A stretch of DNA of 64,000 nt from an uncultured Cryomorphaceae bacterium (GTDB lineage Bacteria; Bacteroidota; Bacteroidia; Flavobacteriales; Schleiferiaceae). A program made the position numbers and the translations under genes. Below the pieces are notes generated by a model. The model had not been told where the DNA came from. It did not search any database and was given only the letters and a program-made list of their open reading frames with translations. Where the stretch lies: contig CAKZJV010000007.1 in assembly GCA_937120475.1 (NCBI GenBank), positions 1,876,068-1,940,067 of the forward strand, read 5' to 3'. Below are positions 1 to 64,000 of this stretch, one piece after another; position 1 is the first letter of the stretch; the number at the start of each line of letters is the position of its first letter.

Positions 1-121
1 CATCTTTATGCCGATGTTCGGACTGTTAGGTATTGATTTCGGGTACGGTTTCGACCCCTTCCCCGGCTCTCTCACACCCTCCGGTTGGAACACGCATTTC
101 ATTATTGGCCAGCAATTTTAA
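1..121 (+). CDS. bamA: BamA/Omp85 outer-membrane assembly factor, C-terminal fragment
   Basis: An open frame enters from the left edge (first full codon at 2) and stops with TAA at 119-121. The last ~39 residues include a glycine/aromatic strand (GIDFGYGFDPF) and end in Q-Q-F, the terminal phenylalanine typical of the last strand of BamA-family beta-barrels. Two OmpH/Skp chaperone genes follow immediately, the usual order in Bacteroidota, which supports BamA over another porin. In the family, BamA inserts beta-barrels into the outer membrane. Most of the protein lies outside the window, so the call rests on the terminal strand and the neighbours. Confidence 0.75.
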   Translation, partial: IFMPMFGLLGIDFGYGFDPFPGSLTPSGWNTHFIIGQQF

Positions 122-143
122 TTTAATTATTTTCGCCCGGCTT

Positions 144-653
144 ATGAGGACTTCTCTGCTATTTTTGTTTGGTCTGGTTTTTGGAACCCAGCTATTTGCA
201 CAACGATTTGCCATAGTTGATACCGAGTTGATCTTAACCAAAGTTCCCGAGTATAAGCAAGCTCAAAATCAATTAGACCAGTTGGCTACCCGTTGGCAGG
301 GTGAAGTAGAAGCCCTGCAATCCGAGGTTAATGCTTTGCAAAAAGCCTATAACGCGGAAAAAGTTCTTTTAACAGAGGAAATGCAGCAGGAACGCCTGAA
401 TGCAATTAAGGATAAAGAGCAGGAAGTAAAAGAATTGCAACGCAAGTATTTTGGCCCGGCTGGCGATGTTTTTAAAAAAAGGCAGGAGCTTATCCGACCC
501 ATTCAGGACCAGATTTACAATGCCGTGCAGGAAGTGGCACGCAGGCGAAAGCTGGATGTTGTATTTGATAAAAGCAGTGACCTGATCACCCTATACAGCA
601 ATGATAAGGTGGATATTAGCGAGGAGGTGCTGGAAAAATTAGGTTATAAATAA
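144..653 (+). CDS. OmpH/Skp-family periplasmic chaperone (first copy)
   Basis: 169 residues if started at the ATG at 144. An upstream in-frame start would overlap bamA and place the signal peptide internally. Residues 1-19 form a signal peptide ending in A-Q. A short strand (FAIVDTELIL) follows, then a long charged coiled coil (about residues 40-115) and a C-terminal strand region, the Skp/OmpH tentacle layout. Family role: binds unfolded outer-membrane proteins in the periplasm before delivery to BamA. It lies 22 nt after bamA and 18 nt before a second OmpH gene, so the three are probably one operon. The two copies are clearly diverged from each other. Confidence 0.88.
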   Translation: MRTSLLFLFGLVFGTQLFAQRFAIVDTELILTKVPEYKQAQNQLDQLATRWQGEVEALQSEVNALQKAYNAEKVLLTEEMQQERLNAIKDKEQEVKELQRKYFGPAGDVFKKRQELIRPIQDQIYNAVQEVARRRKLDVVFDKSSDLITLYSNDKVDISEEVLEKLGYK

Positions 654-671
654 AATAGAAAAACAGTTACA

Positions 672-1193
672 ATGAAAAAACAACTAGCGACTTTGCTATT
701 GGCTTTAGGATTAATGACGAGCTTCAGTGCAATGGCTCAGCAAAAAATCGGTCACATCAATGCCGATGAGCTTCTGCAATTGATGCCCGAAACTAAAACT
801 GCTCAACAGCAACTGGAAACTTACGGCCGCCAGTTGGAGAAGGATCTCAAGGAAATGGAGACCGAACTTCAAACGAAGGTGAATAGTTTTCGCGAAAACC
901 AGAAACTGATGACTGAACTGTCCCGTGAAACTAAATCAAGGGAAATTCAGGAGTTACAACTTCGCATCCAGGAATACAGTCAAAAGGCTCAGGAAGATCT
1001 GCAGCAAAAACAGGTAGAACTTCTCTCACCTATTATAGAAAAGGCTACCAAAGCTGTACAGGATGTGGCGAAGGAAAACAACCTGGCTTATGTACTGGAT
1101 AGCTCACCCAGTAAGGCGGTGGTAATTTTCACCGCGGACAATAGTGAAGATCTTATGAAAAAAGTAAAAGCCAAACTGGGCATTACCAATTAA
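672..1193 (+). CDS. OmpH/Skp-family periplasmic chaperone (second copy)
   Basis: 173 residues. It has an N-terminal signal peptide (residues 1-22, ending AMAQ), the strand KIGHINADELL, a charged coiled-coil arm (about 45-120) and a C-terminal strand with ALVLDSS-like character (AYVLDSSPSKAVV). This is the compact Skp/OmpH plan. The start at 672 directly precedes the signal peptide. It is the last gene before a strong intrinsic terminator at 1221, so bamA-ompH-ompH appears to be the transcription unit. Expected role: periplasmic holdase for outer-membrane proteins. Two tandem paralogs suggest division of labour, which the sequence does not resolve. Confidence 0.9.
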   Translation: MKKQLATLLLALGLMTSFSAMAQQKIGHINADELLQLMPETKTAQQQLETYGRQLEKDLKEMETELQTKVNSFRENQKLMTELSRETKSREIQELQLRIQEYSQKAQEDLQQKQVELLSPIIEKATKAVQDVAKENNLAYVLDSSPSKAVVIFTADNSEDLMKKVKAKLGITN

Positions 1194-1220
1194 CATACTG
1201 AATTATTGAAGTATATTCGA

Positions 1221-1254
1221 AACCGCTGATCCTGAAGATCAGCGGTTTTTTTTA
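1221..1254 (+). terminator. Intrinsic terminator after the bamA-ompH operon
   Basis: A perfect 11-bp stem (AACCGCTGATC at 1221-1231 with its complement at 1237-1247) has a 5-nt loop and runs into a T tract to 1253. It ends only 12 nt before the murI ATG, so murI must start its own message almost on top of it or depend on read-through. Confidence 0.9.
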
Positions 1255-1265
1255 TTTTGTTGACA

Positions 1266-2063
1266 ATGGCCAAACCCATCGGGATATTTGACAGTGGTGT
1301 AGGTGGACTTACAGTAGCCGCAGCTATTAAGGAACTTCTTCCTGAGGAATCGTTTATATACTTTGGCGATACCCGGCATGCCCCTTACGGTGATAAATCC
1401 CGGGATACCATTCAAAAGTATTCTACTGAAATTACCCGGTTTTTGCTGGAACAGGACTGCAAAGCCATAGTTATTGCCTGCAATACCGCTTCAGCCCTGG
1501 CTTACGAGAAATTGAAGGAAAAATTCTCCGATGTTCCCATGATCAACGTGGTAGATCCCGTGGTGGACTACGTAGCGGAGAATACTCATGGTAAGATTGG
1601 CATTATCGGAACCCGGGCTACTATTAAGTCGGGTATTTATAAAAAGAAGCTACTGGAAATAAACAATAAGCTAAAGGTGGTTTCCAAAGCTACGCCCCTG
1701 CTGGTGGGTATTGCCGAAGAAGATTTTACCCATACCGAAATCAGCCGTCACGCCATCAAGCAATACCTGGATAATAAGGACTTTAAAAACGTGGCTTCCC
1801 TCATCCTGGGCTGCACCCATTTTCCTCTTTTTCAAACCGAGATTGAAAGTTTTTACCAGGGCAAAGCGGAAATTGTAGATTCACCGGAATTGGTGGCAGA
1901 CCGCCTCAGCCATATTTTATCCGACCATGGCCTGCATAATAAAGACCAGGAAAAAGAAGCCTCCTATGATTTTTATGTTTCGGAAAAAACCGGAGCTTTT
2001 TCGAGTATCGCGCGTAACTTTTTTGGCGCTGATATCCGGCTCAAGGAAAAGGTTCTTTCCTGA
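1266..2063 (+). CDS. murI: Glutamate racemase MurI
   Basis: 265 residues from the ATG at 1266 (an upstream TTG at 1257 adds only three residues and lies in the terminator tail). It interconverts L- and D-glutamate for peptidoglycan. Visible motifs: the substrate loop GIFDSGVGGLT (residues 6-16), the first catalytic cysteine in ACNTA (C72), and the second in GCTHFPL near residue 184. Length and motif spacing match the aspartate/glutamate racemase family. It follows the bamA-ompH terminator by 12 nt. Its stop lies 1 bp from the stop of the convergent hydrolase, so there is no room for a terminator between them. Confidence 0.96.
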   Translation: MAKPIGIFDSGVGGLTVAAAIKELLPEESFIYFGDTRHAPYGDKSRDTIQKYSTEITRFLLEQDCKAIVIACNTASALAYEKLKEKFSDVPMINVVDPVVDYVAENTHGKIGIIGTRATIKSGIYKKKLLEINNKLKVVSKATPLLVGIAEEDFTHTEISRHAIKQYLDNKDFKNVASLILGCTHFPLFQTEIESFYQGKAEIVDSPELVADRLSHILSDHGLHNKDQEKEASYDFYVSEKTGAFSSIARNFFGADIRLKEKVLS

Positions 2064-2064
2064 T

Positions 2065-2823
2065 TTAACCCTTTAAAAAATTATCTACCACCTCTTTAAA
2101 TTCGGAGGGCTTTTCAGCGTGTAGCCAATGACCTGCGCCTTCAATGGTGTCAAGCTTTGCCTCCGGAAAATGCTCCTGAATATTCGCCTCATCTTCATCC
2201 TGGATATACCAGGAATTACCCCCGCGCACAAATAGGGTTTCTCCACGAAATATTGCATTAGGCGGTAAAGGCTCTCCCACCTTTCCAACTTCACGGGCAA
2301 TAACCTCCACGTTGAAACGCCAGGCCAGCCTACCCTTTTCCTTCCAGTACAAGCTTTTTAAAAGAAACTGCCGGGTACCTTCATCTTCAATTTCAAAGGC
2401 TTCTTCCGCTTCTCCACGCGAATTGAGATTCTCAAGATCCAGCGACTGCAGGGCTTCAATAATTTTTTGGTGGTGCGGCTTATACGGTTTGGGGGCTATA
2501 TCGGCTACTACCAGTTTTTCCACCCGCTCCGGGTTAAGTACGGAAAAAAGCATCCCTACCTTGCCCCCCATACTATGGCCCAACAAAAGGGCTTTTGAAA
2601 TTTTATGCTCATCAAGGTACTGCAGCAGGTCATCGCTCATGAGCTCATAGGAGAACTCATCGCTGTGCGGACTTTTACCGTGATTACGCATATCCAACAG
2701 GTGTACCTGGTAGTTTTCGGACCACTTTCTACCCAGGGTTTGCCAGTTGTCACCACTGCCAAAAACACCGTGCATAATAATGAGGGCACTCCCCTCACCC
2801 ATAATTTTAGAATGTAGCTTCAT
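2065..2823 (-). CDS. Alpha/beta-fold hydrolase (YbfF-like esterase)
   Basis: 252 residues. It has an oxyanion segment HGVFGSGDNW (18-27), the nucleophile elbow GHSMGG with S84, an acidic residue in the C-terminal half, and the catalytic histidine in AGHWLHAE near residue 232. The arrangement matches small single-domain esterases of the YbfF type, which hydrolyse short acyl esters or thioesters. No signal peptide is present, so it is probably cytoplasmic. It is transcribed towards murI and divergent from metG. The physiological substrate cannot be told from sequence. Confidence 0.85.
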   Translation of the reverse strand: MKLHSKIMGEGSALIIMHGVFGSGDNWQTLGRKWSENYQVHLLDMRNHGKSPHSDEFSYELMSDDLLQYLDEHKISKALLLGHSMGGKVGMLFSVLNPERVEKLVVADIAPKPYKPHHQKIIEALQSLDLENLNSRGEAEEAFEIEDEGTRQFLLKSLYWKEKGRLAWRFNVEVIAREVGKVGEPLPPNAIFRGETLFVRGGNSWYIQDEDEANIQEHFPEAKLDTIEGAGHWLHAEKPSEFKEVVDNFLKG

Positions 2824-2887
2824 ACAATTGACATTTCAAACTGCCCATACCACTTTTAGTTCACGCTTAAGGGCCTGCAATATTTGC

Positions 2888-2895
2888 TACTTTTG
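2888..2895 (+). promoter_or_regulatory. Bacteroidota -7 element upstream of metG
   Basis: TACTTTTG is an exact match to TAnnTTTG, 21 nt before the metG ATG. With the usual ~7-nt spacing the leader would be about 15 nt. No clear TTG -33 box is seen at the expected distance. Confidence 0.6.
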
Positions 2896-2916
2896 CGCGC
2901 AAAGCGCGAAAATACA

Positions 2917-4950
2917 ATGCCTGAACCAAAGAGATATACTGTTACTGCTGCACTTCCCTATGCCAACGGGCCGGTCCACATAGGACACCTGGCCGGTTGT
3001 TATTTGCCTGCCGATATTTACGTTCGTTACCTGAGGCAAAAAGGAAAAGCAGTTAAGTTCATCTGTGGTTCCGATGAGCACGGTGTGGCCATTATAATGA
3101 AGGCCAAGGCCGAAGGCATAAGCCCTCAGGAAGTGGTTGACCATTACCACGAAACCATGCAAACCGCTTTTAAAGGCCTGGGCATCAGTTTCGATATTTA
3201 TTCGCGCACATCCCGTAAAATTCACCATGAAACCGCTTCGGATTTCTTTCTTAAGCTCTACGAAAAAGGAGCTTTTACTGAAAAGGAAACCGAACAATAT
3301 TACGATCCCGAAGCAGAGCAATTTCTGGCGGATCGTTACATCGAAGGAGAATGCCCGAATTGCCACTTTCCCAATGCCTATGGCGACCAATGTGAGAACT
3401 GTGGCACCTCCCTCAGCCCAACTGACCTTATAGAACCACGCTCCCGGCTTTCTGGGGCCACCCCCGAACGCAGAAAAACCACCCACTGGTTTTTGCCTTT
3501 AGATCATCTTTCGGGAAGAATTAAGGCTTACGTTCAATCACACAAAGACTGGAAGCCCAATGTGTACGGTCAATGTATGAGTTGGCTGGATGAGAGCGGA
3601 GGTTTGCAGGCGCGCTCCATGACCCGCGACCTGGACTGGGGCATCAAAGTTCCGCTACCCGATGCCGAGGGCAAAGTTTTATACGTTTGGTTTGATGCTC
3701 CCATTGGCTACATTTCCGCTACCAAGGAGCTATTGGGTGACCAGTGGGAAGAGTGGTGGAAAGATGAAGACACCTCGCTGATCCACTTCATCGGAAAGGA
3801 TAACATTGTTTTTCACTGCATCATTTTTCCGGCTATGTTAATGGAACACGGTGAATTTATTTTACCGGATCAGGTACCCGCCAATGAATTCCTGAACCTG
3901 GAAGGCAAGAAAATTTCAACCAGCCGCAATTGGGCGGTATGGCTGCACGAGTACCTGGATGATTTCCCGGACCAGCAGGATGTGTTGCGCTACGTTTTAT
4001 GCGCTGCTGCACCGGAAACCAAGGATAACGACTTTACCTGGAAGGATTTCCAAACACGTAATAACAGTGAGCTGGTGGCTATTTATGGCAACTTTGTAAA
4101 CCGGGTGCTGGTGTTAATGCAAAAGTACTATGAGGGGGTAGTTCCCAAACCCGGATCGTTTACCGATGTGGACCGTGAACTACTAAACCTTTTGGAGAGT
4201 AGCCCTGAAAAGATCGGTGCCAGCCTGGAGCAATACCGGTTCAGGGAAGCCTTGAATTCTTACATGCAACTGGCGCGGGCCGGTAACAAGTACCTGGCCG
4301 ATGAGGAGCCCTGGAAACAGGTTAAAACCGACCCACAACGCACCCAAACCATACTTTACCTGGCCACCCAGGTGTGCGCGGCCCTGGCCCAATTAGGAGA
4401 GCCCTTTTTACCCTTCACCTCCAAAAAGCTACGCTCCTTTTTGGGTATTGAATTATTGGATTGGCAAGCTTGCGCACGCCAGGAGTTTGTGGCCGCTGGA
4501 CAGTTGGTAAGCAAGGGTGAATTGCTGTTTCAAAAAGTGGAGGATGAGAAAATTGACCTTGAACTGGAAAAACTAAAGCAAAAGAGCATGGAGAAAACCG
4601 TAGTCCCATCCGAGCCTTTAAAGGAAGAAGTCGCTTTCGATGACTTCGCTAAAATGGACATACGTACAGGTACCATACTATCCGCTGAACCGGTTCCCAA
4701 AACCGATAAACTCTTAAAGCTAACCGTGGATATAGGTGTTGAGAAGCGAACCATTGTTTCCGGTATTGCGGAGCACTTCAAACCAGAAGATATTATTGGC
4801 CAACAGGTTTCGGTATTGGCCAACCTGGCTCCCAAAAAACTGCGCGGAGTAGAGTCTAAGGGTATGATACTGATGGCTGAAAATAACAGCGGTAAGCTGG
4901 AGTTTGTACGTCCGGGTGAATCCTTTGAAAATGGGTCGGTAATCCGGTAG
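2917..4950 (+). CDS. metG: Methionine--tRNA ligase
   Basis: 677 residues from the ATG at 2917; longer in-frame starts would include the promoter element. It charges tRNA-Met. Visible: class I signature HIGH (21-24), a zinc knuckle with CPNC and CENC pairs near 147-163, the KMSKS-equivalent loop as KISTS (332-336), the anticodon-binding helical domain, and a C-terminal EMAP/Trbp-like tRNA-binding domain (about 572-677) joined by a charged linker. This MetRS-plus-Trbp dimerising form is common in Bacteroidota. It stands alone between divergent and convergent neighbours. Confidence 0.97.
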
Positions 4951-5172
4951 TTTTAGGTACTGTGCTGGGGTCGGTAGCGTTTCAATTCCTCCTTTTGAAG
5001 AGATCTGAATTTTATCTTTTGAAAATAAGGTTCGCGAAGAAAACTCAAGTTCTAAAACCGAGGATTTAATCTCGTGACTTAGCCAATCCCCGACCCCCCT
5101 AATCTCAGCCATGAGAAGGTTGGTGCGTTTTGGACATTGAACTTATCAGCCCGGAGATTAGAAAAGCTCAAT

Positions 5173-6144
5173 TCATGCGGTAGCCATCTGTTTATTATAC
5201 CGCCCCCGGTATTCCACCGGAGTCATTCCAACCAGTCTTTTAAACACATCTCTAAATGCCTTAGTATCCGAATACCCTACGTCAAACATCACTTCAGAAA
5301 TTGTTTTCATCCCCCGCTCCAATTCTTTTTTGGCCGCCTCTACTCTTACCCGCTGCAGGTACTCAATAATCGTGTTTGCCGTAGAGTTTTTAAACCTGCG
5401 TTCAAAAGATCGCCTGCCGAGTCCAATCTCTTCGCAAATATGCTCTACCGTAACTTTATCCTGAAAATGGGACTCGATATATCGCTGGGCCTTCAGTACT
5501 TCCTTGTCCTGGTGGTTTTTTAATCCGATGAATACCACAAACGGAGATTGGCTTAACCGATCTATGTCTATCATATAGGCCTTCGCGGCCATTATAGCCA
5601 CTTCCCTCCCGGCATAACGCTCGATCAAATAAATAAGCAGGTTGGTAAAAGCCAGCGCCCCTCCACTGGTATAAATGCGGTCGCATTCGCTTACCATACG
5701 CTCATCTTCCAGTATAGCCTTCGGGTACAACCGCCTGAAATCTCCGGCCGCTCCCCAATGGGTAGAACATCTTTTACCATCCAGCAATCCCATTGATCCC
5801 AGGAAAAAAGCTCCCACACACATACTCACCAGGTCGGCTCCATTATGGTACTGCTTCACAATCCAGGGTACCATTTCTCTATTCCTCTGCAATACTTCTT
5901 CCGGATTCCCAAAAGTAGCCGGTATGATGATCACATCCGCATGATCCACCTCATGAATCAAAAGATCGGTAGTAATGGCATAAACCTGTCCGTAAGGCTT
6001 TACCTGTCTTGACAAGCCAACGATCTTGATATCAAATGGAGGAGTCGCAATGTTCTCATTTACCCATTGAAATAACTGCCTGGATAAATCCAGGTTAACA
6101 ATACTAAACTCGCCCTCGGGAGCAATTAAAGCGATTTTTTTCAT
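5173..6144 (-). CDS. GlxA-family transcriptional regulator (DJ-1/PfpI domain plus AraC HTH)
   Basis: 323 residues. The N-terminal DJ-1/PfpI-like domain (about 1-195) carries the nucleophile-elbow cysteine in VSMCVGAFFLG followed by a conserved histidine (CSTHWG). The C-terminal AraC/XylS double helix-turn-helix (about 215-315) has the signature VGYSDTKAFRDVFKRLVG. Such fusions act as transcription regulators whose DJ-1 domain probably senses a small molecule. It is divergent from the VOC-VOC-NTF2-SRPBCC operon at 6251, which it most likely controls. A near-match -7 element (TACCTTTT, 6149-6156 on the minus strand) would give a nearly leaderless message. Confidence 0.88.
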   Translation of the reverse strand: MKKIALIAPEGEFSIVNLDLSRQLFQWVNENIATPPFDIKIVGLSRQVKPYGQVYAITTDLLIHEVDHADVIIIPATFGNPEEVLQRNREMVPWIVKQYHNGADLVSMCVGAFFLGSMGLLDGKRCSTHWGAAGDFRRLYPKAILEDERMVSECDRIYTSGGALAFTNLLIYLIERYAGREVAIMAAKAYMIDIDRLSQSPFVVFIGLKNHQDKEVLKAQRYIESHFQDKVTVEHICEEIGLGRRSFERRFKNSTANTIIEYLQRVRVEAAKKELERGMKTISEVMFDVGYSDTKAFRDVFKRLVGMTPVEYRGRYNKQMATA

Positions 6145-6227
6145 GAGTAAAAGGTAGGCAATATCCCTGTCGTATTCACCCCTCTAATTAGTCGTTTTCT
6201 CACCCTCAACAGCATCGGAAGAACCCT

Positions 6228-6235
6228 TAGTTTTG
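6228..6235 (+). promoter_or_regulatory. Bacteroidota -7 element for the VOC operon
   Basis: TAGTTTTG matches TAnnTTTG exactly, 15 nt before the ATG at 6251. An apparent TTG start at 6233 lies inside this element, so it cannot begin the protein. Inferred leader about 8-9 nt. Confidence 0.6.
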
Positions 6236-6250
6236 AATAAACTCAAGCGT

Positions 6251-6655
6251 ATGGAAAAACAAGAATTGTGGCTCAACCTACCGGTTAAAAATCTCCAAAA
6301 GAGCAAGGAGTTCTTTCAATCCCTTGGATTTAAATCTACCAGGGACGTTCCCGGAATGGTGGGCTTTACCATCGGGCAAGTACCTGTAATGATGGTAGCG
6401 GAACCGGATTTTAAAAGGTATGCTTCCCATGCGGTTGCCAACACTAAAAATGGAAGCGAGCTACTAATTTCGGTTGATGCTCCTGACCGGGCTTATGTAG
6501 ATGGAATGGCCGATAAGGTAGCCAGGGCCGGAGGGACTGTTTTTTCAGAGCCCCAGGAAGTCCAGGGATGGATGTACAACATGGGTTTTGCTGACCCGGA
6601 CGGCCACCGCTGGAATATTGTTCACCTGGATTGGGATAACCAGCCTGAAGAATAG
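6251..6655 (+). CDS. VOC-superfamily (glyoxalase/bleomycin-resistance fold) protein
   Basis: 134 residues from the ATG at 6251. It has the VOC start ELWLNLPVKNLQKSKEFF, a mid-protein LLISVDAPD strand, and a C-terminal GWMYNMGFADPDGHRWNIVHLDW, the usual betaalphabetabetabeta layout ending in a D-P-D-G-H-x-W motif. This is the subfamily often called extradiol-dioxygenase-like or lactoylglutathione-lyase-like. The substrate is unknown, and several metal-ligand positions of true glyoxalase I are not evident. It is first gene of a four-gene operon whose spacings are 3 nt, 1 nt and a 4-nt overlap. The operon is probably regulated by the divergent GlxA-type protein. Confidence 0.82.
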   Translation: MEKQELWLNLPVKNLQKSKEFFQSLGFKSTRDVPGMVGFTIGQVPVMMVAEPDFKRYASHAVANTKNGSELLISVDAPDRAYVDGMADKVARAGGTVFSEPQEVQGWMYNMGFADPDGHRWNIVHLDWDNQPEE

Positions 6656-6658
6656 ATT

Positions 6659-7048
6659 ATGAATCCTGTAGTACACTTTGAATTACCCTACCACAATGCT
6701 GACAGAGCATCCAAATTTTACAGAGCTGTGTTTGGCTGGAAATGTACGATCCTGGGGCCGCAGAAGGGTGATTACATCCTGCTGACCACCTGTGAAAAAG
6801 ATGCCAAACCCGGCAAGCCTGCCGGGGCTATCGATGGTGGTATGTTCCCTTTTAAGGAAGACTGGCCAGCGCAATATCCCTCTATTGTTATTGGAGTTGG
6901 TGATATTGAGGAAAGCATGCAAGCCATATCCCGTCACGGTGGTGAAGTTTTAGGACCACCTCATTCTATACCCGGAACCGGTAAATACGTGGCCTTTATG
7001 GATACGGAAGGTTCCCGTTTAAGTATTCTTGAACCTATTTCGATGTAA
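6659..7048 (+). CDS. VOC-superfamily protein, second copy
   Basis: 129 residues. It begins VVHFELPYHNADRASKFYRAVFGW, typical of the VOC family (YdcN/CFP30-like). It includes PAGAIDGGMFP, a segment common to the branch also found in glyoxalase-like antibiotic-resistance proteins, and ends VAFMDTEGSRLSILEPI. It starts 3 nt after the preceding VOC gene and is not a recent duplicate of it. It is part of the same operon. No catalytic assignment is possible. Confidence 0.82.
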   Translation: MNPVVHFELPYHNADRASKFYRAVFGWKCTILGPQKGDYILLTTCEKDAKPGKPAGAIDGGMFPFKEDWPAQYPSIVIGVGDIEESMQAISRHGGEVLGPPHSIPGTGKYVAFMDTEGSRLSILEPISM

Positions 7049-7049
7049 T

Positions 7050-7439
7050 ATGACCAAAATCACAGTAACTCCCGATTGCGGGAACGCACCCCGCAAACAA
7101 TTTCTGAAAGACTTCAACATTGCCTTTGCCACGGGCGATGCCGATTTCATCATCCGGCACGTCAGTGAGGATATTCGTTGGAATATTTATGGTGACAAGC
7201 GCATAGAAAGCAAGGGTGACTTCGCGAAAGAGATCGATGCTATGAAGGAATATACTGCGGATGAAGTAGTTATCCATTCTATTATCACGCACGGACGGGA
7301 AGCCGCCTTAAACGGAGAAATGAAAATGGGGGATAAAACCTATGCTTTCTGTGACGTGTATCACTTTACCAGCACCACCGGCAATATTATAACACAGATG
7401 GACTCTTATGTAGTACTTATTTCAAATTCAGAAAAATGA
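7050..7439 (+). CDS. NTF2-like/SnoaL-like fold protein
   Basis: 129 residues from the ATG at 7050, one base after the previous stop; longer starts overlap the VOC gene. Features: an N-terminal helix with FLKDFNIAFATGDADFIIRH, then VSEDIRWNIYGDKRIESKGDF and a curved sheet ending in MDSYVVLIS. This is the cone-shaped SnoaL/nuclear-transport-factor-2 pattern seen in small isomerases and polyketide-type cyclases, and in many uncharacterised proteins. No signal peptide. Its operon position, between VOC and SRPBCC proteins, suggests a shared small hydrophobic or reactive substrate, but this is inference. Confidence 0.72.
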   Translation: MTKITVTPDCGNAPRKQFLKDFNIAFATGDADFIIRHVSEDIRWNIYGDKRIESKGDFAKEIDAMKEYTADEVVIHSIITHGREAALNGEMKMGDKTYAFCDVYHFTSTTGNIITQMDSYVVLISNSEK

Positions 7440-7837
7440 TAACCGTAAAAACAACCGTTAACAGTGACATTCAAAAAGTTTGGGATTTATGGACCAAACC
7501 TGAACACATTACACAATGGAATTTTGCCGCTCCGGAGTGGCATTGTCCCAACGCAATCAATAACCTGGAACCAAACGGAAAATTTTCCTGGCGCATGGAG
7601 GCTAAGGATGGCAGCATGGGTTTTGATTATGCAGGAAAATACAATTATATCGATGCCCCTCAACTGATCAAAAAAGAGCTGGAGGACGGCAGGAAAGTAG
7701 AAATTACCTTTACGCCAACCCCAAACGGAGTAGAAGTACAGGAAAGCTTTCAGCCGGATGAGAATAACCCCGAACTCCAGAAGAAAGGCTGGCAGGCCAT
7801 ACTTGACAACTTTAAAAGTTACGTAGAATCCCGTTAA
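7436..7837 (+). CDS. SRPBCC/AHSA1-family protein
   Basis: 133 residues, overlapping the previous stop by 4 nt (ATGA), which implies translational coupling. The opening ITVKTTVNSDIQKVWDLWTKPEHITQWNFA and central MGFDYAGKYNYIDAPQLI match the activator-of-Hsp90-ATPase-like (AHSA1) START-fold family. These proteins have a deep hydrophobic ligand pocket. Last gene of the VOC-VOC-NTF2-SRPBCC operon. No clear terminator follows; a repeat region begins about 150 nt downstream. Confidence 0.84.
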   Translation: MITVKTTVNSDIQKVWDLWTKPEHITQWNFAAPEWHCPNAINNLEPNGKFSWRMEAKDGSMGFDYAGKYNYIDAPQLIKKELEDGRKVEITFTPTPNGVEVQESFQPDENNPELQKKGWQAILDNFKSYVESR

Positions 7838-7985
7838 ATGCTTTCTTCTATAAGAGAGAACGCCTTCATTGCCAAAGGCGACCAATTCCGTTGAGACTAC
7901 TTCGGGAGTTGTCGCGATCGGATTGTGGTGCAAGGGATGATCAATTGCGCAAAAAAGCCTAAGGAGAAATATGAAGTGCTCAAAA

Positions 7986-8200
7986 TCCCCCGGGACTACG
8001 CCCGGGATAAACTTCGATGCCGTTGCTTACGCAACTTGCTACTGGCGCAGCACTATCATGCCTACTTTGTAGCCCCGCTAGCCTGCCTGCCGGTAGGCAG
8101 GGAATCCCCCGAGACTGCGTCCGGGATAAACTTCGATGCTGTTGCTCACGCAACCCGCTGCTGGCGCAGCACTATCGTGCCTACTTTGTAGCCCCGCTAG
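7986..8200. repeat. 96-bp tandem repeat that includes the 3' end of tRNA-Arg(CCG)
   Basis: Two copies of equal length, 7986-8081 and 8105-8200, differ at roughly ten positions. They are separated by 23 bp containing a palindrome (CCTGCCT and AGGCAGG arms). Each copy ends in the tRNA acceptor/T-arm segment TAGCCCCGCTAG. In the right copy this is part of the intact tRNA; in the left it is an orphan fragment. No protein is supported here; the short open frames across it follow the repeat. Confidence 0.85.
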
Positions 8201-8260
8201 GAATCGAACCTAGATCCTGGGTACCGGAAACCCATATACTATCCATTGTACTACGGAGCC
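8189..8260 (-). tRNA. tRNA-Arg (anticodon CCG)
   Basis: The reverse complement folds into a 72-nt cloverleaf with acceptor arms GGCTCCG/CGGGGCT (first pair G-U), D-arm GTACAATGGATAGTAT, anticodon stem TGGGT/ACCCA with loop TTCCGGT, and T-arm loop TTCGATT. The arginine-type D-loop agrees with the CCG anticodon. CCA is not encoded. It lies downstream of a second tRNA-Arg on the same strand. Confidence 0.93.
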
Positions 8261-8267
8261 ATAATTG

Positions 8268-8335
8268 GTTGTAAAGTTACAAGGTTGAATGTTTAAGGTT
8301 ATAACTTTCAACCTTATAAAATTGAACTTTACAAC
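8268..8335. repeat. Nested inverted repeat between the two tRNA-Arg genes
   Basis: Outer arms GTTGTAAAGTT (8268-8278) and its exact complement (8325-8335) enclose inner arms AAGGTTGAA (8281-8289) and its exact complement (8307-8315). The AT-rich 68-nt unit can form a long interrupted hairpin in the tRNA-tRNA spacer. It may be a processing signal or a small palindromic element. Confidence 0.7.
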
Positions 8336-8342
8336 TAAAGTG

Positions 8343-8414
8343 TAGCCCCGGCAGGAATCGAACCTGCATCAAAAGTTTAGGAAACTTCTATTCTATCCAT
8401 TGAACTACGGGGCC
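8343..8414 (-). tRNA. tRNA-Arg (anticodon CCT)
   Basis: A 72-nt cloverleaf on the minus strand: acceptor GGCCCCG/CGGGGCT, D-arm GTTCAATGGATAGAAT, anticodon stem GAAGT/ACTTT with loop TTCCTAA, T-arm GCAGG/CCTGC. CCA is not encoded. It is the upstream member of a two-tRNA arginine unit with the CCG tRNA. Confidence 0.93.
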
Positions 8415-8563
8415 GCGCTAAGCGGCTGCAAATTTAGAAAAAACTTATACGCACACTATCCATACACAATACATCCGGCTAATTTGAGAGGGTTTCCACA
8501 CTTTAGGTGCTTTTTTGTATCATTGCGCTATTCGATTTGTTTAAACCTTAATCACTTTTCACC

Positions 8564-9118
8564 ATGAAAAAGTTACTTTTAGTTTTTGCCGCTTCAGCGG
8601 TATTGTTCTCTTGTTCTAAAGATGATGACAAGGACACCCAAAACCCTAATACTAACCTTACTCCCGCATCTGTACTGCCCGGAGAGTGGAAAATGATCGG
8701 AACCAAGCAGCAAGGTAGCAGCAGCTTCACCGGTGGCTCTATGAGCTGGGTTACCACGGGTTCCAATTTTAAAGGAACTGCCACTTTCAGCACCGGTCCT
8801 AATACGGTAGTTAGCAATTTTGGCTATGATTTTAAAATGGAGATGTCTTATGAGATAATGGGGCAAACCACCACACAAACTGTGGAGCAAACCATTCCGC
8901 AAACTCCCGCCAATAACACCTGGAGCATTAATTCGGCTGGCCAGTTAACCGGTTTTTCCACGGACCCTAGTGCTAATATGTCTACCATGGATATTACCAT
9001 TATAAGTGCTACTGAGATAGTGCTGACGGGTGTGGCTCAAATTACACAATCCGTACCGGGTATCGGTTCACAAACGGCTGATGTAGATATTGAGACTACC
9101 CTCCAGAAAGTACAATAA
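8564..9118 (+). CDS. Small secreted lipoprotein of unknown function
   Basis: 184 residues. The N-terminus MKKLLLVFAASAVLFSCSK is a lipoprotein signal with the lipobox cysteine at C17, followed by an acidic D/K-rich spacer (DDDKD) that in Bacteroidota often favours surface display. The rest is rich in Ser/Thr/Gly with alternating strands (about 35-180), including LPGEWKMIGT near the start, as in the lipocalin-like small lipoproteins of this phylum. It stands alone, ending at a strong bidirectional terminator. No function is recognised. Confidence 0.78.
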   Translation: MKKLLLVFAASAVLFSCSKDDDKDTQNPNTNLTPASVLPGEWKMIGTKQQGSSSFTGGSMSWVTTGSNFKGTATFSTGPNTVVSNFGYDFKMEMSYEIMGQTTTQTVEQTIPQTPANNTWSINSAGQLTGFSTDPSANMSTMDITIISATEIVLTGVAQITQSVPGIGSQTADVDIETTLQKVQ

Positions 9119-9137
9119 AAGGATTTTTAATCTTTGT

Positions 9138-9166
9138 AAAAAGGCCCCGCAAGCGGGGCCTTTTTT
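9138..9166. terminator. Bidirectional intrinsic terminator
   Basis: Near-perfect 13-bp stem (AAAAAGGCCCCGC at 9138-9150 with its complement at 9153-9165) has a 2-nt loop, a T tract on the plus side and an A tract giving T's on the minus side. It separates the convergent lipoprotein and threonine dehydrogenase genes and just enters the latter's stop. Confidence 0.92.
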
Positions 9167-10106
9167 ATTTTTTAAGGTTCTTCAGCATATCCTTTACCAT
9201 ATCCTCCAGGCCGTAGTCATTTTGCCAACCCCAGTCTTCGCGGGCTGCGCTATCATCAATACTTTGCGGCCATCCTAAAGCAATGGCATTACGCTCATCA
9301 ATATTGTAACTCATTTCAAACTCCGGGATATGCCTTTGAATGTGCCCGGCCAGGGTTTGCGGGTCAAAGCTAAAGGCCGCCAGGTTGTAGGAAGTGCGCA
9401 GTTTAACCTGCTCAGCCGGAGCCTCCATAATACCGATGGTCGCCTTAATAGCATCCGGCATATACATCATCGGCAAAGCCGTATCCTCCGCCAGGTAACA
9501 TTCGTACTTCTTATCCTTTAAAGCCTTGTGAAAAATATCCACCGCATAATCGGTGGTGCCCCCTCCCGGTTCAGTCTTGTAGGATATCAGCCCGGGGTAA
9601 CGGATACTGCGTACATCCACCCCGTACTTTTTATGGTAATAATTGCACCAAAGTTCTCCTGAAAGCTTGCTGATGCCATACACCGTTCCCGGGTCCATTA
9701 CCGTGTGTTGTGGCGTATCCGTTTTAGGCGTGGTAGGACCAAAGGCCGCAATACTACTAGGCCAATACAGTTTATGAATGTAACCATCCTTGGCTAGTTT
9801 AAGGGTATGAAAAAGGCTTTCCATGTTCAAATCCCAGCCCTTTTCCGGAAACTTCTCCGCTGTGGCAGAAAGCATGGCCACCAAGTGATAAACCTGGGTA
9901 ATTCCATGCTTTTGAATGATCTCCAGCATGCGGTTTCCGTCTTTAGCATCCAGGGTTTCAAACGGGCCACCCTCCATAACCGAGGGCGAGGCATTGCGGA
10001 TATCTGTAGCTACTACCTTATCGTTTCCATACCCTTCGCGCAATTGTTCCACCAGGTCCGTACCAATTTGGCCGGAAGCTCCCAGCACCAGGATTTTTTC
10101 AGACAT
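9165..10106 (-). CDS. L-threonine 3-dehydrogenase, SDR type
   Basis: 313 residues. The Rossmann motif GASGQIG (9-15) opens an extended SDR/epimerase fold. The catalytic YGISK (Y-x3-K) lies near 143-147. The segments GGTTDYAVDIFHKAL and LPMMYMPDAIKATI are characteristic of the bacterial short-chain L-threonine dehydrogenase group rather than sugar epimerases. Reaction: L-threonine + NAD+ to 2-amino-3-oxobutyrate. No partner ligase (Kbl) is in the window. It is convergent with a lipoprotein gene and divergent from the Nramp-like gene. Confidence 0.88.
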   Translation of the reverse strand: MSEKILVLGASGQIGTDLVEQLREGYGNDKVVATDIRNASPSVMEGGPFETLDAKDGNRMLEIIQKHGITQVYHLVAMLSATAEKFPEKGWDLNMESLFHTLKLAKDGYIHKLYWPSSIAAFGPTTPKTDTPQHTVMDPGTVYGISKLSGELWCNYYHKKYGVDVRSIRYPGLISYKTEPGGGTTDYAVDIFHKALKDKKYECYLAEDTALPMMYMPDAIKATIGIMEAPAEQVKLRTSYNLAAFSFDPQTLAGHIQRHIPEFEMSYNIDERNAIALGWPQSIDDSAAREDWGWQNDYGLEDMVKDMLKNLKK

Positions 10107-10122
10107 ACTTTACAGTTTGCCG

Positions 10123-10130
10123 CAAATATA
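10123..10130 (-). promoter_or_regulatory. Bacteroidota -7 element for threonine dehydrogenase
   Basis: On the minus strand TATATTTG matches TAnnTTTG exactly, 16 nt before the start codon at 10106. Inferred leader about 10 nt. Confidence 0.55.
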
Positions 10131-10200
10131 CAGTTTGACCTATTTCCGGGATTCCCGGCAAGTAAGGCTTTTTCTTATTTTGTGCTTCTTTAAAACCTGA

Positions 10201-11478
10201 ATGAACAGCCGTTTATCCCGTTTTTTAAAATCACTGGGGCCGGGCATCCTTTTCGCCAGCACCTGCATAGGCGTAAGCCACCTGGTACAGAGCAGCCGGG
10301 CCGGTGCTCTTTATGGCTTTGGTTTGCTGTGGGCCGTTTTAATCGCCAATATTCTCAAATACCCCTTTTTCGAATACGGCTCACGCTACGCCAATATTAA
10401 AGGGAAGAGTATTATTGACGGCTACCGCCAGAAGGGTTTATGGGTACTGGGGCTATACTTCCTGATTGTAATGGGCTCCATGTTTTTTGTAGCGGCCGCA
10501 GTAGGGGCAGTTACGGCAGCCTTTATGGACAACCTCTTTGGCCTTAGTCAGCAGTTTCCCAATCTGGCCGGATGGTGGCCTACGCTCGGGCTTTTTGCTA
10601 TCTGCATAGTAATCCTCCTTATCGGGGCGTACAAAGTGTTGGACTCGCTGATTAAGATTATTGGCAGCGTACTGCTCATTTCTACATTGGCCGCCTTAAT
10701 ACTCACTCTATTTAAAGGCCCGGTAGCCCAACCTTTTCATTTTTTTGAGCCTTCTGTTTTTAATCCCGGTGATGGGGGCTTCTTGTTCCTCATTGCTTTG
10801 ATGGGGTGGATGCCTACCGCGCTGGATCTTTCCGCCTGGAACAGTTTATGGACCCTCGAACGTATCAGGCAAACCGGCTACCACCCCAGCCTCAGGGAAA
10901 CCCTGAATGAGTTCGGTTTCGGTTATTGGACTTCCGCTACACTGGCCCCCTGCTTTGTGCTGTTGGGAGCTTACCTCATTTATGGTTCAGGCCAGGTGCT
11001 ACCGGCCGCTGCGGGCGACTTTGCCCATGCCATTGTGCAAATGTTTACCCAATCCATCGGTTCATGGAGCTACCTGTTGATCGCGGCCTCCGCCTTTTCC
11101 GTGATGTTCGGTACCTGTATTGCCGTGTTTGACGGTTATGCCCGCACCACTGAACGCGTTTTACAGTTATTCCGTTCCCGACCTTCACAACAAGCAACGG
11201 CCAACGGCCCTTTATACCGCATCACGCTATTGGCCATTGCCGTGGGAGCCTTACTGATTATCCTTCGTTTTGGGTCGTCCTTAAAATCGCTGGTCGATTT
11301 GGCTACCTCCATTTCCTTTGTACTGGCTCCCTTTATTGCCATTCTGAACTTTCGCCTGGTAACCGGTAAAGATATTCCCCAACATCAGCAACCGGGACGC
11401 CTGCTACGGTGGCTGAGCTACCTGGGTATCCTTTTCCTGATTGCTTTTTCAGGGATATATGTATGGTGGGTGCTTTAA
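10201..11478 (+). CDS. Nramp-related membrane transporter lacking the canonical metal motifs
   Basis: 425 residues with about eleven hydrophobic helices. Overall it is Nramp/SLC11-like: an opening LGPGILFAS aligns with the family GPGFL segment, and the phenylalanine-rich tail matches MntH length. However, the TM1 metal motif DPGN is replaced by GVSH (IGVSHLVQSSRAGA) and the TM6 motif MPH is MPT (GWMPTALDLSAW). In characterised Nramps these residues bind Mn2+/Fe2+, so ordinary metal-proton symport is doubtful. It stands alone between tdh (divergent) and trhO. Start at 10201 chosen because it directly precedes the first helix. Confidence 0.8.
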   Translation: MNSRLSRFLKSLGPGILFASTCIGVSHLVQSSRAGALYGFGLLWAVLIANILKYPFFEYGSRYANIKGKSIIDGYRQKGLWVLGLYFLIVMGSMFFVAAAVGAVTAAFMDNLFGLSQQFPNLAGWWPTLGLFAICIVILLIGAYKVLDSLIKIIGSVLLISTLAALILTLFKGPVAQPFHFFEPSVFNPGDGGFLFLIALMGWMPTALDLSAWNSLWTLERIRQTGYHPSLRETLNEFGFGYWTSATLAPCFVLLGAYLIYGSGQVLPAAAGDFAHAIVQMFTQSIGSWSYLLIAASAFSVMFGTCIAVFDGYARTTERVLQLFRSRPSQQATANGPLYRITLLAIAVGALLIILRFGSSLKSLVDLATSISFVLAPFIAILNFRLVTGKDIPQHQQPGRLLRWLSYLGILFLIAFSGIYVWWVL

Positions 11479-11530
11479 AAGCTAACTCACTGAAGATGCT
11501 TAAATTTGCTGCCCGGAAAATGAAAAGCTG

Positions 11531-12583
11531 ATGGATCCCAACGCTGGTAAAAAAGGATTGTATAATAAAGAAGGCCGTGAGCAACTTCTGAAAAGGTTAG
11601 AGGCCGAAGATTTCAAGCGCAGAACGGTTTCCTTTTACCGCTATGTGATTATAGATGATGCCCATGCCCTTCGCGACCGGCTTTACCAGGAATGGCAAGA
11701 GCTAAATTGCCTGGGGCGCATTTACCTGGCTGAAGAAGGAGTCAACGCCCAAATGAATGTTCCGGAACACCACTGGGCGGAGTTTGTGGAAAAGCTATAT
11801 GCCCACCCTGAATTTCGTGACATCCCCTTTAAAATAGCCGTAGAAGACGATGGAAAATCCTTTTTGAAGCTTACCGTTAAAGTGCGCAATAAAATTGTAG
11901 CGGATGGCCTGAGCATGGAAGACTATGACGTAACCAACGTTGGCCAGCACCTTAACGCCCACCAATGGAACGAGGCCATGGATAGCGGTAAGGCCATTGT
12001 GGTGGATATCCGGAATCATTACGAAAATGAAATCGGTCACTTTGAAGGAGCTCTTTTACCGGAAGCCGAAACCTTTCGTGAGGAATTACCGGAAGTACTG
12101 GAAATGCTGAAAGGCAAGGAAGACCAAAAGGTATTGCTGTATTGTACCGGTGGCATACGCTGCGAAAAAACCAGTGCTTACCTCAAGCACCACGGCTTTA
12201 AGGATGTCAACCAATTACACGGTGGTATTATCGACTATGCCCGCCAGATCAAAGAGGAGGAACTACCCAACAAATTCCGGGGTAAAAATTTTGTTTTTGA
12301 TGAAAGACTGGGCGAAGGCATCAGCGGAGAAATAATTTCACGGTGCCACCAATGCGGTGAACCCTGTGACACCCACGTAAATTGTGCGAATAAAGACTGT
12401 AACCTGCTTTTTATTCAGTGCAAAGCCTGCGCTGAAAAAATGGAGCACACCTGTAGTGACGAATGCCTGAACGTAATTCACATGGATTTAGAAGAGCAAA
12501 AAAAACTGCGCCAGCAAAGAGATCAGAAAAAGCGCTTCCACAGCCATCGTAAACCCGAAGGCAAACTCAAAAAGTTCGGATAG
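11531..12583 (+). CDS. trhO: tRNA uridine(34) hydroxylase / rhodanese-related protein TrhO
   Basis: 350 residues. An N-terminal acylphosphatase-like domain (about 35-130, containing [16 protein letters not shown]) precedes a rhodanese domain (about 140-240) with the active-site loop CTGGIRCEK (C205). A C-terminal Cys-rich region follows ([26 protein letters not shown]) and then a basic tail. This matches the YceA/TrhO family, which makes 5-hydroxyuridine at tRNA position 34 in an O2-dependent way. The Cys-rich end suggests a metal site. It lies 52 nt after the Nramp-like gene. Confidence 0.93.
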
Positions 12584-12663
12584 AGCAAGGATGTCAGTAT
12601 CTCCGAGCCAACCTTTTATTAATCTTGCCGTCTATACAATATCAAACCCTTAATTTCAACCTG

Positions 12664-14355
12664 ATGAAGAATCTACTACTACCTGGTGTAGCTCTATGCC
12701 TGATGCTTACCACCAAAACCACACATGCCCAATTTACAGACTCCATGGAGGTTAATACCCTCAAGATAAAAATGTTTGCTGATGGAGGGTTAGGCGAGGT
12801 ACACGTATTGGACAATGGCACCTATAAACCGTTGTTGTACGCCCAAAACCTGTGGATCGGGGGAAGGGATGCCAACGGCATGCTGCACACCTCCACCCAA
12901 ACCTACCGGCAGTCCCCTACGCTCATCGGCTTTCGTGCCGGGCCCATCTCCAACGACCCTAATGTAAGTACGGTTTACAACGATGTGTACCATGTAAAAC
13001 TCCAAACCATCAGTGATTTTGTGAACGGTAACACCAGTGGTATTCCCCCGGAAATTGCCAACTGGCCAGCCCACGGTAACACCATGATGGGGGAAGCCGC
13101 TGACCTGGCACCTTTTGTGGATGTGGATAACGATGGCAACTACAACCCCGCCAACGGAGATTACCCGGATATTAAGGGAGACGAAGCTTTATTCGCCATT
13201 TTTAATGATCAAAATCACCGCCCCAATGAAGGCATGGGCCTTGAAATACACGCCATGGTATATGCTTACAATACCGGAGGTATTGAAGACAGTATCATTT
13301 TTATGGAGTACACGGTTTTCAACCGCACCACCCAATCGTATGTTGATGTTTATATGTCTTCATGGGTAGATTTTGATCTCGGCAATTCCACGGACGACCT
13401 TATGGGAACCAACATTGAAGCTGATGCTATTTTCTGCTACAATTCCAATTCCATTGATGCGGGGCCATTGGGTTTCGGAAATTACCTGGCCTCCTGTGGC
13501 CTGAGGGTTTTGAAAGGCCCACCCGCAGATTTTTTTGATGGGGTGGATAACGACCGGGATGGCTGCGTAGATGGTGTTTTGATAAATGGCATATGCCAGA
13601 GCGAAAGCCCCCCTAATATTCGTGAACATTATAAAATGTCGGGTAGCATGGCCTACGCCCGATCTGGCTCAGGAGGAAATTCTAACACCACTGATCCTTC
13701 TGCCCCTCTTCAGTTTTATAATTATATGAAAGGTCTTTGGAAAAACGGTAACCCCTTGGTTATTGAAAGCCCCGATGGTTTTCTGGGGGCTAATAATGGG
13801 GATGGATATACCCCGGCCGCTACAGGTACCGCTGTTAACTACATCTACCCCGGGAATAGTGTAGATGCTTCCGGAGCTTTCGGACCGCAGGCCCCGGTAA
13901 ATTGGTTCGCCTCTCCCAACAACAATTCCGATGTAAGGTCATTGGCTAATATGGGGCCGTTCAGAATACAGGCCGGGCAGTCGTTTAAGGTAGATATGGC
14001 CATCGTTTGGAGCCGGGATTCCAGCCTCACCAAAAGCTTTACCAATATCAATGATCGCCTGGATAGCTTAGAAGGGAACTTTAACAACCAACCCGTTCGC
14101 AATGTGAGCCTGAGAGACCTCTCTTTGAGAAACGCTTATTCGGTTCTTTATAATACTCGTACTCAAAACTGGATGATTGATAATCATTCGGGCCGGGATC
14201 TTCACTTTGACATCGTAACCAGTACCGGGCAATTGCTAAAAACCATTACCGCTCCCAGTGGCTCTCCTACTTCAGTTCCTGCTGGTTCAGTATCCAATGG
14301 AGTGTACTTGTTGGTAAACCATGAAGGCGGCCAGGTACATAAGATTATGTACTAG
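12664..14355 (+). CDS. Secreted protein with type IX secretion sorting domain
   Basis: 563 residues from the ATG at 12664; a longer frame from 12625 would hide the signal peptide. Residues 1-24 are a Sec signal ending HAQ. The large middle part shows repeats of polar strands and Asp-rich segments resembling calcium sites (DVDNDGNYNPANGDYP, DGVDNDRDGC). The last ~70 residues (SVLYNTRTQNW...GVYLLVNHEGGQVHKIMY) have the pattern of a type-A T9SS C-terminal signal: a strand, an SxGQxL turn, GVYLL, and a basic end. It is probably exported to the cell surface. The function of the passenger region is not recognised. Confidence 0.8.
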   Translation: MKNLLLPGVALCLMLTTKTTHAQFTDSMEVNTLKIKMFADGGLGEVHVLDNGTYKPLLYAQNLWIGGRDANGMLHTSTQTYRQSPTLIGFRAGPISNDPNVSTVYNDVYHVKLQTISDFVNGNTSGIPPEIANWPAHGNTMMGEAADLAPFVDVDNDGNYNPANGDYPDIKGDEALFAIFNDQNHRPNEGMGLEIHAMVYAYNTGGIEDSIIFMEYTVFNRTTQSYVDVYMSSWVDFDLGNSTDDLMGTNIEADAIFCYNSNSIDAGPLGFGNYLASCGLRVLKGPPADFFDGVDNDRDGCVDGVLINGICQSESPPNIREHYKMSGSMAYARSGSGGNSNTTDPSAPLQFYNYMKGLWKNGNPLVIESPDGFLGANNGDGYTPAATGTAVNYIYPGNSVDASGAFGPQAPVNWFASPNNNSDVRSLANMGPFRIQAGQSFKVDMAIVWSRDSSLTKSFTNINDRLDSLEGNFNNQPVRNVSLRDLSLRNAYSVLYNTRTQNWMIDNHSGRDLHFDIVTSTGQLLKTITAPSGSPTSVPAGSVSNGVYLLVNHEGGQVHKIMY

Positions 14356-14371
14356 ATAACCCCACTTAAAC

Positions 14372-14445
14372 ATAGCTCACTGATTTTTGTCATTTTCTGT
14401 AGATAAGAATTTATCTAGATTTGAAATTTAAAATCAGTGAGCTAT
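14372..14445 (+). promoter_or_regulatory. 16-bp inverted repeat reaching the hmgA start codon
   Basis: ATAGCTCACTGATTTT (14372-14387) is exactly complementary to AAAATCAGTGAGCTAT (14430-14445), and the right arm includes the first two bases of the hmgA ATG. The promoter lies between the arms. Read-through RNA from upstream would fold and bury the hmgA start, whereas hmgA's own message would carry only the right arm. Confidence 0.7.
14416..14423 (+). promoter_or_regulatory. Bacteroidota -7 element for hmgA
   Basis: TAGATTTG matches TAnnTTTG exactly. The inferred start of transcription, about 14430, coincides with the beginning of the right inverted-repeat arm. Confidence 0.6.
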
Positions 14446-15604
14446 GCCTTTTTATCACCAACTCGGTAAAATTCCCCATAAACGCCATACCACCTTTAAA
14501 AAACCGGATGGTGGTTACTACTACGAACAACTTTTCGGTACTGAAGGCTTCAGTGGCATGTCTTCACTATTGTACCATGTTCACCGGCCTACCCAGGTAA
14601 AGCAAATAAAAGAGGTTAAGGACGTTACCCCCAAAGTGGCCGTAGCCCGTAACATTACCAGTCGTATGCTACAGGGCTGGCAGGTAAAACCAACTAAGGA
14701 TTATCTCGATTCGCGAATTCCCGTGCTGGTGAACAACGATCTGCATATTTCACTGGCCGCTCCGCAGGAATCGCAAAAAGACTATTTCTACAAAAATGCC
14801 GATGCCGATGAAATGATTTTTGTGCATAAAGGTAGCGGTAAGCTGCGCACCCTTTTGGGCACTATCCATTTTGGATACGGTGATTACCTGGTGGTTCCCC
14901 GGGGTATGATTTACCAGATTGAATTTGATACTGCGGATAACCGGCTGTTTATTGTCGATTCCTTCTCACCTATTTACACCCCCAAGCGCTACCGCAATCA
15001 TTTTGGTCAGCTACTGGAGCACTCTCCCTTTTGTGAGCGTGACCTGCGCACCCCACAGGACCTGGAAACGCACGATGAGAAGGGCGAATTCCCTATAAAA
15101 ATACGCAAGGAAGGAATGCTGCATGAGTTGGTGTACGCCACCCACCCTTTTGATGTGGTTGGTTGGGACGGCTACAACTTTCCTTATGCCTTCAACATTA
15201 AAGATTTTGAGCCGATTACCGGACGTGTTCATCAGCCACCACCCGTTCATCAAACTTTTGAAGCCCACAACTTTGTAGTGTGTTCCTTTTGCCCGCGCCT
15301 GTACGATTACCACCCCGAGGCCGTACCTGCACCTTACAACCATAGCAATATTGACAGTGATGAGGTACTGTATTATGTGGATGGTGATTTTATGAGCCGC
15401 AATCACGTAGATAAAGGCTACATCAGCCTGCATCCGGCCGGTATCCCGCACGGGCCGCATCCCGGGGCTATGGAACGCTCTATCGGTCAAACCAAAACTG
15501 AGGAGCTGGCCGTAATGGTAGATACCTTCAAGCCTTTGCGCCTTACGCAGGCCGCATTGGATATTGACGATGGCGACTATTGGAAAAGCTGGGTGGAAGA
15601 ATAA
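14444..15604 (+). CDS. hmgA: Homogentisate 1,2-dioxygenase
   Basis: 386 residues. It opens the ring of homogentisate to maleylacetoacetate in tyrosine breakdown. The cupin core contains YLVVPRGMIYQIEF (first cupin) and the Fe(II) ligand region HPAGIPHGPHPGAME with the upstream acidic IDSDEVLYYVDGDF. The N-terminal PFYHQLGKIPHKRH and CPRLYDYHPEAVPAPYNHSN are family hallmarks. About 385 residues is usual for the Bacteroidota form, shorter than the ~440 of animals. hppD (the preceding step) lies 1.1 kb downstream, beyond an oppositely oriented PLP enzyme whose stop abuts this one with no gap. Confidence 0.96.
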   Translation: MPFYHQLGKIPHKRHTTFKKPDGGYYYEQLFGTEGFSGMSSLLYHVHRPTQVKQIKEVKDVTPKVAVARNITSRMLQGWQVKPTKDYLDSRIPVLVNNDLHISLAAPQESQKDYFYKNADADEMIFVHKGSGKLRTLLGTIHFGYGDYLVVPRGMIYQIEFDTADNRLFIVDSFSPIYTPKRYRNHFGQLLEHSPFCERDLRTPQDLETHDEKGEFPIKIRKEGMLHELVYATHPFDVVGWDGYNFPYAFNIKDFEPITGRVHQPPPVHQTFEAHNFVVCSFCPRLYDYHPEAVPAPYNHSNIDSDEVLYYVDGDFMSRNHVDKGYISLHPAGIPHGPHPGAMERSIGQTKTEELAVMVDTFKPLRLTQAALDIDDGDYWKSWVEE

Positions 15605-16582
15605 TCAGAGAAACCCGTTTTTCTTCATCCACTTTTCATTGTACAGCTTGCTGAGGTAGCTAATGCCATGGTCTGGCAGTAGTACCACTACTTTATCCTG
15701 CGGGCCGAAGTGTTCACGATATTGAAACACCCCCTCCAGTGCCGCACCTCCCGAGGGTCCGGTCATTATGGCTTCTTCCCGGCTCAATTTCAAAGCTTGT
15801 AGCAAGCTGGGTTTATCCTGTACCTGGATAAATTCATCAATGTATTCAAACAGCACGGTGGAAGGAATGATATTTTTACCAACTCCCTCCAGTTTATAGG
15901 GCTTAATCTCCGTTTCATCCAACTGGCCGGTACGCGCAAATTTGGTCAGTACCGAACCTACGGCATCCACACCCAAAACCCTTAAAGAGTTTTTTTGCTC
16001 CTTCAGGTATTTTGCCGTGCCGGATATAGTACCTCCCGTACCTACGCAGCAAACATAATGAGTGATTTCTCCCCCGGTTTGCTGCCATATTTCGGGGCCG
16101 GTGCCGTGGTAGTGGGCTTCCACGTTGGCCTCGTTATAATATTGATTCACATAAATAGAGTTGCATGTTTCCTCGTGCAACATCCTCGCCCGGGAATAAT
16201 AGGATTCAGGGTCATCCGGCTTAGCATCCTTGGGGCACATGATAACCTCGGCACCGTAAGCTTCCAAAACGGCCTTTTTTTCTTTCGAGATTTTGGTGGT
16301 GGTAAACAATACGCAATGATACCCCTTCAGGGCCGCCACCATTGCCAGGCTCCTGCCCGTATTACCGGAAGTGGACTCTATAATAGTGCCTCCCGGGCTC
16401 AGAACCCCTTCTTCTTCGGCTTTTGCGATAATGTAATGCGCAATACGGTCTTTGGCGGAGTGGCCGGGGTTGGCCGCCTCCAACTTGGCCCAAACCTGGG
16501 TATTTAATTCTTCAGACAGCCTTTGAAGACGTATTAGCGGAGTGTTTCCTACCGTTTCAAGAATATTGTTTTTACCCGTCAC
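15605..16582 (-). CDS. PLP-dependent cystathionine beta-synthase-like enzyme (no CBS domains)
   Basis: 325 residues from the GTG at 16582. A longer frame would begin with a TTG at 16612 that lies inside the -7 promoter element and is therefore excluded. The fold-type II motifs are present: the PLP lysine in NPGHSAKDR, the substrate loop STSGNTG, and the glycine-rich phosphate loop GTGGTISGTAK. The segment VDAVGSVLTKF favours cystathionine beta-synthase over O-acetylserine sulfhydrylase. The regulatory CBS pair of the animal enzyme is absent. It is convergent with hmgA and divergent from hppD. Confidence 0.87.
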   Translation of the reverse strand: MTGKNNILETVGNTPLIRLQRLSEELNTQVWAKLEAANPGHSAKDRIAHYIIAKAEEEGVLSPGGTIIESTSGNTGRSLAMVAALKGYHCVLFTTTKISKEKKAVLEAYGAEVIMCPKDAKPDDPESYYSRARMLHEETCNSIYVNQYYNEANVEAHYHGTGPEIWQQTGGEITHYVCCVGTGGTISGTAKYLKEQKNSLRVLGVDAVGSVLTKFARTGQLDETEIKPYKLEGVGKNIIPSTVLFEYIDEFIQVQDKPSLLQALKLSREEAIMTGPSGGAALEGVFQYREHFGPQDKVVVLLPDHGISYLSKLYNEKWMKKNGFL

Positions 16583-16609
16583 CAAGCGATACGTTGAGTA
16601 TAAGAGCCG

Positions 16610-16617
16610 CAAAAGTA
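16610..16617 (-). promoter_or_regulatory. Bacteroidota -7 element for the CBS-like gene
   Basis: On the minus strand TACTTTTG matches TAnnTTTG exactly. It sits 27 nt before the GTG chosen as start and contains the spurious TTG start. Confidence 0.58.
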
Positions 16618-16697
16618 CGAGCCTATCCCTAAAAACCTAATCGTCCTGATACTCTTTCTAAATAGGCTCATTCACCTCAAGGCCCCTAAACATTTTT

Positions 16698-16705
16698 TAC
16701 CTTTG
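16698..16705 (+). promoter_or_regulatory. Bacteroidota -7 element for hppD
   Basis: TACCTTTG matches TAnnTTTG exactly, 18 nt before the hppD ATG. It contains a TTG at 16703 that otherwise looks like an alternative start. Confidence 0.62.
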
Positions 16706-16723
16706 TCATTAAAGCAAACAACT

Positions 16724-17869
16724 ATGGATACAACTTTTGATACCACCTCTTTAAAATTGAAAAAAGAATATCCGGATGCGGAAGATTTTTTGCCCCTGAA
16801 CGGAACGGATTACGTGGAGCTTTATGTGGGCAACGCCAAACAAGCCGCGCACTTTTACAAAACCGCTTTTGGCTTTCAATCAGTGGCCTACGCTGGCCTG
16901 GAAACCGGCATCAAAGATCGCGTATCCTACGTTCTGCAACAGGATAAAATCCGCTTGGTATTAACCTCACCCCTTAGCCCCGGTGGCGAGGTCAACCATC
17001 ACCTGGATAACCATGGCGATGGCGTAAAGAATGTGGCCCTTTGGGTGGACGATGCCACCAAAAGCTGGCAGGAAACCACTAAACGCGGAGCTGAATCGGC
17101 TTTTGAGCCTAAAACCATTAACGACCAGAACGGAAAAGTGGTTATGTCCGGAATCAAAACCTACGGTGATACGGTACACATCTTCATTGAGCGCTCCGAA
17201 TATGACGGCCCCTTTATGCCCGGTTACAAAGAGTGGAAGTCCGAGTATAATCCCGCTCCGGCCGGTTTGAAATATATCGATCACATGGTGGGTAACGTAG
17301 GTTGGGGTGAAATGAATAAATGGGTGGAGTTTTACGCCAAGGTAATGGGCTTTGCCCAGCTTATTTCCTTTGATGATAAGGATATCTCTACCGACTATAC
17401 CGCTCTTATGAGTAAGGTAATGACCAATGGCAACGGCCGTATCAAATTCCCGATCAACGAACCGGCCGAAGGCAAAAAGAAATCACAGATTGAGGAATAC
17501 CTCGACTTTTACCGTGGCCCCGGAGTGCAGCACATTGCGGTAGCTACCGATAATATTATTGAAACCGTAAACCAGCTTCGCGATCGCGGGGTAGAGTTCC
17601 TGCACGTGCCCACCACTTATTATGACGATCTTATCGACCGGGTTGGCCCGATTGATGAAGATCTATCGGAACTCAAAAAACTGGGAATCCTGATCGATCG
17701 TGATGACGAAGGCTACCTTTTGCAATTGTTTACCAAGCCCGTGGCCGACCGCCCCACGCTTTTCTTTGAGATCATCCAGCGCAAGGGCGCCCGCTCCTTT
17801 GGAAAGGGAAACTTTAAGGCCCTTTTTGAAGCCATTGAAAGAGAGCAGGAACTACGCGGAACGCTTTAG
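16724..17869 (+). CDS. hppD: 4-hydroxyphenylpyruvate dioxygenase
   Basis: 381 residues from the ATG at 16724. It converts 4-hydroxyphenylpyruvate to homogentisate, the substrate of HmgA encoded nearby. Two VOC-type halves are visible (about 25-170 and 185-370). Fe(II) ligands are evident: a histidine in YIDHMVGNV, another in GVQHIAVATDNI, and the glutamate in LFFEIIQRKG. The C-terminal RGARSFGKGNFKALFEAIEREQ is the family's gating helix region. It is followed by a strong intrinsic terminator. Divergent from the CBS-like gene; both have clear -7 elements in the 140-bp gap. Confidence 0.97.
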   Translation: MDTTFDTTSLKLKKEYPDAEDFLPLNGTDYVELYVGNAKQAAHFYKTAFGFQSVAYAGLETGIKDRVSYVLQQDKIRLVLTSPLSPGGEVNHHLDNHGDGVKNVALWVDDATKSWQETTKRGAESAFEPKTINDQNGKVVMSGIKTYGDTVHIFIERSEYDGPFMPGYKEWKSEYNPAPAGLKYIDHMVGNVGWGEMNKWVEFYAKVMGFAQLISFDDKDISTDYTALMSKVMTNGNGRIKFPINEPAEGKKKSQIEEYLDFYRGPGVQHIAVATDNIIETVNQLRDRGVEFLHVPTTYYDDLIDRVGPIDEDLSELKKLGILIDRDDEGYLLQLFTKPVADRPTLFFEIIQRKGARSFGKGNFKALFEAIEREQELRGTL

Positions 17870-17894
17870 TGAGAAGCTCTAAAACTGAATTTCT

Positions 17895-17926
17895 AAAAGC
17901 CGGGAAGATATATCCCGGCTTTTTTA
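17895..17926 (+). terminator. Intrinsic terminator after hppD
   Basis: Perfect 11-bp stem (AAAAGCCGGGA with its complement at 17913-17923), 7-nt loop, T run to 17926. Confidence 0.92.
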
Positions 17927-17987
17927 ATTTTCATACATCGTCTTCTCTATATTTTGGTGTCTTTCAATAAACAGTATTTTCGTGCCC

Positions 17988-20468
17988 ATGAAGTTTCACG
18001 CACTTCTTTTTTGTTTTTTGTGGGGAACCATTAACCTTTTGGCTCAAACTTACCAGGTTAAGGGTAAGGTATTGGATAAGGATACCAAGGCTCCGCTTCC
18101 CTTTGTAAACATCATCGCCAATAAAGGTTATACCGGCACCGCTACCGACATTGACGGGCGTTTTGAATTGCGCTCGCAAACCCCTTTTACCAGCCTTAGC
18201 CTTACCTATATGGGCTATGAAAAAAAGGAGGTTAGCTTAAAGCCCGATCAAGGCTTTATTACTATTGAGTTAAAGGAAAATACCGCTGAACTGGCTGAAG
18301 TTACCGTGCTGCCGGGTGAAAATCCGGCCCACCGCATTATTAAAAATGCCGAGAAAAACCGCAAGCTGAATAACCCGGAAAATATTGATGCCTTCAGCTA
18401 TAAAACCTACAGCAAGTTCATTTTATCCATTAATACCGATTCTGTAGATCCCAGTATTGACACGGTAACGATGGAGATGGGCGATACCTCTTATCAGCGG
18501 ATTGACTCTTCAAACTACCGGCTCACCCGCTTAGTGGAACGCCAGCACCTGTTTATGATGGAAACGGTGACCCAACGTGACTTCCTGGCCCCCTCGCGGG
18601 ATAATGAAACCGTATTGGCCAACCGTACCTCCGGCTTTAAAAACCCGCTTTTTTCACTCATCGCCACAGAAATACAATCCTTTTCCTTTTACGATGATTA
18701 TATAGAAATTACCGGTAACGAATACCTGAACCCGATAACCCCGGGTAGTACCTCCCGCTACTTTTTTATACTCGAAGACACCTCCTACACCGCTACGGGC
18801 GATACGGTTTATGTGATCTCCTTCCGCCCACAGCCCAATTATGGCTTTCAACCACTGCAAGGCGTACTTTCCATAAATGCCCGCGACTGGGCCGTACAAA
18901 GTGTAATTGCCGAGCCTTTTGAGAACACCGGGATACAAGTAGAAATTGAGCAACTGTACCAACGTTATGGCGACCATACCTGGTTTCCCATTCAACTGAA
19001 CGCACGCCTCAAACTCAATAGTATTTCCCTGAACGATGCCAAACCCTATGGCACCTTACGTACTTATTTAAAGGATATCAACCTGAACCCGGAGTTGCGG
19101 AAAAAAGACATCAGCCGGGCCGACCTTACCATTAGCGATAAGGCAGTGGACAGTCTTTCGGCTGAAAATATGCTCAATATTTTCCGGATAGATTCACTGA
19201 ACTCCCGGGAAAGGGAAACTTACCGGGTAGTGGACTCCATCGGAAAGGCTGAAAACCTGGACCGTAACCTTAAAATACTAGCTACCATTGCCACCGGTAA
19301 AATTCCCATTTACTTTTTTGACCTGGAGCTGGATAAACTCGTACGCTTTAATGTGTATGAAGGGTTCAGACTGGGGGCAGGCGGGCATACCAATTCCTTT
19401 CTTTCGGAGTGGTTTAAAATAGGTGGTTACTTTGGCTACGGAACCCGCGACCGACTTTTAAAGTATGGCTGGGATACGGAAGTGAGCCTGCACAAACACA
19501 GTAATCTCGCCCTGAAAGGAGGCTACCAGTTCGATATTTTTGAAACCGGTGGAGTGGACTTTTTGCTAAAACCACGCACTGGTTTGTTGGCCGATAATTA
19601 CCGCATTGTTTACATCACACAATTCGATGAAACTTCACGATACCACGTGGGCTTTACCTACGATCCTCTGCCCAAGCTGCACAGCGAAATACGCTTTCAA
19701 AGGGAAAACCGCCTTACCAACGGAAACTACTTTTTCAGCACTACGGATGGTGCGGAAACCGTTTGGCAAAATGGCTTCAACTACAGCGAAGTAATTGCCT
19801 CCTTCCGCTTTTCGCCCAACGAAAAGTTTATTGAAGGCCCCGGTTTTGGCAAAATAACTTTTGATGTAAAATACCCGATTGTGTACCTTCAATATACTCG
19901 TGGGTTGGACAATTTACTGGAATCGGATTTTGCGTATGATAAGCTAGATGCACGGCTGGAGTACTCTTATAAAACGGTGAGAGCAGGCACCTTCAGCATG
20001 GCCGTACAAGGGGGAATGATCTTTACTGACCTCCCTCTTTCCAAACTTTTTGTGAGCACCAGTAACCTTACCAATTATGGGGGCAGCATTGACCGTGCAT
20101 TGAACCTGGCGGATCGCAACAGCTTCGAAACCATGTTTTTCAACGAATTCTTTTCCGATCGCTACGTGGAAATATTCCTTCGCCAGGACTTTAAATCGCT
20201 CCTTTTTCGCAGAGAGAATTTTGCACCCCACATAGAGCTGGTAACGCGCGCTACCTGGGGAAGCATGAACAGTCCCGAGCGCCACCAGGGCATTGATTTT
20301 GATACTCTTGAAAAGGGGTATTTTGAATCGGGTATAGAGATCAATAAACTGTACAATATTGCCTTTGCCGGTTTGGGTCTGGGTTTCTACCACCGTTATG
20401 GTGCCTACGCCCGCGAATCATTCCTGGATAATTCTTCCATTAAACTGACCTCTAAATTCAGCTTCTAA
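17988..20468 (+). CDS. DUF5686-type outer-membrane protein with CarboxypepD_reg-like domain
   Basis: 826 residues from the ATG at 17988 (a GTG two codons upstream is less likely). A signal peptide (1-20) ends LLAQ. Residues ~22-105 form a CarboxypepD_reg-like beta-sandwich (KGKVLDKDTKAPLPFVNIIA, TATDIDGRFEL, LTYMGYEKKEV). The remainder is a long DUF5686 region ending in a probable beta-barrel with many alternating amphipathic strands and a final SSIKLTSKFSF. Such proteins resemble TonB-dependent receptors without the plug and are of unknown function. It lies in a same-strand run with an RND exporter; the gap of 90 nt leaves open whether they share a message. Confidence 0.85.
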   Translation: MKFHALLFCFLWGTINLLAQTYQVKGKVLDKDTKAPLPFVNIIANKGYTGTATDIDGRFELRSQTPFTSLSLTYMGYEKKEVSLKPDQGFITIELKENTAELAEVTVLPGENPAHRIIKNAEKNRKLNNPENIDAFSYKTYSKFILSINTDSVDPSIDTVTMEMGDTSYQRIDSSNYRLTRLVERQHLFMMETVTQRDFLAPSRDNETVLANRTSGFKNPLFSLIATEIQSFSFYDDYIEITGNEYLNPITPGSTSRYFFILEDTSYTATGDTVYVISFRPQPNYGFQPLQGVLSINARDWAVQSVIAEPFENTGIQVEIEQLYQRYGDHTWFPIQLNARLKLNSISLNDAKPYGTLRTYLKDINLNPELRKKDISRADLTISDKAVDSLSAENMLNIFRIDSLNSRERETYRVVDSIGKAENLDRNLKILATIATGKIPIYFFDLELDKLVRFNVYEGFRLGAGGHTNSFLSEWFKIGGYFGYGTRDRLLKYGWDTEVSLHKHSNLALKGGYQFDIFETGGVDFLLKPRTGLLADNYRIVYITQFDETSRYHVGFTYDPLPKLHSEIRFQRENRLTNGNYFFSTTDGAETVWQNGFNYSEVIASFRFSPNEKFIEGPGFGKITFDVKYPIVYLQYTRGLDNLLESDFAYDKLDARLEYSYKTVRAGTFSMAVQGGMIFTDLPLSKLFVSTSNLTNYGGSIDRALNLADRNSFETMFFNEFFSDRYVEIFLRQDFKSLLFRRENFAPHIELVTRATWGSMNSPERHQGIDFDTLEKGYFESGIEINKLYNIAFAGLGLGFYHRYGAYARESFLDNSSIKLTSKFSF

Positions 20469-20558
20469 AGAAATCGCCCCAAGGCTTAAAACGCTTTGTG
20501 CTAAAAGTCGTTATTTTGAGGACTCAAATAATACAGGGGTAGAGCACGGTAACACTAT

Positions 20559-22964
20559 ATGTTTACATTCATCGCGCGCTTAATTTTAAGAAACAGGATA
20601 CTCATCCTTTCTATTTTGCTCTTAGGAACGGCTTTTATGCTGTACCAGGCGCGAAACATTGAGGTAAGCTTTAATTTTTCAAGGCTGCTGCCCAAAAATG
20701 ATACTACCCAGGTTAACTACGACTTTTTTCGCGAAACCTTTGACCAGGTAGGTAATACCGTAATACTGGCAGCCGAGGACTACGATGTTTTTGCACCCGA
20801 AAACTACCCGGACTGGCTGGCCCTGCAGCAGCGGCTGGAAAACATAGAGGGAGTTAGTGGGGTGCTATCCCCTATTAATGCCTTTCATCTCAAACGTAAC
20901 GACAGCCTTCAAAAGCTGGAAGTAGTGCGTATGAACCCGAGCCTGGGCCAACCGGACCTGCCGGCCTTAAAGGAAAAATTTTACAGCCTGCCCTTTTACG
21001 AAGAGCTGCTATACAGCGAGGATAAAAAAACACCCTTAATGTTGGTGCAGGTGGAGCGTAACTCGCTTTACGTTAGGCGCATCGTAGATCTCATCGAAGA
21101 GATAAAAGCGGAAGTGGCCCGTTTTGAAGACGACAACCAGGTAAAGATGCACGCCAGTGGATTGCCCTATATCCGTATGGCCAACACTAAAAAAGTATCG
21201 AAAGAGATATTCCTGTTTATCGGTTTATCGCTTACCATAACCTCCTTGCTGCTCTTTTTCTTCCTGCGGAGTTTCAGGGCTACCCTGGTATCCCTAGTGG
21301 TGGTGATATTAGGTGTATGCTGGACCTTTGGCCTCATCCCTACCTTCGGCTTTACTATTTCCATGCTGAGCTCATTGGTACCTACCCTGGTGATTGTAAT
21401 CGGGGTACCCAACTGTATATTTCTTATCAACAAGTACCATAATGAGTACAAAAAACACGGCAAGCAAATTATGGCCGTGCAAAGGGTAATCAAGCAAATA
21501 GGAGCCGCTACGCTGATGACCAATACCACCACGGCCCTTGGTTTTGCCGCCCTGATACTCACGGACAGTATTGTACTGCAGGAGTTCGGAATTGTGGCTT
21601 CGGTTAACATCCTCATGGTATTTGTGATCTCCATTATCGTGATCCCGATTTTTTACAGCTTTGCCAAGCCTCCCAAAAAACGGCACTACAAACACCTGGA
21701 ACTGGCCTGGGTAAAGCGGTTTGTGCGCACCCTCACCCATGCGGTTACCCACCGCAGGCGATTGGTATATATCAGCGTATTCATATTATCCGTAGCGGCC
21801 ATTTACGGCACCACCAAAATGTACGCTACCGGCACCCTTACAGAAGAATACCAAAAAGGCGATCCGCTACTCACCGATCTCTTGTTTTTGGAGAAGAAGT
21901 TCAAAGGCGTGGTGCCCCTTGAAATTATTATTGACACCAAAAGGAAAAACGGAGCTCAAAAATCATCTACCTTCAAAAAGCTGGATGAGCTGCAAAGCCG
22001 CCTGGCGGAACTACCTCACCTTTCCCGTTCCCTGTCTATTGCCGATGGGTTGAAGTTCGCCAAACAGGGGTATTACCGGGGCGACCCTTCTTTTTACAGT
22101 CTGCCCAACGCCCAGGAGCGCAATTTTATCCTTTCGTACCTGCCGCGCGAAGAAAACAATGTTTCCTTCCTGAACTCGCTGGTAGATTCTACCGGGCAAC
22201 TGGTGCGGGTTTCCATGCAGGTAGAAGACCTGGGTCAGGAAAAAAGCGACTCCCTGCACGCGCAAATACGTTCGGTTATTAACGATATTTTTGAACCGGA
22301 ACGCTATGATGTTATTGTTACCGGGGCCTCTATTGTTTTTACCAAGGGCACCGATTACCTCATCAAAAACCTGGTGGTAAGCCTGTTGCTGGCCATTTTT
22401 GTAATCGCCATTATCATGGCATTGCTTTTCCGCTCGTTTGTAATGGTACTCGTATCACTAATTCCCAACCTGTTTCCGCTTTTGCTAACAGCCGGAATTA
22501 TGGGCTTTGCCGGTATTCCCCTCAAGCCATCTACCATTCTGGTATTTAGCATTGCCTTCGGGATATCGGTTGATGATACCATTCACTTTTTGGCGAAGTA
22601 CCGGCAGGAGTTGCGGGCTTCCAACTGGAACATCAACGCCTCCGTTTTGGCAGCTATCCGCGAAACCGGGGTGAGTATGCTCTACACTTCCATCATACTT
22701 TTCTTTGGTTTCAGTGTTTTTATTGCGTCCAGCTTTGGCGGTACCGTAGCCCTGGGAATTTTGGTGTCCATAACCCTCATTATTGCTATGCTCAGCAACC
22801 TGGTGCTCCTTCCCTCCCTGTTAATGGGTCTTGAAAAGCTGGCTACCAATACCATATTCAATAAACCGATCATACGACTTTACAAAGAAACCGATGACGA
22901 TTCGGATGAAGATGATGACGACATCGATCCGGATTATTCCAAACCCAAAAAATCCATATCATGA
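20559..22964 (+). CDS. RND-superfamily (MMPL/HpnN-like) exporter
   Basis: 801 residues. Two repeats of one helix plus a five-helix bundle: TM1 near 10-28, an extracytoplasmic loop (30-210), helices at about 215-370, then a second loop (about 410-600) and helices at 600-770. The sterol-sensing-like motif [18 protein letters not shown] and the matching [19 protein letters not shown] contain the conserved charged residues of proton-driven RND pumps. The C-terminus is very acidic ([14 protein letters not shown]). Related proteins move lipids or hopanoids; the cargo here is unknown. Its stop overlaps rmlA by 4 nt. Confidence 0.88.
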
Positions 22965-23824
22965 AAGGAATTATTTTGGCCGGTGGCTCCGGAACACGAT
23001 TGCACCCGCTTACCCTGGCCGTTAGTAAACAACTGATGCCCGTTTACGACAAGCCGATGATATATTACCCTTTAAGCACCCTGATGCAGGCGGGTATAAA
23101 GGATATCCTCATTATTTCCACCCCACATGATATGCCCCTTTTCCGGAAGCTTTTGGGTGACGGCAGCCGCCTCGGTTGTAACTTCAGTTATACGGTTCAG
23201 GAAGTACCCAACGGACTGGCCCAGGCCTTTGTACTGGGTGCTGATTTTATCGGAAATGACAGTGTGGCCCTGGTATTGGGCGACAATATTTTTTACGGAA
23301 CTGAAATGGAGCAGCTGCTCAAGGATAGCCGAAACCCGGATGGAGGAGTGGTTTTTGCCTACCGCGTTTCCGACCCCAAACGCTATGGTGTAGTGGAATT
23401 TGACGACCATTTGAAGGCCATTTCCATTGAAGAGAAACCCCAGCAACCCAAATCCCATTTTGCTGTTCCGGGGCTTTACTTTTACGATAACGAGGTAAAG
23501 GAAATAGCCGCCAACCTCAAACCTTCCGCCCGAGGGGAGTATGAAATTACCGATGTAAATAAAGCCTACCTGCAAAAACAAAAACTAAAGGTGGGTATTT
23601 TAGACCGGGGTACGGCCTGGTTGGATACCGGTACCTTTCCCAGCCTGATGCAGGCCGGGCAATTTGTACAGGTTATCGAAGAGCGCCAGGGCCTGAAAGT
23701 GGGCTGTATTGAAGAAATGGCCTATGCCCAGGGATTTATTAATGCAGCCAAGCTGGAGGAAATTGCCCAGCCCTTATTGAAAAGCGGTTACGGTGAATAC
23801 CTGCTGGGCCTTATCAACCCATAA
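22961..23824 (+). CDS. rmlA: Glucose-1-phosphate thymidylyltransferase
   Basis: 287 residues, starting inside the exporter's stop (ATGA), so translation is probably coupled. It makes dTDP-glucose, the first step to dTDP-rhamnose and related sugars. The nucleotidyltransferase signature [11 protein letters not shown] (8-18), the [22 protein letters not shown] segment and [10 protein letters not shown] are typical of RmlA. No rmlB, C or D is in the window, so the later steps must be encoded elsewhere. Confidence 0.95.
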
Positions 23825-23833
23825 CGGCCCGGT

Positions 23834-24790
23834 GTGAAAAAGATCAAAAACTACGTTCAACTTATTGAAAATACCCTGGCCCGCCAGGATTGGGACCGTG
23901 AACCCGCACAGCTATACGAACCCGTCTCGTACATCCTTCACCTTGGCGGAAAACGCTTGCGTCCGGCCCTTACCCTCGCAGCCTGTGAGCTTTTTAACGG
24001 CCCGGTTGAAGAAGCATTGATGCCCGCCATGGCGGTGGAAGTATTCCATAATTTTTCATTGGTACATGATGATATTATGGATGCCGCACCCCTGAGGCGT
24101 GGCCAGCCCACCGTTCATCACAAATGGGACCTCAATACCGGCATACTATCGGGCGATGCCATGCTGGTAAAAGCCTATCAATACGTGGCCATGGTAGAAC
24201 CGGCTATTTTACCTTCCGTAATGAGGGTGTTTTCGCAAACCGCCCTTGAAGTTTGTGAAGGCCAGCAGTACGATATGAACTTTGAAAATCTCCCCGAAGT
24301 AGCGGAGGAGGATTACCTGGAAATGATACGCCTTAAAACTTCGGTTTTATTGGGCTGTGCCCTGAAATTAGGTGCCCTGGTGGCCAACGCCCGACCGCAA
24401 CAAGCGGATGACCTCTACCAATTCGGGGTGCATATTGGTATTGCCTTTCAAATACAGGACGATATCCTGGATGCCTTTGGTGACCCCGAAAAATTCGGGA
24501 AACAAAACGGTGGTGATATTCTGCAGGACAAAAAAACCTTGCTGATGATCCATGCCTTGCAAAAGGCTCCTGAAATAGAGGAACTACTGGGAACAGCTGC
24601 CGATCCTCAAAAAAAGGTGGAGGCCGTAAAAAAGGTATTTGAAAACAGTGGGGCCTTGCACCATGCGCGCAAAACTATGCAGGATTACTTCGACCAGGCT
24701 ATTCAATACCTGGAAAAAGCAGGCGGAAATCCGGAAATACAGGGCGAATTAAAAGCTTTCGCCAACTACCTCATCATTCGCGATAATTAG
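23834..24790 (+). CDS. Trans-prenyl (polyprenyl) diphosphate synthase
   Basis: 318 residues from a GTG at 23834, 9 nt after rmlA. It condenses isopentenyl diphosphate onto an allylic diphosphate. The first Asp-rich motif DDIMD (79-83) and the second DDILD (209-213), plus GGKRLRP near residue 38 and a lysine in GKQNGGDILQDKKTLL, are all present. The short spacing and lack of plant-like CLxxxD insertion fit a bacterial farnesyl/geranylgeranyl- or short-chain enzyme; the chain length cannot be predicted safely. It is followed 2 nt later by a small gene. Confidence 0.92.
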   Translation: MKKIKNYVQLIENTLARQDWDREPAQLYEPVSYILHLGGKRLRPALTLAACELFNGPVEEALMPAMAVEVFHNFSLVHDDIMDAAPLRRGQPTVHHKWDLNTGILSGDAMLVKAYQYVAMVEPAILPSVMRVFSQTALEVCEGQQYDMNFENLPEVAEEDYLEMIRLKTSVLLGCALKLGALVANARPQQADDLYQFGVHIGIAFQIQDDILDAFGDPEKFGKQNGGDILQDKKTLLMIHALQKAPEIEELLGTAADPQKKVEAVKKVFENSGALHHARKTMQDYFDQAIQYLEKAGGNPEIQGELKAFANYLIIRDN

Positions 24791-24792
24791 TT

Positions 24793-25113
24793 TTGGAAGA
24801 TCCGTTAAAGCCAATCAGCGAGCAGATTATACGCCACCCTGCCTTGCGGTTGGAGCTTATCAAGCGGTTGGAAAAAGACCTGCAACATTCCTTCCTGGAC
24901 CCATCGGATGACCTGGCCCACATATTTCAAAAACTGAGCTCCCTTATCGAAGAGAAACCTGATAAGATGGGAGAATGGCTCTACCGCGTAGATGTGGAGG
25001 AGCAGCGGTTACCACATTTAAGCTCCGGCACCTTCGAGGCCACACAATTAGCCTTGGTTATACTGCAGCGAGAATTGCAAAAAGTAATTTTCAGGCGGCA
25101 GTACCGCTCTTAA
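24793..25113 (+). CDS. Hypothetical small helical protein
   Basis: 106 residues from a TTG start at 24793, two bases after the prenyl synthase stop, suggesting co-translation. The sequence is mostly amphipathic helix, rich in Leu, Glu and Lys (LIKRLEKDLQHSF, QKLSSLIEEKPDK), with no signal peptide or membrane segment. No family is recognised. Its stop overlaps the stop of the convergent outer-membrane protein (shared TTAA). Reality is supported by the tight spacing and length; function unknown. Confidence 0.55.
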   Translation: MEDPLKPISEQIIRHPALRLELIKRLEKDLQHSFLDPSDDLAHIFQKLSSLIEEKPDKMGEWLYRVDVEEQRLPHLSSGTFEATQLALVILQRELQKVIFRRQYRS

Positions 25114-25787
25114 AAGAAAAACCCGATTACCGGGAACCAACTACTGCCGTAGGGCGAATCGAAATCATGCAGCACGTTATAGCGTAAACCTATCTGTATA
25201 TAGCCCCGGTTACCAATGGGCTCTGCATAACCCGCCTCCAGGAAGAGCACCGGTGTCCACTGGTTTTCCAGAAAATATAACGGGTTTCCCCCGGGATTGT
25301 AAAAAGCCACATCGTGATTAAGGTACTCGAACTGGGTGCCCACGTATAAAAAGTCGGTAGCGAAATAATTCACCAACACCTTAGGGCCGTACACCTGGTT
25401 TTCATAAGGATCATCCAAACGTATAAATGCCCCGTTGGAATTGTAAACCTGGGATATCCGGGCGTACTGGTAAATAAAACCTCCTCCTAAAATCAGGTCG
25501 TCCCTTACCTTATAACCAATGGTTGGCGAAAGATAAATCAAGGTAAAACTACCGAAGCTGGCACTGGCATTACCTCCAAAAATGACTTTATCCCAAAATT
25601 TGGGGGGGTCGGTTACTACCGTTTTTTGAGGCTGGGGCTGGCTTTCCCTTTGCTCCTCCTCCGGCACTTCCTCACCGCCTTCATCCTGAGAGCTTTCAGG
25701 GTTTTTCTTAAAGCGCTCCGGCACCTGTGCCATAGTGCCCCAACTCAAGCCTGCCAATAACATTAAAAAAAATAACCTCCGTATCAT
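25110..25787 (-). CDS. Predicted outer-membrane beta-barrel protein
   Basis: 225 residues from the ATG at 25787, where a signal peptide begins (MIRRLFFLMLLAGLSWGTMAQ). Then follow an acidic, Glu/Gln/Pro-rich linker (about 22-55) and ~150 residues of alternating strands (ASFGSFTLIYLSPTIGYKV, GGGFIYQYARIS, YVGTQFEYLNHDVAF), ending GSSWFPVIGFFF with a C-terminal phenylalanine. This resembles small Bacteroidota outer-membrane barrels. No specific family is recognised. It is divergent from sucA. Confidence 0.75.
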   Translation of the reverse strand: MIRRLFFLMLLAGLSWGTMAQVPERFKKNPESSQDEGGEEVPEEEQRESQPQPQKTVVTDPPKFWDKVIFGGNASASFGSFTLIYLSPTIGYKVRDDLILGGGFIYQYARISQVYNSNGAFIRLDDPYENQVYGPKVLVNYFATDFLYVGTQFEYLNHDVAFYNPGGNPLYFLENQWTPVLFLEAGYAEPIGNRGYIQIGLRYNVLHDFDSPYGSSWFPVIGFFF

Positions 25788-25886
25788 AGGTAGTGAACGT
25801 AACATTCCAAACAAAGGTATCAAAGGAATGTTACAATTTTGATTTAGAGCAAATGAAGGTCTTCATCTTAAAAGCTTTAAATGTTT

Positions 25887-25894
25887 TAATTTTG
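25887..25894 (+). promoter_or_regulatory. Bacteroidota -7 element for sucA-sucB
   Basis: TAATTTTG matches TAnnTTTG exactly, 31 nt before the sucA ATG. Inferred leader about 25 nt. Confidence 0.58.
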
Positions 25895-25925
25895 CATCAA
25901 ATTTCACTCTGCTGACATTACAAAC

Positions 25926-28673
25926 ATGGACAGATTTTCCTTCCTGGGGGGAGTTCACGCGACATTCATTGACGATCTATATCAAAAATACCTTAATAAC
26001 CCTGATCATATAGAGCCCAGTTGGCGCGCCTTTTTTCAGGGTTATGACTTCGCCTTGGAAGAGTATGGGGATGGGGAGCAAGCTGCCCAGGCCATGCTTA
26101 ACCACGATGAAATAGTGGAGGAAATCCGCAAGGAATTTCAGGTACTGGAATTGATTGACGATTACCGGGTCCGGGGCCACCTCTTTACACAAACCAATCC
26201 CGTAAGGGCCAGGCGTAAATATTCCCCAACCCTCGATATTACCAATTATGGCCTTAGTGAGGAGGACCTGGATAAAACCTTCCAGGCCGCCAAGGAAGTA
26301 GGTTCCGATAAATCGGATACGCTGCGCAATATTATCCAGCACCTACAGCGCACCTACTGCCAGTCCATCGGTGTGGAATACATGTACATCCGTGATCCGG
26401 AAAGGATCAACTGGATTATTGACCGCCTTACCAAAGGCGACAACCAGCCCGATTTTAAGGAAAACGAGAAAAAGGAAATTCTTGAAAAGCTCAACGAAGC
26501 GGTAGGTTTCGAAAGTTTTTTAAATACCAAGTTCGTAGGGCAAAAACGCTTTTCCATTGAAGGGGCTGAATCCATTATTCCCGCCCTCGATTTAGGCATT
26601 AAACGGGCGGCTACCCTCGGCATAAAGGAATTTGTGATGGGTATGGCCCACCGGGGTCGCCTGAATGTACTTTCCAATATCTTCGGAAAAACGCAACGCG
26701 ACATTTTCAGCGAGTTTGAGGGTAAGGAATTCAAGGAAGATGAATTTGACGGGGATGTGAAGTACCACCTTGGCTATTCCAGTGAAAAGGAACTGGATAA
26801 CGGTGAAAAGGTAAAACTGAACATTTCACCCAACCCTTCGCACCTGGAGGCGGTAGATGCCGTGGTGGAGGGTATAGCCCGTGCCAAAATCAACAATGAT
26901 TACGAAGGTGACGAGCGCAGGGTAATGCCTATTCTTATTCACGGTGATGCAGCTATTGCCGCCCAGGGAATTATGTACGAAGTGGCTCAAATGGAACAAC
27001 TGGACGGTTACCGCACCGGGGGAACCATCCACCTGGTGATCAATAACCAGGTAGGTTTTACCACCAATTACCTGGATGCCCGTTCCAGCACCTACTGCAC
27101 CGACATTGCCAAGGTTACCCTTTCACCGGTGTTACACGTAAACGGTGATGATGTAGAGGCCGTGGTACACTGCCTTTTATTTGCCATGGAATACCGCCAG
27201 CGTTACCATAAAGATATTTACATAGACCTGTTGTGCTACCGCAAGTACGGGCATAACGAGGGTGACGAACCCCGCTTTACGCAACCACTGCTCTACAAGG
27301 CTATTAACAACCACCCCAACCCCAAGGATATTTACCTTAAAAAGCTGAAAGAAGAAGGTGTGGTTACCGATGAGTACGTGAAGGAACTGGAGAACAGCTT
27401 TAAGGAAATGCTGGAAATGAAGTTCGATGAATCCAAAAAGCTGGAGAAGAACACCATCACGCAGTTTATGGAAGATGAGTGGAAAGACTTCCGACCTTCC
27501 AAACCGGACGACTTCGGGGAGTCCATCGACACTTCCTTTGATAAGAAGAACCTGATTGAAATTGCCCGCACCATTACCACTTTGCCCGAAGACAAAAAGT
27601 TCTTCAACAAGATCAAGCGGCTGATGAAGCAGCGCTGGGAAATGGTGGATGAGAAAAATTCACTGGACTGGGGAATGACCGAACTGCTGGCTTATGGCTC
27701 TTTGATTATGGAGGGTTACAATGTTCGGCTAAGTGGTGAGGACAGTGAGCGCGGAACCTTTTCACACCGCCACGCGGTGGTAAAGGTGGAAGACTCTGAA
27801 GAGGAGCTGGTGATGCTGAACCACATCAAAGATCGTGAGGGCCGTTTCGCCATTTACAATTCTCTGCTTTCGGAATACGGGGTTATGGGCTTTGATTACG
27901 GTTACGCCATGGCCTCACCGGAAACCCTGGTAATTTGGGAAGCCCAGTTCGGGGACTTCTTCAACGGTGCCCAGATTATTGTAGATCAGTTTATAACGGC
28001 CGCTGAAGACAAATGGAAAGTTCAGAACGGTTTGGTACTGTTTTTACCCCACGGCTACGAAGGTCAGGGAGCAGAGCACTCCAGCGCCCGTTTGGAACGT
28101 TGGCTGCAGCAGTGCGCCCAGTATAATATACAAGTGGCCAACGCCACTACCCCGGCTAACTTCTTTCACCTGCTACGCAGGCAAATGAAGCGTGATTTCC
28201 GCAAACCGCTGGTGATTATGACGCCCAAGAGTTTACTGCGCCATCCTAAAGTAGTTTCCACCCTGGAGGAACTGGCCGAAGGTAAATTCCAGGAAATCAT
28301 TGATGACCCTAACGTTACCAAAAAGAACGTTAAAAAGCTGGTGTTTGTAAGCGGCAAATTGTACTATGAAATAGACAAGGCCCGTGAAGATAATCCGCAG
28401 GAAGACCTGGCCGTAATACGAATGGAGCAGCTATATCCGTTGGCCGATGAGCAGATCAAAAAGCTGGTAAAGAGTTATAAAAATGCGGAAAAGGTAATCT
28501 GGGCACAGGAAGAACCCAAAAACATGGGTGCAGCTTACTTTATGAAGATGAACTTCCCGGTGGAAATCAATGAAATATTGTCACCACCTTCCAGTGCAAG
28601 CCCCGCTGCCGGATCATCCAAAGCGCATGCCGCCCGAATGGAGAAATTAATTCAAGAAATTTTTAACGCCTAA
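25926..28673 (+). CDS. sucA: 2-oxoglutarate dehydrogenase E1 component
   Basis: 915 residues. It decarboxylates 2-oxoglutarate with thiamine diphosphate and passes the succinyl group to E2. The N-terminal FLGGVHATFIDDLYQKYLNN helix, the E1 N-terminal insert, the ThDP/Mg region with GDAAIAAQGIMYE and NNQVGFTTN, and the transketolase-like pyrimidine domain (about 590-790; EAQFGDFFNGAQIIVDQFI) are all clear. Length matches the ~930-residue family. It forms an operon with sucB 11 nt downstream; E3 is not in the window. Confidence 0.97.
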   Translation: MDRFSFLGGVHATFIDDLYQKYLNNPDHIEPSWRAFFQGYDFALEEYGDGEQAAQAMLNHDEIVEEIRKEFQVLELIDDYRVRGHLFTQTNPVRARRKYSPTLDITNYGLSEEDLDKTFQAAKEVGSDKSDTLRNIIQHLQRTYCQSIGVEYMYIRDPERINWIIDRLTKGDNQPDFKENEKKEILEKLNEAVGFESFLNTKFVGQKRFSIEGAESIIPALDLGIKRAATLGIKEFVMGMAHRGRLNVLSNIFGKTQRDIFSEFEGKEFKEDEFDGDVKYHLGYSSEKELDNGEKVKLNISPNPSHLEAVDAVVEGIARAKINNDYEGDERRVMPILIHGDAAIAAQGIMYEVAQMEQLDGYRTGGTIHLVINNQVGFTTNYLDARSSTYCTDIAKVTLSPVLHVNGDDVEAVVHCLLFAMEYRQRYHKDIYIDLLCYRKYGHNEGDEPRFTQPLLYKAINNHPNPKDIYLKKLKEEGVVTDEYVKELENSFKEMLEMKFDESKKLEKNTITQFMEDEWKDFRPSKPDDFGESIDTSFDKKNLIEIARTITTLPEDKKFFNKIKRLMKQRWEMVDEKNSLDWGMTELLAYGSLIMEGYNVRLSGEDSERGTFSHRHAVVKVEDSEEELVMLNHIKDREGRFAIYNSLLSEYGVMGFDYGYAMASPETLVIWEAQFGDFFNGAQIIVDQFITAAEDKWKVQNGLVLFLPHGYEGQGAEHSSARLERWLQQCAQYNIQVANATTPANFFHLLRRQMKRDFRKPLVIMTPKSLLRHPKVVSTLEELAEGKFQEIIDDPNVTKKNVKKLVFVSGKLYYEIDKAREDNPQEDLAVIRMEQLYPLADEQIKKLVKSYKNAEKVIWAQEEPKNMGAAYFMKMNFPVEINEILSPPSSASPAAGSSKAHAARMEKLIQEIFNA

Positions 28674-28684
28674 CAAACAATATA

Positions 28685-29974
28685 ATGAGCGTAGAGGTAA
28701 AAGTTCCATCACCCGGAGAATCAGTATCGGAAGTAGAAATAGCCCAATGGCTGGTTTCCGATGGAGACTACGTAGAAAAAGACCAGGAAATTGTTGAACT
28801 GGATTCGGACAAAGCCACCCTGGCCCTGCCGGCTGAAGAAAGCGGTGTGATTTCCATTTCCGTGGAAGAAGGGGAAGCCGTGGAAGTAGGCCAGGTTATC
28901 GCCACCATTGATACCGATGCCGATAAGCCTGACGGTGGTGATGACAGTTCAGACGACAAAAAAGAGAAGAAGGAAGACAGCAAAGACTCCAAAGAGGATA
29001 AGTCTGAGGATAAAAAGTCAGAGGACAAAAAGGAATCCAAAGACGATAAGGATGGCAAGGACAAAGCTCCGGCTAAGGAAGATAAGACTTACGCCAGCGG
29101 TACTCCTTCACCGGCCGCCCGCAAAATCCTGGACGAAAAGGAAATTGACCCCAAGGATGTAAAAGGCACCGGAAAAGACGGGCGCATTACCAAGGAAGAT
29201 GCTATGAACGCCAAAGCTTCGATGGGTTCACCCACCGGAGCGGCCCGTAACAGTGAAAGCAAGCGCATGAGCTCACTGCGCAGGAGCCTGGCCAGGCGTC
29301 TCGTATCAGTGAAGAATGAAACGGCCATGCTTACCACTTTTAACGAGGTGGACATGAAACCCATCTTCGACCTGCGCGCCAAATACAAAGAAGAGTTTAA
29401 AGAGAAACACGGGGTGAGCCTCGGCTTTATGTCCTTCTTCACTAAGGCGGTGGTGCGCGCCCTGCGCGAATTCCCGCAGGTGAACTCCATGATTGATGGC
29501 GATAACCTGGTGACTTATGATTACCAGGACATCAGCATTGCCGTAAGCGGCCCCAAGGGGCTGATGGTTCCCGTAATCCGCAATGCCGAGAACCTCACTT
29601 TTGCCGGTATTGAAAAAGAGGTAAAACGTTTGGCTACCCGTGTGCGGGATGCGGAAATTACCATCGATGAAATGACCGGTGGAACCTTTACCATCACCAA
29701 CGGTGGGGTATTCGGTTCCATGCTCTCTACCCCTATTTTGAACCCTCCGCAAAGTGCCATTTTAGGGATGCACAACATTGTGGAACGGCCGGTAGCCATT
29801 GATGGTAAAATTGACGTGCGCCCCATTATGTACGTGGCCCTTTCCTACGATCACCGCGTGATTGACGGCCGCGAGTCCGTAGGCTTTTTAGTGAACGTAA
29901 AAGAAGCGCTGGAAAACCCGGAAGAACACCTGATGGGTGGCGATAACGCTATAACGCGTGCCTTGGAGATTTAA
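28685..29974 (+). CDS. sucB: Dihydrolipoyllysine-residue succinyltransferase (E2 of 2-oxoglutarate dehydrogenase)
   Basis: 429 residues. A lipoyl domain (1-78) carries the attachment lysine in ELDSDKATL (K43). A linker of about 55 residues (79-135) is made almost only of Asp, Lys, Glu and Ser. A peripheral-subunit-binding domain (about 137-175; SPAARKILDEKEIDPKDVKG) precedes the catalytic core, with H390 and D394 in YDHRVIDG. The charged linker is longer and more biased than the usual Ala/Pro-rich linkers. It ends the sucAB operon before an intrinsic terminator. Confidence 0.97.
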   Translation: MSVEVKVPSPGESVSEVEIAQWLVSDGDYVEKDQEIVELDSDKATLALPAEESGVISISVEEGEAVEVGQVIATIDTDADKPDGGDDSSDDKKEKKEDSKDSKEDKSEDKKSEDKKESKDDKDGKDKAPAKEDKTYASGTPSPAARKILDEKEIDPKDVKGTGKDGRITKEDAMNAKASMGSPTGAARNSESKRMSSLRRSLARRLVSVKNETAMLTTFNEVDMKPIFDLRAKYKEEFKEKHGVSLGFMSFFTKAVVRALREFPQVNSMIDGDNLVTYDYQDISIAVSGPKGLMVPVIRNAENLTFAGIEKEVKRLATRVRDAEITIDEMTGGTFTITNGGVFGSMLSTPILNPPQSAILGMHNIVERPVAIDGKIDVRPIMYVALSYDHRVIDGRESVGFLVNVKEALENPEEHLMGGDNAITRALEI

Positions 29975-30006
29975 GAGGCTAGATATTAGAACATAGATTT
30001 TAGAAT

Positions 30007-30037
30007 AAAGAGCCCCGATGTATATCGGGGCTCTTTT
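30007..30037 (+). terminator. Intrinsic terminator after sucAB
   Basis: Perfect 13-bp stem (AAAGAGCCCCGAT at 30007-30019 with its complement at 30024-30036), 4-nt loop, T run. Confidence 0.92.
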
Positions 30038-30191
30038 TATTTTTAGGGGCTTAACTTTTAATTCTCAGTATGTCTCCTTGCAAAAATCAGAACCTGGATT
30101 CTTATCTTATTGCTTTTCAAGTTTCTGACAATAAATCTTATAAGACCTAACAGCATAATAGTAAATAAACAATATATATGTTTTATACATG

Positions 30192-30595
30192 CTCCGCTGG
30201 CGCAAGCATCCATGCTTGTGCCATTCTAAACCATCAAGACTAAAACCTAACCAGCTCCGAAAGCGAAACGCCCAGCATTTTTGAAATTTCCAATAAGGAA
30301 TAAAGCGTAAGGTTCACTTTGCCATTCTCCAGTTTCTCCATCGCTTGGCGGTCTTTATTGCAAGCCCGCGCCAGGTCAGATTGGCTCCAGCCCCTCCGCT
30401 GGCGCAAGCATCCATGCTTGTGCCATTCTAAACCATCAAGACTAAAACCTAACCAGTTCCGAAAGCGAAACACTAAGCGCTTTGGAAATTTCTAATAAAG
30501 AATAAAGTGTAGGATTGACTTTCCTATTCTCCAACTTATCCATGGCCTGCCGGTCTTTATTGCAAGCTCTTGCCAGGTCGGATTGACTCCAACCC
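30192..30595. repeat. Tandem duplication with a 202-bp period
   Basis: Copy 1 (30192-30393) and copy 2 (30394-30595) each contain a palindrome-bearing non-coding part and the 3' two thirds of an XRE regulator. The non-coding ~60 bp are virtually identical, while the coding part differs at many positions. The palindrome has arms CAAGCAT/ATGCTTG within GGCRCAAGCATccATGCT. Confidence 0.88.
30240..30394 (-). pseudogene. 5'-truncated duplicate of the XRE regulator
   Basis: The last ~50 codons (RRGWSQSDLARACN through SELVRF) match the intact XRE gene upstream, but the first helix and true start are missing. Because the duplication period (202) is not a multiple of three, the frame runs on upstream into repeat sequence instead of the gene's own 5' end. 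Lacking the first HTH helix, it is unlikely to fold as a repressor. Confidence 0.75.
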
Positions 30596-30657
30596 TTTTT
30601 GGTGCGCAGCTCTACAATGCGCTGGCCGATCTTTCTTTTGAGTTCATCTTTGGTCAC
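30442..30657 (-). CDS. XRE-family helix-turn-helix regulator
   Basis: 71 residues, a single Cro/C1-type HTH domain: RIVELRTKKGWSQSDLARAC forms helices 1-2 and NKDRQAMDKLENRKVNPT the recognition region, ending SLSELVRF. Minimal repressors of this size usually control their own gene and a neighbour. It is divergent from a SymE-like reading frame, with a perfect inverted repeat (30679-30696) between, a natural operator. The 3' part of the gene is duplicated downstream. Confidence 0.85.
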   Translation of the reverse strand: MTKDELKRKIGQRIVELRTKKGWSQSDLARACNKDRQAMDKLENRKVNPTLYSLLEISKALSVSLSELVRF

Positions 30658-30678
30658 AAACCAAATGTCACCTTATTA

Positions 30679-30696
30679 TACGACAGTTTTGTCGTA
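30679..30696. promoter_or_regulatory. Candidate operator between XRE regulator and SymE-like gene
   Basis: TACGACA-gttt-TGTCGTA is a perfect 7-bp inverted repeat, 22 bp upstream of the XRE start and 13 bp before the SymE-like GTG. Next to it on the minus strand lies TATAAT-like sequence. Position between a divergent repressor and its neighbour is typical of an autoregulated operator. Confidence 0.65.
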
Positions 30697-30708
30697 CAAC
30701 TTAATGAC

Positions 30709-30855
30709 GTGAGCCAATTCCGAAGACTCAAGATCCAGGGCAAATTCCGCACCCGCACCCGGGATATTATCACCGTACCCGAAATACGGCTAGAGGGCAA
30801 ATGGCTGGAAGAACTCGGTTTTGAAGAAGGTAAGGAAGTGCGCATCAAACAGTAG
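30709..30855 (+). CDS. SymE-like small protein, possible toxin
   Basis: 48 residues if begun at the GTG at 30709; the frame is open further upstream to 30583 but there overlaps the XRE gene on the other strand and crosses the operator. The body (FRRLKIQGKFRTRTRDII, VPEIRLEGKWLEELGFEEGK, VRIKQ) resembles the SymE family: an R-rich lead, a P-x-I-x-L/M-x-GKWLEE-x-GF core and a swapped-hairpin AbrB-like fold. E. coli SymE is an SOS-induced, antisense-controlled toxin of nucleic acids. The start is uncertain and the family call rests on the core motif. Confidence 0.55.
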   Translation: MSQFRRLKIQGKFRTRTRDIITVPEIRLEGKWLEELGFEEGKEVRIKQ

Positions 30856-30911
30856 CGCAATAAGCTCATTATAACCTTACACAAAGAAGAATAATTAGTA
30901 TGCGTAACGCT

Positions 30912-31076
30912 CAGTCTTCGATACAGGTGCTTCGCACCCACTCAGACTAACGCTTCCTTATGTCAAAAATTTCGTAGTACCTGAGCTTGTCATCCTGAGT
31001 TTTTACGAAGGGCACCAGGCCCAAGTAAAAGTACCTGCCTGTCGGCAGACAAGTCGAAGGGCGACAAGCACAATTT
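30912..31076. repeat. Composite palindromic repeat, copy 1
   Basis: Flanks CAGTCTTCGATACA and CACTCAGACT enclose a GGTGCttcgCACC stem (30912-30950). A second module at 30986-31076 runs from CTTGTCATCCTGAG to GCACAATTTT and contains CCTGCCTGTCGGCAG. Both modules recur at 31314-31475. No gene is supported between 30856 and 31704; the whole interval is repeat-derived or featureless. Confidence 0.8.
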
Positions 31077-31313
31077 TAAGAACCCAGACTACCCAGTGAA
31101 TCTTTCGCATTCCAAATATCAAAAGAACTGGTACCCTTAGGCTGTACAACCGGTCTATCCTTCAACTCCCTGCCTGTCCGGCAGGCGGACGTTCAGGATA
31201 ACCGCTTTTTAATTCTTGCGCATCTACTGAAATGTCACACTGAATAGCCTGTCCTGAGCCTGTCGAAGGAGAGTCGAAGTGCGGCATTTCCCTGCTAAAA
31301 AGCACCCAACACC

Positions 31314-31475
31314 CAGTCTTCGATACATCGCGATCCCGAGTACTCGGGATCGCGACACTCAGACTGACACTGCTTTGTTCAAGGTAATTATGCTTGTCAT
31401 CCTTAGTTTTTACGAGGGGCAGAGTAAAAGTACCTGCCTGTCGGCAGACAAGTCGAAAGGCGGCAAGCGCAATTT
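31314..31475. repeat. Composite palindromic repeat, copy 2
   Basis: Same flanks as copy 1 (CAGTCTTCGATACA, CACTCAGACT) but a different core: a perfect 28-bp palindrome at 31328-31355 with half-site TCGCGATCCCGAGT. The second module (31393-31475) matches copy 1 except for an 8-bp deletion and a few changes. Confidence 0.82.
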
Positions 31476-31647
31476 AATGGGAACGCTTTGCCGTATCTAT
31501 GATCAACGCTATCCGCTAAGATCCCCCTTATGGTACAAACCCCCCTGATTCGTAATTAATGCACCTTCAAAAAAATCCGTAAAGGAAACTTCCGGTTCAT
31601 CAGCCTTCTTCACCTCCCAATTTGTCCGGCTGTCAACCCCAAACAAT

Positions 31648-31655
31648 TATATTTG
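31648..31655 (+). promoter_or_regulatory. Bacteroidota -7 element for the DUF808 gene
   Basis: TATATTTG matches TAnnTTTG exactly, 49 nt before the ATG at 31705. A TTG at 31622-31624 is slightly too far upstream for a standard -33 box. Confidence 0.5.
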
Positions 31656-31704
31656 GCATGCCTTAAAGCTTTTAAACATTCAACCTTTAATCTCCTAATC
31701 GTAT

Positions 31705-32580
31705 ATGGCATCAGGATTTTTTGCGGTATTTGACGATATAGCCGTCCTCATGGACGATGTTGCTACCATGAGCAAGGTGGCCACCCGCAAAACGGCCGGT
31801 ATCCTAGCCGATGACCTGGCGGTAAATGCGGAAAAGGCCTCGGGCTTTGTTTCCAAAAGGGAACTTCCTATCCTCTGGAAAATTACTAAAGGCTCCCTGC
31901 TGAACAAGCTTATCATTCTGCCCGTAGCCTTTTTGCTCAGTGCTTTCTTCCCTCCCGCAGTAATTGCAATACTGCTGGTTGGAGGTATTTACCTGGCTTA
32001 CGAAGGAGCCCATAAAATTTACGATTCCCTCTTTCATCGAAAAACGAAAAAACCCAAACCTTCGGCTGAAAAAATAACGGAAGCCAATCTTTCGGAGTAC
32101 GAAAAGAAAAAGATCAAGTCCGCCATTTTGGTTGATTTCATCCTTTCGGTGGAAATCGTCATTATTGCCCTTAGCACGGTAACCGAAGAGGTTTTGAGTG
32201 TACAGATCATTTCGGTAACCATTGTAGCCTTACTCGCCACCATCGGGGTGTATGGACTGGTAGCACTGTTGGTTCGCATGGATGATTTCGGCTATAAGCT
32301 AATTGCCCTCAACGAGCAAGACTCCAGTTTTTCAGATACCGTAGGCAAGGCTTTGGTGAACATTCTACCCTTTGTAATCAGGAGCCTGAGTGTAATCGGC
32401 ACCCTGGCCATGATATTGGTAGGCGGTGGAATTTTTGTACACAATATTGAATACGTGCATCACCTGGTGCATTCACTCCCCAGCCTGCTTGGCGAATTTC
32501 TGGTAGGTCTGGCACTGGGCTTTATGGCCTTCTTTATTCTCAAGGCCGTAAAGAAACTTTTCGGTTCAAAAAAAATCTAA
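31705..32580 (+). CDS. DUF808 (YedI-like) membrane protein
   Basis: 291 residues, beginning MASGFFAVFDDIAVLMDD and containing KTAGILADDLAVNAEKASGF, both hallmarks of the DUF808 family. Hydrophobic helices lie near 70-105, 145-165, 170-195, 230-250 and 262-285. The family is widely conserved and uncharacterised. It is monocistronic, flanked by repeat DNA upstream and a stem-loop downstream. Confidence 0.9.
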   Translation: MASGFFAVFDDIAVLMDDVATMSKVATRKTAGILADDLAVNAEKASGFVSKRELPILWKITKGSLLNKLIILPVAFLLSAFFPPAVIAILLVGGIYLAYEGAHKIYDSLFHRKTKKPKPSAEKITEANLSEYEKKKIKSAILVDFILSVEIVIIALSTVTEEVLSVQIISVTIVALLATIGVYGLVALLVRMDDFGYKLIALNEQDSSFSDTVGKALVNILPFVIRSLSVIGTLAMILVGGGIFVHNIEYVHHLVHSLPSLLGEFLVGLALGFMAFFILKAVKKLFGSKKI

Positions 32581-32668
32581 GCCGGATACCGCTTCGCACT
32601 AAACCCTTTGATTACAAGGGGTTTGTCGAAATTGCAATACAGTCCGGGAATACGGAAAAACAATTAGT

Positions 32669-32692
32669 ATGGGCTGCCTCGCGGCAGCCCAT
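32669..32692. terminator. Stem-loop between convergent genes
   Basis: Perfect 10-bp stem ATGGGCTGCC/GGCAGCCCAT with TCGC loop, extendable by ATTA/TAAT. It lies between the DUF808 and nuclease genes. It lacks a strong T run, so it could also be a palindromic repeat. Confidence 0.5.
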
Positions 32693-32712
32693 GTTAATTC
32701 CCAAACCAGCTT

Positions 32713-34059
32713 TTAACTGGTAGGTCCATTATCCACTTTGGATTCAATCACCGATTGAATGGAAGCCGGGATATTACTTAAAATGTTGTATCCCGTAGCA
32801 GCCTCAATAGCATCTACCGTGGTACGGTAAGTTCCCCATGAAGTGCTTACACTTTGGTTGTTGGGCATATCCACCGCAATAATACGGGTGGAGCTGTTTA
32901 CCCGGCCTACGTCATTACTTCCGTTCGGCAATACCACAATTACCTTCCAATAGCGGTTGGGAACGCTGATGTTGCCATTGGCAATGGTGGTGGTAGTGCC
33001 TCCGTTGCTACCGCTACCCCCGGAGCCGTAACCCCCGGAAATAATATAAAGCTCATTACCGCTGTTTATCAGGCTGCGACAGTAATCCTCCAGGTAGGCC
33101 CAGGGTTGTTGGTTCAACTTGGGCGCCTGGGGCATAATATTGGTCATCACAAAAGTAGCGGCATTATCTGCACTGCTAAGAGTGCGGTCGGCTGAAGGAT
33201 CTAAATGTCCCCGGTCAAAACCAGTGTTGGTATAATTCGAGGTCGAGGCGTGGTAAAAACCGGAAGGCAGGGTAGCATCCTGAGTAAAACAGTCGCAGCG
33301 AGAAGCAGTTCCCGTCCAGGCGGTGCTCAGGTGCCAGCTAACCCAGTTGGCAGTGCCTTTGGAGTTGTTATAGGAAAGGGAGTATTGAACCTTGTTCATC
33401 AGGTAGTTATTGGCATTGGAAGTGCTGCTGGTAGCTCCGCTGGGGTTTCCCATGGCCATATTGTTGTCCTGCGTAGCCGTACCACCGCCACCGGAAGTAT
33501 TATCCGTAATGGTAATATCATCAATATTCAAACGGCCACCGCTGAGCTTCCGCACCTCAAAGCGTACATTACCGCTCAGGCTAAGGTTAAAGGTAGCGGT
33601 ACTTAAAGTGGTGGAAGAGGTGGTAACGGCACTTCCCGTTTTGGTCCAGGAGCTACCACCGTTGGTGGAGTACCAAAGTTCCCAGGTGGAGCTGGCGTCT
33701 GATCCGTACCTGGCATGCTTTACGGTAACCTGGGTGGCTCCGCTGCCCAGGTTAAACTTCATGGTAACCTTACCGCTGTTCTGGATACGTACCGATTTAC
33801 TGCCGTTTTTACGGTCACTACTCAGCGAGCCGATAAGGGCATCACTTAAATTCCATCCCCCTGTAGAAAGGGTAACGTCAGCGGCAGCGTAGGACCCTTT
33901 ACTGCCACTTTCAAAAGTTTCCGGCCAGTTACCGTAAACGGCAGCTTTGTAATTCAGTTCCTGCTGCTGAGGGTAGAAGTAATTTTTGTCCTCTTTTTGG
34001 CAGGAGTTGGAAACCAAAAGGATCAAGGCAGTGCAAAATCCTAAATAAATGTGCTTCAT
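32713..34059 (-). CDS. Lipoprotein DNA/RNA non-specific endonuclease
   Basis: 448 residues. The lipoprotein signal ends with the lipobox LVSNSC (C20), so it is anchored outside the inner membrane, probably at the cell surface. Residues ~45-185 form a Ser/Gly-rich beta-sandwich (STGGWNLSDALIGSLSSD, STWELWYSTNGGSSW, LNIDDITITD) often seen before nucleases in this phylum. A GGGG linker leads to the nuclease domain (about 215-435), with the beta-beta-alpha-metal motif FDRGHLDPSADR and a downstream MTNIMPQAPKLNQQPW asparagine. Likely role: extracellular DNA or RNA degradation for nutrients. Confidence 0.92.
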   Translation of the reverse strand: MKHIYLGFCTALILLVSNSCQKEDKNYFYPQQQELNYKAAVYGNWPETFESGSKGSYAAADVTLSTGGWNLSDALIGSLSSDRKNGSKSVRIQNSGKVTMKFNLGSGATQVTVKHARYGSDASSTWELWYSTNGGSSWTKTGSAVTTSSTTLSTATFNLSLSGNVRFEVRKLSGGRLNIDDITITDNTSGGGGTATQDNNMAMGNPSGATSSTSNANNYLMNKVQYSLSYNNSKGTANWVSWHLSTAWTGTASRCDCFTQDATLPSGFYHASTSNYTNTGFDRGHLDPSADRTLSSADNAATFVMTNIMPQAPKLNQQPWAYLEDYCRSLINSGNELYIISGGYGSGGSGSNGGTTTTIANGNISVPNRYWKVIVVLPNGSNDVGRVNSSTRIIAVDMPNNQSVSTSWGTYRTTVDAIEAATGYNILSNIPASIQSVIESKVDNGPTS

Positions 34060-34082
34060 ATAAGGTGAGTTTAAAATTTCGC

Positions 34083-34090
34083 CAAACCTA
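34083..34090 (-). promoter_or_regulatory. Bacteroidota -7 element for the nuclease
   Basis: On the minus strand TAGGTTTG matches TAnnTTTG exactly, 23 nt before the ATG at 34059. Inferred leader about 17 nt. Confidence 0.58.
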
Positions 34091-34286
34091 GTCTGTAAAT
34101 GTTATTGGTAAATGACCCTAAGGTAAACCCCAGTATCCCCCTCATTGCCAGAGGGTTTATTTGAGCATCCCAAAACGTTATGGCGTGGTAAGATCATTGG
34201 AGGCGGGCAACTACTCTTGCCGTGCATGGTCTATTATTAAGAATCCTCGCTACTCTTAACTGAAGAATAACCTCAAATAAAAACCC

Positions 34287-35021
34287 ATGGCAGAACAACT
34301 GAAAATTTCTATAAACCAACCTTGTGGAGAAAATTTCAATGCATTCAAAACCACCAAAGCCGGAGGTTTTTGCCAGTCCTGCCAAAAGGAAGTGGTGGAT
34401 TTTACCAAAATGACGGATGCGGAAATTGTCAACTATTTTAAAAATTCTCGAAATGCGCCCTGTGGCCGGTTCAAAACCTCGCAGCTTAAGGAATATACGC
34501 TTCCCACACCCCCTCAAAGCTCTTCCCTACCCGCAGGCCTGGGACTATTAGGCGTATCTTTATTATCACTGCTGCCCCTAACTGCAAACGCTCAAGCCGA
34601 AGCTCCTAAAATCGCTGTGCTCCAGGAACAGCCTTTTCAAACCACGGATCATCTTAAAAAGGAAAAAACCGAGCCCGGAGATTCCCTGACGCGGGGAAAG
34701 ATAACTGATATACTCACCGGAGAAACCATACCCCTGGCTAATATCATCCTTAAAGACACACTGGTAGGTACCTCCACCGATTTTGATGGGGAGTTTACTT
34801 TTCCAGTGCCCCTTAAAAAGGGGGATGTATTGGTTATTTCGTTTACCGGTTATGAAACCCTGGAGTACACCGTTGGGGAGGATGATTTTTTGCGCATAGA
34901 AATGGTGGAGGGCGGCAACCTACTGGGAAACACCGTGGTCATTATGGGGTCCGTTTCTACGGCTCAACCGCATACCGCCAAGCGGTCTTTCTGGGATAAG
35001 TTAAAATCCTTTTTCCGATGA
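34287..35021 (+). CDS. Cys-cluster, membrane-anchored CarboxypepD_reg-like protein
   Basis: 244 residues with an unusual order. Residues 1-62 are a soluble segment with four cysteines (C13, then FCQSC at 29 and 32, and C59 in APCGRF), a likely metal site. One hydrophobic helix (83-101) ends LTANAQA, looking like a signal peptide placed internally. A CarboxypepD_reg-like domain (about 133-212; GKITDILTGETIPLANIIL, STDFDGEFTFPVP, SFTGYETLEYTV) and a basic amphipathic tail (RSFWDKLKSFFR) follow. The Cys domain is thus probably cytoplasmic and the beta domain periplasmic. Its stop overlaps the next gene by 4 nt. Confidence 0.75.
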   Translation: MAEQLKISINQPCGENFNAFKTTKAGGFCQSCQKEVVDFTKMTDAEIVNYFKNSRNAPCGRFKTSQLKEYTLPTPPQSSSLPAGLGLLGVSLLSLLPLTANAQAEAPKIAVLQEQPFQTTDHLKKEKTEPGDSLTRGKITDILTGETIPLANIILKDTLVGTSTDFDGEFTFPVPLKKGDVLVISFTGYETLEYTVGEDDFLRIEMVEGGNLLGNTVVIMGSVSTAQPHTAKRSFWDKLKSFFR

Positions 35022-36031
35022 AAGGGTGGATATTGACCCTATTCCTATTGCCGGCATCGTTACCGGGGCAACTGGTCCATTTTAACGAGGTCAACTTCAC
35101 CCGTGCGGATAGCGTTGCCCGGTTTTATGGTGATGAAGATCTCGGTGACTTACCGGCTCTCTCCCAAAAGCTAACCTACGCCCTCCCCAGCCAGTTGGAA
35201 AAGTTCAGAGCCATTTATACCTGGGTGTGCCAAAACATTGAAACGGATTACGGGGCTTACCTCAAGAATAAGAAGAAACGTGAAAACCTGCGGAACAAAC
35301 CGGAAGAGTTAGCCCGGTGGAACCACTATTACGTAAAGGAAGTTTTTCGCAAACTCCTGAAAGAACAAAAAACGGTTTGTACCGGCTACGCCTTTCTGGT
35401 AAAGCAACTGGCTGAATTTTCCGGTATTAATTGCGAAGTGGTTGATGGATACGCACGAACTTATGATGCCAACATTCACCAATTGGGTATTCCCAACCAT
35501 TCGTGGAATGCCGTACAGTTGAATGGGGAGTGGTATTTATGCGACCCTTCCTGGTCCAGCGGTACTATTTATTCGATGTGGGGAACCACCAAATTTGTTC
35601 ATGAATACAACCAGGGCTACTTTCTTACCAAAGCGGCTTTCTTTATTAAAAACCACTACCCGCTGGACCCCAGCTGGCAGTTAGTAGCAGATACGGACCT
35701 GGAAGATTTCCTGGAGGGGCCGCTGGTTTACAGTGCGGCTTTTCGTTATGGGCTGAACCCCAAAGCGCCCTCCCGTATGGAAATTGACTTGGTAAAGCGG
35801 GATACGGTTCTTTTTTCATTGGAAACACCGGCAGACTTTAACCCAAACCAGCTTTACTTTGAAATGGTGGATGGGGCCCGCAGTTGGACCATCGAACCGA
35901 AGGTGGTGCACTTCGAAAATAATCTTCTAACCCTGGCTTGTGTGTTCTATCAATCCGGGCTTTATGATCTTCACGTTAAAATTGAAAATGATTTTTTAAT
36001 CACCTACACCCTGAACATCAGGAAAAGGTAA
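35018..36031 (+). CDS. Secreted transglutaminase-like protein (kyphoscoliosis type)
   Basis: 337 residues, translationally coupled to the previous gene (ATGA). A signal peptide (1-17, PASLPGQ) precedes a transglutaminase-like core with the Cys-His-Asp triad C121 (VCTGYAFLVKQL), H161 (PNHSWNAV) and D176 (LCDPSW). The upstream AIYTWVCQNIETDYGAYL helix is typical of the KY/SPR1-like branch. A C-terminal beta domain (about 215-337) follows. Family members cross-link or hydrolyse proteins. Acting with the CarboxypepD_reg protein at the cell envelope is inference from coupling. Confidence 0.86.
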   Translation: MKGWILTLFLLPASLPGQLVHFNEVNFTRADSVARFYGDEDLGDLPALSQKLTYALPSQLEKFRAIYTWVCQNIETDYGAYLKNKKKRENLRNKPEELARWNHYYVKEVFRKLLKEQKTVCTGYAFLVKQLAEFSGINCEVVDGYARTYDANIHQLGIPNHSWNAVQLNGEWYLCDPSWSSGTIYSMWGTTKFVHEYNQGYFLTKAAFFIKNHYPLDPSWQLVADTDLEDFLEGPLVYSAAFRYGLNPKAPSRMEIDLVKRDTVLFSLETPADFNPNQLYFEMVDGARSWTIEPKVVHFENNLLTLACVFYQSGLYDLHVKIENDFLITYTLNIRKR

Positions 36032-36117
36032 AACCCCTTATTCAGCCATTACTGCCGCAGTCGCATCTCTTCCCATAAAATGGAAGTTAACCTGGAACGC
36101 AAGAACACTCAAGTATT

Positions 36118-36125
36118 TATCTTTG
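36118..36125 (+). promoter_or_regulatory. Bacteroidota -7 element for the glycosyltransferase operon
   Basis: TATCTTTG matches TAnnTTTG exactly, 40 nt before the ATG at 36166. Confidence 0.58.
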
Positions 36126-36165
36126 CTTGCAACCCTAACTTACACCGGGCTTCAACGTGCTTGGC

Positions 36166-37632
36166 ATGAAAAAAATTTTCAATTTCTATTTTCCGTATCT
36201 GGCACTTGCGGTTCTGGTGGCTTTACCGCTATTCGGTCACCTGGATACCTTGTGCATAAGAGTGTGGGATGAATCCAGGCAGGCCGTTAACGCCTATGAG
36301 ATGTTCTTGAATAAAAACTACCTGGTGGTACATTATTGGAGCCACCCGGATATGTGGAATACCAAACCACCTTTTCTGATCTGGTGCCAGGTATTCTGGA
36401 TTCATCTTATCGGCCCGGGTGCATTGGCCATTCGCCTACCCTCCGCTATTGCGGCTTTTTTAACGTGCACCGCCATCCTGCTTTTTTCGGCAAAACAGTT
36501 AAAGAGTTTTTGGTTCGGGTTTTTGGCCGTGATGGTGTTGATAACCTCCAGTGCCTACGTTCACGACCATGCCGCACGCACCGGGGATTATGACGCTATG
36601 CTTACCCTTTTTACCACCTTAAGCGCCCTGTCTTTTTTTATTTATTGCGAAAACCAAAAAAAACGCTACCTCTACCTCTGTTTCCTGGCCCTTACCCTGG
36701 CTGTATTAACCAAAAGCATATCGGGTTTACTCTTTGTACCCGCGTTTTTGGCGTACGCTCTTATACGTAAGCAGGTACTCCCTTTACTTCGTAACCCACA
36801 TTTTTACCTCGGCCTGCTCCTATTCCTGGCCCCGGTGCTCGCCTACTACTTGTTACGGGAGCAATACAACCCCGGATATATTGATGCGGTTTTCAAAAAC
36901 GAATTAGGAGGAAGGTACCTGGAAACCATCGAAGATCATAACTACGGTTTTCGGTTTTACTTTAAAAATATGGTTAGTCAACGCTATGCCCACTGGTTCT
37001 TTTTAGTGCCATTCGGTATCGCAGCCGGTTTACTGCAACGGGACCAGGTTTTGAAAAGGTTCAGCCTTTTCTGCACCCTGCTAGTCACCTTGTTTTTACT
37101 GATCATCACTTCCTCTCAAACCAAACTACCTTGGTATGATGTGCCTCTTTACCCGTTTATGGCCATCTTAATATCCACTTTTTTATACGCTGTATTGCGA
37201 TTAATCAGAAGTTCCGGAGAGGAGTACAACTCCCTTAAAACCGGGATTTTTTCCATCGCCTTTTTGCTTTTGGCATTTTATAATCCCTACCGCAACATAC
37301 TGGCTAAAACTTATCTACCAAAGGAAAAAGCTGGGGATAAAGAATTTTACGAAATCACCTATTACCTTAGGGAGGCCGTAAACGGAGAGCGCAACCTGCA
37401 TCAGCAAAGAATTGTGCATGAGGATTACAATGCCCACAACCTTTTTTACGTACAGATTTTGAATGAACAGGGAAAAGACATCTCTTTTATTCCCATGCAG
37501 GAGATTAAAACTGGTCAAACCCTCATTGCTTACCAGGGGCACGTTAAAAAATACATTGAGGACAACTATCACCATGAAGTGGTAAAAACACACGGAAATA
37601 TTACAACCTACACCCTCTATGGCACCAAATAA
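36166..37632 (+). CDS. ArnT/PMT-like GT-C membrane glycosyltransferase
   Basis: 488 residues from the ATG at 36166 (a GTG three codons earlier is possible). About twelve hydrophobic helices with the GT-C acidic motif after TM1 (RVWDESRQAVNAYEM) and WNTKPPFLIWCQVFW, a segment diagnostic of the ArnT/glycosyltransferase-39 group. It transfers a sugar from a lipid-phosphate donor to an acceptor on the outer face of the membrane. The 3' end overlaps the GT2 gene by 14 nt; that enzyme probably makes the lipid-linked donor. Acceptor unknown. Confidence 0.88.
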   Translation: MKKIFNFYFPYLALAVLVALPLFGHLDTLCIRVWDESRQAVNAYEMFLNKNYLVVHYWSHPDMWNTKPPFLIWCQVFWIHLIGPGALAIRLPSAIAAFLTCTAILLFSAKQLKSFWFGFLAVMVLITSSAYVHDHAARTGDYDAMLTLFTTLSALSFFIYCENQKKRYLYLCFLALTLAVLTKSISGLLFVPAFLAYALIRKQVLPLLRNPHFYLGLLLFLAPVLAYYLLREQYNPGYIDAVFKNELGGRYLETIEDHNYGFRFYFKNMVSQRYAHWFFLVPFGIAAGLLQRDQVLKRFSLFCTLLVTLFLLIITSSQTKLPWYDVPLYPFMAILISTFLYAVLRLIRSSGEEYNSLKTGIFSIAFLLLAFYNPYRNILAKTYLPKEKAGDKEFYEITYYLREAVNGERNLHQQRIVHEDYNAHNLFYVQILNEQGKDISFIPMQEIKTGQTLIAYQGHVKKYIEDNYHHEVVKTHGNITTYTLYGTK

Positions 37633-38602
37633 TGACCCAATAGGTTTATCGGTAGTAGTACCTGTTTACAATGAAGAGGAGGTGATCCCCGAGCTTTACG
37701 AACGCCTGAAAAAGGCAGCCACCCAGGTTTCTGCGAACCATGAACTGTTATTTGTGAATGATGGTAGCGGTGATGCATCCTTAATGAAGCTACAAGAGCT
37801 CAGCCAGCGTGACTCCCGCGTTTTTTACATCAATTTCAGTCGCAATTTCGGACATCAGATAGCCGTTACTGCCGGTTTGGACCGGTGCCGGGGTAAGGCC
37901 GTAGTGATTATTGACGGTGACCTGCAGGACCCCCCGGAACTGATTCCGGAGCTCCATAAAAAACACCTGGAAGGATATGAGGTAGTTTATGCCCGCAGGG
38001 CTGAGCGCGATGGTGAAAGCACCTTTAAGAAAATTACGGCCAAATTATTCTACCGCATCCTGAGGCGGCTTACTTCCTTTGATATACCCCTGGATACCGG
38101 TGATTTTCGCCTCATTGATCAAAAGGTGGTACACTACCTGCGACAGATGCCCGAACAAAACAAATTTTTAAGAGGGCAAATCGCCTGGCTCGGCTTCAGG
38201 CAATCCGAAGTTCTTTTCAGTCGCGAAAAACGGAAATATGGAAAAACCGGCTACTCTTTCAGTAAAATGCTGCGTTTTGCCATGGACGGTATCACCAGCT
38301 TTTCGGATAAACCCCTGCAACTGGTTACCCGCCTCGGATTCACCATTTCGTTTTTGTCCTTGTTAATCATCCTATACGCCTTTTACTCCCATTTTATTCT
38401 CGATAAAACCATTACCGGCTGGACCTCCCTTATCATCAGCTCCATGTTTATTGGGGGTGTTCAACTTATCTCCATCGGTATTATTGGCGAATACATTGGC
38501 CGTATTAACCAAAACTCCCGGAACCGCCCGCTTTATATTATCGATAAAACCAACCTGGAAAAAGAGGTTAACACCGATACCAAACAGAGTTTAAGCCGTT
38601 GA
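37619..38602 (+). CDS. GT2-family polyprenyl-phosphate glycosyltransferase (GtrB/DPM1-like)
   Basis: 327 residues, overlapping the preceding GT-C gene by 14 nt. The GT-A domain (1-230) starts LSVVVPVYNEEEVIPEL, has the DXD-like GDLQDPPELIPE, and DTGDFRLIDQKVV. Two C-terminal helices (about 235-265 and 270-300) anchor it, as in GtrB. It is expected to load a sugar from a nucleotide sugar onto undecaprenyl phosphate, feeding the neighbouring GT-C enzyme. The two genes together form a plausible envelope-glycosylation unit. Confidence 0.92.
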   Translation: MAPNNDPIGLSVVVPVYNEEEVIPELYERLKKAATQVSANHELLFVNDGSGDASLMKLQELSQRDSRVFYINFSRNFGHQIAVTAGLDRCRGKAVVIIDGDLQDPPELIPELHKKHLEGYEVVYARRAERDGESTFKKITAKLFYRILRRLTSFDIPLDTGDFRLIDQKVVHYLRQMPEQNKFLRGQIAWLGFRQSEVLFSREKRKYGKTGYSFSKMLRFAMDGITSFSDKPLQLVTRLGFTISFLSLLIILYAFYSHFILDKTITGWTSLIISSMFIGGVQLISIGIIGEYIGRINQNSRNRPLYIIDKTNLEKEVNTDTKQSLSR

Positions 38603-38628
38603 ATAACCACCATTAAAATCACCAGCCC

Positions 38629-39393
38629 TTGATTGATACCCACAGCCATATTTACCTGGACGACTTTGCCGAAGACCGATCGGAAATGCTGCAACGCGCC
38701 CGGGAAGCCGGGGTAGAAAAAATTTATCTCCCCAATATAGATACGGCCAGCCTGCCACAGCTTAAAGCCCTTGCAAAGGCAGAAGAGCATTGTTTGCCCA
38801 TGATGGGCTTACACCCCGGATCGGTGAAGGAAAACTGGGAAGAAGAGTTGGCTGCCATTTTCACGGAAATAGATCAGAACCCCGGCTTTTACCACGCCAT
38901 TGGCGAAATAGGCATGGATTTGTACTGGGACAAAACCTTTGTAAAGCAACAACAGCAAGTATTTCACCGGCAAATACAAAAGTCGTTGGAGTTAAAACTC
39001 CCCATTGTGATCCATTGCCGTGAGGCCTTCGATGAAATATTTGAAATACTGGAAGACTACCGCAACACTAAACTTTTTGGCATATTCCATTGCTTTACCG
39101 GTAACCTCGAGCAGGCCCGCCAGGCCATCGACTTCAACCTTAAACTCGGCATTGGTGGCATTGTTACCTTTAAAAATGGCGGTTTGGATAAAGTGGTAGA
39201 ACAGGTAAACCCGCGCTACCTGGTTTTGGAAACCGATGCCCCTTATTTGGCCCCCCACCCCAAAAGAGGAAAACGAAATGAACCGGCTTACCTGAAGTGG
39301 ATTGCCCAAAAAATAGCAGATTTGCACCTGATATCCCTTGAGGAACTGGAACGTATAACCACGCAAAACGCACAGGAAGTTTTCGGCACATGA
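38629..39393 (+). CDS. tatD: TatD-family metal-dependent hydrolase
   Basis: 254 residues from a TTG start at 38629. The metal motif HSH (H5, H7), GEIGMDLYWD, the IHCREAFDEI histidine and the ETDAPYLAPHPKRGKRNEP segment are all characteristic of TatD nucleases (3'-5' exonuclease and quality-control DNase/RNase). Length is normal. Its stop overlaps ansA by 4 nt, and it follows the glycosyltransferases by 26 nt; these are probably one operon. Confidence 0.94.
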   Translation: MIDTHSHIYLDDFAEDRSEMLQRAREAGVEKIYLPNIDTASLPQLKALAKAEEHCLPMMGLHPGSVKENWEEELAAIFTEIDQNPGFYHAIGEIGMDLYWDKTFVKQQQQVFHRQIQKSLELKLPIVIHCREAFDEIFEILEDYRNTKLFGIFHCFTGNLEQARQAIDFNLKLGIGGIVTFKNGGLDKVVEQVNPRYLVLETDAPYLAPHPKRGKRNEPAYLKWIAQKIADLHLISLEELERITTQNAQEVFGT

Positions 39394-40427
39394 ACCAACA
39401 ACCCATTCGCATCCTGCTCTTGTACACCGGTGGCACCATCGGTATGGTAAAAGATGTAGCCAATGATACCCTAATCCCTTTCGACTTTCAGTACCTCCTG
39501 GATAAAATACCGGAAATTGGTCAGTTGGATTGTGAAATAGATACGGACAGCCTGGACCGCCCCATCGATTCTTCCGATATTAAACCGGAGCACTGGCTGC
39601 GCCTCGCCCAGCGCATCGAAAAAGACTACACCTACTACAATGGCTTCGTAATCCTGCATGGCTCGGATACTATGGCCTATACCGCCTCGGCCCTTAGCTT
39701 CCTCTTGAAAAACCTTTCCAAGCCGGTGATTTTAACCGGTTCGCAATTACCCATTGGAGTAGCGCGTTCCGATGCCCGTGAAAACCTGCTCACCACTTTG
39801 GAAATTGCCATGGCCCGCAGGCAGGATGGCTTGGCGATGGTACCGGAAGTATGCGTCTATTTTGAGTACGACCTGTTTCGTGGCAACCGGGTTCATAAAA
39901 TTTCTACTGAAGATTTTGAGGCTTTTGAATCCCTCAACTACCCGAAACTGGCCGGGGCAGGGGTGAATATTAAATTCAATCAAGGGTTTATTCACCACCC
40001 CTCTAAGGAAGCCCTGGAACTGGGAAATTCCATCTCCGATGAAGTAGCTATACTTACCGTTTTTCCGGGAATAACCCCGGCCTATGTTGAAGCGGTTTTA
40101 AACACCGCAGGCATGAAGGCTCTGCTCATCCGTAGTTTCGGGGCCGGTAATATTCCTACCGATGCCTGGCTTATCGAGGCTCTACAGGCCTGTTTTGATC
40201 GCGGAATTTTTATTGTGGATGTATCGCAATGTGTAGGGGGCGGTGTGGCTCTCGGAAAATATGCTGCCAGCAAAGCCCTGAAGGAGATGGGTGTAATCAG
40301 CGCAGTGGACATGACCTTTGAAGCAGCTCTCACCAAACTGATGTATTTACTTCCCTTCGGCATGGGATACGCTGAGTTTAAGCAACAGTATGAAAGTGAT
40401 TTAAGAGGGGAGCTGAGCGAGTCTTAA
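39390..40427 (+). CDS. ansA: Type I L-asparaginase
   Basis: 345 residues, coupled to tatD (ATGA). It hydrolyses asparagine to aspartate and ammonia. The first threonine motif LLYTGGTIGMV (T13) and the second HGSDTMAYTASALSF (about 86-100) are both present, as are PVILTGSQLPIG and RSFGAGNIP. There is no signal peptide, so it is cytoplasmic, in keeping with type I enzymes (EC I-like). It ends 26 bp before a convergent regulator gene. Confidence 0.95.
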   Translation: MNQQPIRILLLYTGGTIGMVKDVANDTLIPFDFQYLLDKIPEIGQLDCEIDTDSLDRPIDSSDIKPEHWLRLAQRIEKDYTYYNGFVILHGSDTMAYTASALSFLLKNLSKPVILTGSQLPIGVARSDARENLLTTLEIAMARRQDGLAMVPEVCVYFEYDLFRGNRVHKISTEDFEAFESLNYPKLAGAGVNIKFNQGFIHHPSKEALELGNSISDEVAILTVFPGITPAYVEAVLNTAGMKALLIRSFGAGNIPTDAWLIEALQACFDRGIFIVDVSQCVGGGVALGKYAASKALKEMGVISAVDMTFEAALTKLMYLLPFGMGYAEFKQQYESDLRGELSES

Positions 40428-40453
40428 AATTTAAGACGAACTAAAATAAAGGC

Positions 40454-41350
40454 CTACTCACCATTCATTACCAGCTTATAGCCTACGCCCCGCACATTGA
40501 TGATCTTCAGATGTGGGTCGCCCTCCAACTTTTTACGCAATTTGGAGATAAACACATCCAGGGTACGGCCCACGTAGTCACCTTCATCCCCCCACACCTT
40601 ATTTAAAATCACTTCGCGCTCCACGGTGGTATTCACCGACTTATAGAGTAGTAATAGCAACTCACTTTCCTTGCCGGTAAGCTCTTGGTGCTCGCCTTTC
40701 AAAACCAACTCCATAGCAGCCGGATCAAAGCGATAGGCTCCCAAAACCATGAGATGGGGATTGGTTACTTGCGCAGAATTTCTTTGCCTGAAATACACCC
40801 ACAGCAGGCTTACGGTCAATATCAAAGCGATAAGCACCACCAGGGGAATAAAGCCTCTCGGTTTTACGGAAGCTTCCTTGGGAGACTTCTCAACGGGAGT
40901 TATAAAAGGTCCCATCGGGTCCAAAATCGTTAACCGGAGGTTGTAGCAAGCTATTTCCTGCTGCCTGCCCCGGCAGGGAATTATGTCCCGGGCCGTATCA
41001 CCCACCTCGTAGCTATATACCACCTGGCCGCTTTCACAAGTCAGCACCTCCACCAGGTAATGCCGGGCAAAGTGAGCATGACCGTTAACGCTATCAATAA
41101 GATTCACCAATTTTTCCGGCTGAAAACCAAACTCTGTATCAAAACCTATCAAAAAGCTATTCCCCTGCTCCTCGATTGGCAGAACCCGGGAAGTGCTGTC
41201 ACCGGAACTCAATAAAAGTTCGTGCCCGATCATGCGCATAGCGGTGTTGAGATGCTTAGCGTTGGCCAACCCCCGAGCCGGGAGCATCAGAATACTCAGC
41301 ACACCAAGCACTGCTAATACTATTTCACTCTTGATCAAAGAATAAGGCAT
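40454..41350 (-). CDS. Membrane-anchored winged-helix regulator (OmpR-type DNA-binding domain)
   Basis: 298 residues from the ATG at 41350; a GTG one codon earlier exists, but the -7 element predicts transcription starting at about the ATG, i.e. a leaderless message. An N-terminal signal-like helix (about 8-30) precedes a periplasmic domain (31-165, with a Cys pair at VLTCESG and IIPCRGRQQEIAC). A single helix (FIPLVVLIALILTVSLLWVY, about 170-189) follows, then a cytoplasmic OmpR/PhoB wHTH (about 205-298; LTGKESELLLLLYK, GRTLDVFISKLRKKL, INVRGVGYKLV). It is a one-component, ToxR-like trans-membrane regulator, divergent from the propeller lipoprotein. Confidence 0.82.
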   Translation of the reverse strand: MPYSLIKSEIVLAVLGVLSILMLPARGLANAKHLNTAMRMIGHELLLSSGDSTSRVLPIEEQGNSFLIGFDTEFGFQPEKLVNLIDSVNGHAHFARHYLVEVLTCESGQVVYSYEVGDTARDIIPCRGRQQEIACYNLRLTILDPMGPFITPVEKSPKEASVKPRGFIPLVVLIALILTVSLLWVYFRQRNSAQVTNPHLMVLGAYRFDPAAMELVLKGEHQELTGKESELLLLLYKSVNTTVEREVILNKVWGDEGDYVGRTLDVFISKLRKKLEGDPHLKIINVRGVGYKLVMNGE

Positions 41351-41354
41351 CACA

Positions 41355-41362
41355 CAAAGCTA
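41355..41362 (-). promoter_or_regulatory. Bacteroidota -7 element for the membrane-anchored regulator
   Basis: TAGCTTTG on the minus strand matches TAnnTTTG exactly and sits 4-5 nt before the ATG at 41350. Transcription is therefore expected to start at or next to the start codon, i.e. a leaderless message. Confidence 0.5.
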
Positions 41363-41447
41363 CCGGATTAGAAGGCCATTTGAAATATTTTACTTCTGAT
41401 TTTACACTAATTTACATTGTTTAACCCCCTGCCCCAGGCCCCCGTTC

Positions 41448-41455
41448 TACTTTTA
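41448..41455 (+). promoter_or_regulatory. Weak -7 element for the propeller lipoprotein
   Basis: TACTTTTA differs from TAnnTTTG at the last base. Its distance to the ATG at 41480 (24 nt) matches other promoters in the window. Confidence 0.35.
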
Positions 41456-41479
41456 GGCTAAACATTAAATACCATAACA

Positions 41480-42601
41480 ATGAGAAGTCTTTACGTAAAC
41501 CTGGCGCTCTGTTTGCTTGCGCTCACCGCCTGTGACGGGCAGAATAGAAAACCGCTCCATACTCAAAGTTTAGCCATGAGCTGTAATCCGGGACCATACA
41601 CCCCTGAAATTGAACCCCCTTGTATGGTTCTGGTAAACCAACCCAGCCCTGATCAACAGATCAGCCCTTTTGTACGCAGGATTTACCAGGATGAAAGTGG
41701 TGCCATGTGGTTCGGCACCAATGGGGATGGAGTTATCCGTTACAACGGAGATTCCCTGGAATACTTTTCTCCCCGGGAAGGCTTTGGTGGTATTGCCGTG
41801 CGCAGCATACTGGGAGATGGCAAGGGTAACATCTGGTTTGGCACCAACGGAGGCCTTACCCAATACTCCCCTGGCACGGGCTTTCGCAATTACACGGAAA
41901 AAGACGGTTTGGTCAATAACGACATATGGAGCCTCTGTATCGACCGCAAGGGTACTATATGGGTAGGCACCCTGGAAGGGGTGAGTCTTTTTAACGGGCA
42001 GGCGTTTACCTACTTTGATTTGCCCGAAACCAACATTGACCCCAGCCGGGGCGTAACCAGCAAACGCATTATACACAGTATTATGGAAGACACCCGGGGC
42101 AGGATGTGGCTGGCTACCAATGGCGGGGCTTTTATTTATGATGCTTCTGCCCCCGAAAATGAAGGACGTCTCACTCAAATTACGGAAGAAGATGGCCTTT
42201 GCAACAAGGTGGTCAACTGCATACTGGAAGACGTGGACGGTAATTTTTGGTTTGCCACGCATCACAATGGCGTGTGCCGCTGGGATGGCACATCTTTCAA
42301 ACACTTTAACGCCAACGATGGCGTGGAGGGCTCAGAGGTATGGGACCTCTACGAAGACAGCTCCGGCAACATCTGGTTCCCCACTGAGGGTTACGGAGTA
42401 TTTTGTTACATGAGTTCCGGAGAATATCCCTTTAGGAACTTTTCGGGAACCGAGGGCTTAGCCAGCCGGGCCGTACAATGCACCTTTGAAGATAAAGACG
42501 GCCGTATATGGTGTGGTGGCTGGTTGGGACTATACCGTTACAACCCTTCTTCCCCCGAAAGAAACTTTACCAACCTCACCAAGGAGCTCCCCTGGGACTG
42601 A
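41480..42601 (+). CDS. Lipoprotein with seven two-component-regulator-propeller repeats
   Basis: 373 residues. The lipobox is LTACDGQ (C18). From about residue 65 seven Reg_prop repeats follow, each with a turn such as DESGAMWFGTNGDGVIRYNG, DGKGNIWFGTNGG or DRKGTIWVGTLEG; the seven W-x-x-(T/G) centres would make one complete seven-bladed propeller. In Bacteroidota such propellers are usually the periplasmic half of hybrid histidine kinases. Here no kinase, membrane helix or DNA-binding part follows. It is divergent from the membrane-anchored wHTH regulator, which may be its partner. Confidence 0.88.
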   Translation: MRSLYVNLALCLLALTACDGQNRKPLHTQSLAMSCNPGPYTPEIEPPCMVLVNQPSPDQQISPFVRRIYQDESGAMWFGTNGDGVIRYNGDSLEYFSPREGFGGIAVRSILGDGKGNIWFGTNGGLTQYSPGTGFRNYTEKDGLVNNDIWSLCIDRKGTIWVGTLEGVSLFNGQAFTYFDLPETNIDPSRGVTSKRIIHSIMEDTRGRMWLATNGGAFIYDASAPENEGRLTQITEEDGLCNKVVNCILEDVDGNFWFATHHNGVCRWDGTSFKHFNANDGVEGSEVWDLYEDSSGNIWFPTEGYGVFCYMSSGEYPFRNFSGTEGLASRAVQCTFEDKDGRIWCGGWLGLYRYNPSSPERNFTNLTKELPWD

Positions 42602-42837
42602 TCCTTTCTTGCCTTCATATCCTGAATAGATTACTGCAAGTCACGGCCAGGATTCTTGTTTACACCAGTAGATTTTGCAACACAGAAAAGTTTAAATTGC
42701 CTTGGGCAAAACGCTTTTCATGGCCCTTGGTGAACGGATCAAAACCATACGACCGATGGCCGGTGGTGCCTGGCCAAAATCACCGGGTTTCGAGTGTACG
42801 GTTAAAGCGGTTCCCAATAATCTTAAAGGATGGTAAA

Positions 42838-43341
42838 ATGACTTTAAAACATCGGTTTCTCTTCTTTTTCCTGCTTTGTTGCGCTTTCCTCCGGGCGCAG
42901 AATACCATTGCCTACAGCGAAGAACAAGGGTCGCCTGCGGCCAGCCTGGAGGATGTGCAATGGATAGCCGGGCATTGGCAGGGTGAAGCTTTAGGCGGTA
43001 TTACCGAGGAAATATGGACACCCGCCCTGGGTGGTTCTATGATGTGTGCCTTTAAACTGGTGGTGGACGGAAAAGTAAAGTTTTACGAACTGGTAAGCTT
43101 AAGCGAAGAAGAAGGCACCCTTATCATCCGGTTGAAACATTTTGGTCCCGCGCTACACGGTTGGGAAGAAAAAGACGAAGCTGAAGTATTCAGGCTGGTG
43201 AAGATCAGCCCCGAGAAAGTGTGGTTTGACAATTTTACCTTTGAAAAGGTCAATGAAAACGAGATGAACATTTACGTGGTGTTTGAAGGCAAGGGCGAAA
43301 AGAAAGAGGTGCAATTTAATTACCGGAGAGTGCACCAATAA
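42838..43341 (+). CDS. DUF6265-like secreted small protein
   Basis: 167 residues from the ATG at 42838, where a signal peptide starts (MTLKHRFLFFFLLCCAFLRAQ); an upstream frame is open but has no signal. The mature part has LEDVQWIAGHWQGEALGGITEEIWTPALG, the DUF6265 signature, and beta strands to FNYRRVHQ. Function unknown. The 236 bp before it contain no gene. Its stop lies 6 bp from the stop of the LodB-like gene. Confidence 0.82.
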   Translation: MTLKHRFLFFFLLCCAFLRAQNTIAYSEEQGSPAASLEDVQWIAGHWQGEALGGITEEIWTPALGGSMMCAFKLVVDGKVKFYELVSLSEEEGTLIIRLKHFGPALHGWEEKDEAEVFRLVKISPEKVWFDNFTFEKVNENEMNIYVVFEGKGEKKEVQFNYRRVHQ

Positions 43342-43347
43342 CATTAT

Positions 43348-44691
43348 CTAAATGCCATGTTGTAACTCGATAAGCCTGGTTTTTTTCAGGCTTTCCAAGG
43401 CATGCAAGAGATAAGGAGGCATGTTTTTACCAAGGCCTTTATGCTTTAAATATTGCTCCATAGCACCGGCTGCTTTGGGGTTCTCTTGAATGGCTTCTAT
43501 TAAAGCTTTAAAATCAATATCCGGGAGCCTTTGCCCCAGTAACTCTAAAGCCTTTTCATCCACCGGTTGTTTTACCTGCAATTCGTCTTCCGGGCGAATG
43601 CTAAAGTCTTGTATTTCTTTTGGCCACATATTACGATGGTACCAAAAAGCATGGCCCGGCCAACGCGATTCGCGTGCGTAGTACTCCTTGCGGTAGGTCA
43701 AATACTCCCGGTACTGCCTTTGTACCTCCGTATCGTAATCCAACAACGCCTCCTCACCAGTCTGCTGCCATTGGCGTATGGTTTCGGCCGCCAATATTCC
43801 CAGGCGGAAACCTTTTATAATGCCCGCAGAAGAGAGGGGGTCAAAGCTAATGGCGGCATCACCGGTACTCAACCATCTTTCTCCGTACGTTTGGCTCAAC
43901 CGCCTGGAGTGGGCAGACTGGATAATGGGTTTATCGCAGGATGAAGCAGAAAAGCGTTTCCTGGTAAAATAACTCTCCATCAACCTTTGCTGCCAAAACT
44001 CCCCGGCCGACAAATCACTCCCCGTAAGTAGGGCGGCATCAGTCATAAAAGTACCCACCCATGTACCGCTTTGCAACTGCACGCTGTACCACCATCCATC
44101 GGCCAGGGGCTCTACCATTAAGCCGCATTCCCCGTGTTCTTCAGGGTCGGTAACCCGGGAATAGCTAGTGATACCGATCAGTTGATCTGCTAGCTCCTTG
44201 CCCACTTCCGGTGTAGGTTTGAATTTGCTGTTTCTTCCGCTGGCATCCACCACAAAATCCAACTCAATGGATTCATTGGCAAAGTACAGCCGCCAGCCTT
44301 TTGAAAGCTTTTCCGCTTTCACTACCCTTTGGTTTAATTGCACGTCCACTCCCTGGCTGCGGGCGTATTCCATCAATGCATGGTCAAAATCAGGCCGGCT
44401 TAATATAAAACCATCACCAAAAGGGTTAAAAACCGATGGATTTTCATGAAGATCTGTACGTCCCCAGGAATTCAAAACCTGTGAACAGGCTTTGCTATTT
44501 TGTACCAACAATTCCCTGGGTATGCCGAGCCTCCCGAATTCGTGTAAAGCTTCGGCCACCAGGTGTTCTCCCACCCTGGGATTCGAGTAGTCGCCCGCTT
44601 CAAAAACTTTTACTTGCGCTGAAAATTCACTGATTTTCAGAGCTGTAAAAATCCCAGCCGGGCCACCGCCAATAATTCCCACTTTCAGCAT
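43348..44691 (-). CDS. LodB-like FAD-dependent maturation flavoprotein
   Basis: 447 residues. The Rossmann motif GIIGGGPAGIFTA (G8-G13), the second flavin motif STGDAAISFDPLSSAGI (about 283-299), and RVGEHLVAEALHEFGRLGI resemble tryptophan-halogenase-like flavoproteins. The segment FNPFGDGFILSRPDFDHALM is characteristic of LodB/GoxB proteins, which are needed to form the cysteine tryptophylquinone of LodA/GoxA. In the wider family LodB is thought to act on the folded precursor. No chlorinase lysine context is evident. It is divergent from the cytochrome-like gene and the LodA-like gene, fitting a three-gene locus. Confidence 0.87.
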   Translation of the reverse strand: MLKVGIIGGGPAGIFTALKISEFSAQVKVFEAGDYSNPRVGEHLVAEALHEFGRLGIPRELLVQNSKACSQVLNSWGRTDLHENPSVFNPFGDGFILSRPDFDHALMEYARSQGVDVQLNQRVVKAEKLSKGWRLYFANESIELDFVVDASGRNSKFKPTPEVGKELADQLIGITSYSRVTDPEEHGECGLMVEPLADGWWYSVQLQSGTWVGTFMTDAALLTGSDLSAGEFWQQRLMESYFTRKRFSASSCDKPIIQSAHSRRLSQTYGERWLSTGDAAISFDPLSSAGIIKGFRLGILAAETIRQWQQTGEEALLDYDTEVQRQYREYLTYRKEYYARESRWPGHAFWYHRNMWPKEIQDFSIRPEDELQVKQPVDEKALELLGQRLPDIDFKALIEAIQENPKAAGAMEQYLKHKGLGKNMPPYLLHALESLKKTRLIELQHGI

Positions 44692-44819
44692 ACCATAAAA
44701 TCAAAATAAGCATTCACTCAATACGGGAAAATAACCACACACACTAAATAATTTTATTCCACCTACTTAATCCATAATTTAAAGGTGTTAAAATATATAC
44801 TTATGTAATTTTTAAAATC
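44692..44819. promoter_or_regulatory. Divergent control region of the LodA/LodB-like locus
   Basis: 128 bp, AT-rich, separating the LodB-like gene (minus) from the cytochrome-like gene (plus). The minus strand carries TTATTTTG near 44705, one step off TAnnTTTG; no exact element or inverted-repeat operator was found on the plus side. Shared control of all three genes is likely from the layout. Confidence 0.4.
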
Positions 44820-46442
44820 ATGAACCAAGCAACCAATCCTTTCCAAACCCGGAGGAAATCACTATTTCTGTTCCTGGCCGTTAGCCTCATGGCTATTTTT
44901 ATACTGACCGGTGTAAAGTGGCAGTCCCCGGAAACCGCGGCCGATGCAACCCTCGTGGAAAGTCCCGCAGCAAACGTAAACTTTTTCCCCAGTACGGCTT
45001 ACGAAGTACCCTACGACCTGGCCAGCGATAGCAGCAACCAGGTAGAACTGGCACAATTTGCCTGGCAGGAATTTATTGCTCTGAACTGGCCTTCCAGTTA
45101 TACTACTGCCAACCCCACCCGGGGTATGCCCGATAAAAGTAAAACGGTGGCGGATTTCCTGAATGGAAACAATAACTACCCCTTGGTTTGGCAAACCTAT
45201 AAGCACCGGGTGGAAATTTACCCCAAGGACACCACCAATTACAACAACAGTTTTGACACCCCTCCTCAATATTTTTACAAGATTGACGGACAAAGCTCTA
45301 TTCAGAAGCTCAACGATACTTCGGCTCCCCCCCTTAAAAATATCACCACCATTTTCAATAATCTGGATGAAACTTCGGAGATTGACCTATGTACTGTATT
45401 TGTTGACGGTGACCCCGATTCACCCGGGGCCAGCAACTACCCCAACCCGCATACGGCCAGCGGACTGCCCGGGGCTCCGCGCAGGATGATCTACGAAGCC
45501 AAGGGCAATCGCGAAATGTTTGATTACGTGGTATCTAATCGCCTGTACGACACCATTGTAAGGGGAAGACGCATCTCCATTACCCAAAACTCCGTGGTAA
45601 ACAAAGGCGGTGGAGCGGTTTATCCATGCCCGGACCCACAGCAAATTTGTTTCCCGTTCGGGCAAACCGGAGCCAATGGCCGGGAAGGCTCCATAGAGGT
45701 TAAAGCCACCTGGCGGCAGCTTACGGCTACCGAATATAGCAGCGGCCGTTACCTTACGGCCCCCGTGCTTTACTACCGCAAGGCTGCCGTACCGGGTGGA
45801 GCAGCCGGTGACAGCGCTATTTATTACGACACCATTCCCGCCACACCTACCGCGGAATCATTACCCTACGGGCTGGTGGGTCTGCACATCATCCACAAAA
45901 CCAAAAATTACCCCAGTTATGTATTTGCCACCTTTGAGCAGGTGGACAACCTCGATACCACACAGCCCTATAACAACCTGTTTTATTACAATCGTAACTC
46001 CAACCCCAGTGTAAACCCTGGTAAGCAATATGCCTATCGCTATGCTAAAATACTGGCCGGAACCGAGCAGGTAAATCAAAGTGTACATAGCCAGATTAAA
46101 GCTCTAAACTCCAGCTCGGTATGGCAGTACTATAAGCTGATCGGGGTGCAGGGCCACCCTGAAAACAGCGATCTGGGAAATGATTACTTCCTGGCCAATA
46201 TCGTAACCGAAACCAATGAAGTATTACGTGATTTTTCCGGCACCCTGGATAATGACAACGGTACCTTCGACCCTACGGCCACTAACCTTTACCAGGGTAA
46301 AGTGCCCTACGTACAAGGGGGATGTAAAGGGTGCCATGCCAATGCGCAGCAATCCGACTTTAGTTTCATCACTCAAAACGCCCCTTTTGACGGCACCCCG
46401 GATGTGATCAATCAACCCTTGCTCAAGAAGTCGCTGCAATAA
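44820..46442 (+). CDS. c-type cytochrome-like protein paired with LodA-like oxidase
   Basis: 540 residues. The N-terminus MNQATNPFQTRRKSLFLFLA holds a signal or anchor helix (about residues 14-30) preceded by an RR pair weakly reminiscent of a Tat motif. Residues ~75-230 include QVELAQFAWQEFIALNWPS and LVWQTYKHRVEIYPKD, a conserved pattern of an uncharacterised family usually found with a C-terminal heme motif. One CxxCH is present (C502-K-G-C505-H506), so one covalent heme c is expected; an axial second ligand cannot be assigned. It precedes the LodA-like gene by 31 nt and is divergent from lodB-like. Electron acceptor is the inferred role. Confidence 0.78.
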   Translation: MNQATNPFQTRRKSLFLFLAVSLMAIFILTGVKWQSPETAADATLVESPAANVNFFPSTAYEVPYDLASDSSNQVELAQFAWQEFIALNWPSSYTTANPTRGMPDKSKTVADFLNGNNNYPLVWQTYKHRVEIYPKDTTNYNNSFDTPPQYFYKIDGQSSIQKLNDTSAPPLKNITTIFNNLDETSEIDLCTVFVDGDPDSPGASNYPNPHTASGLPGAPRRMIYEAKGNREMFDYVVSNRLYDTIVRGRRISITQNSVVNKGGGAVYPCPDPQQICFPFGQTGANGREGSIEVKATWRQLTATEYSSGRYLTAPVLYYRKAAVPGGAAGDSAIYYDTIPATPTAESLPYGLVGLHIIHKTKNYPSYVFATFEQVDNLDTTQPYNNLFYYNRNSNPSVNPGKQYAYRYAKILAGTEQVNQSVHSQIKALNSSSVWQYYKLIGVQGHPENSDLGNDYFLANIVTETNEVLRDFSGTLDNDNGTFDPTATNLYQGKVPYVQGGCKGCHANAQQSDFSFITQNAPFDGTPDVINQPLLKKSLQ

Positions 46443-46473
46443 CACTAAATCAACCACTTAAACCAAACTTATC

Positions 46474-49400
46474 ATGTCATTAGAACAAGTAAAATACATT
46501 AAAGTACACCCGGGTATCGGTATGGCCAGGGTAGGCAATAGCCCGGAATACTTTATAGGCCCCGAATCACCGGGCTCCCTCCCCAATCAAGGTCAGAATT
46601 ACAAAGACAGTAACGGGCTCATTAAGCCACAAGCCGCCCGCTTCAGGGTTTACGGTTACGATGAAAACGACAATGTGGTCATGGAAATAACCAATGACCC
46701 TGCTAATAATGTAGAAATACAATGGGATGTACACATGCGGAACCTCAAAGCGGCCAACTATGCCTTCCAGGGAAAGTATGCGTTTGACCCGCAACAGCTT
46801 AGAAACCCGGGGGTACAAGGCACCCTTCCCCCGGAACAAAGGAGCCAACTCATAATTGATCCCGGCTCTAAATCCATTTCCGGTAATAATCAAAGTAACG
46901 GTAGTGCCGTTCAACTGGATGGCGGAGTTATCTTCGATGGTATCGGGGAGGCTGAAATTCCGGCCAGCCTGATCAACCCGGGCGAGCCCGGCACCATCAT
47001 GGCCCAATACAACAGTAAGGAAGTGAGCCTGGGCAGGCTGGAAACCGATGCTTCCGGCCGCCTCATCATTGTTGGTGGAAAAGGAGAGGCCGGTTGCCTT
47101 ACTGATCCTCCCGTGCTGATCCGCAAGGGAGTAAGTACTATAAACGACCAACCTAATGATGATCCCACCTCGAACGGTAATTCATATTTCAACAACCCGG
47201 GCTGGTATGATGATACGGCCGGTGGATCAGTAAACGCAACGGTAAGCCTGCCGGGCGGACAAACCTTAACTACCAATAACGATCCTTCAAAACGCGGCTG
47301 GATAGCGGTGGCTCCTCCTAAATACGTGCCCAGCATGAATAATGTGGTGTCACTGCTGGATCTGCAACTGGATCTTTTCCCTGATCAAGACCCGGTTTCC
47401 GGAGCTTTGGTTTTTGCCGCTATTGATGCCAACGGTGCAGCCGAGGTTTCTTTTGGTGATCAGGCCAATTTCAATTCCATTGATGCCAGTACTGCTGCGA
47501 TTTCCGCTCCTTCTATTGCCAGTTTTAACGGTCAGCAGTATTACGCCTATACCGGCACCGGTAATGCTCCGGTGTTACTCACCTCTGCCGATGGCACCCA
47601 TTGGAGCAATGTCAGCTTAACCGGAGCTCCTTCTACACCCCACGCGCCCTCACTATGTGTATTTAACGGTTTACTTACCTACGTGGTGGTGGATGATGGC
47701 GGTTTCCTGCATATTGGCACCTCCAACGATGGCAGCACTTTTACCTTTAACTCCACCTCGACCGGTGGAGGCGTTGAGGCCACACCCTCCAAATTCGGAC
47801 CGGCTGCCTGTGCCTATAACGGAAGCTTATACATAGCCATTACCGATATGGGCGGCAACTTGCACATTGCACAACAGGATGATAAAAACCCAAATGTTTT
47901 CACCTTTTACGCAGTGGACGCCCCACAAACCAGTTTAGGCAGTCCGGCCCTTTGTCAATTCTTCGGCCAGTTGAGCTATGCCTTTACCGGCACTGATCAA
48001 AAGTGCTACATTGGATTTTACAACAATTACTCCCCCAAACCGGCTACACCCGATTTCAATTTCGACTTTAAACACGTGGGGGGTTCGGCCTTATCCAATA
48101 CGGCACCAGCTATTGTAGCGTCTCACGGTCAGCTGTACTATTTGATCCTGGGTACCAACGATTACCCCTATCTGGCTTCGGCAAAACCCGGCTTTACCGA
48201 CCTCACCTTCAACCAGTTTACCACTACTCCGTTTCAATACGCTCCGGCCGCGGCTAATTTTAACAGCATCACTTTTTACCGCGACATTTACCCGATTTTA
48301 CGCACGGTAACAGATTATGCCTGGGTAAATGAGCCCGCTTTTACCGGCCATGCTCCGGGCAGTATGGGCGACTTTCTGCGGGATAATGCCTTACCCGGCT
48401 ACGCCAATCCCAACGCTGAAAATAATCCTTACCGGGTTTTTGTATATCGGGCCATACGACCGGCCGAAACCCTGACTCCAGAGGTTCCTCCGCCTCCTGC
48501 ACCTGTACCTAGCGGTGTTGTACCCGATGGAGGTACCCAACAATCCGGACGGTTGATGCCGCATTTGTACGGAGACGGTGGTTCCGATACCGAAAACAAC
48601 TTTAATGGCACCAATTACCCGAATCAATGGTTGAGCCTTACGCCTCACCAACTTTGGAAATTCCAGCAATGGGTAAACGGAGATTTCACGGCCGGTGAAA
48701 AGCCGGTGGTTACCCCCATTGAGCAATTACCTGCCGCACAGCAACCGGCAGCCCTCGACTTTAGTGCACTGGAACCTACCGTAGGTGGTGGTTTTCACCC
48801 TGGTATTGAGCTCACCTATTACATGAAAATCTCCGGGTTTTTTGCGGCCCCCTTTCGCTTTGCGGATAATATTACCGATGATTCCGGTACGGTACTCGGG
48901 CCTATCAGTCCCGGTTCGGTAGCCGCTTATATGTCCATACCCTGGCAAGGCGATTTTTGGTCGTGCAACACCTCCTGGTGGGCCGCTATGCGCCCGGATA
49001 TTGTGGTGAGTACCCGTGGTGCGAATCCTCCCAAACTGAGCTACCAACCCTGGTTCCGGGGTGAAGCCATCGGTATTCCCCCCAATGCAGATTCCATTCC
49101 TGATTACCAGGGTGGCTATGAGCACATGGCCCGCTACTGGTCGTATTTTGGTTTTGTGGTACCCAATGGAAATACCGATACCGGTATGATAGAAATGCAG
49201 GAAACCGAAAGGGCCACCTGCCTGGATGATGATTCCGCTCCTTGCACCCCGGTCAACCCTTACGCACCCTCGTTCCGCTATAAACTGGGCACGGCTCAAC
49301 CGGCTTCTCCATCCTCCGGTAATTTCCCGGATACTTTTTATACCAATACGGTGCAGGTAGCCATCCCGGCCGATTCATCGGCCCTTTTGGCCGGATCGGA

Positions 49401-50004
49401 AGATGGTACTGCGGACGTTTATGTAGATGACCAGTGCATTGTTAAGGTAAATGGCACTCAAATCTATGCCCATGATTTCAGCAACGGTAACAGCGGAAGA
49501 ATTACGCCCCTGTCTCCGGTAGATCTTAGCGCTGCCTTACAGCCTTACGCGGGCACCACGGTTGAAATCACCATAGAATACGTGGATTTATACCCCGGTA
49601 GCAAAGGAGCATCGGCCTTCTGGCTCATTTTTGAACCTAAGCAGAATCAAATAGGTACGGCCCAGGCCGCCAGCGATTCGGTGGGCCATTTCCCTGATAC
49701 CTTTTACAGCAATACCCTTCCGCTTTTTATTCCCGCCAATGCTTCGGCCAAACTGGCTGGATCGCAAGACGGTACCGCTGAAATTTATGTGGACGACCAA
49801 TGCATCATTAAAGTGAATGGTACCGAGGTTTATTCTCACGATTTCAGCAACGGCAACAGCGGAAGAATTACACCCTTACCTCCCGTTGACCTCAGTTCGC
49901 AGTTGCAGGCCTACGGAGGAAGTACCGTTACAATCACCGTTGAGTACGTGGATCTGTATCCCAATAAAAAAGGAGCATCTGCCTTCTGGCTACTGTTTGA
50001 ATAA
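46474..50004 (+). CDS. LodA/GoxA-family CTQ quinoprotein with propeller insert and tandem C-terminal domains
   Basis: 1176 residues, about 450 longer than LodA. Residues 2-~305 are LodA-like (YIKVHPGIGMARVGNSPEYF). Residues ~310-590 form a five-repeat propeller-like insert (repeats begin near 345, 391, 442, 490, 544, each like APSLCVFNGLLTYV). The LodA fold resumes at ITFYRDIYPILRTV (599-). The expected CTQ residues are visible: D827 and C831 in PWQGDFWSCNTSWWAAMRPD and W889 in ARYWSYFGFVV, 58 residues on (65 in LodA C516-W581). Two ~120-residue C-terminal domains follow (935-1176). No canonical signal peptide. LodA oxidises lysine, GoxA glycine; the substrate here is unknown. Confidence 0.88.
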   Translation: MSLEQVKYIKVHPGIGMARVGNSPEYFIGPESPGSLPNQGQNYKDSNGLIKPQAARFRVYGYDENDNVVMEITNDPANNVEIQWDVHMRNLKAANYAFQGKYAFDPQQLRNPGVQGTLPPEQRSQLIIDPGSKSISGNNQSNGSAVQLDGGVIFDGIGEAEIPASLINPGEPGTIMAQYNSKEVSLGRLETDASGRLIIVGGKGEAGCLTDPPVLIRKGVSTINDQPNDDPTSNGNSYFNNPGWYDDTAGGSVNATVSLPGGQTLTTNNDPSKRGWIAVAPPKYVPSMNNVVSLLDLQLDLFPDQDPVSGALVFAAIDANGAAEVSFGDQANFNSIDASTAAISAPSIASFNGQQYYAYTGTGNAPVLLTSADGTHWSNVSLTGAPSTPHAPSLCVFNGLLTYVVVDDGGFLHIGTSNDGSTFTFNSTSTGGGVEATPSKFGPAACAYNGSLYIAITDMGGNLHIAQQDDKNPNVFTFYAVDAPQTSLGSPALCQFFGQLSYAFTGTDQKCYIGFYNNYSPKPATPDFNFDFKHVGGSALSNTAPAIVASHGQLYYLILGTNDYPYLASAKPGFTDLTFNQFTTTPFQYAPAAANFNSITFYRDIYPILRTVTDYAWVNEPAFTGHAPGSMGDFLRDNALPGYANPNAENNPYRVFVYRAIRPAETLTPEVPPPPAPVPSGVVPDGGTQQSGRLMPHLYGDGGSDTENNFNGTNYPNQWLSLTPHQLWKFQQWVNGDFTAGEKPVVTPIEQLPAAQQPAALDFSALEPTVGGGFHPGIELTYYMKISGFFAAPFRFADNITDDSGTVLGPISPGSVAAYMSIPWQGDFWSCNTSWWAAMRPDIVVSTRGANPPKLSYQPWFRGEAIGIPPNADSIPDYQGGYEHMARYWSYFGFVVPNGNTDTGMIEMQETERATCLDDDSAPCTPVNPYAPSFRYKLGTAQPASPSSGNFPDTFYTNTVQVAIPADSSALLAGSEDGTADVYVDDQCIVKVNGTQIYAHDFSNGNSGRITPLSPVDLSAALQPYAGTTVEITIEYVDLYPGSKGASAFWLIFEPKQNQIGTAQAASDSVGHFPDTFYSNTLPLFIPANASAKLAGSQDGTAEIYVDDQCIIKVNGTEVYSHDFSNGNSGRITPLPPVDLSSQLQAYGGSTVTITVEYVDLYPNKKGASAFWLLFE
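49285..50001 (+). repeat. Two tandem C-terminal domain repeats in the LodA-like gene
   Basis: Repeat period is 366 bp (122 codons): copy 1 at 49285-49629 and copy 2 at 49651-50001. Shared core: VYVDDQCIVKVNGTQIYAHD (copy 1) against IYVDDQCIIKVNGTEVYSHD (copy 2), then DFSNGNSGRITPL in both. Both end in K-GASAFWL-FE. The fold looks like a small beta-sandwich; function unknown. Confidence 0.9.
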
Positions 50005-50024
50005 TTGACATTCTTACTTCCCAT

Positions 50025-50057
50025 AGTGCCCGGATCATTTTTTGATCCGGGCACTTA
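50025..50057 (+). terminator. Stem-loop after the LodA-like gene
   Basis: Perfect 13-bp stem AGTGCCCGGATCA (50025-50037) with its complement (50043-50055), loop of T's. The T tract is short, so termination may be modest. Confidence 0.7.
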
Positions 50058-50170
50058 CTTATCGGGAAAGTATCAGCACTCCAGGCCTTCCTGCAACTCT
50101 GATGAACGTCTAAGCCCCACTCCTAAATAAAGCCTATAATTAACTATCTCTTACTTTCAATAAATAGCTG

Positions 50171-50178
50171 TACATTTG
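50171..50178 (+). promoter_or_regulatory. Bacteroidota -7 element for the desaturase block
   Basis: TACATTTG matches TAnnTTTG exactly, but lies 161 nt upstream of the desaturase ATG, far further than other promoters in the window. Confidence 0.6.
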
Positions 50179-50339
50179 CACCCGCTCTCCTTAGCGGGAA
50201 GTCCTTGACCAGTTTCTTCCTTTCGAAAAGAAGATTTAGCTAAGTAGAAACCATATAGCTAGATTATTCAGCACAGTTTAAAAAACATGTACACCACCAA
50301 CGACAACGCTTAGCGTAAGTCTATGGTTAGGTTATACCT
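50179..50339 (+). promoter_or_regulatory. Long untranslated leader before the desaturase
   Basis: About 155 nt with no convincing frame. It contains several TAGCTA-like segments (GATTTAGCTAAG, CATATAGCTAG) and pairs of short complementary stretches that could switch structure. The long leader and the downstream cold-response genes suggest RNA-based temperature control; this is inference. Confidence 0.45.
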
Positions 50340-51434
50340 ATGATAAAAGTATCCCATAAATTTCCCCGCCAACCGGATAATGATTTCTTTAAAAGCCTGC
50401 ACAAGCGGGTCAACGCCCATTTTGCCGGTGGCAAACGATCAGCCTACGGAGACTGGCAGCTTTTGGTTAAAACGATGTGCATGATCGGCTTGTTTCTGGT
50501 ACCCTACTTCTTCATCCTTAGCGGGGCCGTTCAAAACACCGGGCTTTTTCTTTTGCTCTGGACCGTTATGGGCCTTGGCGTGGCGGGTATTGGTGTGAAC
50601 GTTATGCACGATGCCAACCACGGTGCATTTTCCCGCCACAAAACTTTTAACCGCATCGTAAGCCTGGTAATGAACCTCATGGGTGGTGATGCCGCTATTT
50701 GGCGACTTCAGCACAATGTGTTACACCATTCCTTCACCAACATTCATGGTGCAGATGATGATATTATCGGTCCGCCCATGTTGCGCTTTTCGCCCCATGA
50801 ACCTCGCAAAGCCATACACCGTCACCAATATGTGTATGCCTGGTTTCTATACGGGCTTATGACCCTCATTAAAGTAGCTTACACGGATTTTAAAAGAGCC
50901 ATTCGCTACCGCAAAATGAACCTTATAAAAACCCGTAAGGAGTTTGTGGCGCGCCTCTTTAAAATTGCCGGGGGCAAATTGTTGTACTTCGGTTATATGA
51001 TAGCCCTGCCTATATGGCTGGCACCGGTATCACCCTGGTTGGTGATTGTAGGCTTTCTTTTGATGCACCTGGTGTGTGGTTTTGTATTGTCTATTATTTT
51101 CCAGACGGCCCATGTTATGCCTTCTTCTGAATATCCCTTGCCCGATGAAAATGGAACTATGGAAAACAACTGGGCGGTGCACCAAATGCTTACCACTACC
51201 AACTTCTCCCCGAAAAGCCGCCTCTTTTCCTGGTTTATCGGGGGTTTGAATTACCAGATTGAACATCACCTTTTTGCCAATATCAGCCACGTACACTACC
51301 GTGATATTTCACGCATCGTAGCTGAAACAGCACGTGAGTTCGGCATTCCCTACCATTGCCAGAAAAGCTTTGGCCATGCCCTGGTTAACCACGGTAAAAT
51401 GCTTTACCAACTTGGACGACAACCGTCAACCTAA
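50340..51434 (+). CDS. Membrane fatty-acid desaturase
   Basis: 364 residues. It introduces a double bond into acyl chains, using a di-iron centre. The three histidine clusters are present: HDANH (90-94), HNVLHH (125-130), and QIEHH (306-310, with H309 and H310), plus hydrophobic helix pairs near 35-75 and 215-255. The QIEHH third box fits front-end/linoleoyl-CoA-type desaturases. No cytochrome b5 domain is fused. It heads a run with a DEAD-box helicase and a cold-shock-domain protein. Confidence 0.93.
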   Translation: MIKVSHKFPRQPDNDFFKSLHKRVNAHFAGGKRSAYGDWQLLVKTMCMIGLFLVPYFFILSGAVQNTGLFLLLWTVMGLGVAGIGVNVMHDANHGAFSRHKTFNRIVSLVMNLMGGDAAIWRLQHNVLHHSFTNIHGADDDIIGPPMLRFSPHEPRKAIHRHQYVYAWFLYGLMTLIKVAYTDFKRAIRYRKMNLIKTRKEFVARLFKIAGGKLLYFGYMIALPIWLAPVSPWLVIVGFLLMHLVCGFVLSIIFQTAHVMPSSEYPLPDENGTMENNWAVHQMLTTTNFSPKSRLFSWFIGGLNYQIEHHLFANISHVHYRDISRIVAETAREFGIPYHCQKSFGHALVNHGKMLYQLGRQPST

Positions 51435-51541
51435 TCCCCATCCTTTTTTCCGGTCAGCGGCATTGCTTCCACCGGGGCCCGCGGCAGTCTTTGCTGTATC
51501 TAATCGGTTTCCCAAAACCATAAAGCCTTTAAAAATTAAAC

Positions 51542-52744
51542 ATGAATAACAATTCAAATACACGACCCGCCCGAAAGGCCGGTTCGAAAAACAGAAAACC
51601 TTCCGGAAAACCACCTGCCAATAAACGAAAGCAGAGTACCATCGATGTTAATTTGCTGACTCAAAAAGCAGTACCACAACCTGCCACTGAACCTTATGTG
51701 CCGGTACGCAGCTTTAACGATATGCCTCTGCACAAAGCCCTGAAAGCGGCTATTGCTCAAAAAGGTTTTACAACACCCACGGAAATACAGGATAAAACGA
51801 TGGATCACCTGTTGTTGGGTAAAGACCTCCTGGGTATTGCTCAAACGGGAACCGGTAAAACCGGAGCCTTCCTGGTACCTATCATTCACCGTCTTTTAGA
51901 AGCCAAAGGCAATTTCCAGGTGTTGGTAATGGCCCCTACCCGGGAACTGGCTGTACAGGTTGAACAGGAGTTTAAAAGCCTCACTACCGGAATGTCATTG
52001 TACAGTTCCTGCTTTATTGGGGGTACCAACCTGAACCGCGATCTACAGTCGTTACGCAGGAAAAGTCACCTTACAGTAGGAACCCCGGGCCGTTTACAAG
52101 ACCTCGCCCAGCGCAAAGCTTTGCGATTCAGCGATTTTAAGATATTGGTACTGGATGAATTTGACCGTATGCTGGACATGGGCTTTAAGCGTGATGTGGA
52201 ACGCATTATCGGTGCTATGCACAACCGTAAACAAACACTGCTTTTTTCCGCTACTTTAGATAAGCAGCAGCAAAGTATTATTAATAACTTGTTGACCAAT
52301 CCGCTGGAAATAAAAGTAAGTAGTGGTGAGGCTACCGGTAGCCATATTGACCAGGAAATTATTAAAGTGGCCGAAGGTGAGAACAAATTTCAGGTACTTA
52401 CCGATTTGCTGCAGCAACCTGGTTTTAATAAAGTTCTGGTTTTTGCCGAAACCAAACGTTGGGTAAGCCGTGTTCGGAAAAGCCTGAATAAAACGGGCAT
52501 CCTTTCGGATGAAATACACGGCAACAAATCACAAAACTACCGCCAACAGGCGCTTAAGCGTTTTGAAAACGGTAATATACAAGTACTGGTGGCTACGGAT
52601 GTGGCAGCCCGTGGACTGGATATTACAGACGTAACGCATGTGATTAATTACCAGCTTCCGGCCAGCCTGGATACTTACATCCACCGGATTGGCCGTACCG
52701 GAAGAGCCGGAAAAACCGGCAAGGCTTATACATTCGTTAATTAA
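51542..52744 (+). CDS. DEAD/DEAH-box RNA helicase
   Basis: 400 residues. A basic N-terminal tail (residues 1-40) is followed by the helicase core: Q-motif GFTTPTEIQ, Walker A AQTGTGKT, PTRELA, motif II as DEFD (205-208, an Asp-Glu-Phe-Asp variant of DEAD), SAT, and in the second lobe ATDVAARGLDI and HRIGRTGR. It resembles RhlE/CsdA-like helicases that remodel RNA in ribosome assembly or cold. There is no long C-terminal RNA-binding extension. The CSD gene follows 21 nt later. Confidence 0.94.
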   Translation: MNNNSNTRPARKAGSKNRKPSGKPPANKRKQSTIDVNLLTQKAVPQPATEPYVPVRSFNDMPLHKALKAAIAQKGFTTPTEIQDKTMDHLLLGKDLLGIAQTGTGKTGAFLVPIIHRLLEAKGNFQVLVMAPTRELAVQVEQEFKSLTTGMSLYSSCFIGGTNLNRDLQSLRRKSHLTVGTPGRLQDLAQRKALRFSDFKILVLDEFDRMLDMGFKRDVERIIGAMHNRKQTLLFSATLDKQQQSIINNLLTNPLEIKVSSGEATGSHIDQEIIKVAEGENKFQVLTDLLQQPGFNKVLVFAETKRWVSRVRKSLNKTGILSDEIHGNKSQNYRQQALKRFENGNIQVLVATDVAARGLDITDVTHVINYQLPASLDTYIHRIGRTGRAGKTGKAYTFVN

Positions 52745-52765
52745 AAAAAAAGTTCGCCAAATTAT

Positions 52766-53215
52766 ATGGGAAAATCACAAGAAACCTTTGGAAAAAAAGA
52801 AAGAGAAAAAAAGAAACGCAAGAAAAAAGAAGAGAAAGCCAAGCGCAGGGAAGAGCGCAAGGCCAATCCCACCGATAACGGGGACAACATTACCTACGTA
52901 GATAAATACGGTAACTTTTCAGACACTCCCCCTCCCCAGGCGGAAGCGGTGGATGCTGACGATATAGTTTTAGGTGTGCCCAAGAAAGAAGACCGCGAGG
53001 AGGATGAGGAAATGGACATCGAACGCAAAGGGGTAGTTACCTTTTACAACGATTCCAAGGGCTACGGTTTTATTAAGGATAAAGGTACCCAGCAAAGTAT
53101 ATTTGTGCACGCTAAAAACCTTTTAGAGCCCATTGTGGAGCAAAACATGGTAACCTTTGAGATTGGCAAGGGCGACAAAGGCCCGGTGGCCTTAAAGGTG
53201 AAAGTAATTCGATAA
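52766..53215 (+). CDS. Cold-shock-domain protein with basic N-terminal tail
   Basis: 149 residues. Residues ~1-35 are dominated by Lys, Arg and Glu (KKEREKKKRKKKEEKAKR), then a linker, then a cold-shock domain (about 85-149) with RNP1 KGYGFI and RNP2 SIFVHA. Such proteins bind single-stranded RNA and act as chaperones; the tail probably adds RNA affinity. It ends in a terminator. Being directly after a DEAD-box helicase supports a joint function in RNA unfolding. Confidence 0.92.
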   Translation: MGKSQETFGKKEREKKKRKKKEEKAKRREERKANPTDNGDNITYVDKYGNFSDTPPPQAEAVDADDIVLGVPKKEDREEDEEMDIERKGVVTFYNDSKGYGFIKDKGTQQSIFVHAKNLLEPIVEQNMVTFEIGKGDKGPVALKVKVIR

Positions 53216-53227
53216 GCCCTTCTGAAC

Positions 53228-53254
53228 GGCCGTCCTCCCGGATGGCCTTTTTTC
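53228..53254 (+). terminator. Intrinsic terminator after the cold-shock gene
   Basis: Stem GGCCGTCC/GGATGGCC (one G-U pair) with a short loop, followed by TTTTTT. Confidence 0.82.
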
Positions 53255-53423
53255 TTAACCAGGATCTTGGAGGATTACCCCACCCTCCGGGCAGACTCAT
53301 GCTTTATTCCGTTTTTATAAAATTTAACGGTTCAGGCAAAGAGTACAGCCTGGCCATTAGTACTTTTTAAAGCATTCTGCTACATTTACCCAACGAAGAA
53401 ATCCATTCCTTAAAAAAAGATTT

Positions 53424-55319
53424 ATGGGCATTCGCATTGACTCCTTCGAAGAGTACCAGGAAAAATACCAGCAGAGCGTACAAAATCCCGAAGGCTTTTG
53501 GGATGCCATTGCCGAAAGCTTTCAATGGCATAAGAAATGGGACACAACCCTGGAATGGGAGTTTAAAACCCCCGATGTAAAATGGTTTGTTGGTGGTCAA
53601 CTCAACATTACGGAGAACTGCCTGGATCGCCACCTGGAAAAAAACGCTGATAAAACCGCTATCATCTGGGAAGCTAATGACCCTGAAGCGGATAATATCA
53701 CGCTCACTTATAAAGAGTTGCATACCGAGGTATGCAAAATGGCCAATGTGTTGAAGAAACACGGCATTCAAAAAGGGGACCGGGTATGTATGTACATGCC
53801 TATGGTGCCCGAACTGGCTATTTCCCTTTTGGCCTGCGCCCGCATTGGTGCCGTGCATTCGGTGGTATTTGCCGGTTTTTCTGCCAAATCCCTGGCCGAT
53901 CGCATCAATGACGCCCAATGCAAAATGGTACTCACGGCCGATGTCATTCATCGTGGGGCTAAACAAATTCCCTGTAAGGAAGTGGTGGACGAAGCATTGG
54001 AAGAATGCGATTCCGTGGAAACCGTACTGGTAAAATGCTGTGGTAACCTGAGTATTAATCTTTTGGCCAACCGCGACTACGAACTGGACGACCAAATGGG
54101 AAAAGCCGATGCTGAATGTCCCGCGGAACCCATGGATTCGGAAGACCCATTATTTATCCTTTACACCTCTGGCAGCACTGGCAAGCCCAAGGGTGTGGTG
54201 CATACCTGCGGAGGTTACATGGTGTATGCCGCGTACAGCTTTGCTAACGTTTTCCAATACCAGAATGATGATATTTATTGGTGTACTGCGGACATCGGCT
54301 GGATTACCGGCCACTCTTACATTGTGTACGGTCCTCTGCTGAATGCCGCTACCACGGTAATGTTCGAGGGCGTCCCTACCTGGCCGGATGCCGGTCGTTT
54401 TTGGCAGGTAGTAGAAAAACTGAAAGTCAATCAATTTTACACCGCCCCCACCGCCATTCGTGCGCTGATGTCGCAAAGTGATGATTTTGTAAATCGCCAC
54501 GACCTCTCTTCCCTGCAAGTATTGGGAACAGTAGGTGAGCCCATTAACGAAGAAGCCTGGCACTGGTACCATGAAGTGGTGGGTAAAAAAAGATGCGCCA
54601 TTGTGGATACCTGGTGGCAAACGGAAACCGGGGGTATTATGCTCTCCGGCCTTGGAAAACTCAGCCCTATGAAACCTACCCATGCCGGGTATCCCTTGCC
54701 CGGCATTCAGCCGGTATTGCTTACGCAGGATGGAGAAGAAATCCACGAAAACGAAAAGGAAGGCCTGTTGGCGGTAAAATTCCCCTGGCCCAGTATAATC
54801 AGAACCACCTATGGCGACCATGAACGTTGCCGCCAGGTGTATTTCTCCAGTTTTGAGGGGTATTATTTTACCGGTGACGGTGCCCGCAGGGATGCCGATG
54901 GTATGTACCGCGTGATTGGCCGGGTGGATGATGTGATTAATGTTTCCGGCCACCGTATGGGTACGGCTGAAGTAGAAGATGCCATTGATGAACATCCGCA
55001 GGTAGTGGAAAGTGCCGTAGTGGGTTATCCCCATGAAATTAAAGGACAGGGCATTTATGCCTATGTAATCTGTAAAGGCGGTTTTGAACCGGATGATAAT
55101 ACTCGCCAGGAAATCAATGATGTAGTGGTCAAACAGATCGGGAAAATTGCCCGACCGGAGAAAATCCAGTTTGTAAGCGGCCTGCCCAAAACCCGTTCCG
55201 GGAAAATTATGCGCAGGATATTACGGAAAGTGGCCGAAGGGGACACTTCCAATTTAGGGGACACCTCCACCCTTTTAGATCCGGAGGTGGTAGAAGAAAT
55301 TAAAGAAGGAGCACTGTAA
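53424..55319 (+). CDS. acs: Acetyl-CoA synthetase
   Basis: 631 residues. It makes acetyl-CoA from acetate, ATP and CoA through acetyl-AMP. The AMP-binding motif YTSGSTGKPKGVVH, the substrate-site segment DTWWQTETGG, the hinge VIGRVDDVINVSGHRMGTAE and the C-terminal lysine motif KTRSGKIMRRILRK are all present. The last lysine is the usual site of regulatory acetylation in the family. Monocistronic, after a terminator. A near -7 element (TACATTTA) lies about 40 nt upstream. Confidence 0.97.
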   Translation: MGIRIDSFEEYQEKYQQSVQNPEGFWDAIAESFQWHKKWDTTLEWEFKTPDVKWFVGGQLNITENCLDRHLEKNADKTAIIWEANDPEADNITLTYKELHTEVCKMANVLKKHGIQKGDRVCMYMPMVPELAISLLACARIGAVHSVVFAGFSAKSLADRINDAQCKMVLTADVIHRGAKQIPCKEVVDEALEECDSVETVLVKCCGNLSINLLANRDYELDDQMGKADAECPAEPMDSEDPLFILYTSGSTGKPKGVVHTCGGYMVYAAYSFANVFQYQNDDIYWCTADIGWITGHSYIVYGPLLNAATTVMFEGVPTWPDAGRFWQVVEKLKVNQFYTAPTAIRALMSQSDDFVNRHDLSSLQVLGTVGEPINEEAWHWYHEVVGKKRCAIVDTWWQTETGGIMLSGLGKLSPMKPTHAGYPLPGIQPVLLTQDGEEIHENEKEGLLAVKFPWPSIIRTTYGDHERCRQVYFSSFEGYYFTGDGARRDADGMYRVIGRVDDVINVSGHRMGTAEVEDAIDEHPQVVESAVVGYPHEIKGQGIYAYVICKGGFEPDDNTRQEINDVVVKQIGKIARPEKIQFVSGLPKTRSGKIMRRILRKVAEGDTSNLGDTSTLLDPEVVEEIKEGAL

Positions 55320-55645
55320 TAAAAATTGCCAGCCCGGCTATGCAGCCGGGTATTACAGGGCGATCCGGTTTACGGCCAATACCGTTTTGGCCTCGGTTGT
55401 TGTTGGTTTTAAAATTTCAGCTTTGATTGGTGCCCTTCGGCTACCTTAATATCATTCAGAAGGGAATAAACGTGTGCTGACCAGTACCGCGCTCCATTGG
55501 TTGCCGGGTTATTTGTAAAGAGCGGAGGAACGGATTTATGAAACAGTTGAACCGCTGGCTCAAAACCTCCTGAATCCGCTTTATTTTATTCCGAACACCT
55601 ACTTTCAACATCTTTAACTACTTTTCCTGTTCTAAAATCAAAACC
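55320..55645. other. Intergenic region after acs
   Basis: 326 bp with no supported gene. It contains a short perfect stem (CCCGGCT/AGCCGGG at about 55333-55350) without a T run, possibly a weak terminator. Otherwise nothing distinct is seen. Confidence 0.6.
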
Positions 55646-56602
55646 ATGGAATCCTTATCTGTGCCCGGCCTGCTTATTATTGCCATTCCCGTCACTTTCT
55701 TTATCCTTCTGGGAATTTTTATTGTAAAGCAACAACAAATGGCGGTGATTGAGCGCTTTGGGAAATTTCACAGCATCCGTACCCCGGGTTTTCAACTTCG
55801 TATTCCGCTGGTTGATCGTATTGCGGGGCGTGTAAATCTCCGTATCCAACAATTAGATGTTTTGGTGGAAACCAAAACCAAGGACGATGTTTTTGTGAAA
55901 ATCAAAGTATCGGTACAATACGTAGTGCTCAAGGAAAAGGTGTATGAGGCCTTTTACAAACTGGAGAGTCCGCAAAACCAGATTACCAGTTACGTTTTTG
56001 ACGTGGTGCGTGCCGAGGTTCCTAAGCTGAAGCTGGATGATGTATTTGAGAAAAAGGATGATATCGCCATCGCTATTAAAGGCGAGTTGGAAGAGGCTAT
56101 GAACGATTATGGCTACGGGATTATTAAGGCACTGGTTACCGACATTGACCCGGATGAGCAAGTGAAGGACGCCATGAACAAGATCAATGCCGCAGAGCGC
56201 CAAAAGGTGGCAGCCGAGTATGAGGGGGAAGCCGAACGGATACGCATTGTGGCCAAGGCTACCGCTGAAGCCGAAAGTAAGCGCCTGCAAGGACAGGGTA
56301 TTGCCGACCAAAGACGTGAGATTGCCAAAGGTCTGGAAGAGTCGGTGGAAGTACTCAATAAAGTAGGCATCAATTCACAGGAAGCCTCGGCCCTGATTGT
56401 AATTACCCAACATTACGACACTCTGCAAGCGGTAAGTGAGCATACCCAAAGCAACCTGATATTGTTGCCCAATACGCCTACAGCTGCCAGTGATATGCTC
56501 TCTCAAATGACTACTTCCTTCATTGCAGCCAACCAGGTAAGTGAGGAAATGCGGAAGCAGAAAGAAGGCGAAGAAGGGGATTCCGGTTACCGCAGGAGCT
56601 AA
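55646..56602 (+). CDS. SPFH/stomatin-family membrane protein
   Basis: 318 residues. One N-terminal helix (about 7-29), then the SPFH/PHB domain (about 30-200; VIERFGKFHSIRTPGFQLRI, VVRAEVPKLKLDDVFEKKDDI), then a long Ala/Glu-rich coiled coil (200-255; RQKVAAEYEGEAERIRIVAK) and a C-terminal helix. It is like QmcA/stomatin rather than HflKC. These oligomerise into membrane microdomain rings and often partner a NfeD-type protein, which is not found next to it. Confidence 0.93.
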   Translation: MESLSVPGLLIIAIPVTFFILLGIFIVKQQQMAVIERFGKFHSIRTPGFQLRIPLVDRIAGRVNLRIQQLDVLVETKTKDDVFVKIKVSVQYVVLKEKVYEAFYKLESPQNQITSYVFDVVRAEVPKLKLDDVFEKKDDIAIAIKGELEEAMNDYGYGIIKALVTDIDPDEQVKDAMNKINAAERQKVAAEYEGEAERIRIVAKATAEAESKRLQGQGIADQRREIAKGLEESVEVLNKVGINSQEASALIVITQHYDTLQAVSEHTQSNLILLPNTPTAASDMLSQMTTSFIAANQVSEEMRKQKEGEEGDSGYRRS

Positions 56603-56672
56603 ACTTTTCCCAACCGATACAGGGAACTTTCAAAAAAATTCTCAAAATGATGGGCTTTATCGCCCGGCTACC

Positions 56673-56680
56673 TACTTTTG
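56673..56680 (+). promoter_or_regulatory. Bacteroidota -7 element for the FabH-like gene
   Basis: TACTTTTG matches TAnnTTTG exactly, 19 nt before the ATG at 56700. Confidence 0.6.
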
Positions 56681-56699
56681 ATACTCTAAGCATACCCCA

Positions 56700-57770
56700 A
56701 TGGCCAAAACGCTTATTACCGGTACCGGCAGCTACATTCCGGAAATGGTTCAACGCAACAGCGATTTTTTAAACCATCGCTTTTATACTGAGCAACAACA
56801 ATTTATCGATACCCCTGCCCAGGAGGTGACCCGGAAATTCCAGAATATTACCGGTATTGAAGAGCGCAGGTATGTTACGCAGGATTTGCAGACTTCAGAC
56901 ATTGGAGTGATTGCCGCCCGGAGGGCCATTGAAGATTCCGGTATAGACCCCGAAACCATCGATCAGATTATTTTTGCTCATAACTTCGGTGACGTTCGCA
57001 AGCATACCATTCAAACCGACATACTTCCCGCCCTTGCTTCCAGGGTAAAACATCAGTTGGGTATTCAAAACCCTTTTTGCGTTCCCTACGATATACTCTT
57101 TGGGTGCCCGGGCTGGGTACAGGGAGTGATTCAGGCTGATGCCTATTTTAAAGCGGGTACCGCTAAAAAAGCCCTGATAATAGGTGCTGAAGCTCTCTCC
57201 CGCGTTTTGGACCCCTATGACCGGGATAGCATGATCTTTTCGGATGGTGCCGGAGCCTCTATTGTAGAATACCGGGAGGAAGAGCGGGATCCGGGAATTT
57301 TAGCCTCGGCTACTATGTCGCATACTGCGGAAGAAGTGGATTACCTGTACTTAGGCAAATCTAACTTTCCGGAATCCGACCCCCGCATACGCTACATTAA
57401 AATGAACGGGCGTAAAGTATATGAATATGCTCTTTCCAAGGTACCCCAGGCCATGAAGTTTTGCCTGGATAAGGCCGGGGTGGACATTGAAGAAGTGACC
57501 AAAATATTTATCCACCAGGCCAACGAAAAACTGGACGAAGGGGTGATTAAGCGTTTGTACCGGCTCTACAAAATCAACCAAATACCGGAAGGTATCATGC
57601 CGATGAGTGTTCACCAACTGGGCAATAGCTCGGTAGCGACTATTCCTACCCTTTACGATCGCGTGCGAAAGGGGAAACTGGAAGGGCATTCGGTAAATAA
57701 AGGGGATATACTGCTCTTTGCTTCGGTAGGTTCCGGTATGAATATCAATGCCTTTTGCTACCGGGTTTAA
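56700..57770 (+). CDS. Beta-ketoacyl-ACP synthase III-like enzyme
   Basis: 356 residues. Thiolase fold with catalytic triad C136 (FGCPGWVQG), H272 (FIHQANEK) and N309 (QLGNSSVATIP), as in FabH. It is longer than E. coli FabH (317) and has extra N-terminal sequence (HRFYTEQQQFIDTPAQEV). The motif YLYLGKSNFPESDPRIRY is unlike primary FabH, suggesting a secondary-metabolite or alternative starter role. It stands alone, preceded by its own -7 element and followed by repeats. Confidence 0.88.
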   Translation: MAKTLITGTGSYIPEMVQRNSDFLNHRFYTEQQQFIDTPAQEVTRKFQNITGIEERRYVTQDLQTSDIGVIAARRAIEDSGIDPETIDQIIFAHNFGDVRKHTIQTDILPALASRVKHQLGIQNPFCVPYDILFGCPGWVQGVIQADAYFKAGTAKKALIIGAEALSRVLDPYDRDSMIFSDGAGASIVEYREEERDPGILASATMSHTAEEVDYLYLGKSNFPESDPRIRYIKMNGRKVYEYALSKVPQAMKFCLDKAGVDIEEVTKIFIHQANEKLDEGVIKRLYRLYKINQIPEGIMPMSVHQLGNSSVATIPTLYDRVRKGKLEGHSVNKGDILLFASVGSGMNINAFCYRV

Positions 57771-57812
57771 ACCACTTGTTTTATTTATACAGGCATCAAC
57801 AAAGTTGGAAAG

Positions 57813-58135
57813 GGATTACTCGCTGCGCTCGTGATCCCTGAAAGGGAAGCTCATCAAAGGCAAAGCCCTTCTGCTGCGCAGATACGGCCTTTCTTATGCC
57901 TGGGCCGCCACGCAAGTGTGAGCCAGGCTTGTCTCGGCAGGATTACTCGCTACGCTCGTGATCCCTGAAAGGGAAACTCATCAAAGGCAAAGCCCTTCTG
58001 CAGGAATGGCTTTTCTTCTACAACGCAACTACCGCACAGCTCTTCAGGAGGATTACTCGCTGCGCTCGTGATCCCAAAAAGGAAAACTTATCAAAGGCAA
58101 AGCCCTTCTGCTTCGCAGATACGGCCTTTCTTATA
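57813..58135. repeat. Three-copy palindromic repeat field
   Basis: A unit starting GGATTACTCGCTGCGCTCGT (a GGATTAC..GTGATCC palindrome) and continuing through CTCATCAAAGGCAAAGCCC begins at 57813, 57940 and 58050. Copies 1 and 3 share a longer tail (GATACGGCCTTTCTTAT). No gene is supported between 57771 and 58206. Confidence 0.85.
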
Positions 58136-58168
58136 TCCTGGCCGCCACGCAAGCGCAGGCCCAGGCAT

Positions 58169-58202
58169 AAAAAAAGCCCGGGTGCTATCGCACCGGGCTT
58201 TA
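58169..58202 (-). terminator. Intrinsic terminator after tRNA-Ser
   Basis: On the minus strand a GC-rich stem (GCCCGGTGC with GCACCCGGGC, one bulge) is followed by seven T's, directly downstream of the tRNA. Confidence 0.85.
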
Positions 58203-58206
58203 CCTT

Positions 58207-58297
58207 TGGCGGAGAGAGAGGGATTCGAACCCTCGATACGCTTGTGACGTATACACACTTTCCAGGCGTGCGCCTTCGACCACTCGGCCACCTCTCC
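58207..58297 (-). tRNA. tRNA-Ser (anticodon GGA)
   Basis: The reverse complement gives acceptor GGAGAGG/TCTCTCC, discriminator G, and an encoded CCA (58207-58209). The anticodon stem CACGC/GTGTG has loop CTGGAAA, a long variable arm follows (TATACGTCACAAGCGTATC), and the T-arm is GAGGG/CCCTC. The long variable arm is typical of serine tRNAs. Confidence 0.95.
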
Positions 58298-58478
58298 AAT
58301 TCGGGAGTGCAAAAGTAAAAAAAATTGTGTTTAAGGCAGCCTTTTTCGATACCACAAGTCTGTAAGGTGAACCTCTTTCCGTTTTACCGGTTTGTTAAAA
58401 ATCAAAACGTTCGGTCATTTTAACTAAAACGGGCGGTTATCGCGGAATAACAGGGCAAAAAAGATGAAGAGAATACTT

Positions 58479-58486
58479 TAGCTTTG
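58479..58486 (+). promoter_or_regulatory. Bacteroidota -7 element for the ExbB-ExbD operon
   Basis: TAGCTTTG matches TAnnTTTG exactly, 47 nt before the exbB ATG. Inferred leader about 40 nt. Confidence 0.6.
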
Positions 58487-58533
58487 TGCTGAGTTTTTTA
58501 TTTTCACCAAAATTTTTAACAAACTAGCAAGTA

Positions 58534-59376
58534 ATGAAAAAAGCACTTTCGATCCTGGCTGTATGCTTATTCACAGCCTTTGGAACTGTAACCCTTTTTG
58601 CCCAGGAGGGCAATGATACGGCTGCAACAGAGGAAACTCAAGCCGACTCTGCTTCTCAGGCCCAAACAGAAATGCCGACCACCGCAGTGGAAAAAACGGA
58701 GCCTGCTCCCGCAGATGAGCCCGTGGTAGAAGCTGAACAATCTTTCCATCAGGTATTGAAGGAGAAGTTCATTGAAGGTGGTCCTTCATTTATGGGTATC
58801 GTACTGATCACGCTGATTCTGGGTCTGGCCATTTGCATTGAGCGTATCATTTACCTGAACCTGGCCACTCCTAACGCCAAAAAATTATTGGACGAAATCG
58901 AAACGGCTCTTCAAACCGGTGGTGTAGAGGCCGCCAAAGAAGTGTGCCGCAACACCCGTGGTCCGGTAGCCAGCATTTTCTATCAGGGACTGGATCGTAT
59001 GGATGAAGGTATTGATGTGGTTGAAAAATCCATCATCTCCTACGGTTCCGTACAAATGGGTCTTTTGGAGCGCAACGTTTCCTGGATCTCTCTTTTTATC
59101 GCCCTGGCTCCGATGCTTGGTTTCATGGGTACGGTAATCGGTATGATTGATGCGTTCGATGCTATTGAAGCAGCAGGTGACATTTCTCCTTCACTGGTTG
59201 CAGGGGGTATTAAAGTGGCTCTTTTGACTACCGTATTCGGTTTGATCGTAGCTATTATCCTGCAGATTTTCTACAACTACATTATCGCAAAGATTGACTC
59301 TATCGTTAATACCATGGAAGATGCTTCCATCTCTTTGATTGATGTACTGGTGAAGTACAAATCCAAAAACGCCTAA
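58534..59376 (+). CDS. exbB: ExbB/TolQ/MotA-type proton channel
   Basis: 280 residues. A signal peptide (1-23, VTLFAQ) precedes an Ala/Glu/Thr-rich acidic periplasmic segment (24-75), then three helices (about 84-106, 185-207, 225-248). The MotA/ExbB signature ISLFIALAPMLGFMGTVIGMIDAF carries conserved Pro, Gly and Thr residues lining the proton path. It energises outer-membrane transporters or gliding/secretion machinery. It leads a tight operon with a small membrane protein and two ExbD proteins. Confidence 0.94.
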   Translation: MKKALSILAVCLFTAFGTVTLFAQEGNDTAATEETQADSASQAQTEMPTTAVEKTEPAPADEPVVEAEQSFHQVLKEKFIEGGPSFMGIVLITLILGLAICIERIIYLNLATPNAKKLLDEIETALQTGGVEAAKEVCRNTRGPVASIFYQGLDRMDEGIDVVEKSIISYGSVQMGLLERNVSWISLFIALAPMLGFMGTVIGMIDAFDAIEAAGDISPSLVAGGIKVALLTTVFGLIVAIILQIFYNYIIAKIDSIVNTMEDASISLIDVLVKYKSKNA

Positions 59377-59386
59377 GCAATAGAAT

Positions 59387-59713
59387 ATGATTGATTTCGG
59401 ATTATACGCCACCTACGCGCTGATCGGGATCTGTATCTTAATGATACTGGTTTTCGCAGTAGGTCGCATCGCAAAAAATCCCGGTGGCGCAAAAAGTGCT
59501 TTGATTGGCATAGTTGGCCTGCTCGTGCTTCTTTTTGTAGCCTACGCCCTAAGCACCGGAACCGATGCCAATACCAATCCAAAGTACGTGGAAATGTCTC
59601 TTTCCGAGGAAACCTCACGCCAGGTAGGTACCGGTTTAATGGTGTTTTACATTTTAGCCGGACTGGCTATTTTGAGCATACTTTACGTTGAAGTAACCCG
59701 TTTATTCAAATAA
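59387..59713 (+). CDS. Small three-helix membrane protein of the ExbBD operon
   Basis: 108 residues, 10 nt after exbB and 1 nt before the first exbD. Helices at about 5-25, 37-56 and 82-103 with a polar loop (TGTDANTNPKYVEMSLSEE). It has no named family that I can identify, but a protein of this type between ExbB and ExbD recurs in the phylum. It may be an accessory subunit of the proton channel; this is inference from position. Confidence 0.78.
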   Translation: MIDFGLYATYALIGICILMILVFAVGRIAKNPGGAKSALIGIVGLLVLLFVAYALSTGTDANTNPKYVEMSLSEETSRQVGTGLMVFYILAGLAILSILYVEVTRLFK

Positions 59714-59714
59714 T

Positions 59715-60287
59715 ATGGCTAGGAACAACAGGGCAATACCGGAAATCAACGCAGGTTCCATGGCGGATATCGCTTTCCTGTTGTTGATCTTCTTCCTGGT
59801 AACCACAACAATGGACGTGGATTCCGGTATCAACCGGAAACTGCCGCCTTGGGACCCGGATCTGATTGAGGACCCACCCCCCATTAAAAAGAAGAACATT
59901 TTTACGGTATTGGTAAACTCCAACGACCGTCTTCTGGTGGAGGATGAGTACATGGATATTAAAGATTTACGTGAAGCTACCATCCGTTTTTTGGACAATA
60001 ATGGTGATGGCTCCTGCACATACTGCCAGGGCTTACGTAGCCCTCAGTCTTCCGACAATCCTGGAAAAGCCATCGTTTCTTTGGTAAACGACCGTGGAAC
60101 TTCCTATAAATTGTACATCTCCGTTCAAAACGAACTGGCTGCTGCCTATAATGAGCTGCGCGACCGTGAAGCGCAACGCCTCTACGGTGTAGCTTTTGAC
60201 GATCTCAGTGAGGCGCAGCAGGAAGAAGTACAGGATATGTATCCACAAAAGATATCAGAAGCTGAACCCGTAAACTTAGGAGGATAG
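59715..60287 (+). CDS. exbD: ExbD-type biopolymer transport protein (first)
   Basis: 190 residues. The N-terminal INAGSMADIAFLLLIFFLVTTTMDV contains the membrane helix with the conserved protonatable Asp. The periplasmic domain (45-190) includes the pair C101-T-Y-C104 in GDGSCTYCQG, an insert absent from E. coli ExbD, and ends YPQKISEAEPVNLGG. It is co-transcribed with exbB, and the next ExbD follows 3 nt later. Confidence 0.93.
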   Translation: MARNNRAIPEINAGSMADIAFLLLIFFLVTTTMDVDSGINRKLPPWDPDLIEDPPPIKKKNIFTVLVNSNDRLLVEDEYMDIKDLREATIRFLDNNGDGSCTYCQGLRSPQSSDNPGKAIVSLVNDRGTSYKLYISVQNELAAAYNELRDREAQRLYGVAFDDLSEAQQEEVQDMYPQKISEAEPVNLGG

Positions 60288-60290
60288 ACT

Positions 60291-60770
60291 ATGGCAAAGT
60301 TCAAAAAAAAATCCGGTGGCGGTACTCCCGCTATATCAACGGCCTCGCTGCCCGATATTGTTTTTATGCTTTTGTTCTTCTTTATGGTAACTACCGTAAT
60401 GCGTGAGGTAACCTTGCTGGTGGAAAACACCAAGCCTAATGCTACGGAGATCAAGAAGCTGGAACGTAAATCATTGGTGACCTACATTTATGTGGGTAAG
60501 CCAAAGCAGCAGTACATTCCGCAAGTAGGTTCAGAGCCACGTGTGCAATTAAACGATGCTTTTGCCCGGGTGGATGAAATACAGCAGTATGTAATCACCG
60601 AGCGCGAAGCGATCAACGAAGCCGAGCGCCCACTGATGACGGTTTCCATTAAGGCGGATGAAGACGTTAAAATGGGATTGATCACGGATATTAAACAGGA
60701 GCTGCGTAAAGCAAACTCTTTAAAAATCAACTACTCCACCCGTAAGGGTGAAGTATACGGAGACGAATAA
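60291..60770 (+). CDS. ExbD-type biopolymer transport protein (second)
   Basis: 159 residues. AISTASLPDIVFMLLFFFMVTTVM is the membrane helix with the Asp. The soluble part is shorter than the flanking paralogs and has no Cys pair. It resembles the second ExbD of Bacteroidota ExbBDD sets. The operon ends at the terminator at 60794. Expected to form a heteromer or alternative motor with the first ExbD. Confidence 0.93.
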   Translation: MAKFKKKSGGGTPAISTASLPDIVFMLLFFFMVTTVMREVTLLVENTKPNATEIKKLERKSLVTYIYVGKPKQQYIPQVGSEPRVQLNDAFARVDEIQQYVITEREAINEAERPLMTVSIKADEDVKMGLITDIKQELRKANSLKINYSTRKGEVYGDE

Positions 60771-60793
60771 GAAAGTGCTAAATATAGTTCTCC

Positions 60794-60822
60794 AAAAGGC
60801 CGCTTTTCAGCGGCCTTTTTTT
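60794..60822 (+). terminator. Intrinsic terminator after the ExbBDD operon
   Basis: Perfect 11-bp stem AAAAGGCCGCT with its complement, TTTC loop, and a long T tract. Confidence 0.93.
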
Positions 60823-60888
60823 TTTGCTTTTGACGGGTTATATACGGTTCTGCCCTTTGTGAACGTTATTTTTTAAAGCCCCAGCCTT

Positions 60889-61446
60889 ATGAAATTCAGA
60901 AAGCGCCACTTACCAGAAATTAATACCGGCTCCATGGCCGATATTGCCTTCTTGCTCCTCATCTTCTTCCTGGTTACTACCACCATTGATGTTGATGCCG
61001 GTATCCAACGAAAGTTACCACCCATAGAAGAAGGGCCCGTTCCCATTATACACCAAAGGAATGTACTTACGATACTCATCAACGCAAACGGTAAACTTAT
61101 GGTGGAAGATCAAGAGGTACCGTTGAAAGAACTGCATGAGGCCACCCTCCGCTTCCTGGACAACAACCGGGATCAAAGCTGCTCTTACTGTGAAGGGCCC
61201 GGCCATCATGATCTTTTTGATAATCCGCAAAAAGCGGTGATTTCTCTGCAGAGTGATCGCCATACTACTTATCAATTATACGTTGCTGTTCAAAACGAGT
61301 TGAACCGGGCCTATCAAAGCCTCAGAAACCGGGAAGCCGAACGCCTTTACGGCCGAAAATTCGAGGAACTCGACAGCTCCCGGCAAAAGAAAGTCAGCGA
61401 ACTATTTCCCAAAAAAATATCAGAAGCAGAACCCTTTAAGCTCTAA
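60889..61446 (+). CDS. ExbD-type biopolymer transport protein (third paralog)
   Basis: 185 residues, beyond the operon terminator. It is closest to the first ExbD (same INTGSMADIAFLLLIFFLVTTT helix, ISEAEP tail). It shares the Cys pair (C98-S-Y-C101 in QSCSYCEGPGHHD) but in a different, His-rich sequence. A separate third copy suggests a duplicated subunit for another motor or condition. Its stop overlaps the CPBP protease stop by 4 bp on the opposite strand. Confidence 0.92.
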   Translation: MKFRKRHLPEINTGSMADIAFLLLIFFLVTTTIDVDAGIQRKLPPIEEGPVPIIHQRNVLTILINANGKLMVEDQEVPLKELHEATLRFLDNNRDQSCSYCEGPGHHDLFDNPQKAVISLQSDRHTTYQLYVAVQNELNRAYQSLRNREAERLYGRKFEELDSSRQKKVSELFPKKISEAEPFKL

Positions 61447-62378
61447 GATCGGGGTTCAGGCAAACCTTTGTTTTTCACCAGGAAATACCACAATGCACCC
61501 AGGCATAACCCAAAGGTGACGATGCCCGGCCAGAAGTAAACGTCCTGCCATTCCGTAGAAGCTGCGTTGATATCATCCATAGGCATATCAAAGAAGTACA
61601 CCGCTACCACTATGGAACCATTGTTTATCAAATGCATTAGTACTGGTACCCACAAACTTTTGCTCCACACTTTTAAATAGCCCAGCACCATGGACAGTGC
61701 TATAATGGATAACAGGCTATTGAACTGCCAATGCAAAAAACCGAATACAATGGAGGTAACCAGGATGCCAACGTGCACATTGCGAAAACCCTTGATGAAA
61801 AGCGGTTGTACCACCCCTCGAAAAAGAGTTTCTTCACACACAGCCGGCAATAAAGCCATCACTACAAACACTTTGGCGAAATCCAGGAAATTCTCCATTC
61901 TCAAAAACCCTTTTAACTGCTGGGTAATCATCTCCTCACTTTCCTGTACATAAGCTTGCAGCCCGCTTAAATAGTCCGGTATCAATACTTCGGAGCTAAA
62001 GCGGTACAGGGCATCCGAAATAACGGTTCCGCACAGGGTAAGAATGACCACCAGGCCAATAGTCAACGGCCATCGTGCCGGAAAATCGTTGATCTGTAAA
62101 TAATCAGAAGGGTGGCGTGAAATAAGATAAGCCCCAAACAAGCCCGGTATTAAAAAGGTGCCAATGGTATTAAAGCCCTGCAGGAACTTTAATATTTCGG
62201 TGGCTCCGGCATTGCCGGGCTCCTGCAGAATGGTCATCATATCTTCCAGGGCTACCGGAAAAAACAACGGCAGTAGCAAAACACCCAGCATCAGGAAAAC
62301 GAGGGTACCCCCTAATGCTATCAGGAAAATGATGAAAAGCTGGAACCAGGGACTTTCTCCAATTAAACTACCTCTCAT
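61443..62378 (-). CDS. CPBP-family intramembrane endopeptidase
   Basis: 311 residues with about eight hydrophobic helices. The glutamate-protease motifs are present: CEETLFRGVV (EExxxR), FGFLHWQ with its histidine, and MHLINNGS with its His and Asn. These act in Rce1-like prenyl-protein processing and in bacterial immunity or membrane control. The substrate is unknown. It is convergent with exbD3 and divergent from dusB. Confidence 0.9.
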   Translation of the reverse strand: MRGSLIGESPWFQLFIIFLIALGGTLVFLMLGVLLLPLFFPVALEDMMTILQEPGNAGATEILKFLQGFNTIGTFLIPGLFGAYLISRHPSDYLQINDFPARWPLTIGLVVILTLCGTVISDALYRFSSEVLIPDYLSGLQAYVQESEEMITQQLKGFLRMENFLDFAKVFVVMALLPAVCEETLFRGVVQPLFIKGFRNVHVGILVTSIVFGFLHWQFNSLLSIIALSMVLGYLKVWSKSLWVPVLMHLINNGSIVVAVYFFDMPMDDINAASTEWQDVYFWPGIVTFGLCLGALWYFLVKNKGLPEPRS

Positions 62379-62397
62379 AGAGCCGTTTAAGTTTTAG

Positions 62398-62405
62398 TAT
62401 TTTTG
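62398..62405 (+). promoter_or_regulatory. Bacteroidota -7 element for dusB
   Basis: TATTTTTG matches TAnnTTTG exactly, 23 nt before the TTG start at 62429. Inferred leader about 17 nt. Confidence 0.55.
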
Positions 62406-62428
62406 CAGTCCAAAAATAAGAGGAATAG

Positions 62429-63424
62429 TTGGTACGGATCGATACAATTGACGTGGGAGAGTTTCCCTTACTGCTGGCGCCCATGGAGGACGTTAGTGAC
62501 CCACCTTTTCGGGCTCTTTGCAAAAAACACGGTGCTGATGTAATGTACACGGAGTTCATCTCGTCCGAAGGCCTTATACGGGACGCAGCTAAAAGTGTGC
62601 AAAAGCTGGATATTTTTGAATATGAACGCCCTATTGGCATACAGATTTTCGGAAATGAAATATCTTCTATGCGGGAGGCAGCCGCCATTACCGAAGAGGC
62701 CAATCCTGATATTATCGATATCAACTACGGTTGCCCGGTGAAAAACGTGGCTTGTAAAGGAGCTGGAGCCGGTATTTTACAGGATATCCCCAAAATGGTT
62801 TCCATGACCCGGGAGATTGTAAAATCGGTAAACAAGCCGGTAACCGTTAAAACCCGTCTGGGGTGGGATGAAAACACCAAATACATTGTAGAAGTAGCAG
62901 AAAGGTTACAGGATGTGGGTATTAAAGCCATATCCATTCACGGGCGAACGCGCCAGCAGATGTACAAAGGCCAGGCCGACTGGAGCCTGATTGCCGCTGT
63001 GAAGAATAACCCCCGTATGCACATTCCGGTTTTTGGCAATGGCGATGTAGATTCTCCCGAAAAAGCCCTGGAAATGAAAAACCGCTACGGTGTGGATGGC
63101 ATTATGATCGGCCGGGCCAGTATTGGTTATCCCTGGGTTTTTAATGAAATCAAACATTTTTTGGAAACCGGTGAAAAGCTAGATCCTCCCAGCATGAAAG
63201 AACGGGTTGAGGCCTGTCGCCAGCATTTGAAAATGGCACTGGACTGGAAAGGCGACCGGGTGGGTGTTTATGAAACCAGACGCCATTACACCAACTACTT
63301 TAAGGGTATTCCCCACTTTAAAGAGTACCGTACGCAACTGGTTACCACCGAAGAGCCGGAAATACTTTTTGCGATACTCGATGAGGTGGAAGAACGGTTT
63401 TCCGAAGTCAATTTAGCCATTTAA
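62429..63424 (+). CDS. dusB: tRNA-dihydrouridine synthase
   Basis: 331 residues from a TTG start at 62429. It reduces uridine in tRNA D-loops with FMN. Visible: PLLLAPMEDVSDPPFRALC, the catalytic INYGCPVKNVACKGAGAGIL (proton-donating cysteine), SIHGRTRQQMYKGQADWSLI and FGNGDVDSPEKA with IMIGRASIGYPW. Length and motifs match DusB. Its stop shares TTAA with the stop of the convergent permease. Confidence 0.95.
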   Translation: MVRIDTIDVGEFPLLLAPMEDVSDPPFRALCKKHGADVMYTEFISSEGLIRDAAKSVQKLDIFEYERPIGIQIFGNEISSMREAAAITEEANPDIIDINYGCPVKNVACKGAGAGILQDIPKMVSMTREIVKSVNKPVTVKTRLGWDENTKYIVEVAERLQDVGIKAISIHGRTRQQMYKGQADWSLIAAVKNNPRMHIPVFGNGDVDSPEKALEMKNRYGVDGIMIGRASIGYPWVFNEIKHFLETGEKLDPPSMKERVEACRQHLKMALDWKGDRVGVYETRRHYTNYFKGIPHFKEYRTQLVTTEEPEILFAILDEVEERFSEVNLAI

Positions 63425-64000
63425 ACCGCTCGTACTGCTCCGAACAATTCGTAACTCAACCGCCTGGAAGTAAGCCAGGAGGTGATGCCGCTCAGGCTAA
63501 AAACCGTTGCGGAAACCAAGAGCAGGTCGGTCCATTTTAGCTTTACCGGGTAAGAGTCGATTACGTAACCGGGGCCAAGGGATAAAATGCCATAGTGCTC
63601 CTGTAGCAGTATAATCAGGGTTCCCAAAAAAAGACCGGTTAAGGCCCCAACGGAACTGATCAAAATGCCCTCCTTAAAAAATATTTGCCGCAATTTTTCG
63701 AGTGGTGCACCCATGGCCCAAAGGGTAAACAGGTTCTCCTTTTTATCGAGCATCAGCATAGTAATACTCCCCATAATAGTAAAGGTGGAAATGGCCAGTA
63801 TTAGCGCAAAAACGATAAAAGTGAAGAGGTTCTCACTCTTCATCACCTTGAAAAAAACCTCCTGCTGCTCATTGCGGTCCTGAACTTTAAAACCATTGCC
63901 CATGTGATTTTTAATGAGCCTTTTCACTTGGTTTAAGGAAGCACCGGGTTTCAGTTTAAATTCAAAAGAAGTGACTGCCTCTTCACGGCCTATTAGCTGG
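63421..64000 (-). CDS. FtsX-like permease (LolC/E type), C-terminal part
   Basis: The minus-strand frame continues beyond the right edge; no start codon lies within the window, and the internal GTG at 63927 is not the real start. The visible ~192 residues read LIGREEAVTSFEFKL... then a periplasmic part and three helices (VFALILAISTFTIMGSITML, ISSVGALTGLFLGTLIIL, DLLLVSATVFSLSGITSWL). This is the C-terminal half of a lipoprotein-release or FtsX-like permease, which needs a separate ATPase. It ends opposite dusB. Confidence 0.85.
   Translation of the reverse strand, partial: QLIGREEAVTSFEFKLKPGASLNQVKRLIKNHMGNGFKVQDRNEQQEVFFKVMKSENLFTFIVFALILAISTFTIMGSITMLMLDKKENLFTLWAMGAPLEKLRQIFFKEGILISSVGALTGLFLGTLIILLQEHYGILSLGPGYVIDSYPVKLKWTDLLLVSATVFSLSGITSWLTSRRLSYELFGAVRAV

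Follow-up and report, generated by a model that had tools for sequence, protein, structure and literature searches.

What does a heme c protein do beside a LodA-like quinoprotein, a type of enzyme for which we know of no described heme partner? The question is raised by three neighboring genes in a 64,000-nucleotide stretch of DNA from an uncultured Cryomorphaceae bacterium (the window). An earlier note on the window had placed these genes, and we found three intact open reading frames at the same coordinates and on the same strands. The flavoprotein gene (− strand) and the CxxCH gene (+ strand) diverge across 128 bp; the CxxCH gene is followed, after 31 bp and on the same strand, by the LodA-like gene. 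Between positions 43200 and 50400, promoter-like matches did not rise above those in shuffled sequence, and a terminator scan also stayed at chance level. Our answer, put forward tentatively, is an exported oxidation system that combines quinone and heme, and whose heme partner most likely spends the peroxide of the oxidase. The features on which the argument draws are as follows.

43348–44691, − strand: P0001, LodB-like FAD protein of 447 aa, presumed CTQ maturase (NCBIfam and PDB matches)
44692–44819, no strand: divergent intergenic region of 128 bp between the flavoprotein and heme-protein genes (from sequence)
44820–46442, + strand: P0002, P460-like heme c protein of 540 aa (AF2 model, VIA-align, hhalign)
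45702–45704, + strand: K295 of P0002, putative P460 heme-crosslink lysine position (weak profile match to McP460 K78)
45885–45887, + strand: H356 of P0002, proposed distal residue (register inferred by motif spacing)
46323–46337, + strand: CKGCH heme c motif of P0002, aa 502–506 (sequence; kept in 30/31 family members)
46474–50004, + strand: P0003, LodA-family CTQ protein of 1176 aa (Pfam, AF2 model comparison)
47395–48264, + strand: six-bladed beta-propeller of P0003 between LodA_N and LodA_C, aa ~308–597 (VIA-align on the AF2 model)
48952–48966, + strand: D827 to C831 of P0003, the conserved Asp and CTQ cysteine (alignments)
48979–48981, + strand: W836 of P0003, predicted CTQ tryptophan (aligns with LodA W581 and, by counting, PlGoxA W697)
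49138–49140, + strand: W889 of P0003, the tryptophan of the earlier note, not the CTQ residue (aligns with LodA residue 626)
49318–50001, + strand: two C-terminal 106-aa beta repeats of P0003, aa 949–1054 and 1071–1176 (pairwise alignment)

Membership of P0003 in the LodA/GoxA family, as proposed earlier, is secure: both Pfam domains matched far beyond chance, LodA_N (PF17990) with E 8e-55 and 186.5 bits (gathering cut-off 26.3) and LodA_C (PF18417) with E 6e-35 and 120.6 bits (gathering cut-off 25). Compared with known folds by VIA-align, the AF2 model of P0003 gave Z 31.4 for GoxA and Z 27.3 for LodA. With LodA of Marinomonas mediterranea and GoxA of Pseudoalteromonas luteoviolacea the protein shares LodA_N and LodA_C, the Asp, Cys and Trp of the CTQ site, a LodB-like neighbor and the core fold. 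It differs from them in a propeller within the core, a shorter Cys-to-Trp spacing, C-terminal repeats and a P460-like partner, and it scored below their NCBIfam equivalog cut-offs (145.9 bits against 600 for LodA, 227.8 against 750 for GoxA).

To locate the residues of cysteine tryptophylquinone (CTQ), we aligned P0003 with its relatives. D827 and C831 were rightly chosen in the earlier note, since 'PWQGDFWSC' aligns with LodA 'PWQADFFNC' and GoxA 'PWQSDAASC'. The tryptophan was not: W889 falls on the W in LodA 'QMVEHW', which is residue 626 (3weu numbering; a weak match), whereas LodA W581 sits in a WW motif, and W889 is thereby ruled out. Some relatives, the catalase-fused ones among them, have Phe in the W889 column. 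The predicted CTQ tryptophan is W836. LodA 'AYYSYWWPPQSP' (2ymw 595–606) aligns with 'AYNIPWWPAHRP' of L024 at the column of W836, and the second W of AYYSYWWPPQSP is residue 601 in 2ymw, which an offset of 20 residues makes 581 in 3weu. C831 and W836 align with LodA C516 and W581; W836 lies five residues past C831, as against a spacing of 65 in LodA and 15 in GoxA. W836 was invariant in the 8 rows of alignment A2 and the 25 rows of alignment A3; the pattern PWQ.D...C was not matched in L070, L083, L086, L096 and L120. C831 and W836 are paired by alignment; in the AF2 model, the region around them has a pLDDT below 50. Judged by these residues, P0003 probably forms its quinone cofactor itself, out of a single cysteine and a single tryptophan. 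With W889 also falls the notion of a missing CTQ Trp in catalase-fused LodA proteins, since they have one in their 'FWPARVP' motif.

According to the AF2 model, a six-bladed propeller is inserted in the LodA core of P0003 (VIA-align Z ~25 over ~265 residues against six-bladed propellers, namely Kelch, SAKe6 and AFL lectin). The residues between the flanking core motifs number 296–343 in all six members of the clade to which P0003 belongs, compared with 18 in the sister L055. The GoxA-like protein L039 ends in the same type of domain as the C-terminal repeats of P0003.

The LodB-like gene expected near a member of this family is present here as P0001, divergent at 43348–44691. Both motifs named in the earlier note, FNPFGDGFILSR and GDAAISFDPLSSAGI, were found in it, and its best NCBIfam match was indeed LodB (E 6.1e-66), followed by GoxB (E 7.5e-56) and QhpG (E 5.9e-45). 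All three scores were under the equivalog cut-offs (222.9 and 189.7 bits against 400 for LodB and GoxB; 153.9 against 240 for QhpG), and we therefore call P0001 LodB-like only. Its closest PDB match was the peptidyl tryptophan dihydroxylase 7ctq (E 4.9e-19).

P0002 had been described as a c-type cytochrome. The heme c motif is real (aa 502–506) and was found in 30 of 31 family members; in L051, it sits past an in-frame stop. The 31 include the window protein, 17 sequences building or overlapping model alignment A4, near-copies (L024, L038) and the incomplete L048, L051 and L185. P0002 is probably not a simple electron shuttle: an ordinary cytochrome c was rejected because no c-type family of Pfam matched it at E<=1, and the resemblance is instead to cytochrome P460, a ligand-binding heme protein. 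This resemblance lies below simple searches. At E<=1 no Pfam family at all matched P0002, PF16694 (cytochrome P460) included; PF16694 was not found in genome G000 at E<=0.001, nor did Foldseek return a match for P0002 at E<=0.001. By VIA-align of the AF2 model (pTM 0.76), ranks 1–9 were all cytochrome P460 or c'-beta (rmsd 3.8–5.3; next Z 2.9) with Z 4.9–5.9, a range (5–6) that, by the tool's own note, possibly reflects just a common arrangement. When the P0002 profile was compared with the PDB, McP460 came first at an E of only 0.28, with the blocks 'GAILVKLSW' and 'CMGCHSGAKAADYVF' collinear, and cbb3 oxidase subunits followed at 0.55.

Profile–profile comparison by hhalign gave P 3.4e-8 over 82 columns for the P0002 family, insert excised, against P460s; two other sets of CxxCH proteins gave 2.3e-4 (10 columns) and 0.023 (27 columns). 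The whole family gave P 4e-5 or worse in plain hhalign, the best alignments covering the CxxCH end only, and a block without CxxCH gave 0.003–0.009. The CxxCH tail alone scored P 2.6e-7 against P460 (1.5e-5 against another CxxCH family), and much of the P460 profile signal thus lies in the tail. In a column-shuffle control the top of 60 shuffles was 16.3 compared with 54.5, a mild control because shuffling destroyed CxxCH too. Model and profiles together suggest that P0002 is probably related to the cytochrome P460/c'-beta superfamily, as a large and divergent form that escapes Pfam. Shared with that superfamily are a C-terminal CxxCH followed by DFSF/DYVF, a Lys at the crosslink position, a W.[WF]..F strand and, apparently, the overall beta fold (VIA-align). 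P0002 is longer (540 aa, against 135–196 aa in solved chains), is extended at its N terminus, carries an insert of ~115 aa ahead of the heme motif and has a His at the inferred distal position. K295 is Lys in 31/31 aligned family members and was matched, in a weak alignment, to K78 of McP460, given as the crosslink lysine in Table 2 of PMC11928373. H356 is likewise His in 31/31, its register to the P460 distal carboxylate coming from motif spacing only. The N terminus carries a hydrophobic helix (aa 7–29). In the genome of P0002 itself, Cytochrom_C_asm (PF01578) was present and ResB (PF05140) was not found.

Is the heme gene a regular companion of LodA? Across 392 genomes from the phylum of the window, a search with the LodA_N profile found 13 loci in 10 genomes; a LodB-like gene adjoined LodA at 13/13 and a CxxCH-family gene at 3/13 (strong matches only, window's own genome included). 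At the loose threshold of E<=0.001 the P0002 family occurred in 19/392 genomes, mostly of two genera, and was present in eight of the 10 that have LodA; where inspected, these matches were mostly unlinked to LodA. The pairing is thus as unusual in this phylum as the earlier note had supposed, and it is not confined to it: orthologous pairs also occur in two assemblies labelled Pseudomonadota (L051, L052), which are metagenome bins in which mis-binning is possible. Among the best 80 of 462 confirmed LodA loci, 75 had a LodB-like gene (E<=1e-20, within 4 kb). The heme gene lay directly upstream of the LodA gene, with the same strand and order, in 6/6 members of one clade (labelled Bacteroidota or Pseudomonadota; support 92 by SH-aLRT, not starred); one of them, L050, is the isolate Polaribacter sp. 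Hel1_85. A six-frame search found a P0002-family gene beside LodA at 0 of the 75 other loci, a non-random set that includes several contigs ending close to LodA.

The LodA tree had 84 rows from 90 sources, after removal of fragments without the N-terminal motif or with <350 aa past the motif; L067 and L106 had two rows each, and L070, L083 and L120 were kept though they lack PWQ.D...C. L024 and L038 joined L106_2 by long branches, which leaves the position of this second cluster unsure. In both, a tyrosinase gene is followed by LodA, a small gene and LodB, and a P0002-family gene comes after these; this resembles the LodA operons of Group ID, in which tyrosinase, a multicopper oxidase and a small gene accompany LodA (Campillo-Brocal 2015, PMC4417212). 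The window differs from these operons, as none of its ORFs matched the tyrosinase or small-gene profiles (E<=1e-3). The word "cytochrome" has 0 occurrences in PMC4417212, and in the open literature we found no paper joining LodA, tyrosinase and a c-type cytochrome, or cytochrome P460 and LodA; for cytochrome P460 with tyrosinase, one Nitrosococcus genome paper matched. Some relatives of P0002 adjoin tyrosinases and others have no evident oxidase nearby, so that they do not form a dedicated LodA partner family.

In the scheme that we prefer, P0001 would help turn C831 and W836 of P0003 into CTQ, and P0003 would oxidize a primary amine or amino acid; its propeller and C-terminal repeats may bind a surface or a glycan. 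P0002 would sit anchored outside the cytoplasm as a large heme c protein of P460 type; K295 may modify its heme, and H356 would lie on the distal side. This heme would most likely react with H2O2 from P0003, at first to form the Lys–heme crosslink and later in peroxidase turnover, in which a co-substrate at the surface would use up the peroxide. We favor the peroxide role because Lys–heme crosslinking in P460 needs peroxide, as described in passages of PMC11928373, and because amino-acid oxidases including LodA release it, as described in passages of PMC4417212. Counting against a peroxidase, the P460 superfamily's peroxidase mimic, known from a reference title, lacks the Lys crosslink. Moreover, no N-terminal signal was seen by eye in P0003, whereas P0002 looks exported; the two may never meet unless P0003 leaves the cytoplasm in another way.

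More broadly, we infer that P0002 most likely handles either the peroxide or the electrons of the oxidase outside the cytoplasm. The P460 resemblance tilts toward peroxide or small-ligand chemistry, and a pentaheme neighbor at three sister-clade loci tilts toward electron transfer. It is conceivable, if unlikely, that P0003 is a dehydrogenase from whose reduced CTQ P0002 takes electrons directly, as in QHNDH, with little peroxide being made. The pentaheme gene, in the order lodA–lodB–pentaheme (L056, L061, L062; 3 of 12 sister-clade loci), would then be a second, unrelated heme solution; the other 9/12 have no multiheme neighbor inside the searched 4 kb. QHNDH joins the same three elements, CTQ, beta-propeller and c-type heme (passages of PMC7876137 and PMC8172795), and its gamma subunit, with Asp33, Cys37 and Trp42–Trp43 (as given in PMC7876137), is nearer to P0003 (spacing 5, Asp at C−4) than are LodA and GoxA. 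The qhp operon also shares a flavoprotein of LodB/QhpG type. In P0003, however, the CTQ motif lies in a LodA fold and not in a small thioether-caged gamma subunit (QhpC), the propeller is within the CTQ chain, and P0002 has one P460-like heme motif where QHNDH has a two-heme subunit; the likeness is likely convergence, not membership. Furthermore, P460-type hemes bind ligands and have a low potential (−340 mV for McP460, as quoted in PMC11928373), which would make them poor simple acceptors. A closer union is about equally doubtful: P0003 and P0002 as one quinohemoprotein complex, docked via the propeller, in which electrons or peroxide from CTQ would pass to a Lys-crosslinked P460-type heme with a distal His.

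Rather improbably, P0002 could be needed to make or export active P0003, as a MauG-like oxidant or an escort, and not for turnover. At 11/12 sister-clade loci a small ORF with a twin-arginine-like leader lies upstream of lodA, the slot that P0002 fills here, and RRK precedes the hydrophobic stretch in P0002 as well as in the L050 and L051 homologues. The homologues in L049 and L052 lack RRK, that of L049 being lipoprotein-like. To our knowledge, known LodA works with no described heme partner. It is LodB that LodA needs, according to passages of PMC4417212. There is still less to be said for a protective P0002 that clears quinone-inactivating hydroxylamine or small nitrogen species, or further oxidizes the amine product. 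Cytochromes P460 oxidize hydroxylamine (passages of PMC11928373), hydroxylamine was among the inhibitors tried on glycine oxidase (PMC3948610), and K295 is invariant; yet the distal carboxylate required for NH2OH oxidation in NeP460 and McP460 is apparently replaced by H356 (register inferred), and the family also adjoins tyrosinases. That the genes are neighbors by chance or shared transfer is similarly far-fetched: P0002 relatives lack a LodA neighbor in several genomes and P0002, absent from both same-genus genomes searched (0/2), seems mobile, but the pair keeps its adjacency, strand and order throughout its clade, and a second LodA clade has the P0002 family in its cluster (L024, L038).

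These data suggest that the pairing of LodA with a heme protein is an undescribed quinone-plus-heme redox partnership, which occurs in two phyla and in no fewer than six bacteria. LodA-family enzymes are described as oxidases producing H2O2. One LodA clade has a conserved heme partner and part of its sister clade has another, which suggests that some of the family is wired in another way. P0002 would at the same time represent a large P460-like family, missed by Pfam at E<=1, which carries an invariant Lys at the crosslink position and has several types of oxidase as neighbors. With the CTQ residue corrected to W836, mutational tests can aim at the right place. If P0003 and P0002 do form one complex, the design of QHNDH, with CTQ, propeller and heme c, would have been reinvented independently on a LodA scaffold, and a P460-type heme would have a catalytic role beyond nitrogen-oxide chemistry.

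An earlier note described three genes here, and all three are present as intact open reading frames:

43348–44691, minus strand: LodB-like flavoprotein (447 aa), presumed maturase of cysteine tryptophylquinone (CTQ)
44820–46442, plus strand: CxxCH, P460-like heme c protein (P0002; 540 aa)
46474–50004, plus strand: LodA-family protein (P0003; 1176 aa)

The flavoprotein and P0002 genes are divergent (128 bp between them), and P0002 and P0003 run in the same direction with a gap of 31 bp. LodA_N (aa 12–267) and LodA_C (aa 708–843) both scored far above the Pfam cut-off, which upholds the LodA-like identity of P0003. The top NCBIfam models of the flavoprotein were LodB, GoxB and QhpG, each under its equivalog cut-off, in agreement with the description LodB-like; its closest solved relative is a peptidyl tryptophan dihydroxylase (7ctq).

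P0002 had been called a c-type cytochrome. The CxxCH part of this assignment holds, but the protein is probably not an electron carrier of the usual type. VIA-align of the AF2 model (pTM 0.76) placed cytochromes P460 and c′-β at ranks 1–9 (Z 4.9–5.9; 125–143 residues aligned, targets of 135–160), with the next row at Z 2.9. No match was obtained in Pfam at E ≤ 1 or among PDB sequences at E ≤ 10, and Foldseek with the model gave no significant match. Using a P0002-family profile against the PDB, the top match was Methylococcus capsulatus cytochrome P460 (E 0.28, alone not significant), followed by cbb3 oxidase subunits (E 0.55). The former consisted of two collinear blocks, PDGAILVKLSWKKSTH, containing K78, and ECMGCHSGAKAADYVFT; K78 is the crosslinking lysine of that protein (Table 2 in the available part of PMC11928373). 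In profile–profile comparison, the family without its own insert matched the P460 domains of the phylum with P 3.4 × 10−8 over 82 columns, versus 2.3 × 10−4 (10 columns) and 0.023 (27 columns) for two other CxxCH protein sets. With the insert kept, the P460 match contracted to the CxxCH end. K295, at the crosslink position, and H356 were both found in 31/31 aligned family members, and CxxCH in 30/31. The distal position is Gly82 in c′-β and Glu96 or Asp102 in active P460s (available part of PMC11928373); from the spacing to the next basic residue, we infer that H356 lies at this position. Cytochrom_C_asm matches in the same genome are consistent with heme c attachment.

How widely is the pair conserved? 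A LodA-alignment scan of the named genome collection yielded 462 confirmed loci, of which the best 80 were examined. At the five closest of these (Cyclobacteriaceae, Saprospiraceae, Alcanivoracaceae and Alphaproteobacteria MAGs and Polaribacter sp. Hel1_85), LodA is in every case immediately preceded, on its own strand, by a P0002-family gene; a six-frame search found none at the other 75. LodB lies within 4 kb of LodA (E ≤ 10−20) at 75 of the best 80 loci. Within the window clade (the window and L048–L052) it occurs in the window, L050 (Polaribacter), L052 and, as two fragments, L051 (Alcanivoracaceae MAG), and was not found in the contig stretches at L048 and L049. L051 also carries an in-frame stop ahead of CxxCH in its P0002 homologue (L051:1799–1801); this stop and the split lodB (L051:5276–6373) reflect either decay or assembly error. 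In a LodA tree of 84 rows, the six pair-bearing members grouped in a clade of their own (SH-aLRT 92), with 12 Pseudomonadota rows as its sister group (joint support 100). The neighbour label required two changes, a number as low in 0/500 shuffles. The second occurrence, in the near-identical loci L024 and L038 of one genus, has the order tyrosinase, LodA, small gene, LodB, P0002 family. Among 392 genomes of the phylum, LodA_N was found in 10, strong P0002-family matches in 9 and both in 3 (hypergeometric P 9 × 10−4, a value that ignores relatedness and includes the window's own genome).

By phmmer alignment with residues counted, C831 of P0003 corresponds to LodA C516 and GoxA C682, and D827 to GoxA D678; the earlier note named the same Cys and Asp. 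Its choice of W889 as the CTQ tryptophan is ruled out: W889 aligns to LodA residue 626, in a column with Phe in several relatives. The LodA cofactor derives from C516 and W581 (available part of PMC4417212). AYYSYWWPPQSP of LodA (2ymw 595–606) paired with AYNIPWWPAHRP of L024, and PIPSWW of GoxA, which by counting ends at residue 697, did so with PIPAWW of L039; W836 occupies the column of these Trp motifs and is invariant in 8/8 and 25/25 rows of the family alignments. Since W836 falls in the W581 column and W889 at 626, the predicted CTQ pair is C831–W836, five residues apart. This spacing was found at 17/17 named loci of the window and sister clades (13 by pattern; L053, L054, L058 and L060 read off the printed segment) and, outside these clades, also at L091 and L099. 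Of the examined rows, 39 have a spacing of 16; GoxA-like proteins have 15, and L024 and L038 have 35. A similarly short spacing is seen in the gamma subunit of quinohemoprotein amine dehydrogenase (Asp33, Cys37, Trp42–Trp43; available part of PMC7876137), although the carrier there is an unrelated small subunit.

The AF2 model of P0003 (pTM 0.66) matched GoxA over 414 residues with Z 31.4 (rmsd 3.0, 27% identity) and LodA with Z 27.3; its CTQ-site region has pLDDT < 50 and is hence uninformative on C831–W836 adjacency. Residues ∼308–597 of the model matched six-bladed beta-propellers (Z ∼25, rmsd ∼2.6, ∼265 residues), among them Kelch domains, designed propellers and a fucose-binding lectin. 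The flanking core motifs are 296–343 residues apart in 6/6 window-clade members and 18 apart in L055 of the sister clade. P0003 ends in two repeats of 106 aa each, in place of which the Polaribacter LodA has DUF5648. The C-terminal domain of a GoxA-like protein at L039:7249–9675 is of the same kind as these repeats. By eye, P0003 has no signal peptide.

At three of the 12 sister-clade loci the order is lodA, lodB and, immediately after lodB, a 922–1055 aa protein with five CxxCH motifs and an exported-looking N-terminus, lipoprotein-like in L056:

L056:13244–16411, pentaheme protein behind lodB
L061:13358–16126, pentaheme protein behind lodB
L062:6264–9152, pentaheme protein behind lodB

This protein would be a second heme solution. 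At 11/12 sister-clade loci (L053, L054, L055 and L057–L064; L056 is the exception), a small ORF whose leader is twin-arginine-like (by pattern and by eye) lies ≤ 1.3 kb upstream of lodA. Most of these ORFs bear a IEKSIKASFGGGF segment; those of L060–L062 differ. Possibly, the ORF encodes a Tat export escort for the signal-less LodA. Elsewhere, L122:7293–8738 encodes a 482-aa CxxCH protein with a sub-threshold PF16694 (P460) match. Its gene shortly precedes that of a 1025-aa LodA, and the protein is perhaps another P460-like partner.

In the most likely mechanism, all of it inference beyond the gene assignments, the flavoprotein would mature CTQ in P0003, P0003 would oxidise an amine or amino acid, and the exported P0002 would receive the resulting peroxide or electrons. 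We favour peroxide as what P0002 would receive, because P460-type hemes bind ligands. Peroxide is favoured also because formation of the P460 Lys–heme crosslink is peroxide-dependent and one member of the superfamily that lacks this crosslink is called a peroxidase mimic in the title of a cited reference (both from the available part of PMC11928373), and because known LodA-type enzymes release peroxide (available part of PMC4417212). The main difficulty is topology: P0003 lacks a visible signal peptide and P0002 looks exported. LodA-like proteins, LodB and cytochrome P460 are already known; we found no report of a LodA and P460-like pairing in the open-access papers searched, and the word cytochrome occurs 0 times in the available part of PMC4417212.

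The same genome encodes a second LodA/LodB pair (L016:5355–12057, in G000:C7); a radical SAM gene ends 2.4 kb before this pair starts. Around the pair, two further proteins are encoded, one of 898 aa that matches no Pfam model and one of 491 aa in which HETAHNKLF occurs, surroundings reminiscent of a modified-peptide cluster. A second P0002-family copy in this genome (L017) lies beside an Asp/Asn beta-hydroxylase-like gene, and some P0002-family genes have no oxidase evident nearby. Others lie in a cluster with a tyrosinase, next to it and without LodA in L018, or adjoin, in three genomes, a ∼600–710 aa protein without a significant Pfam match:

L018:5016–9172, L024:2409–10107, L038:5131–12772, P0002-family clusters with tyrosinase
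L020:4785–8442, L021:6058–9798, L022:8295–11611, P0002-family gene paired with a ∼600–710 aa protein

The tyrosinase clusters also encode a ∼140–160 aa protein with a TYRSFL-like motif; in L024 and L038 its gene separates lodA from lodB. These clusters suggest that the P0002 family may be a general oxidase partner.
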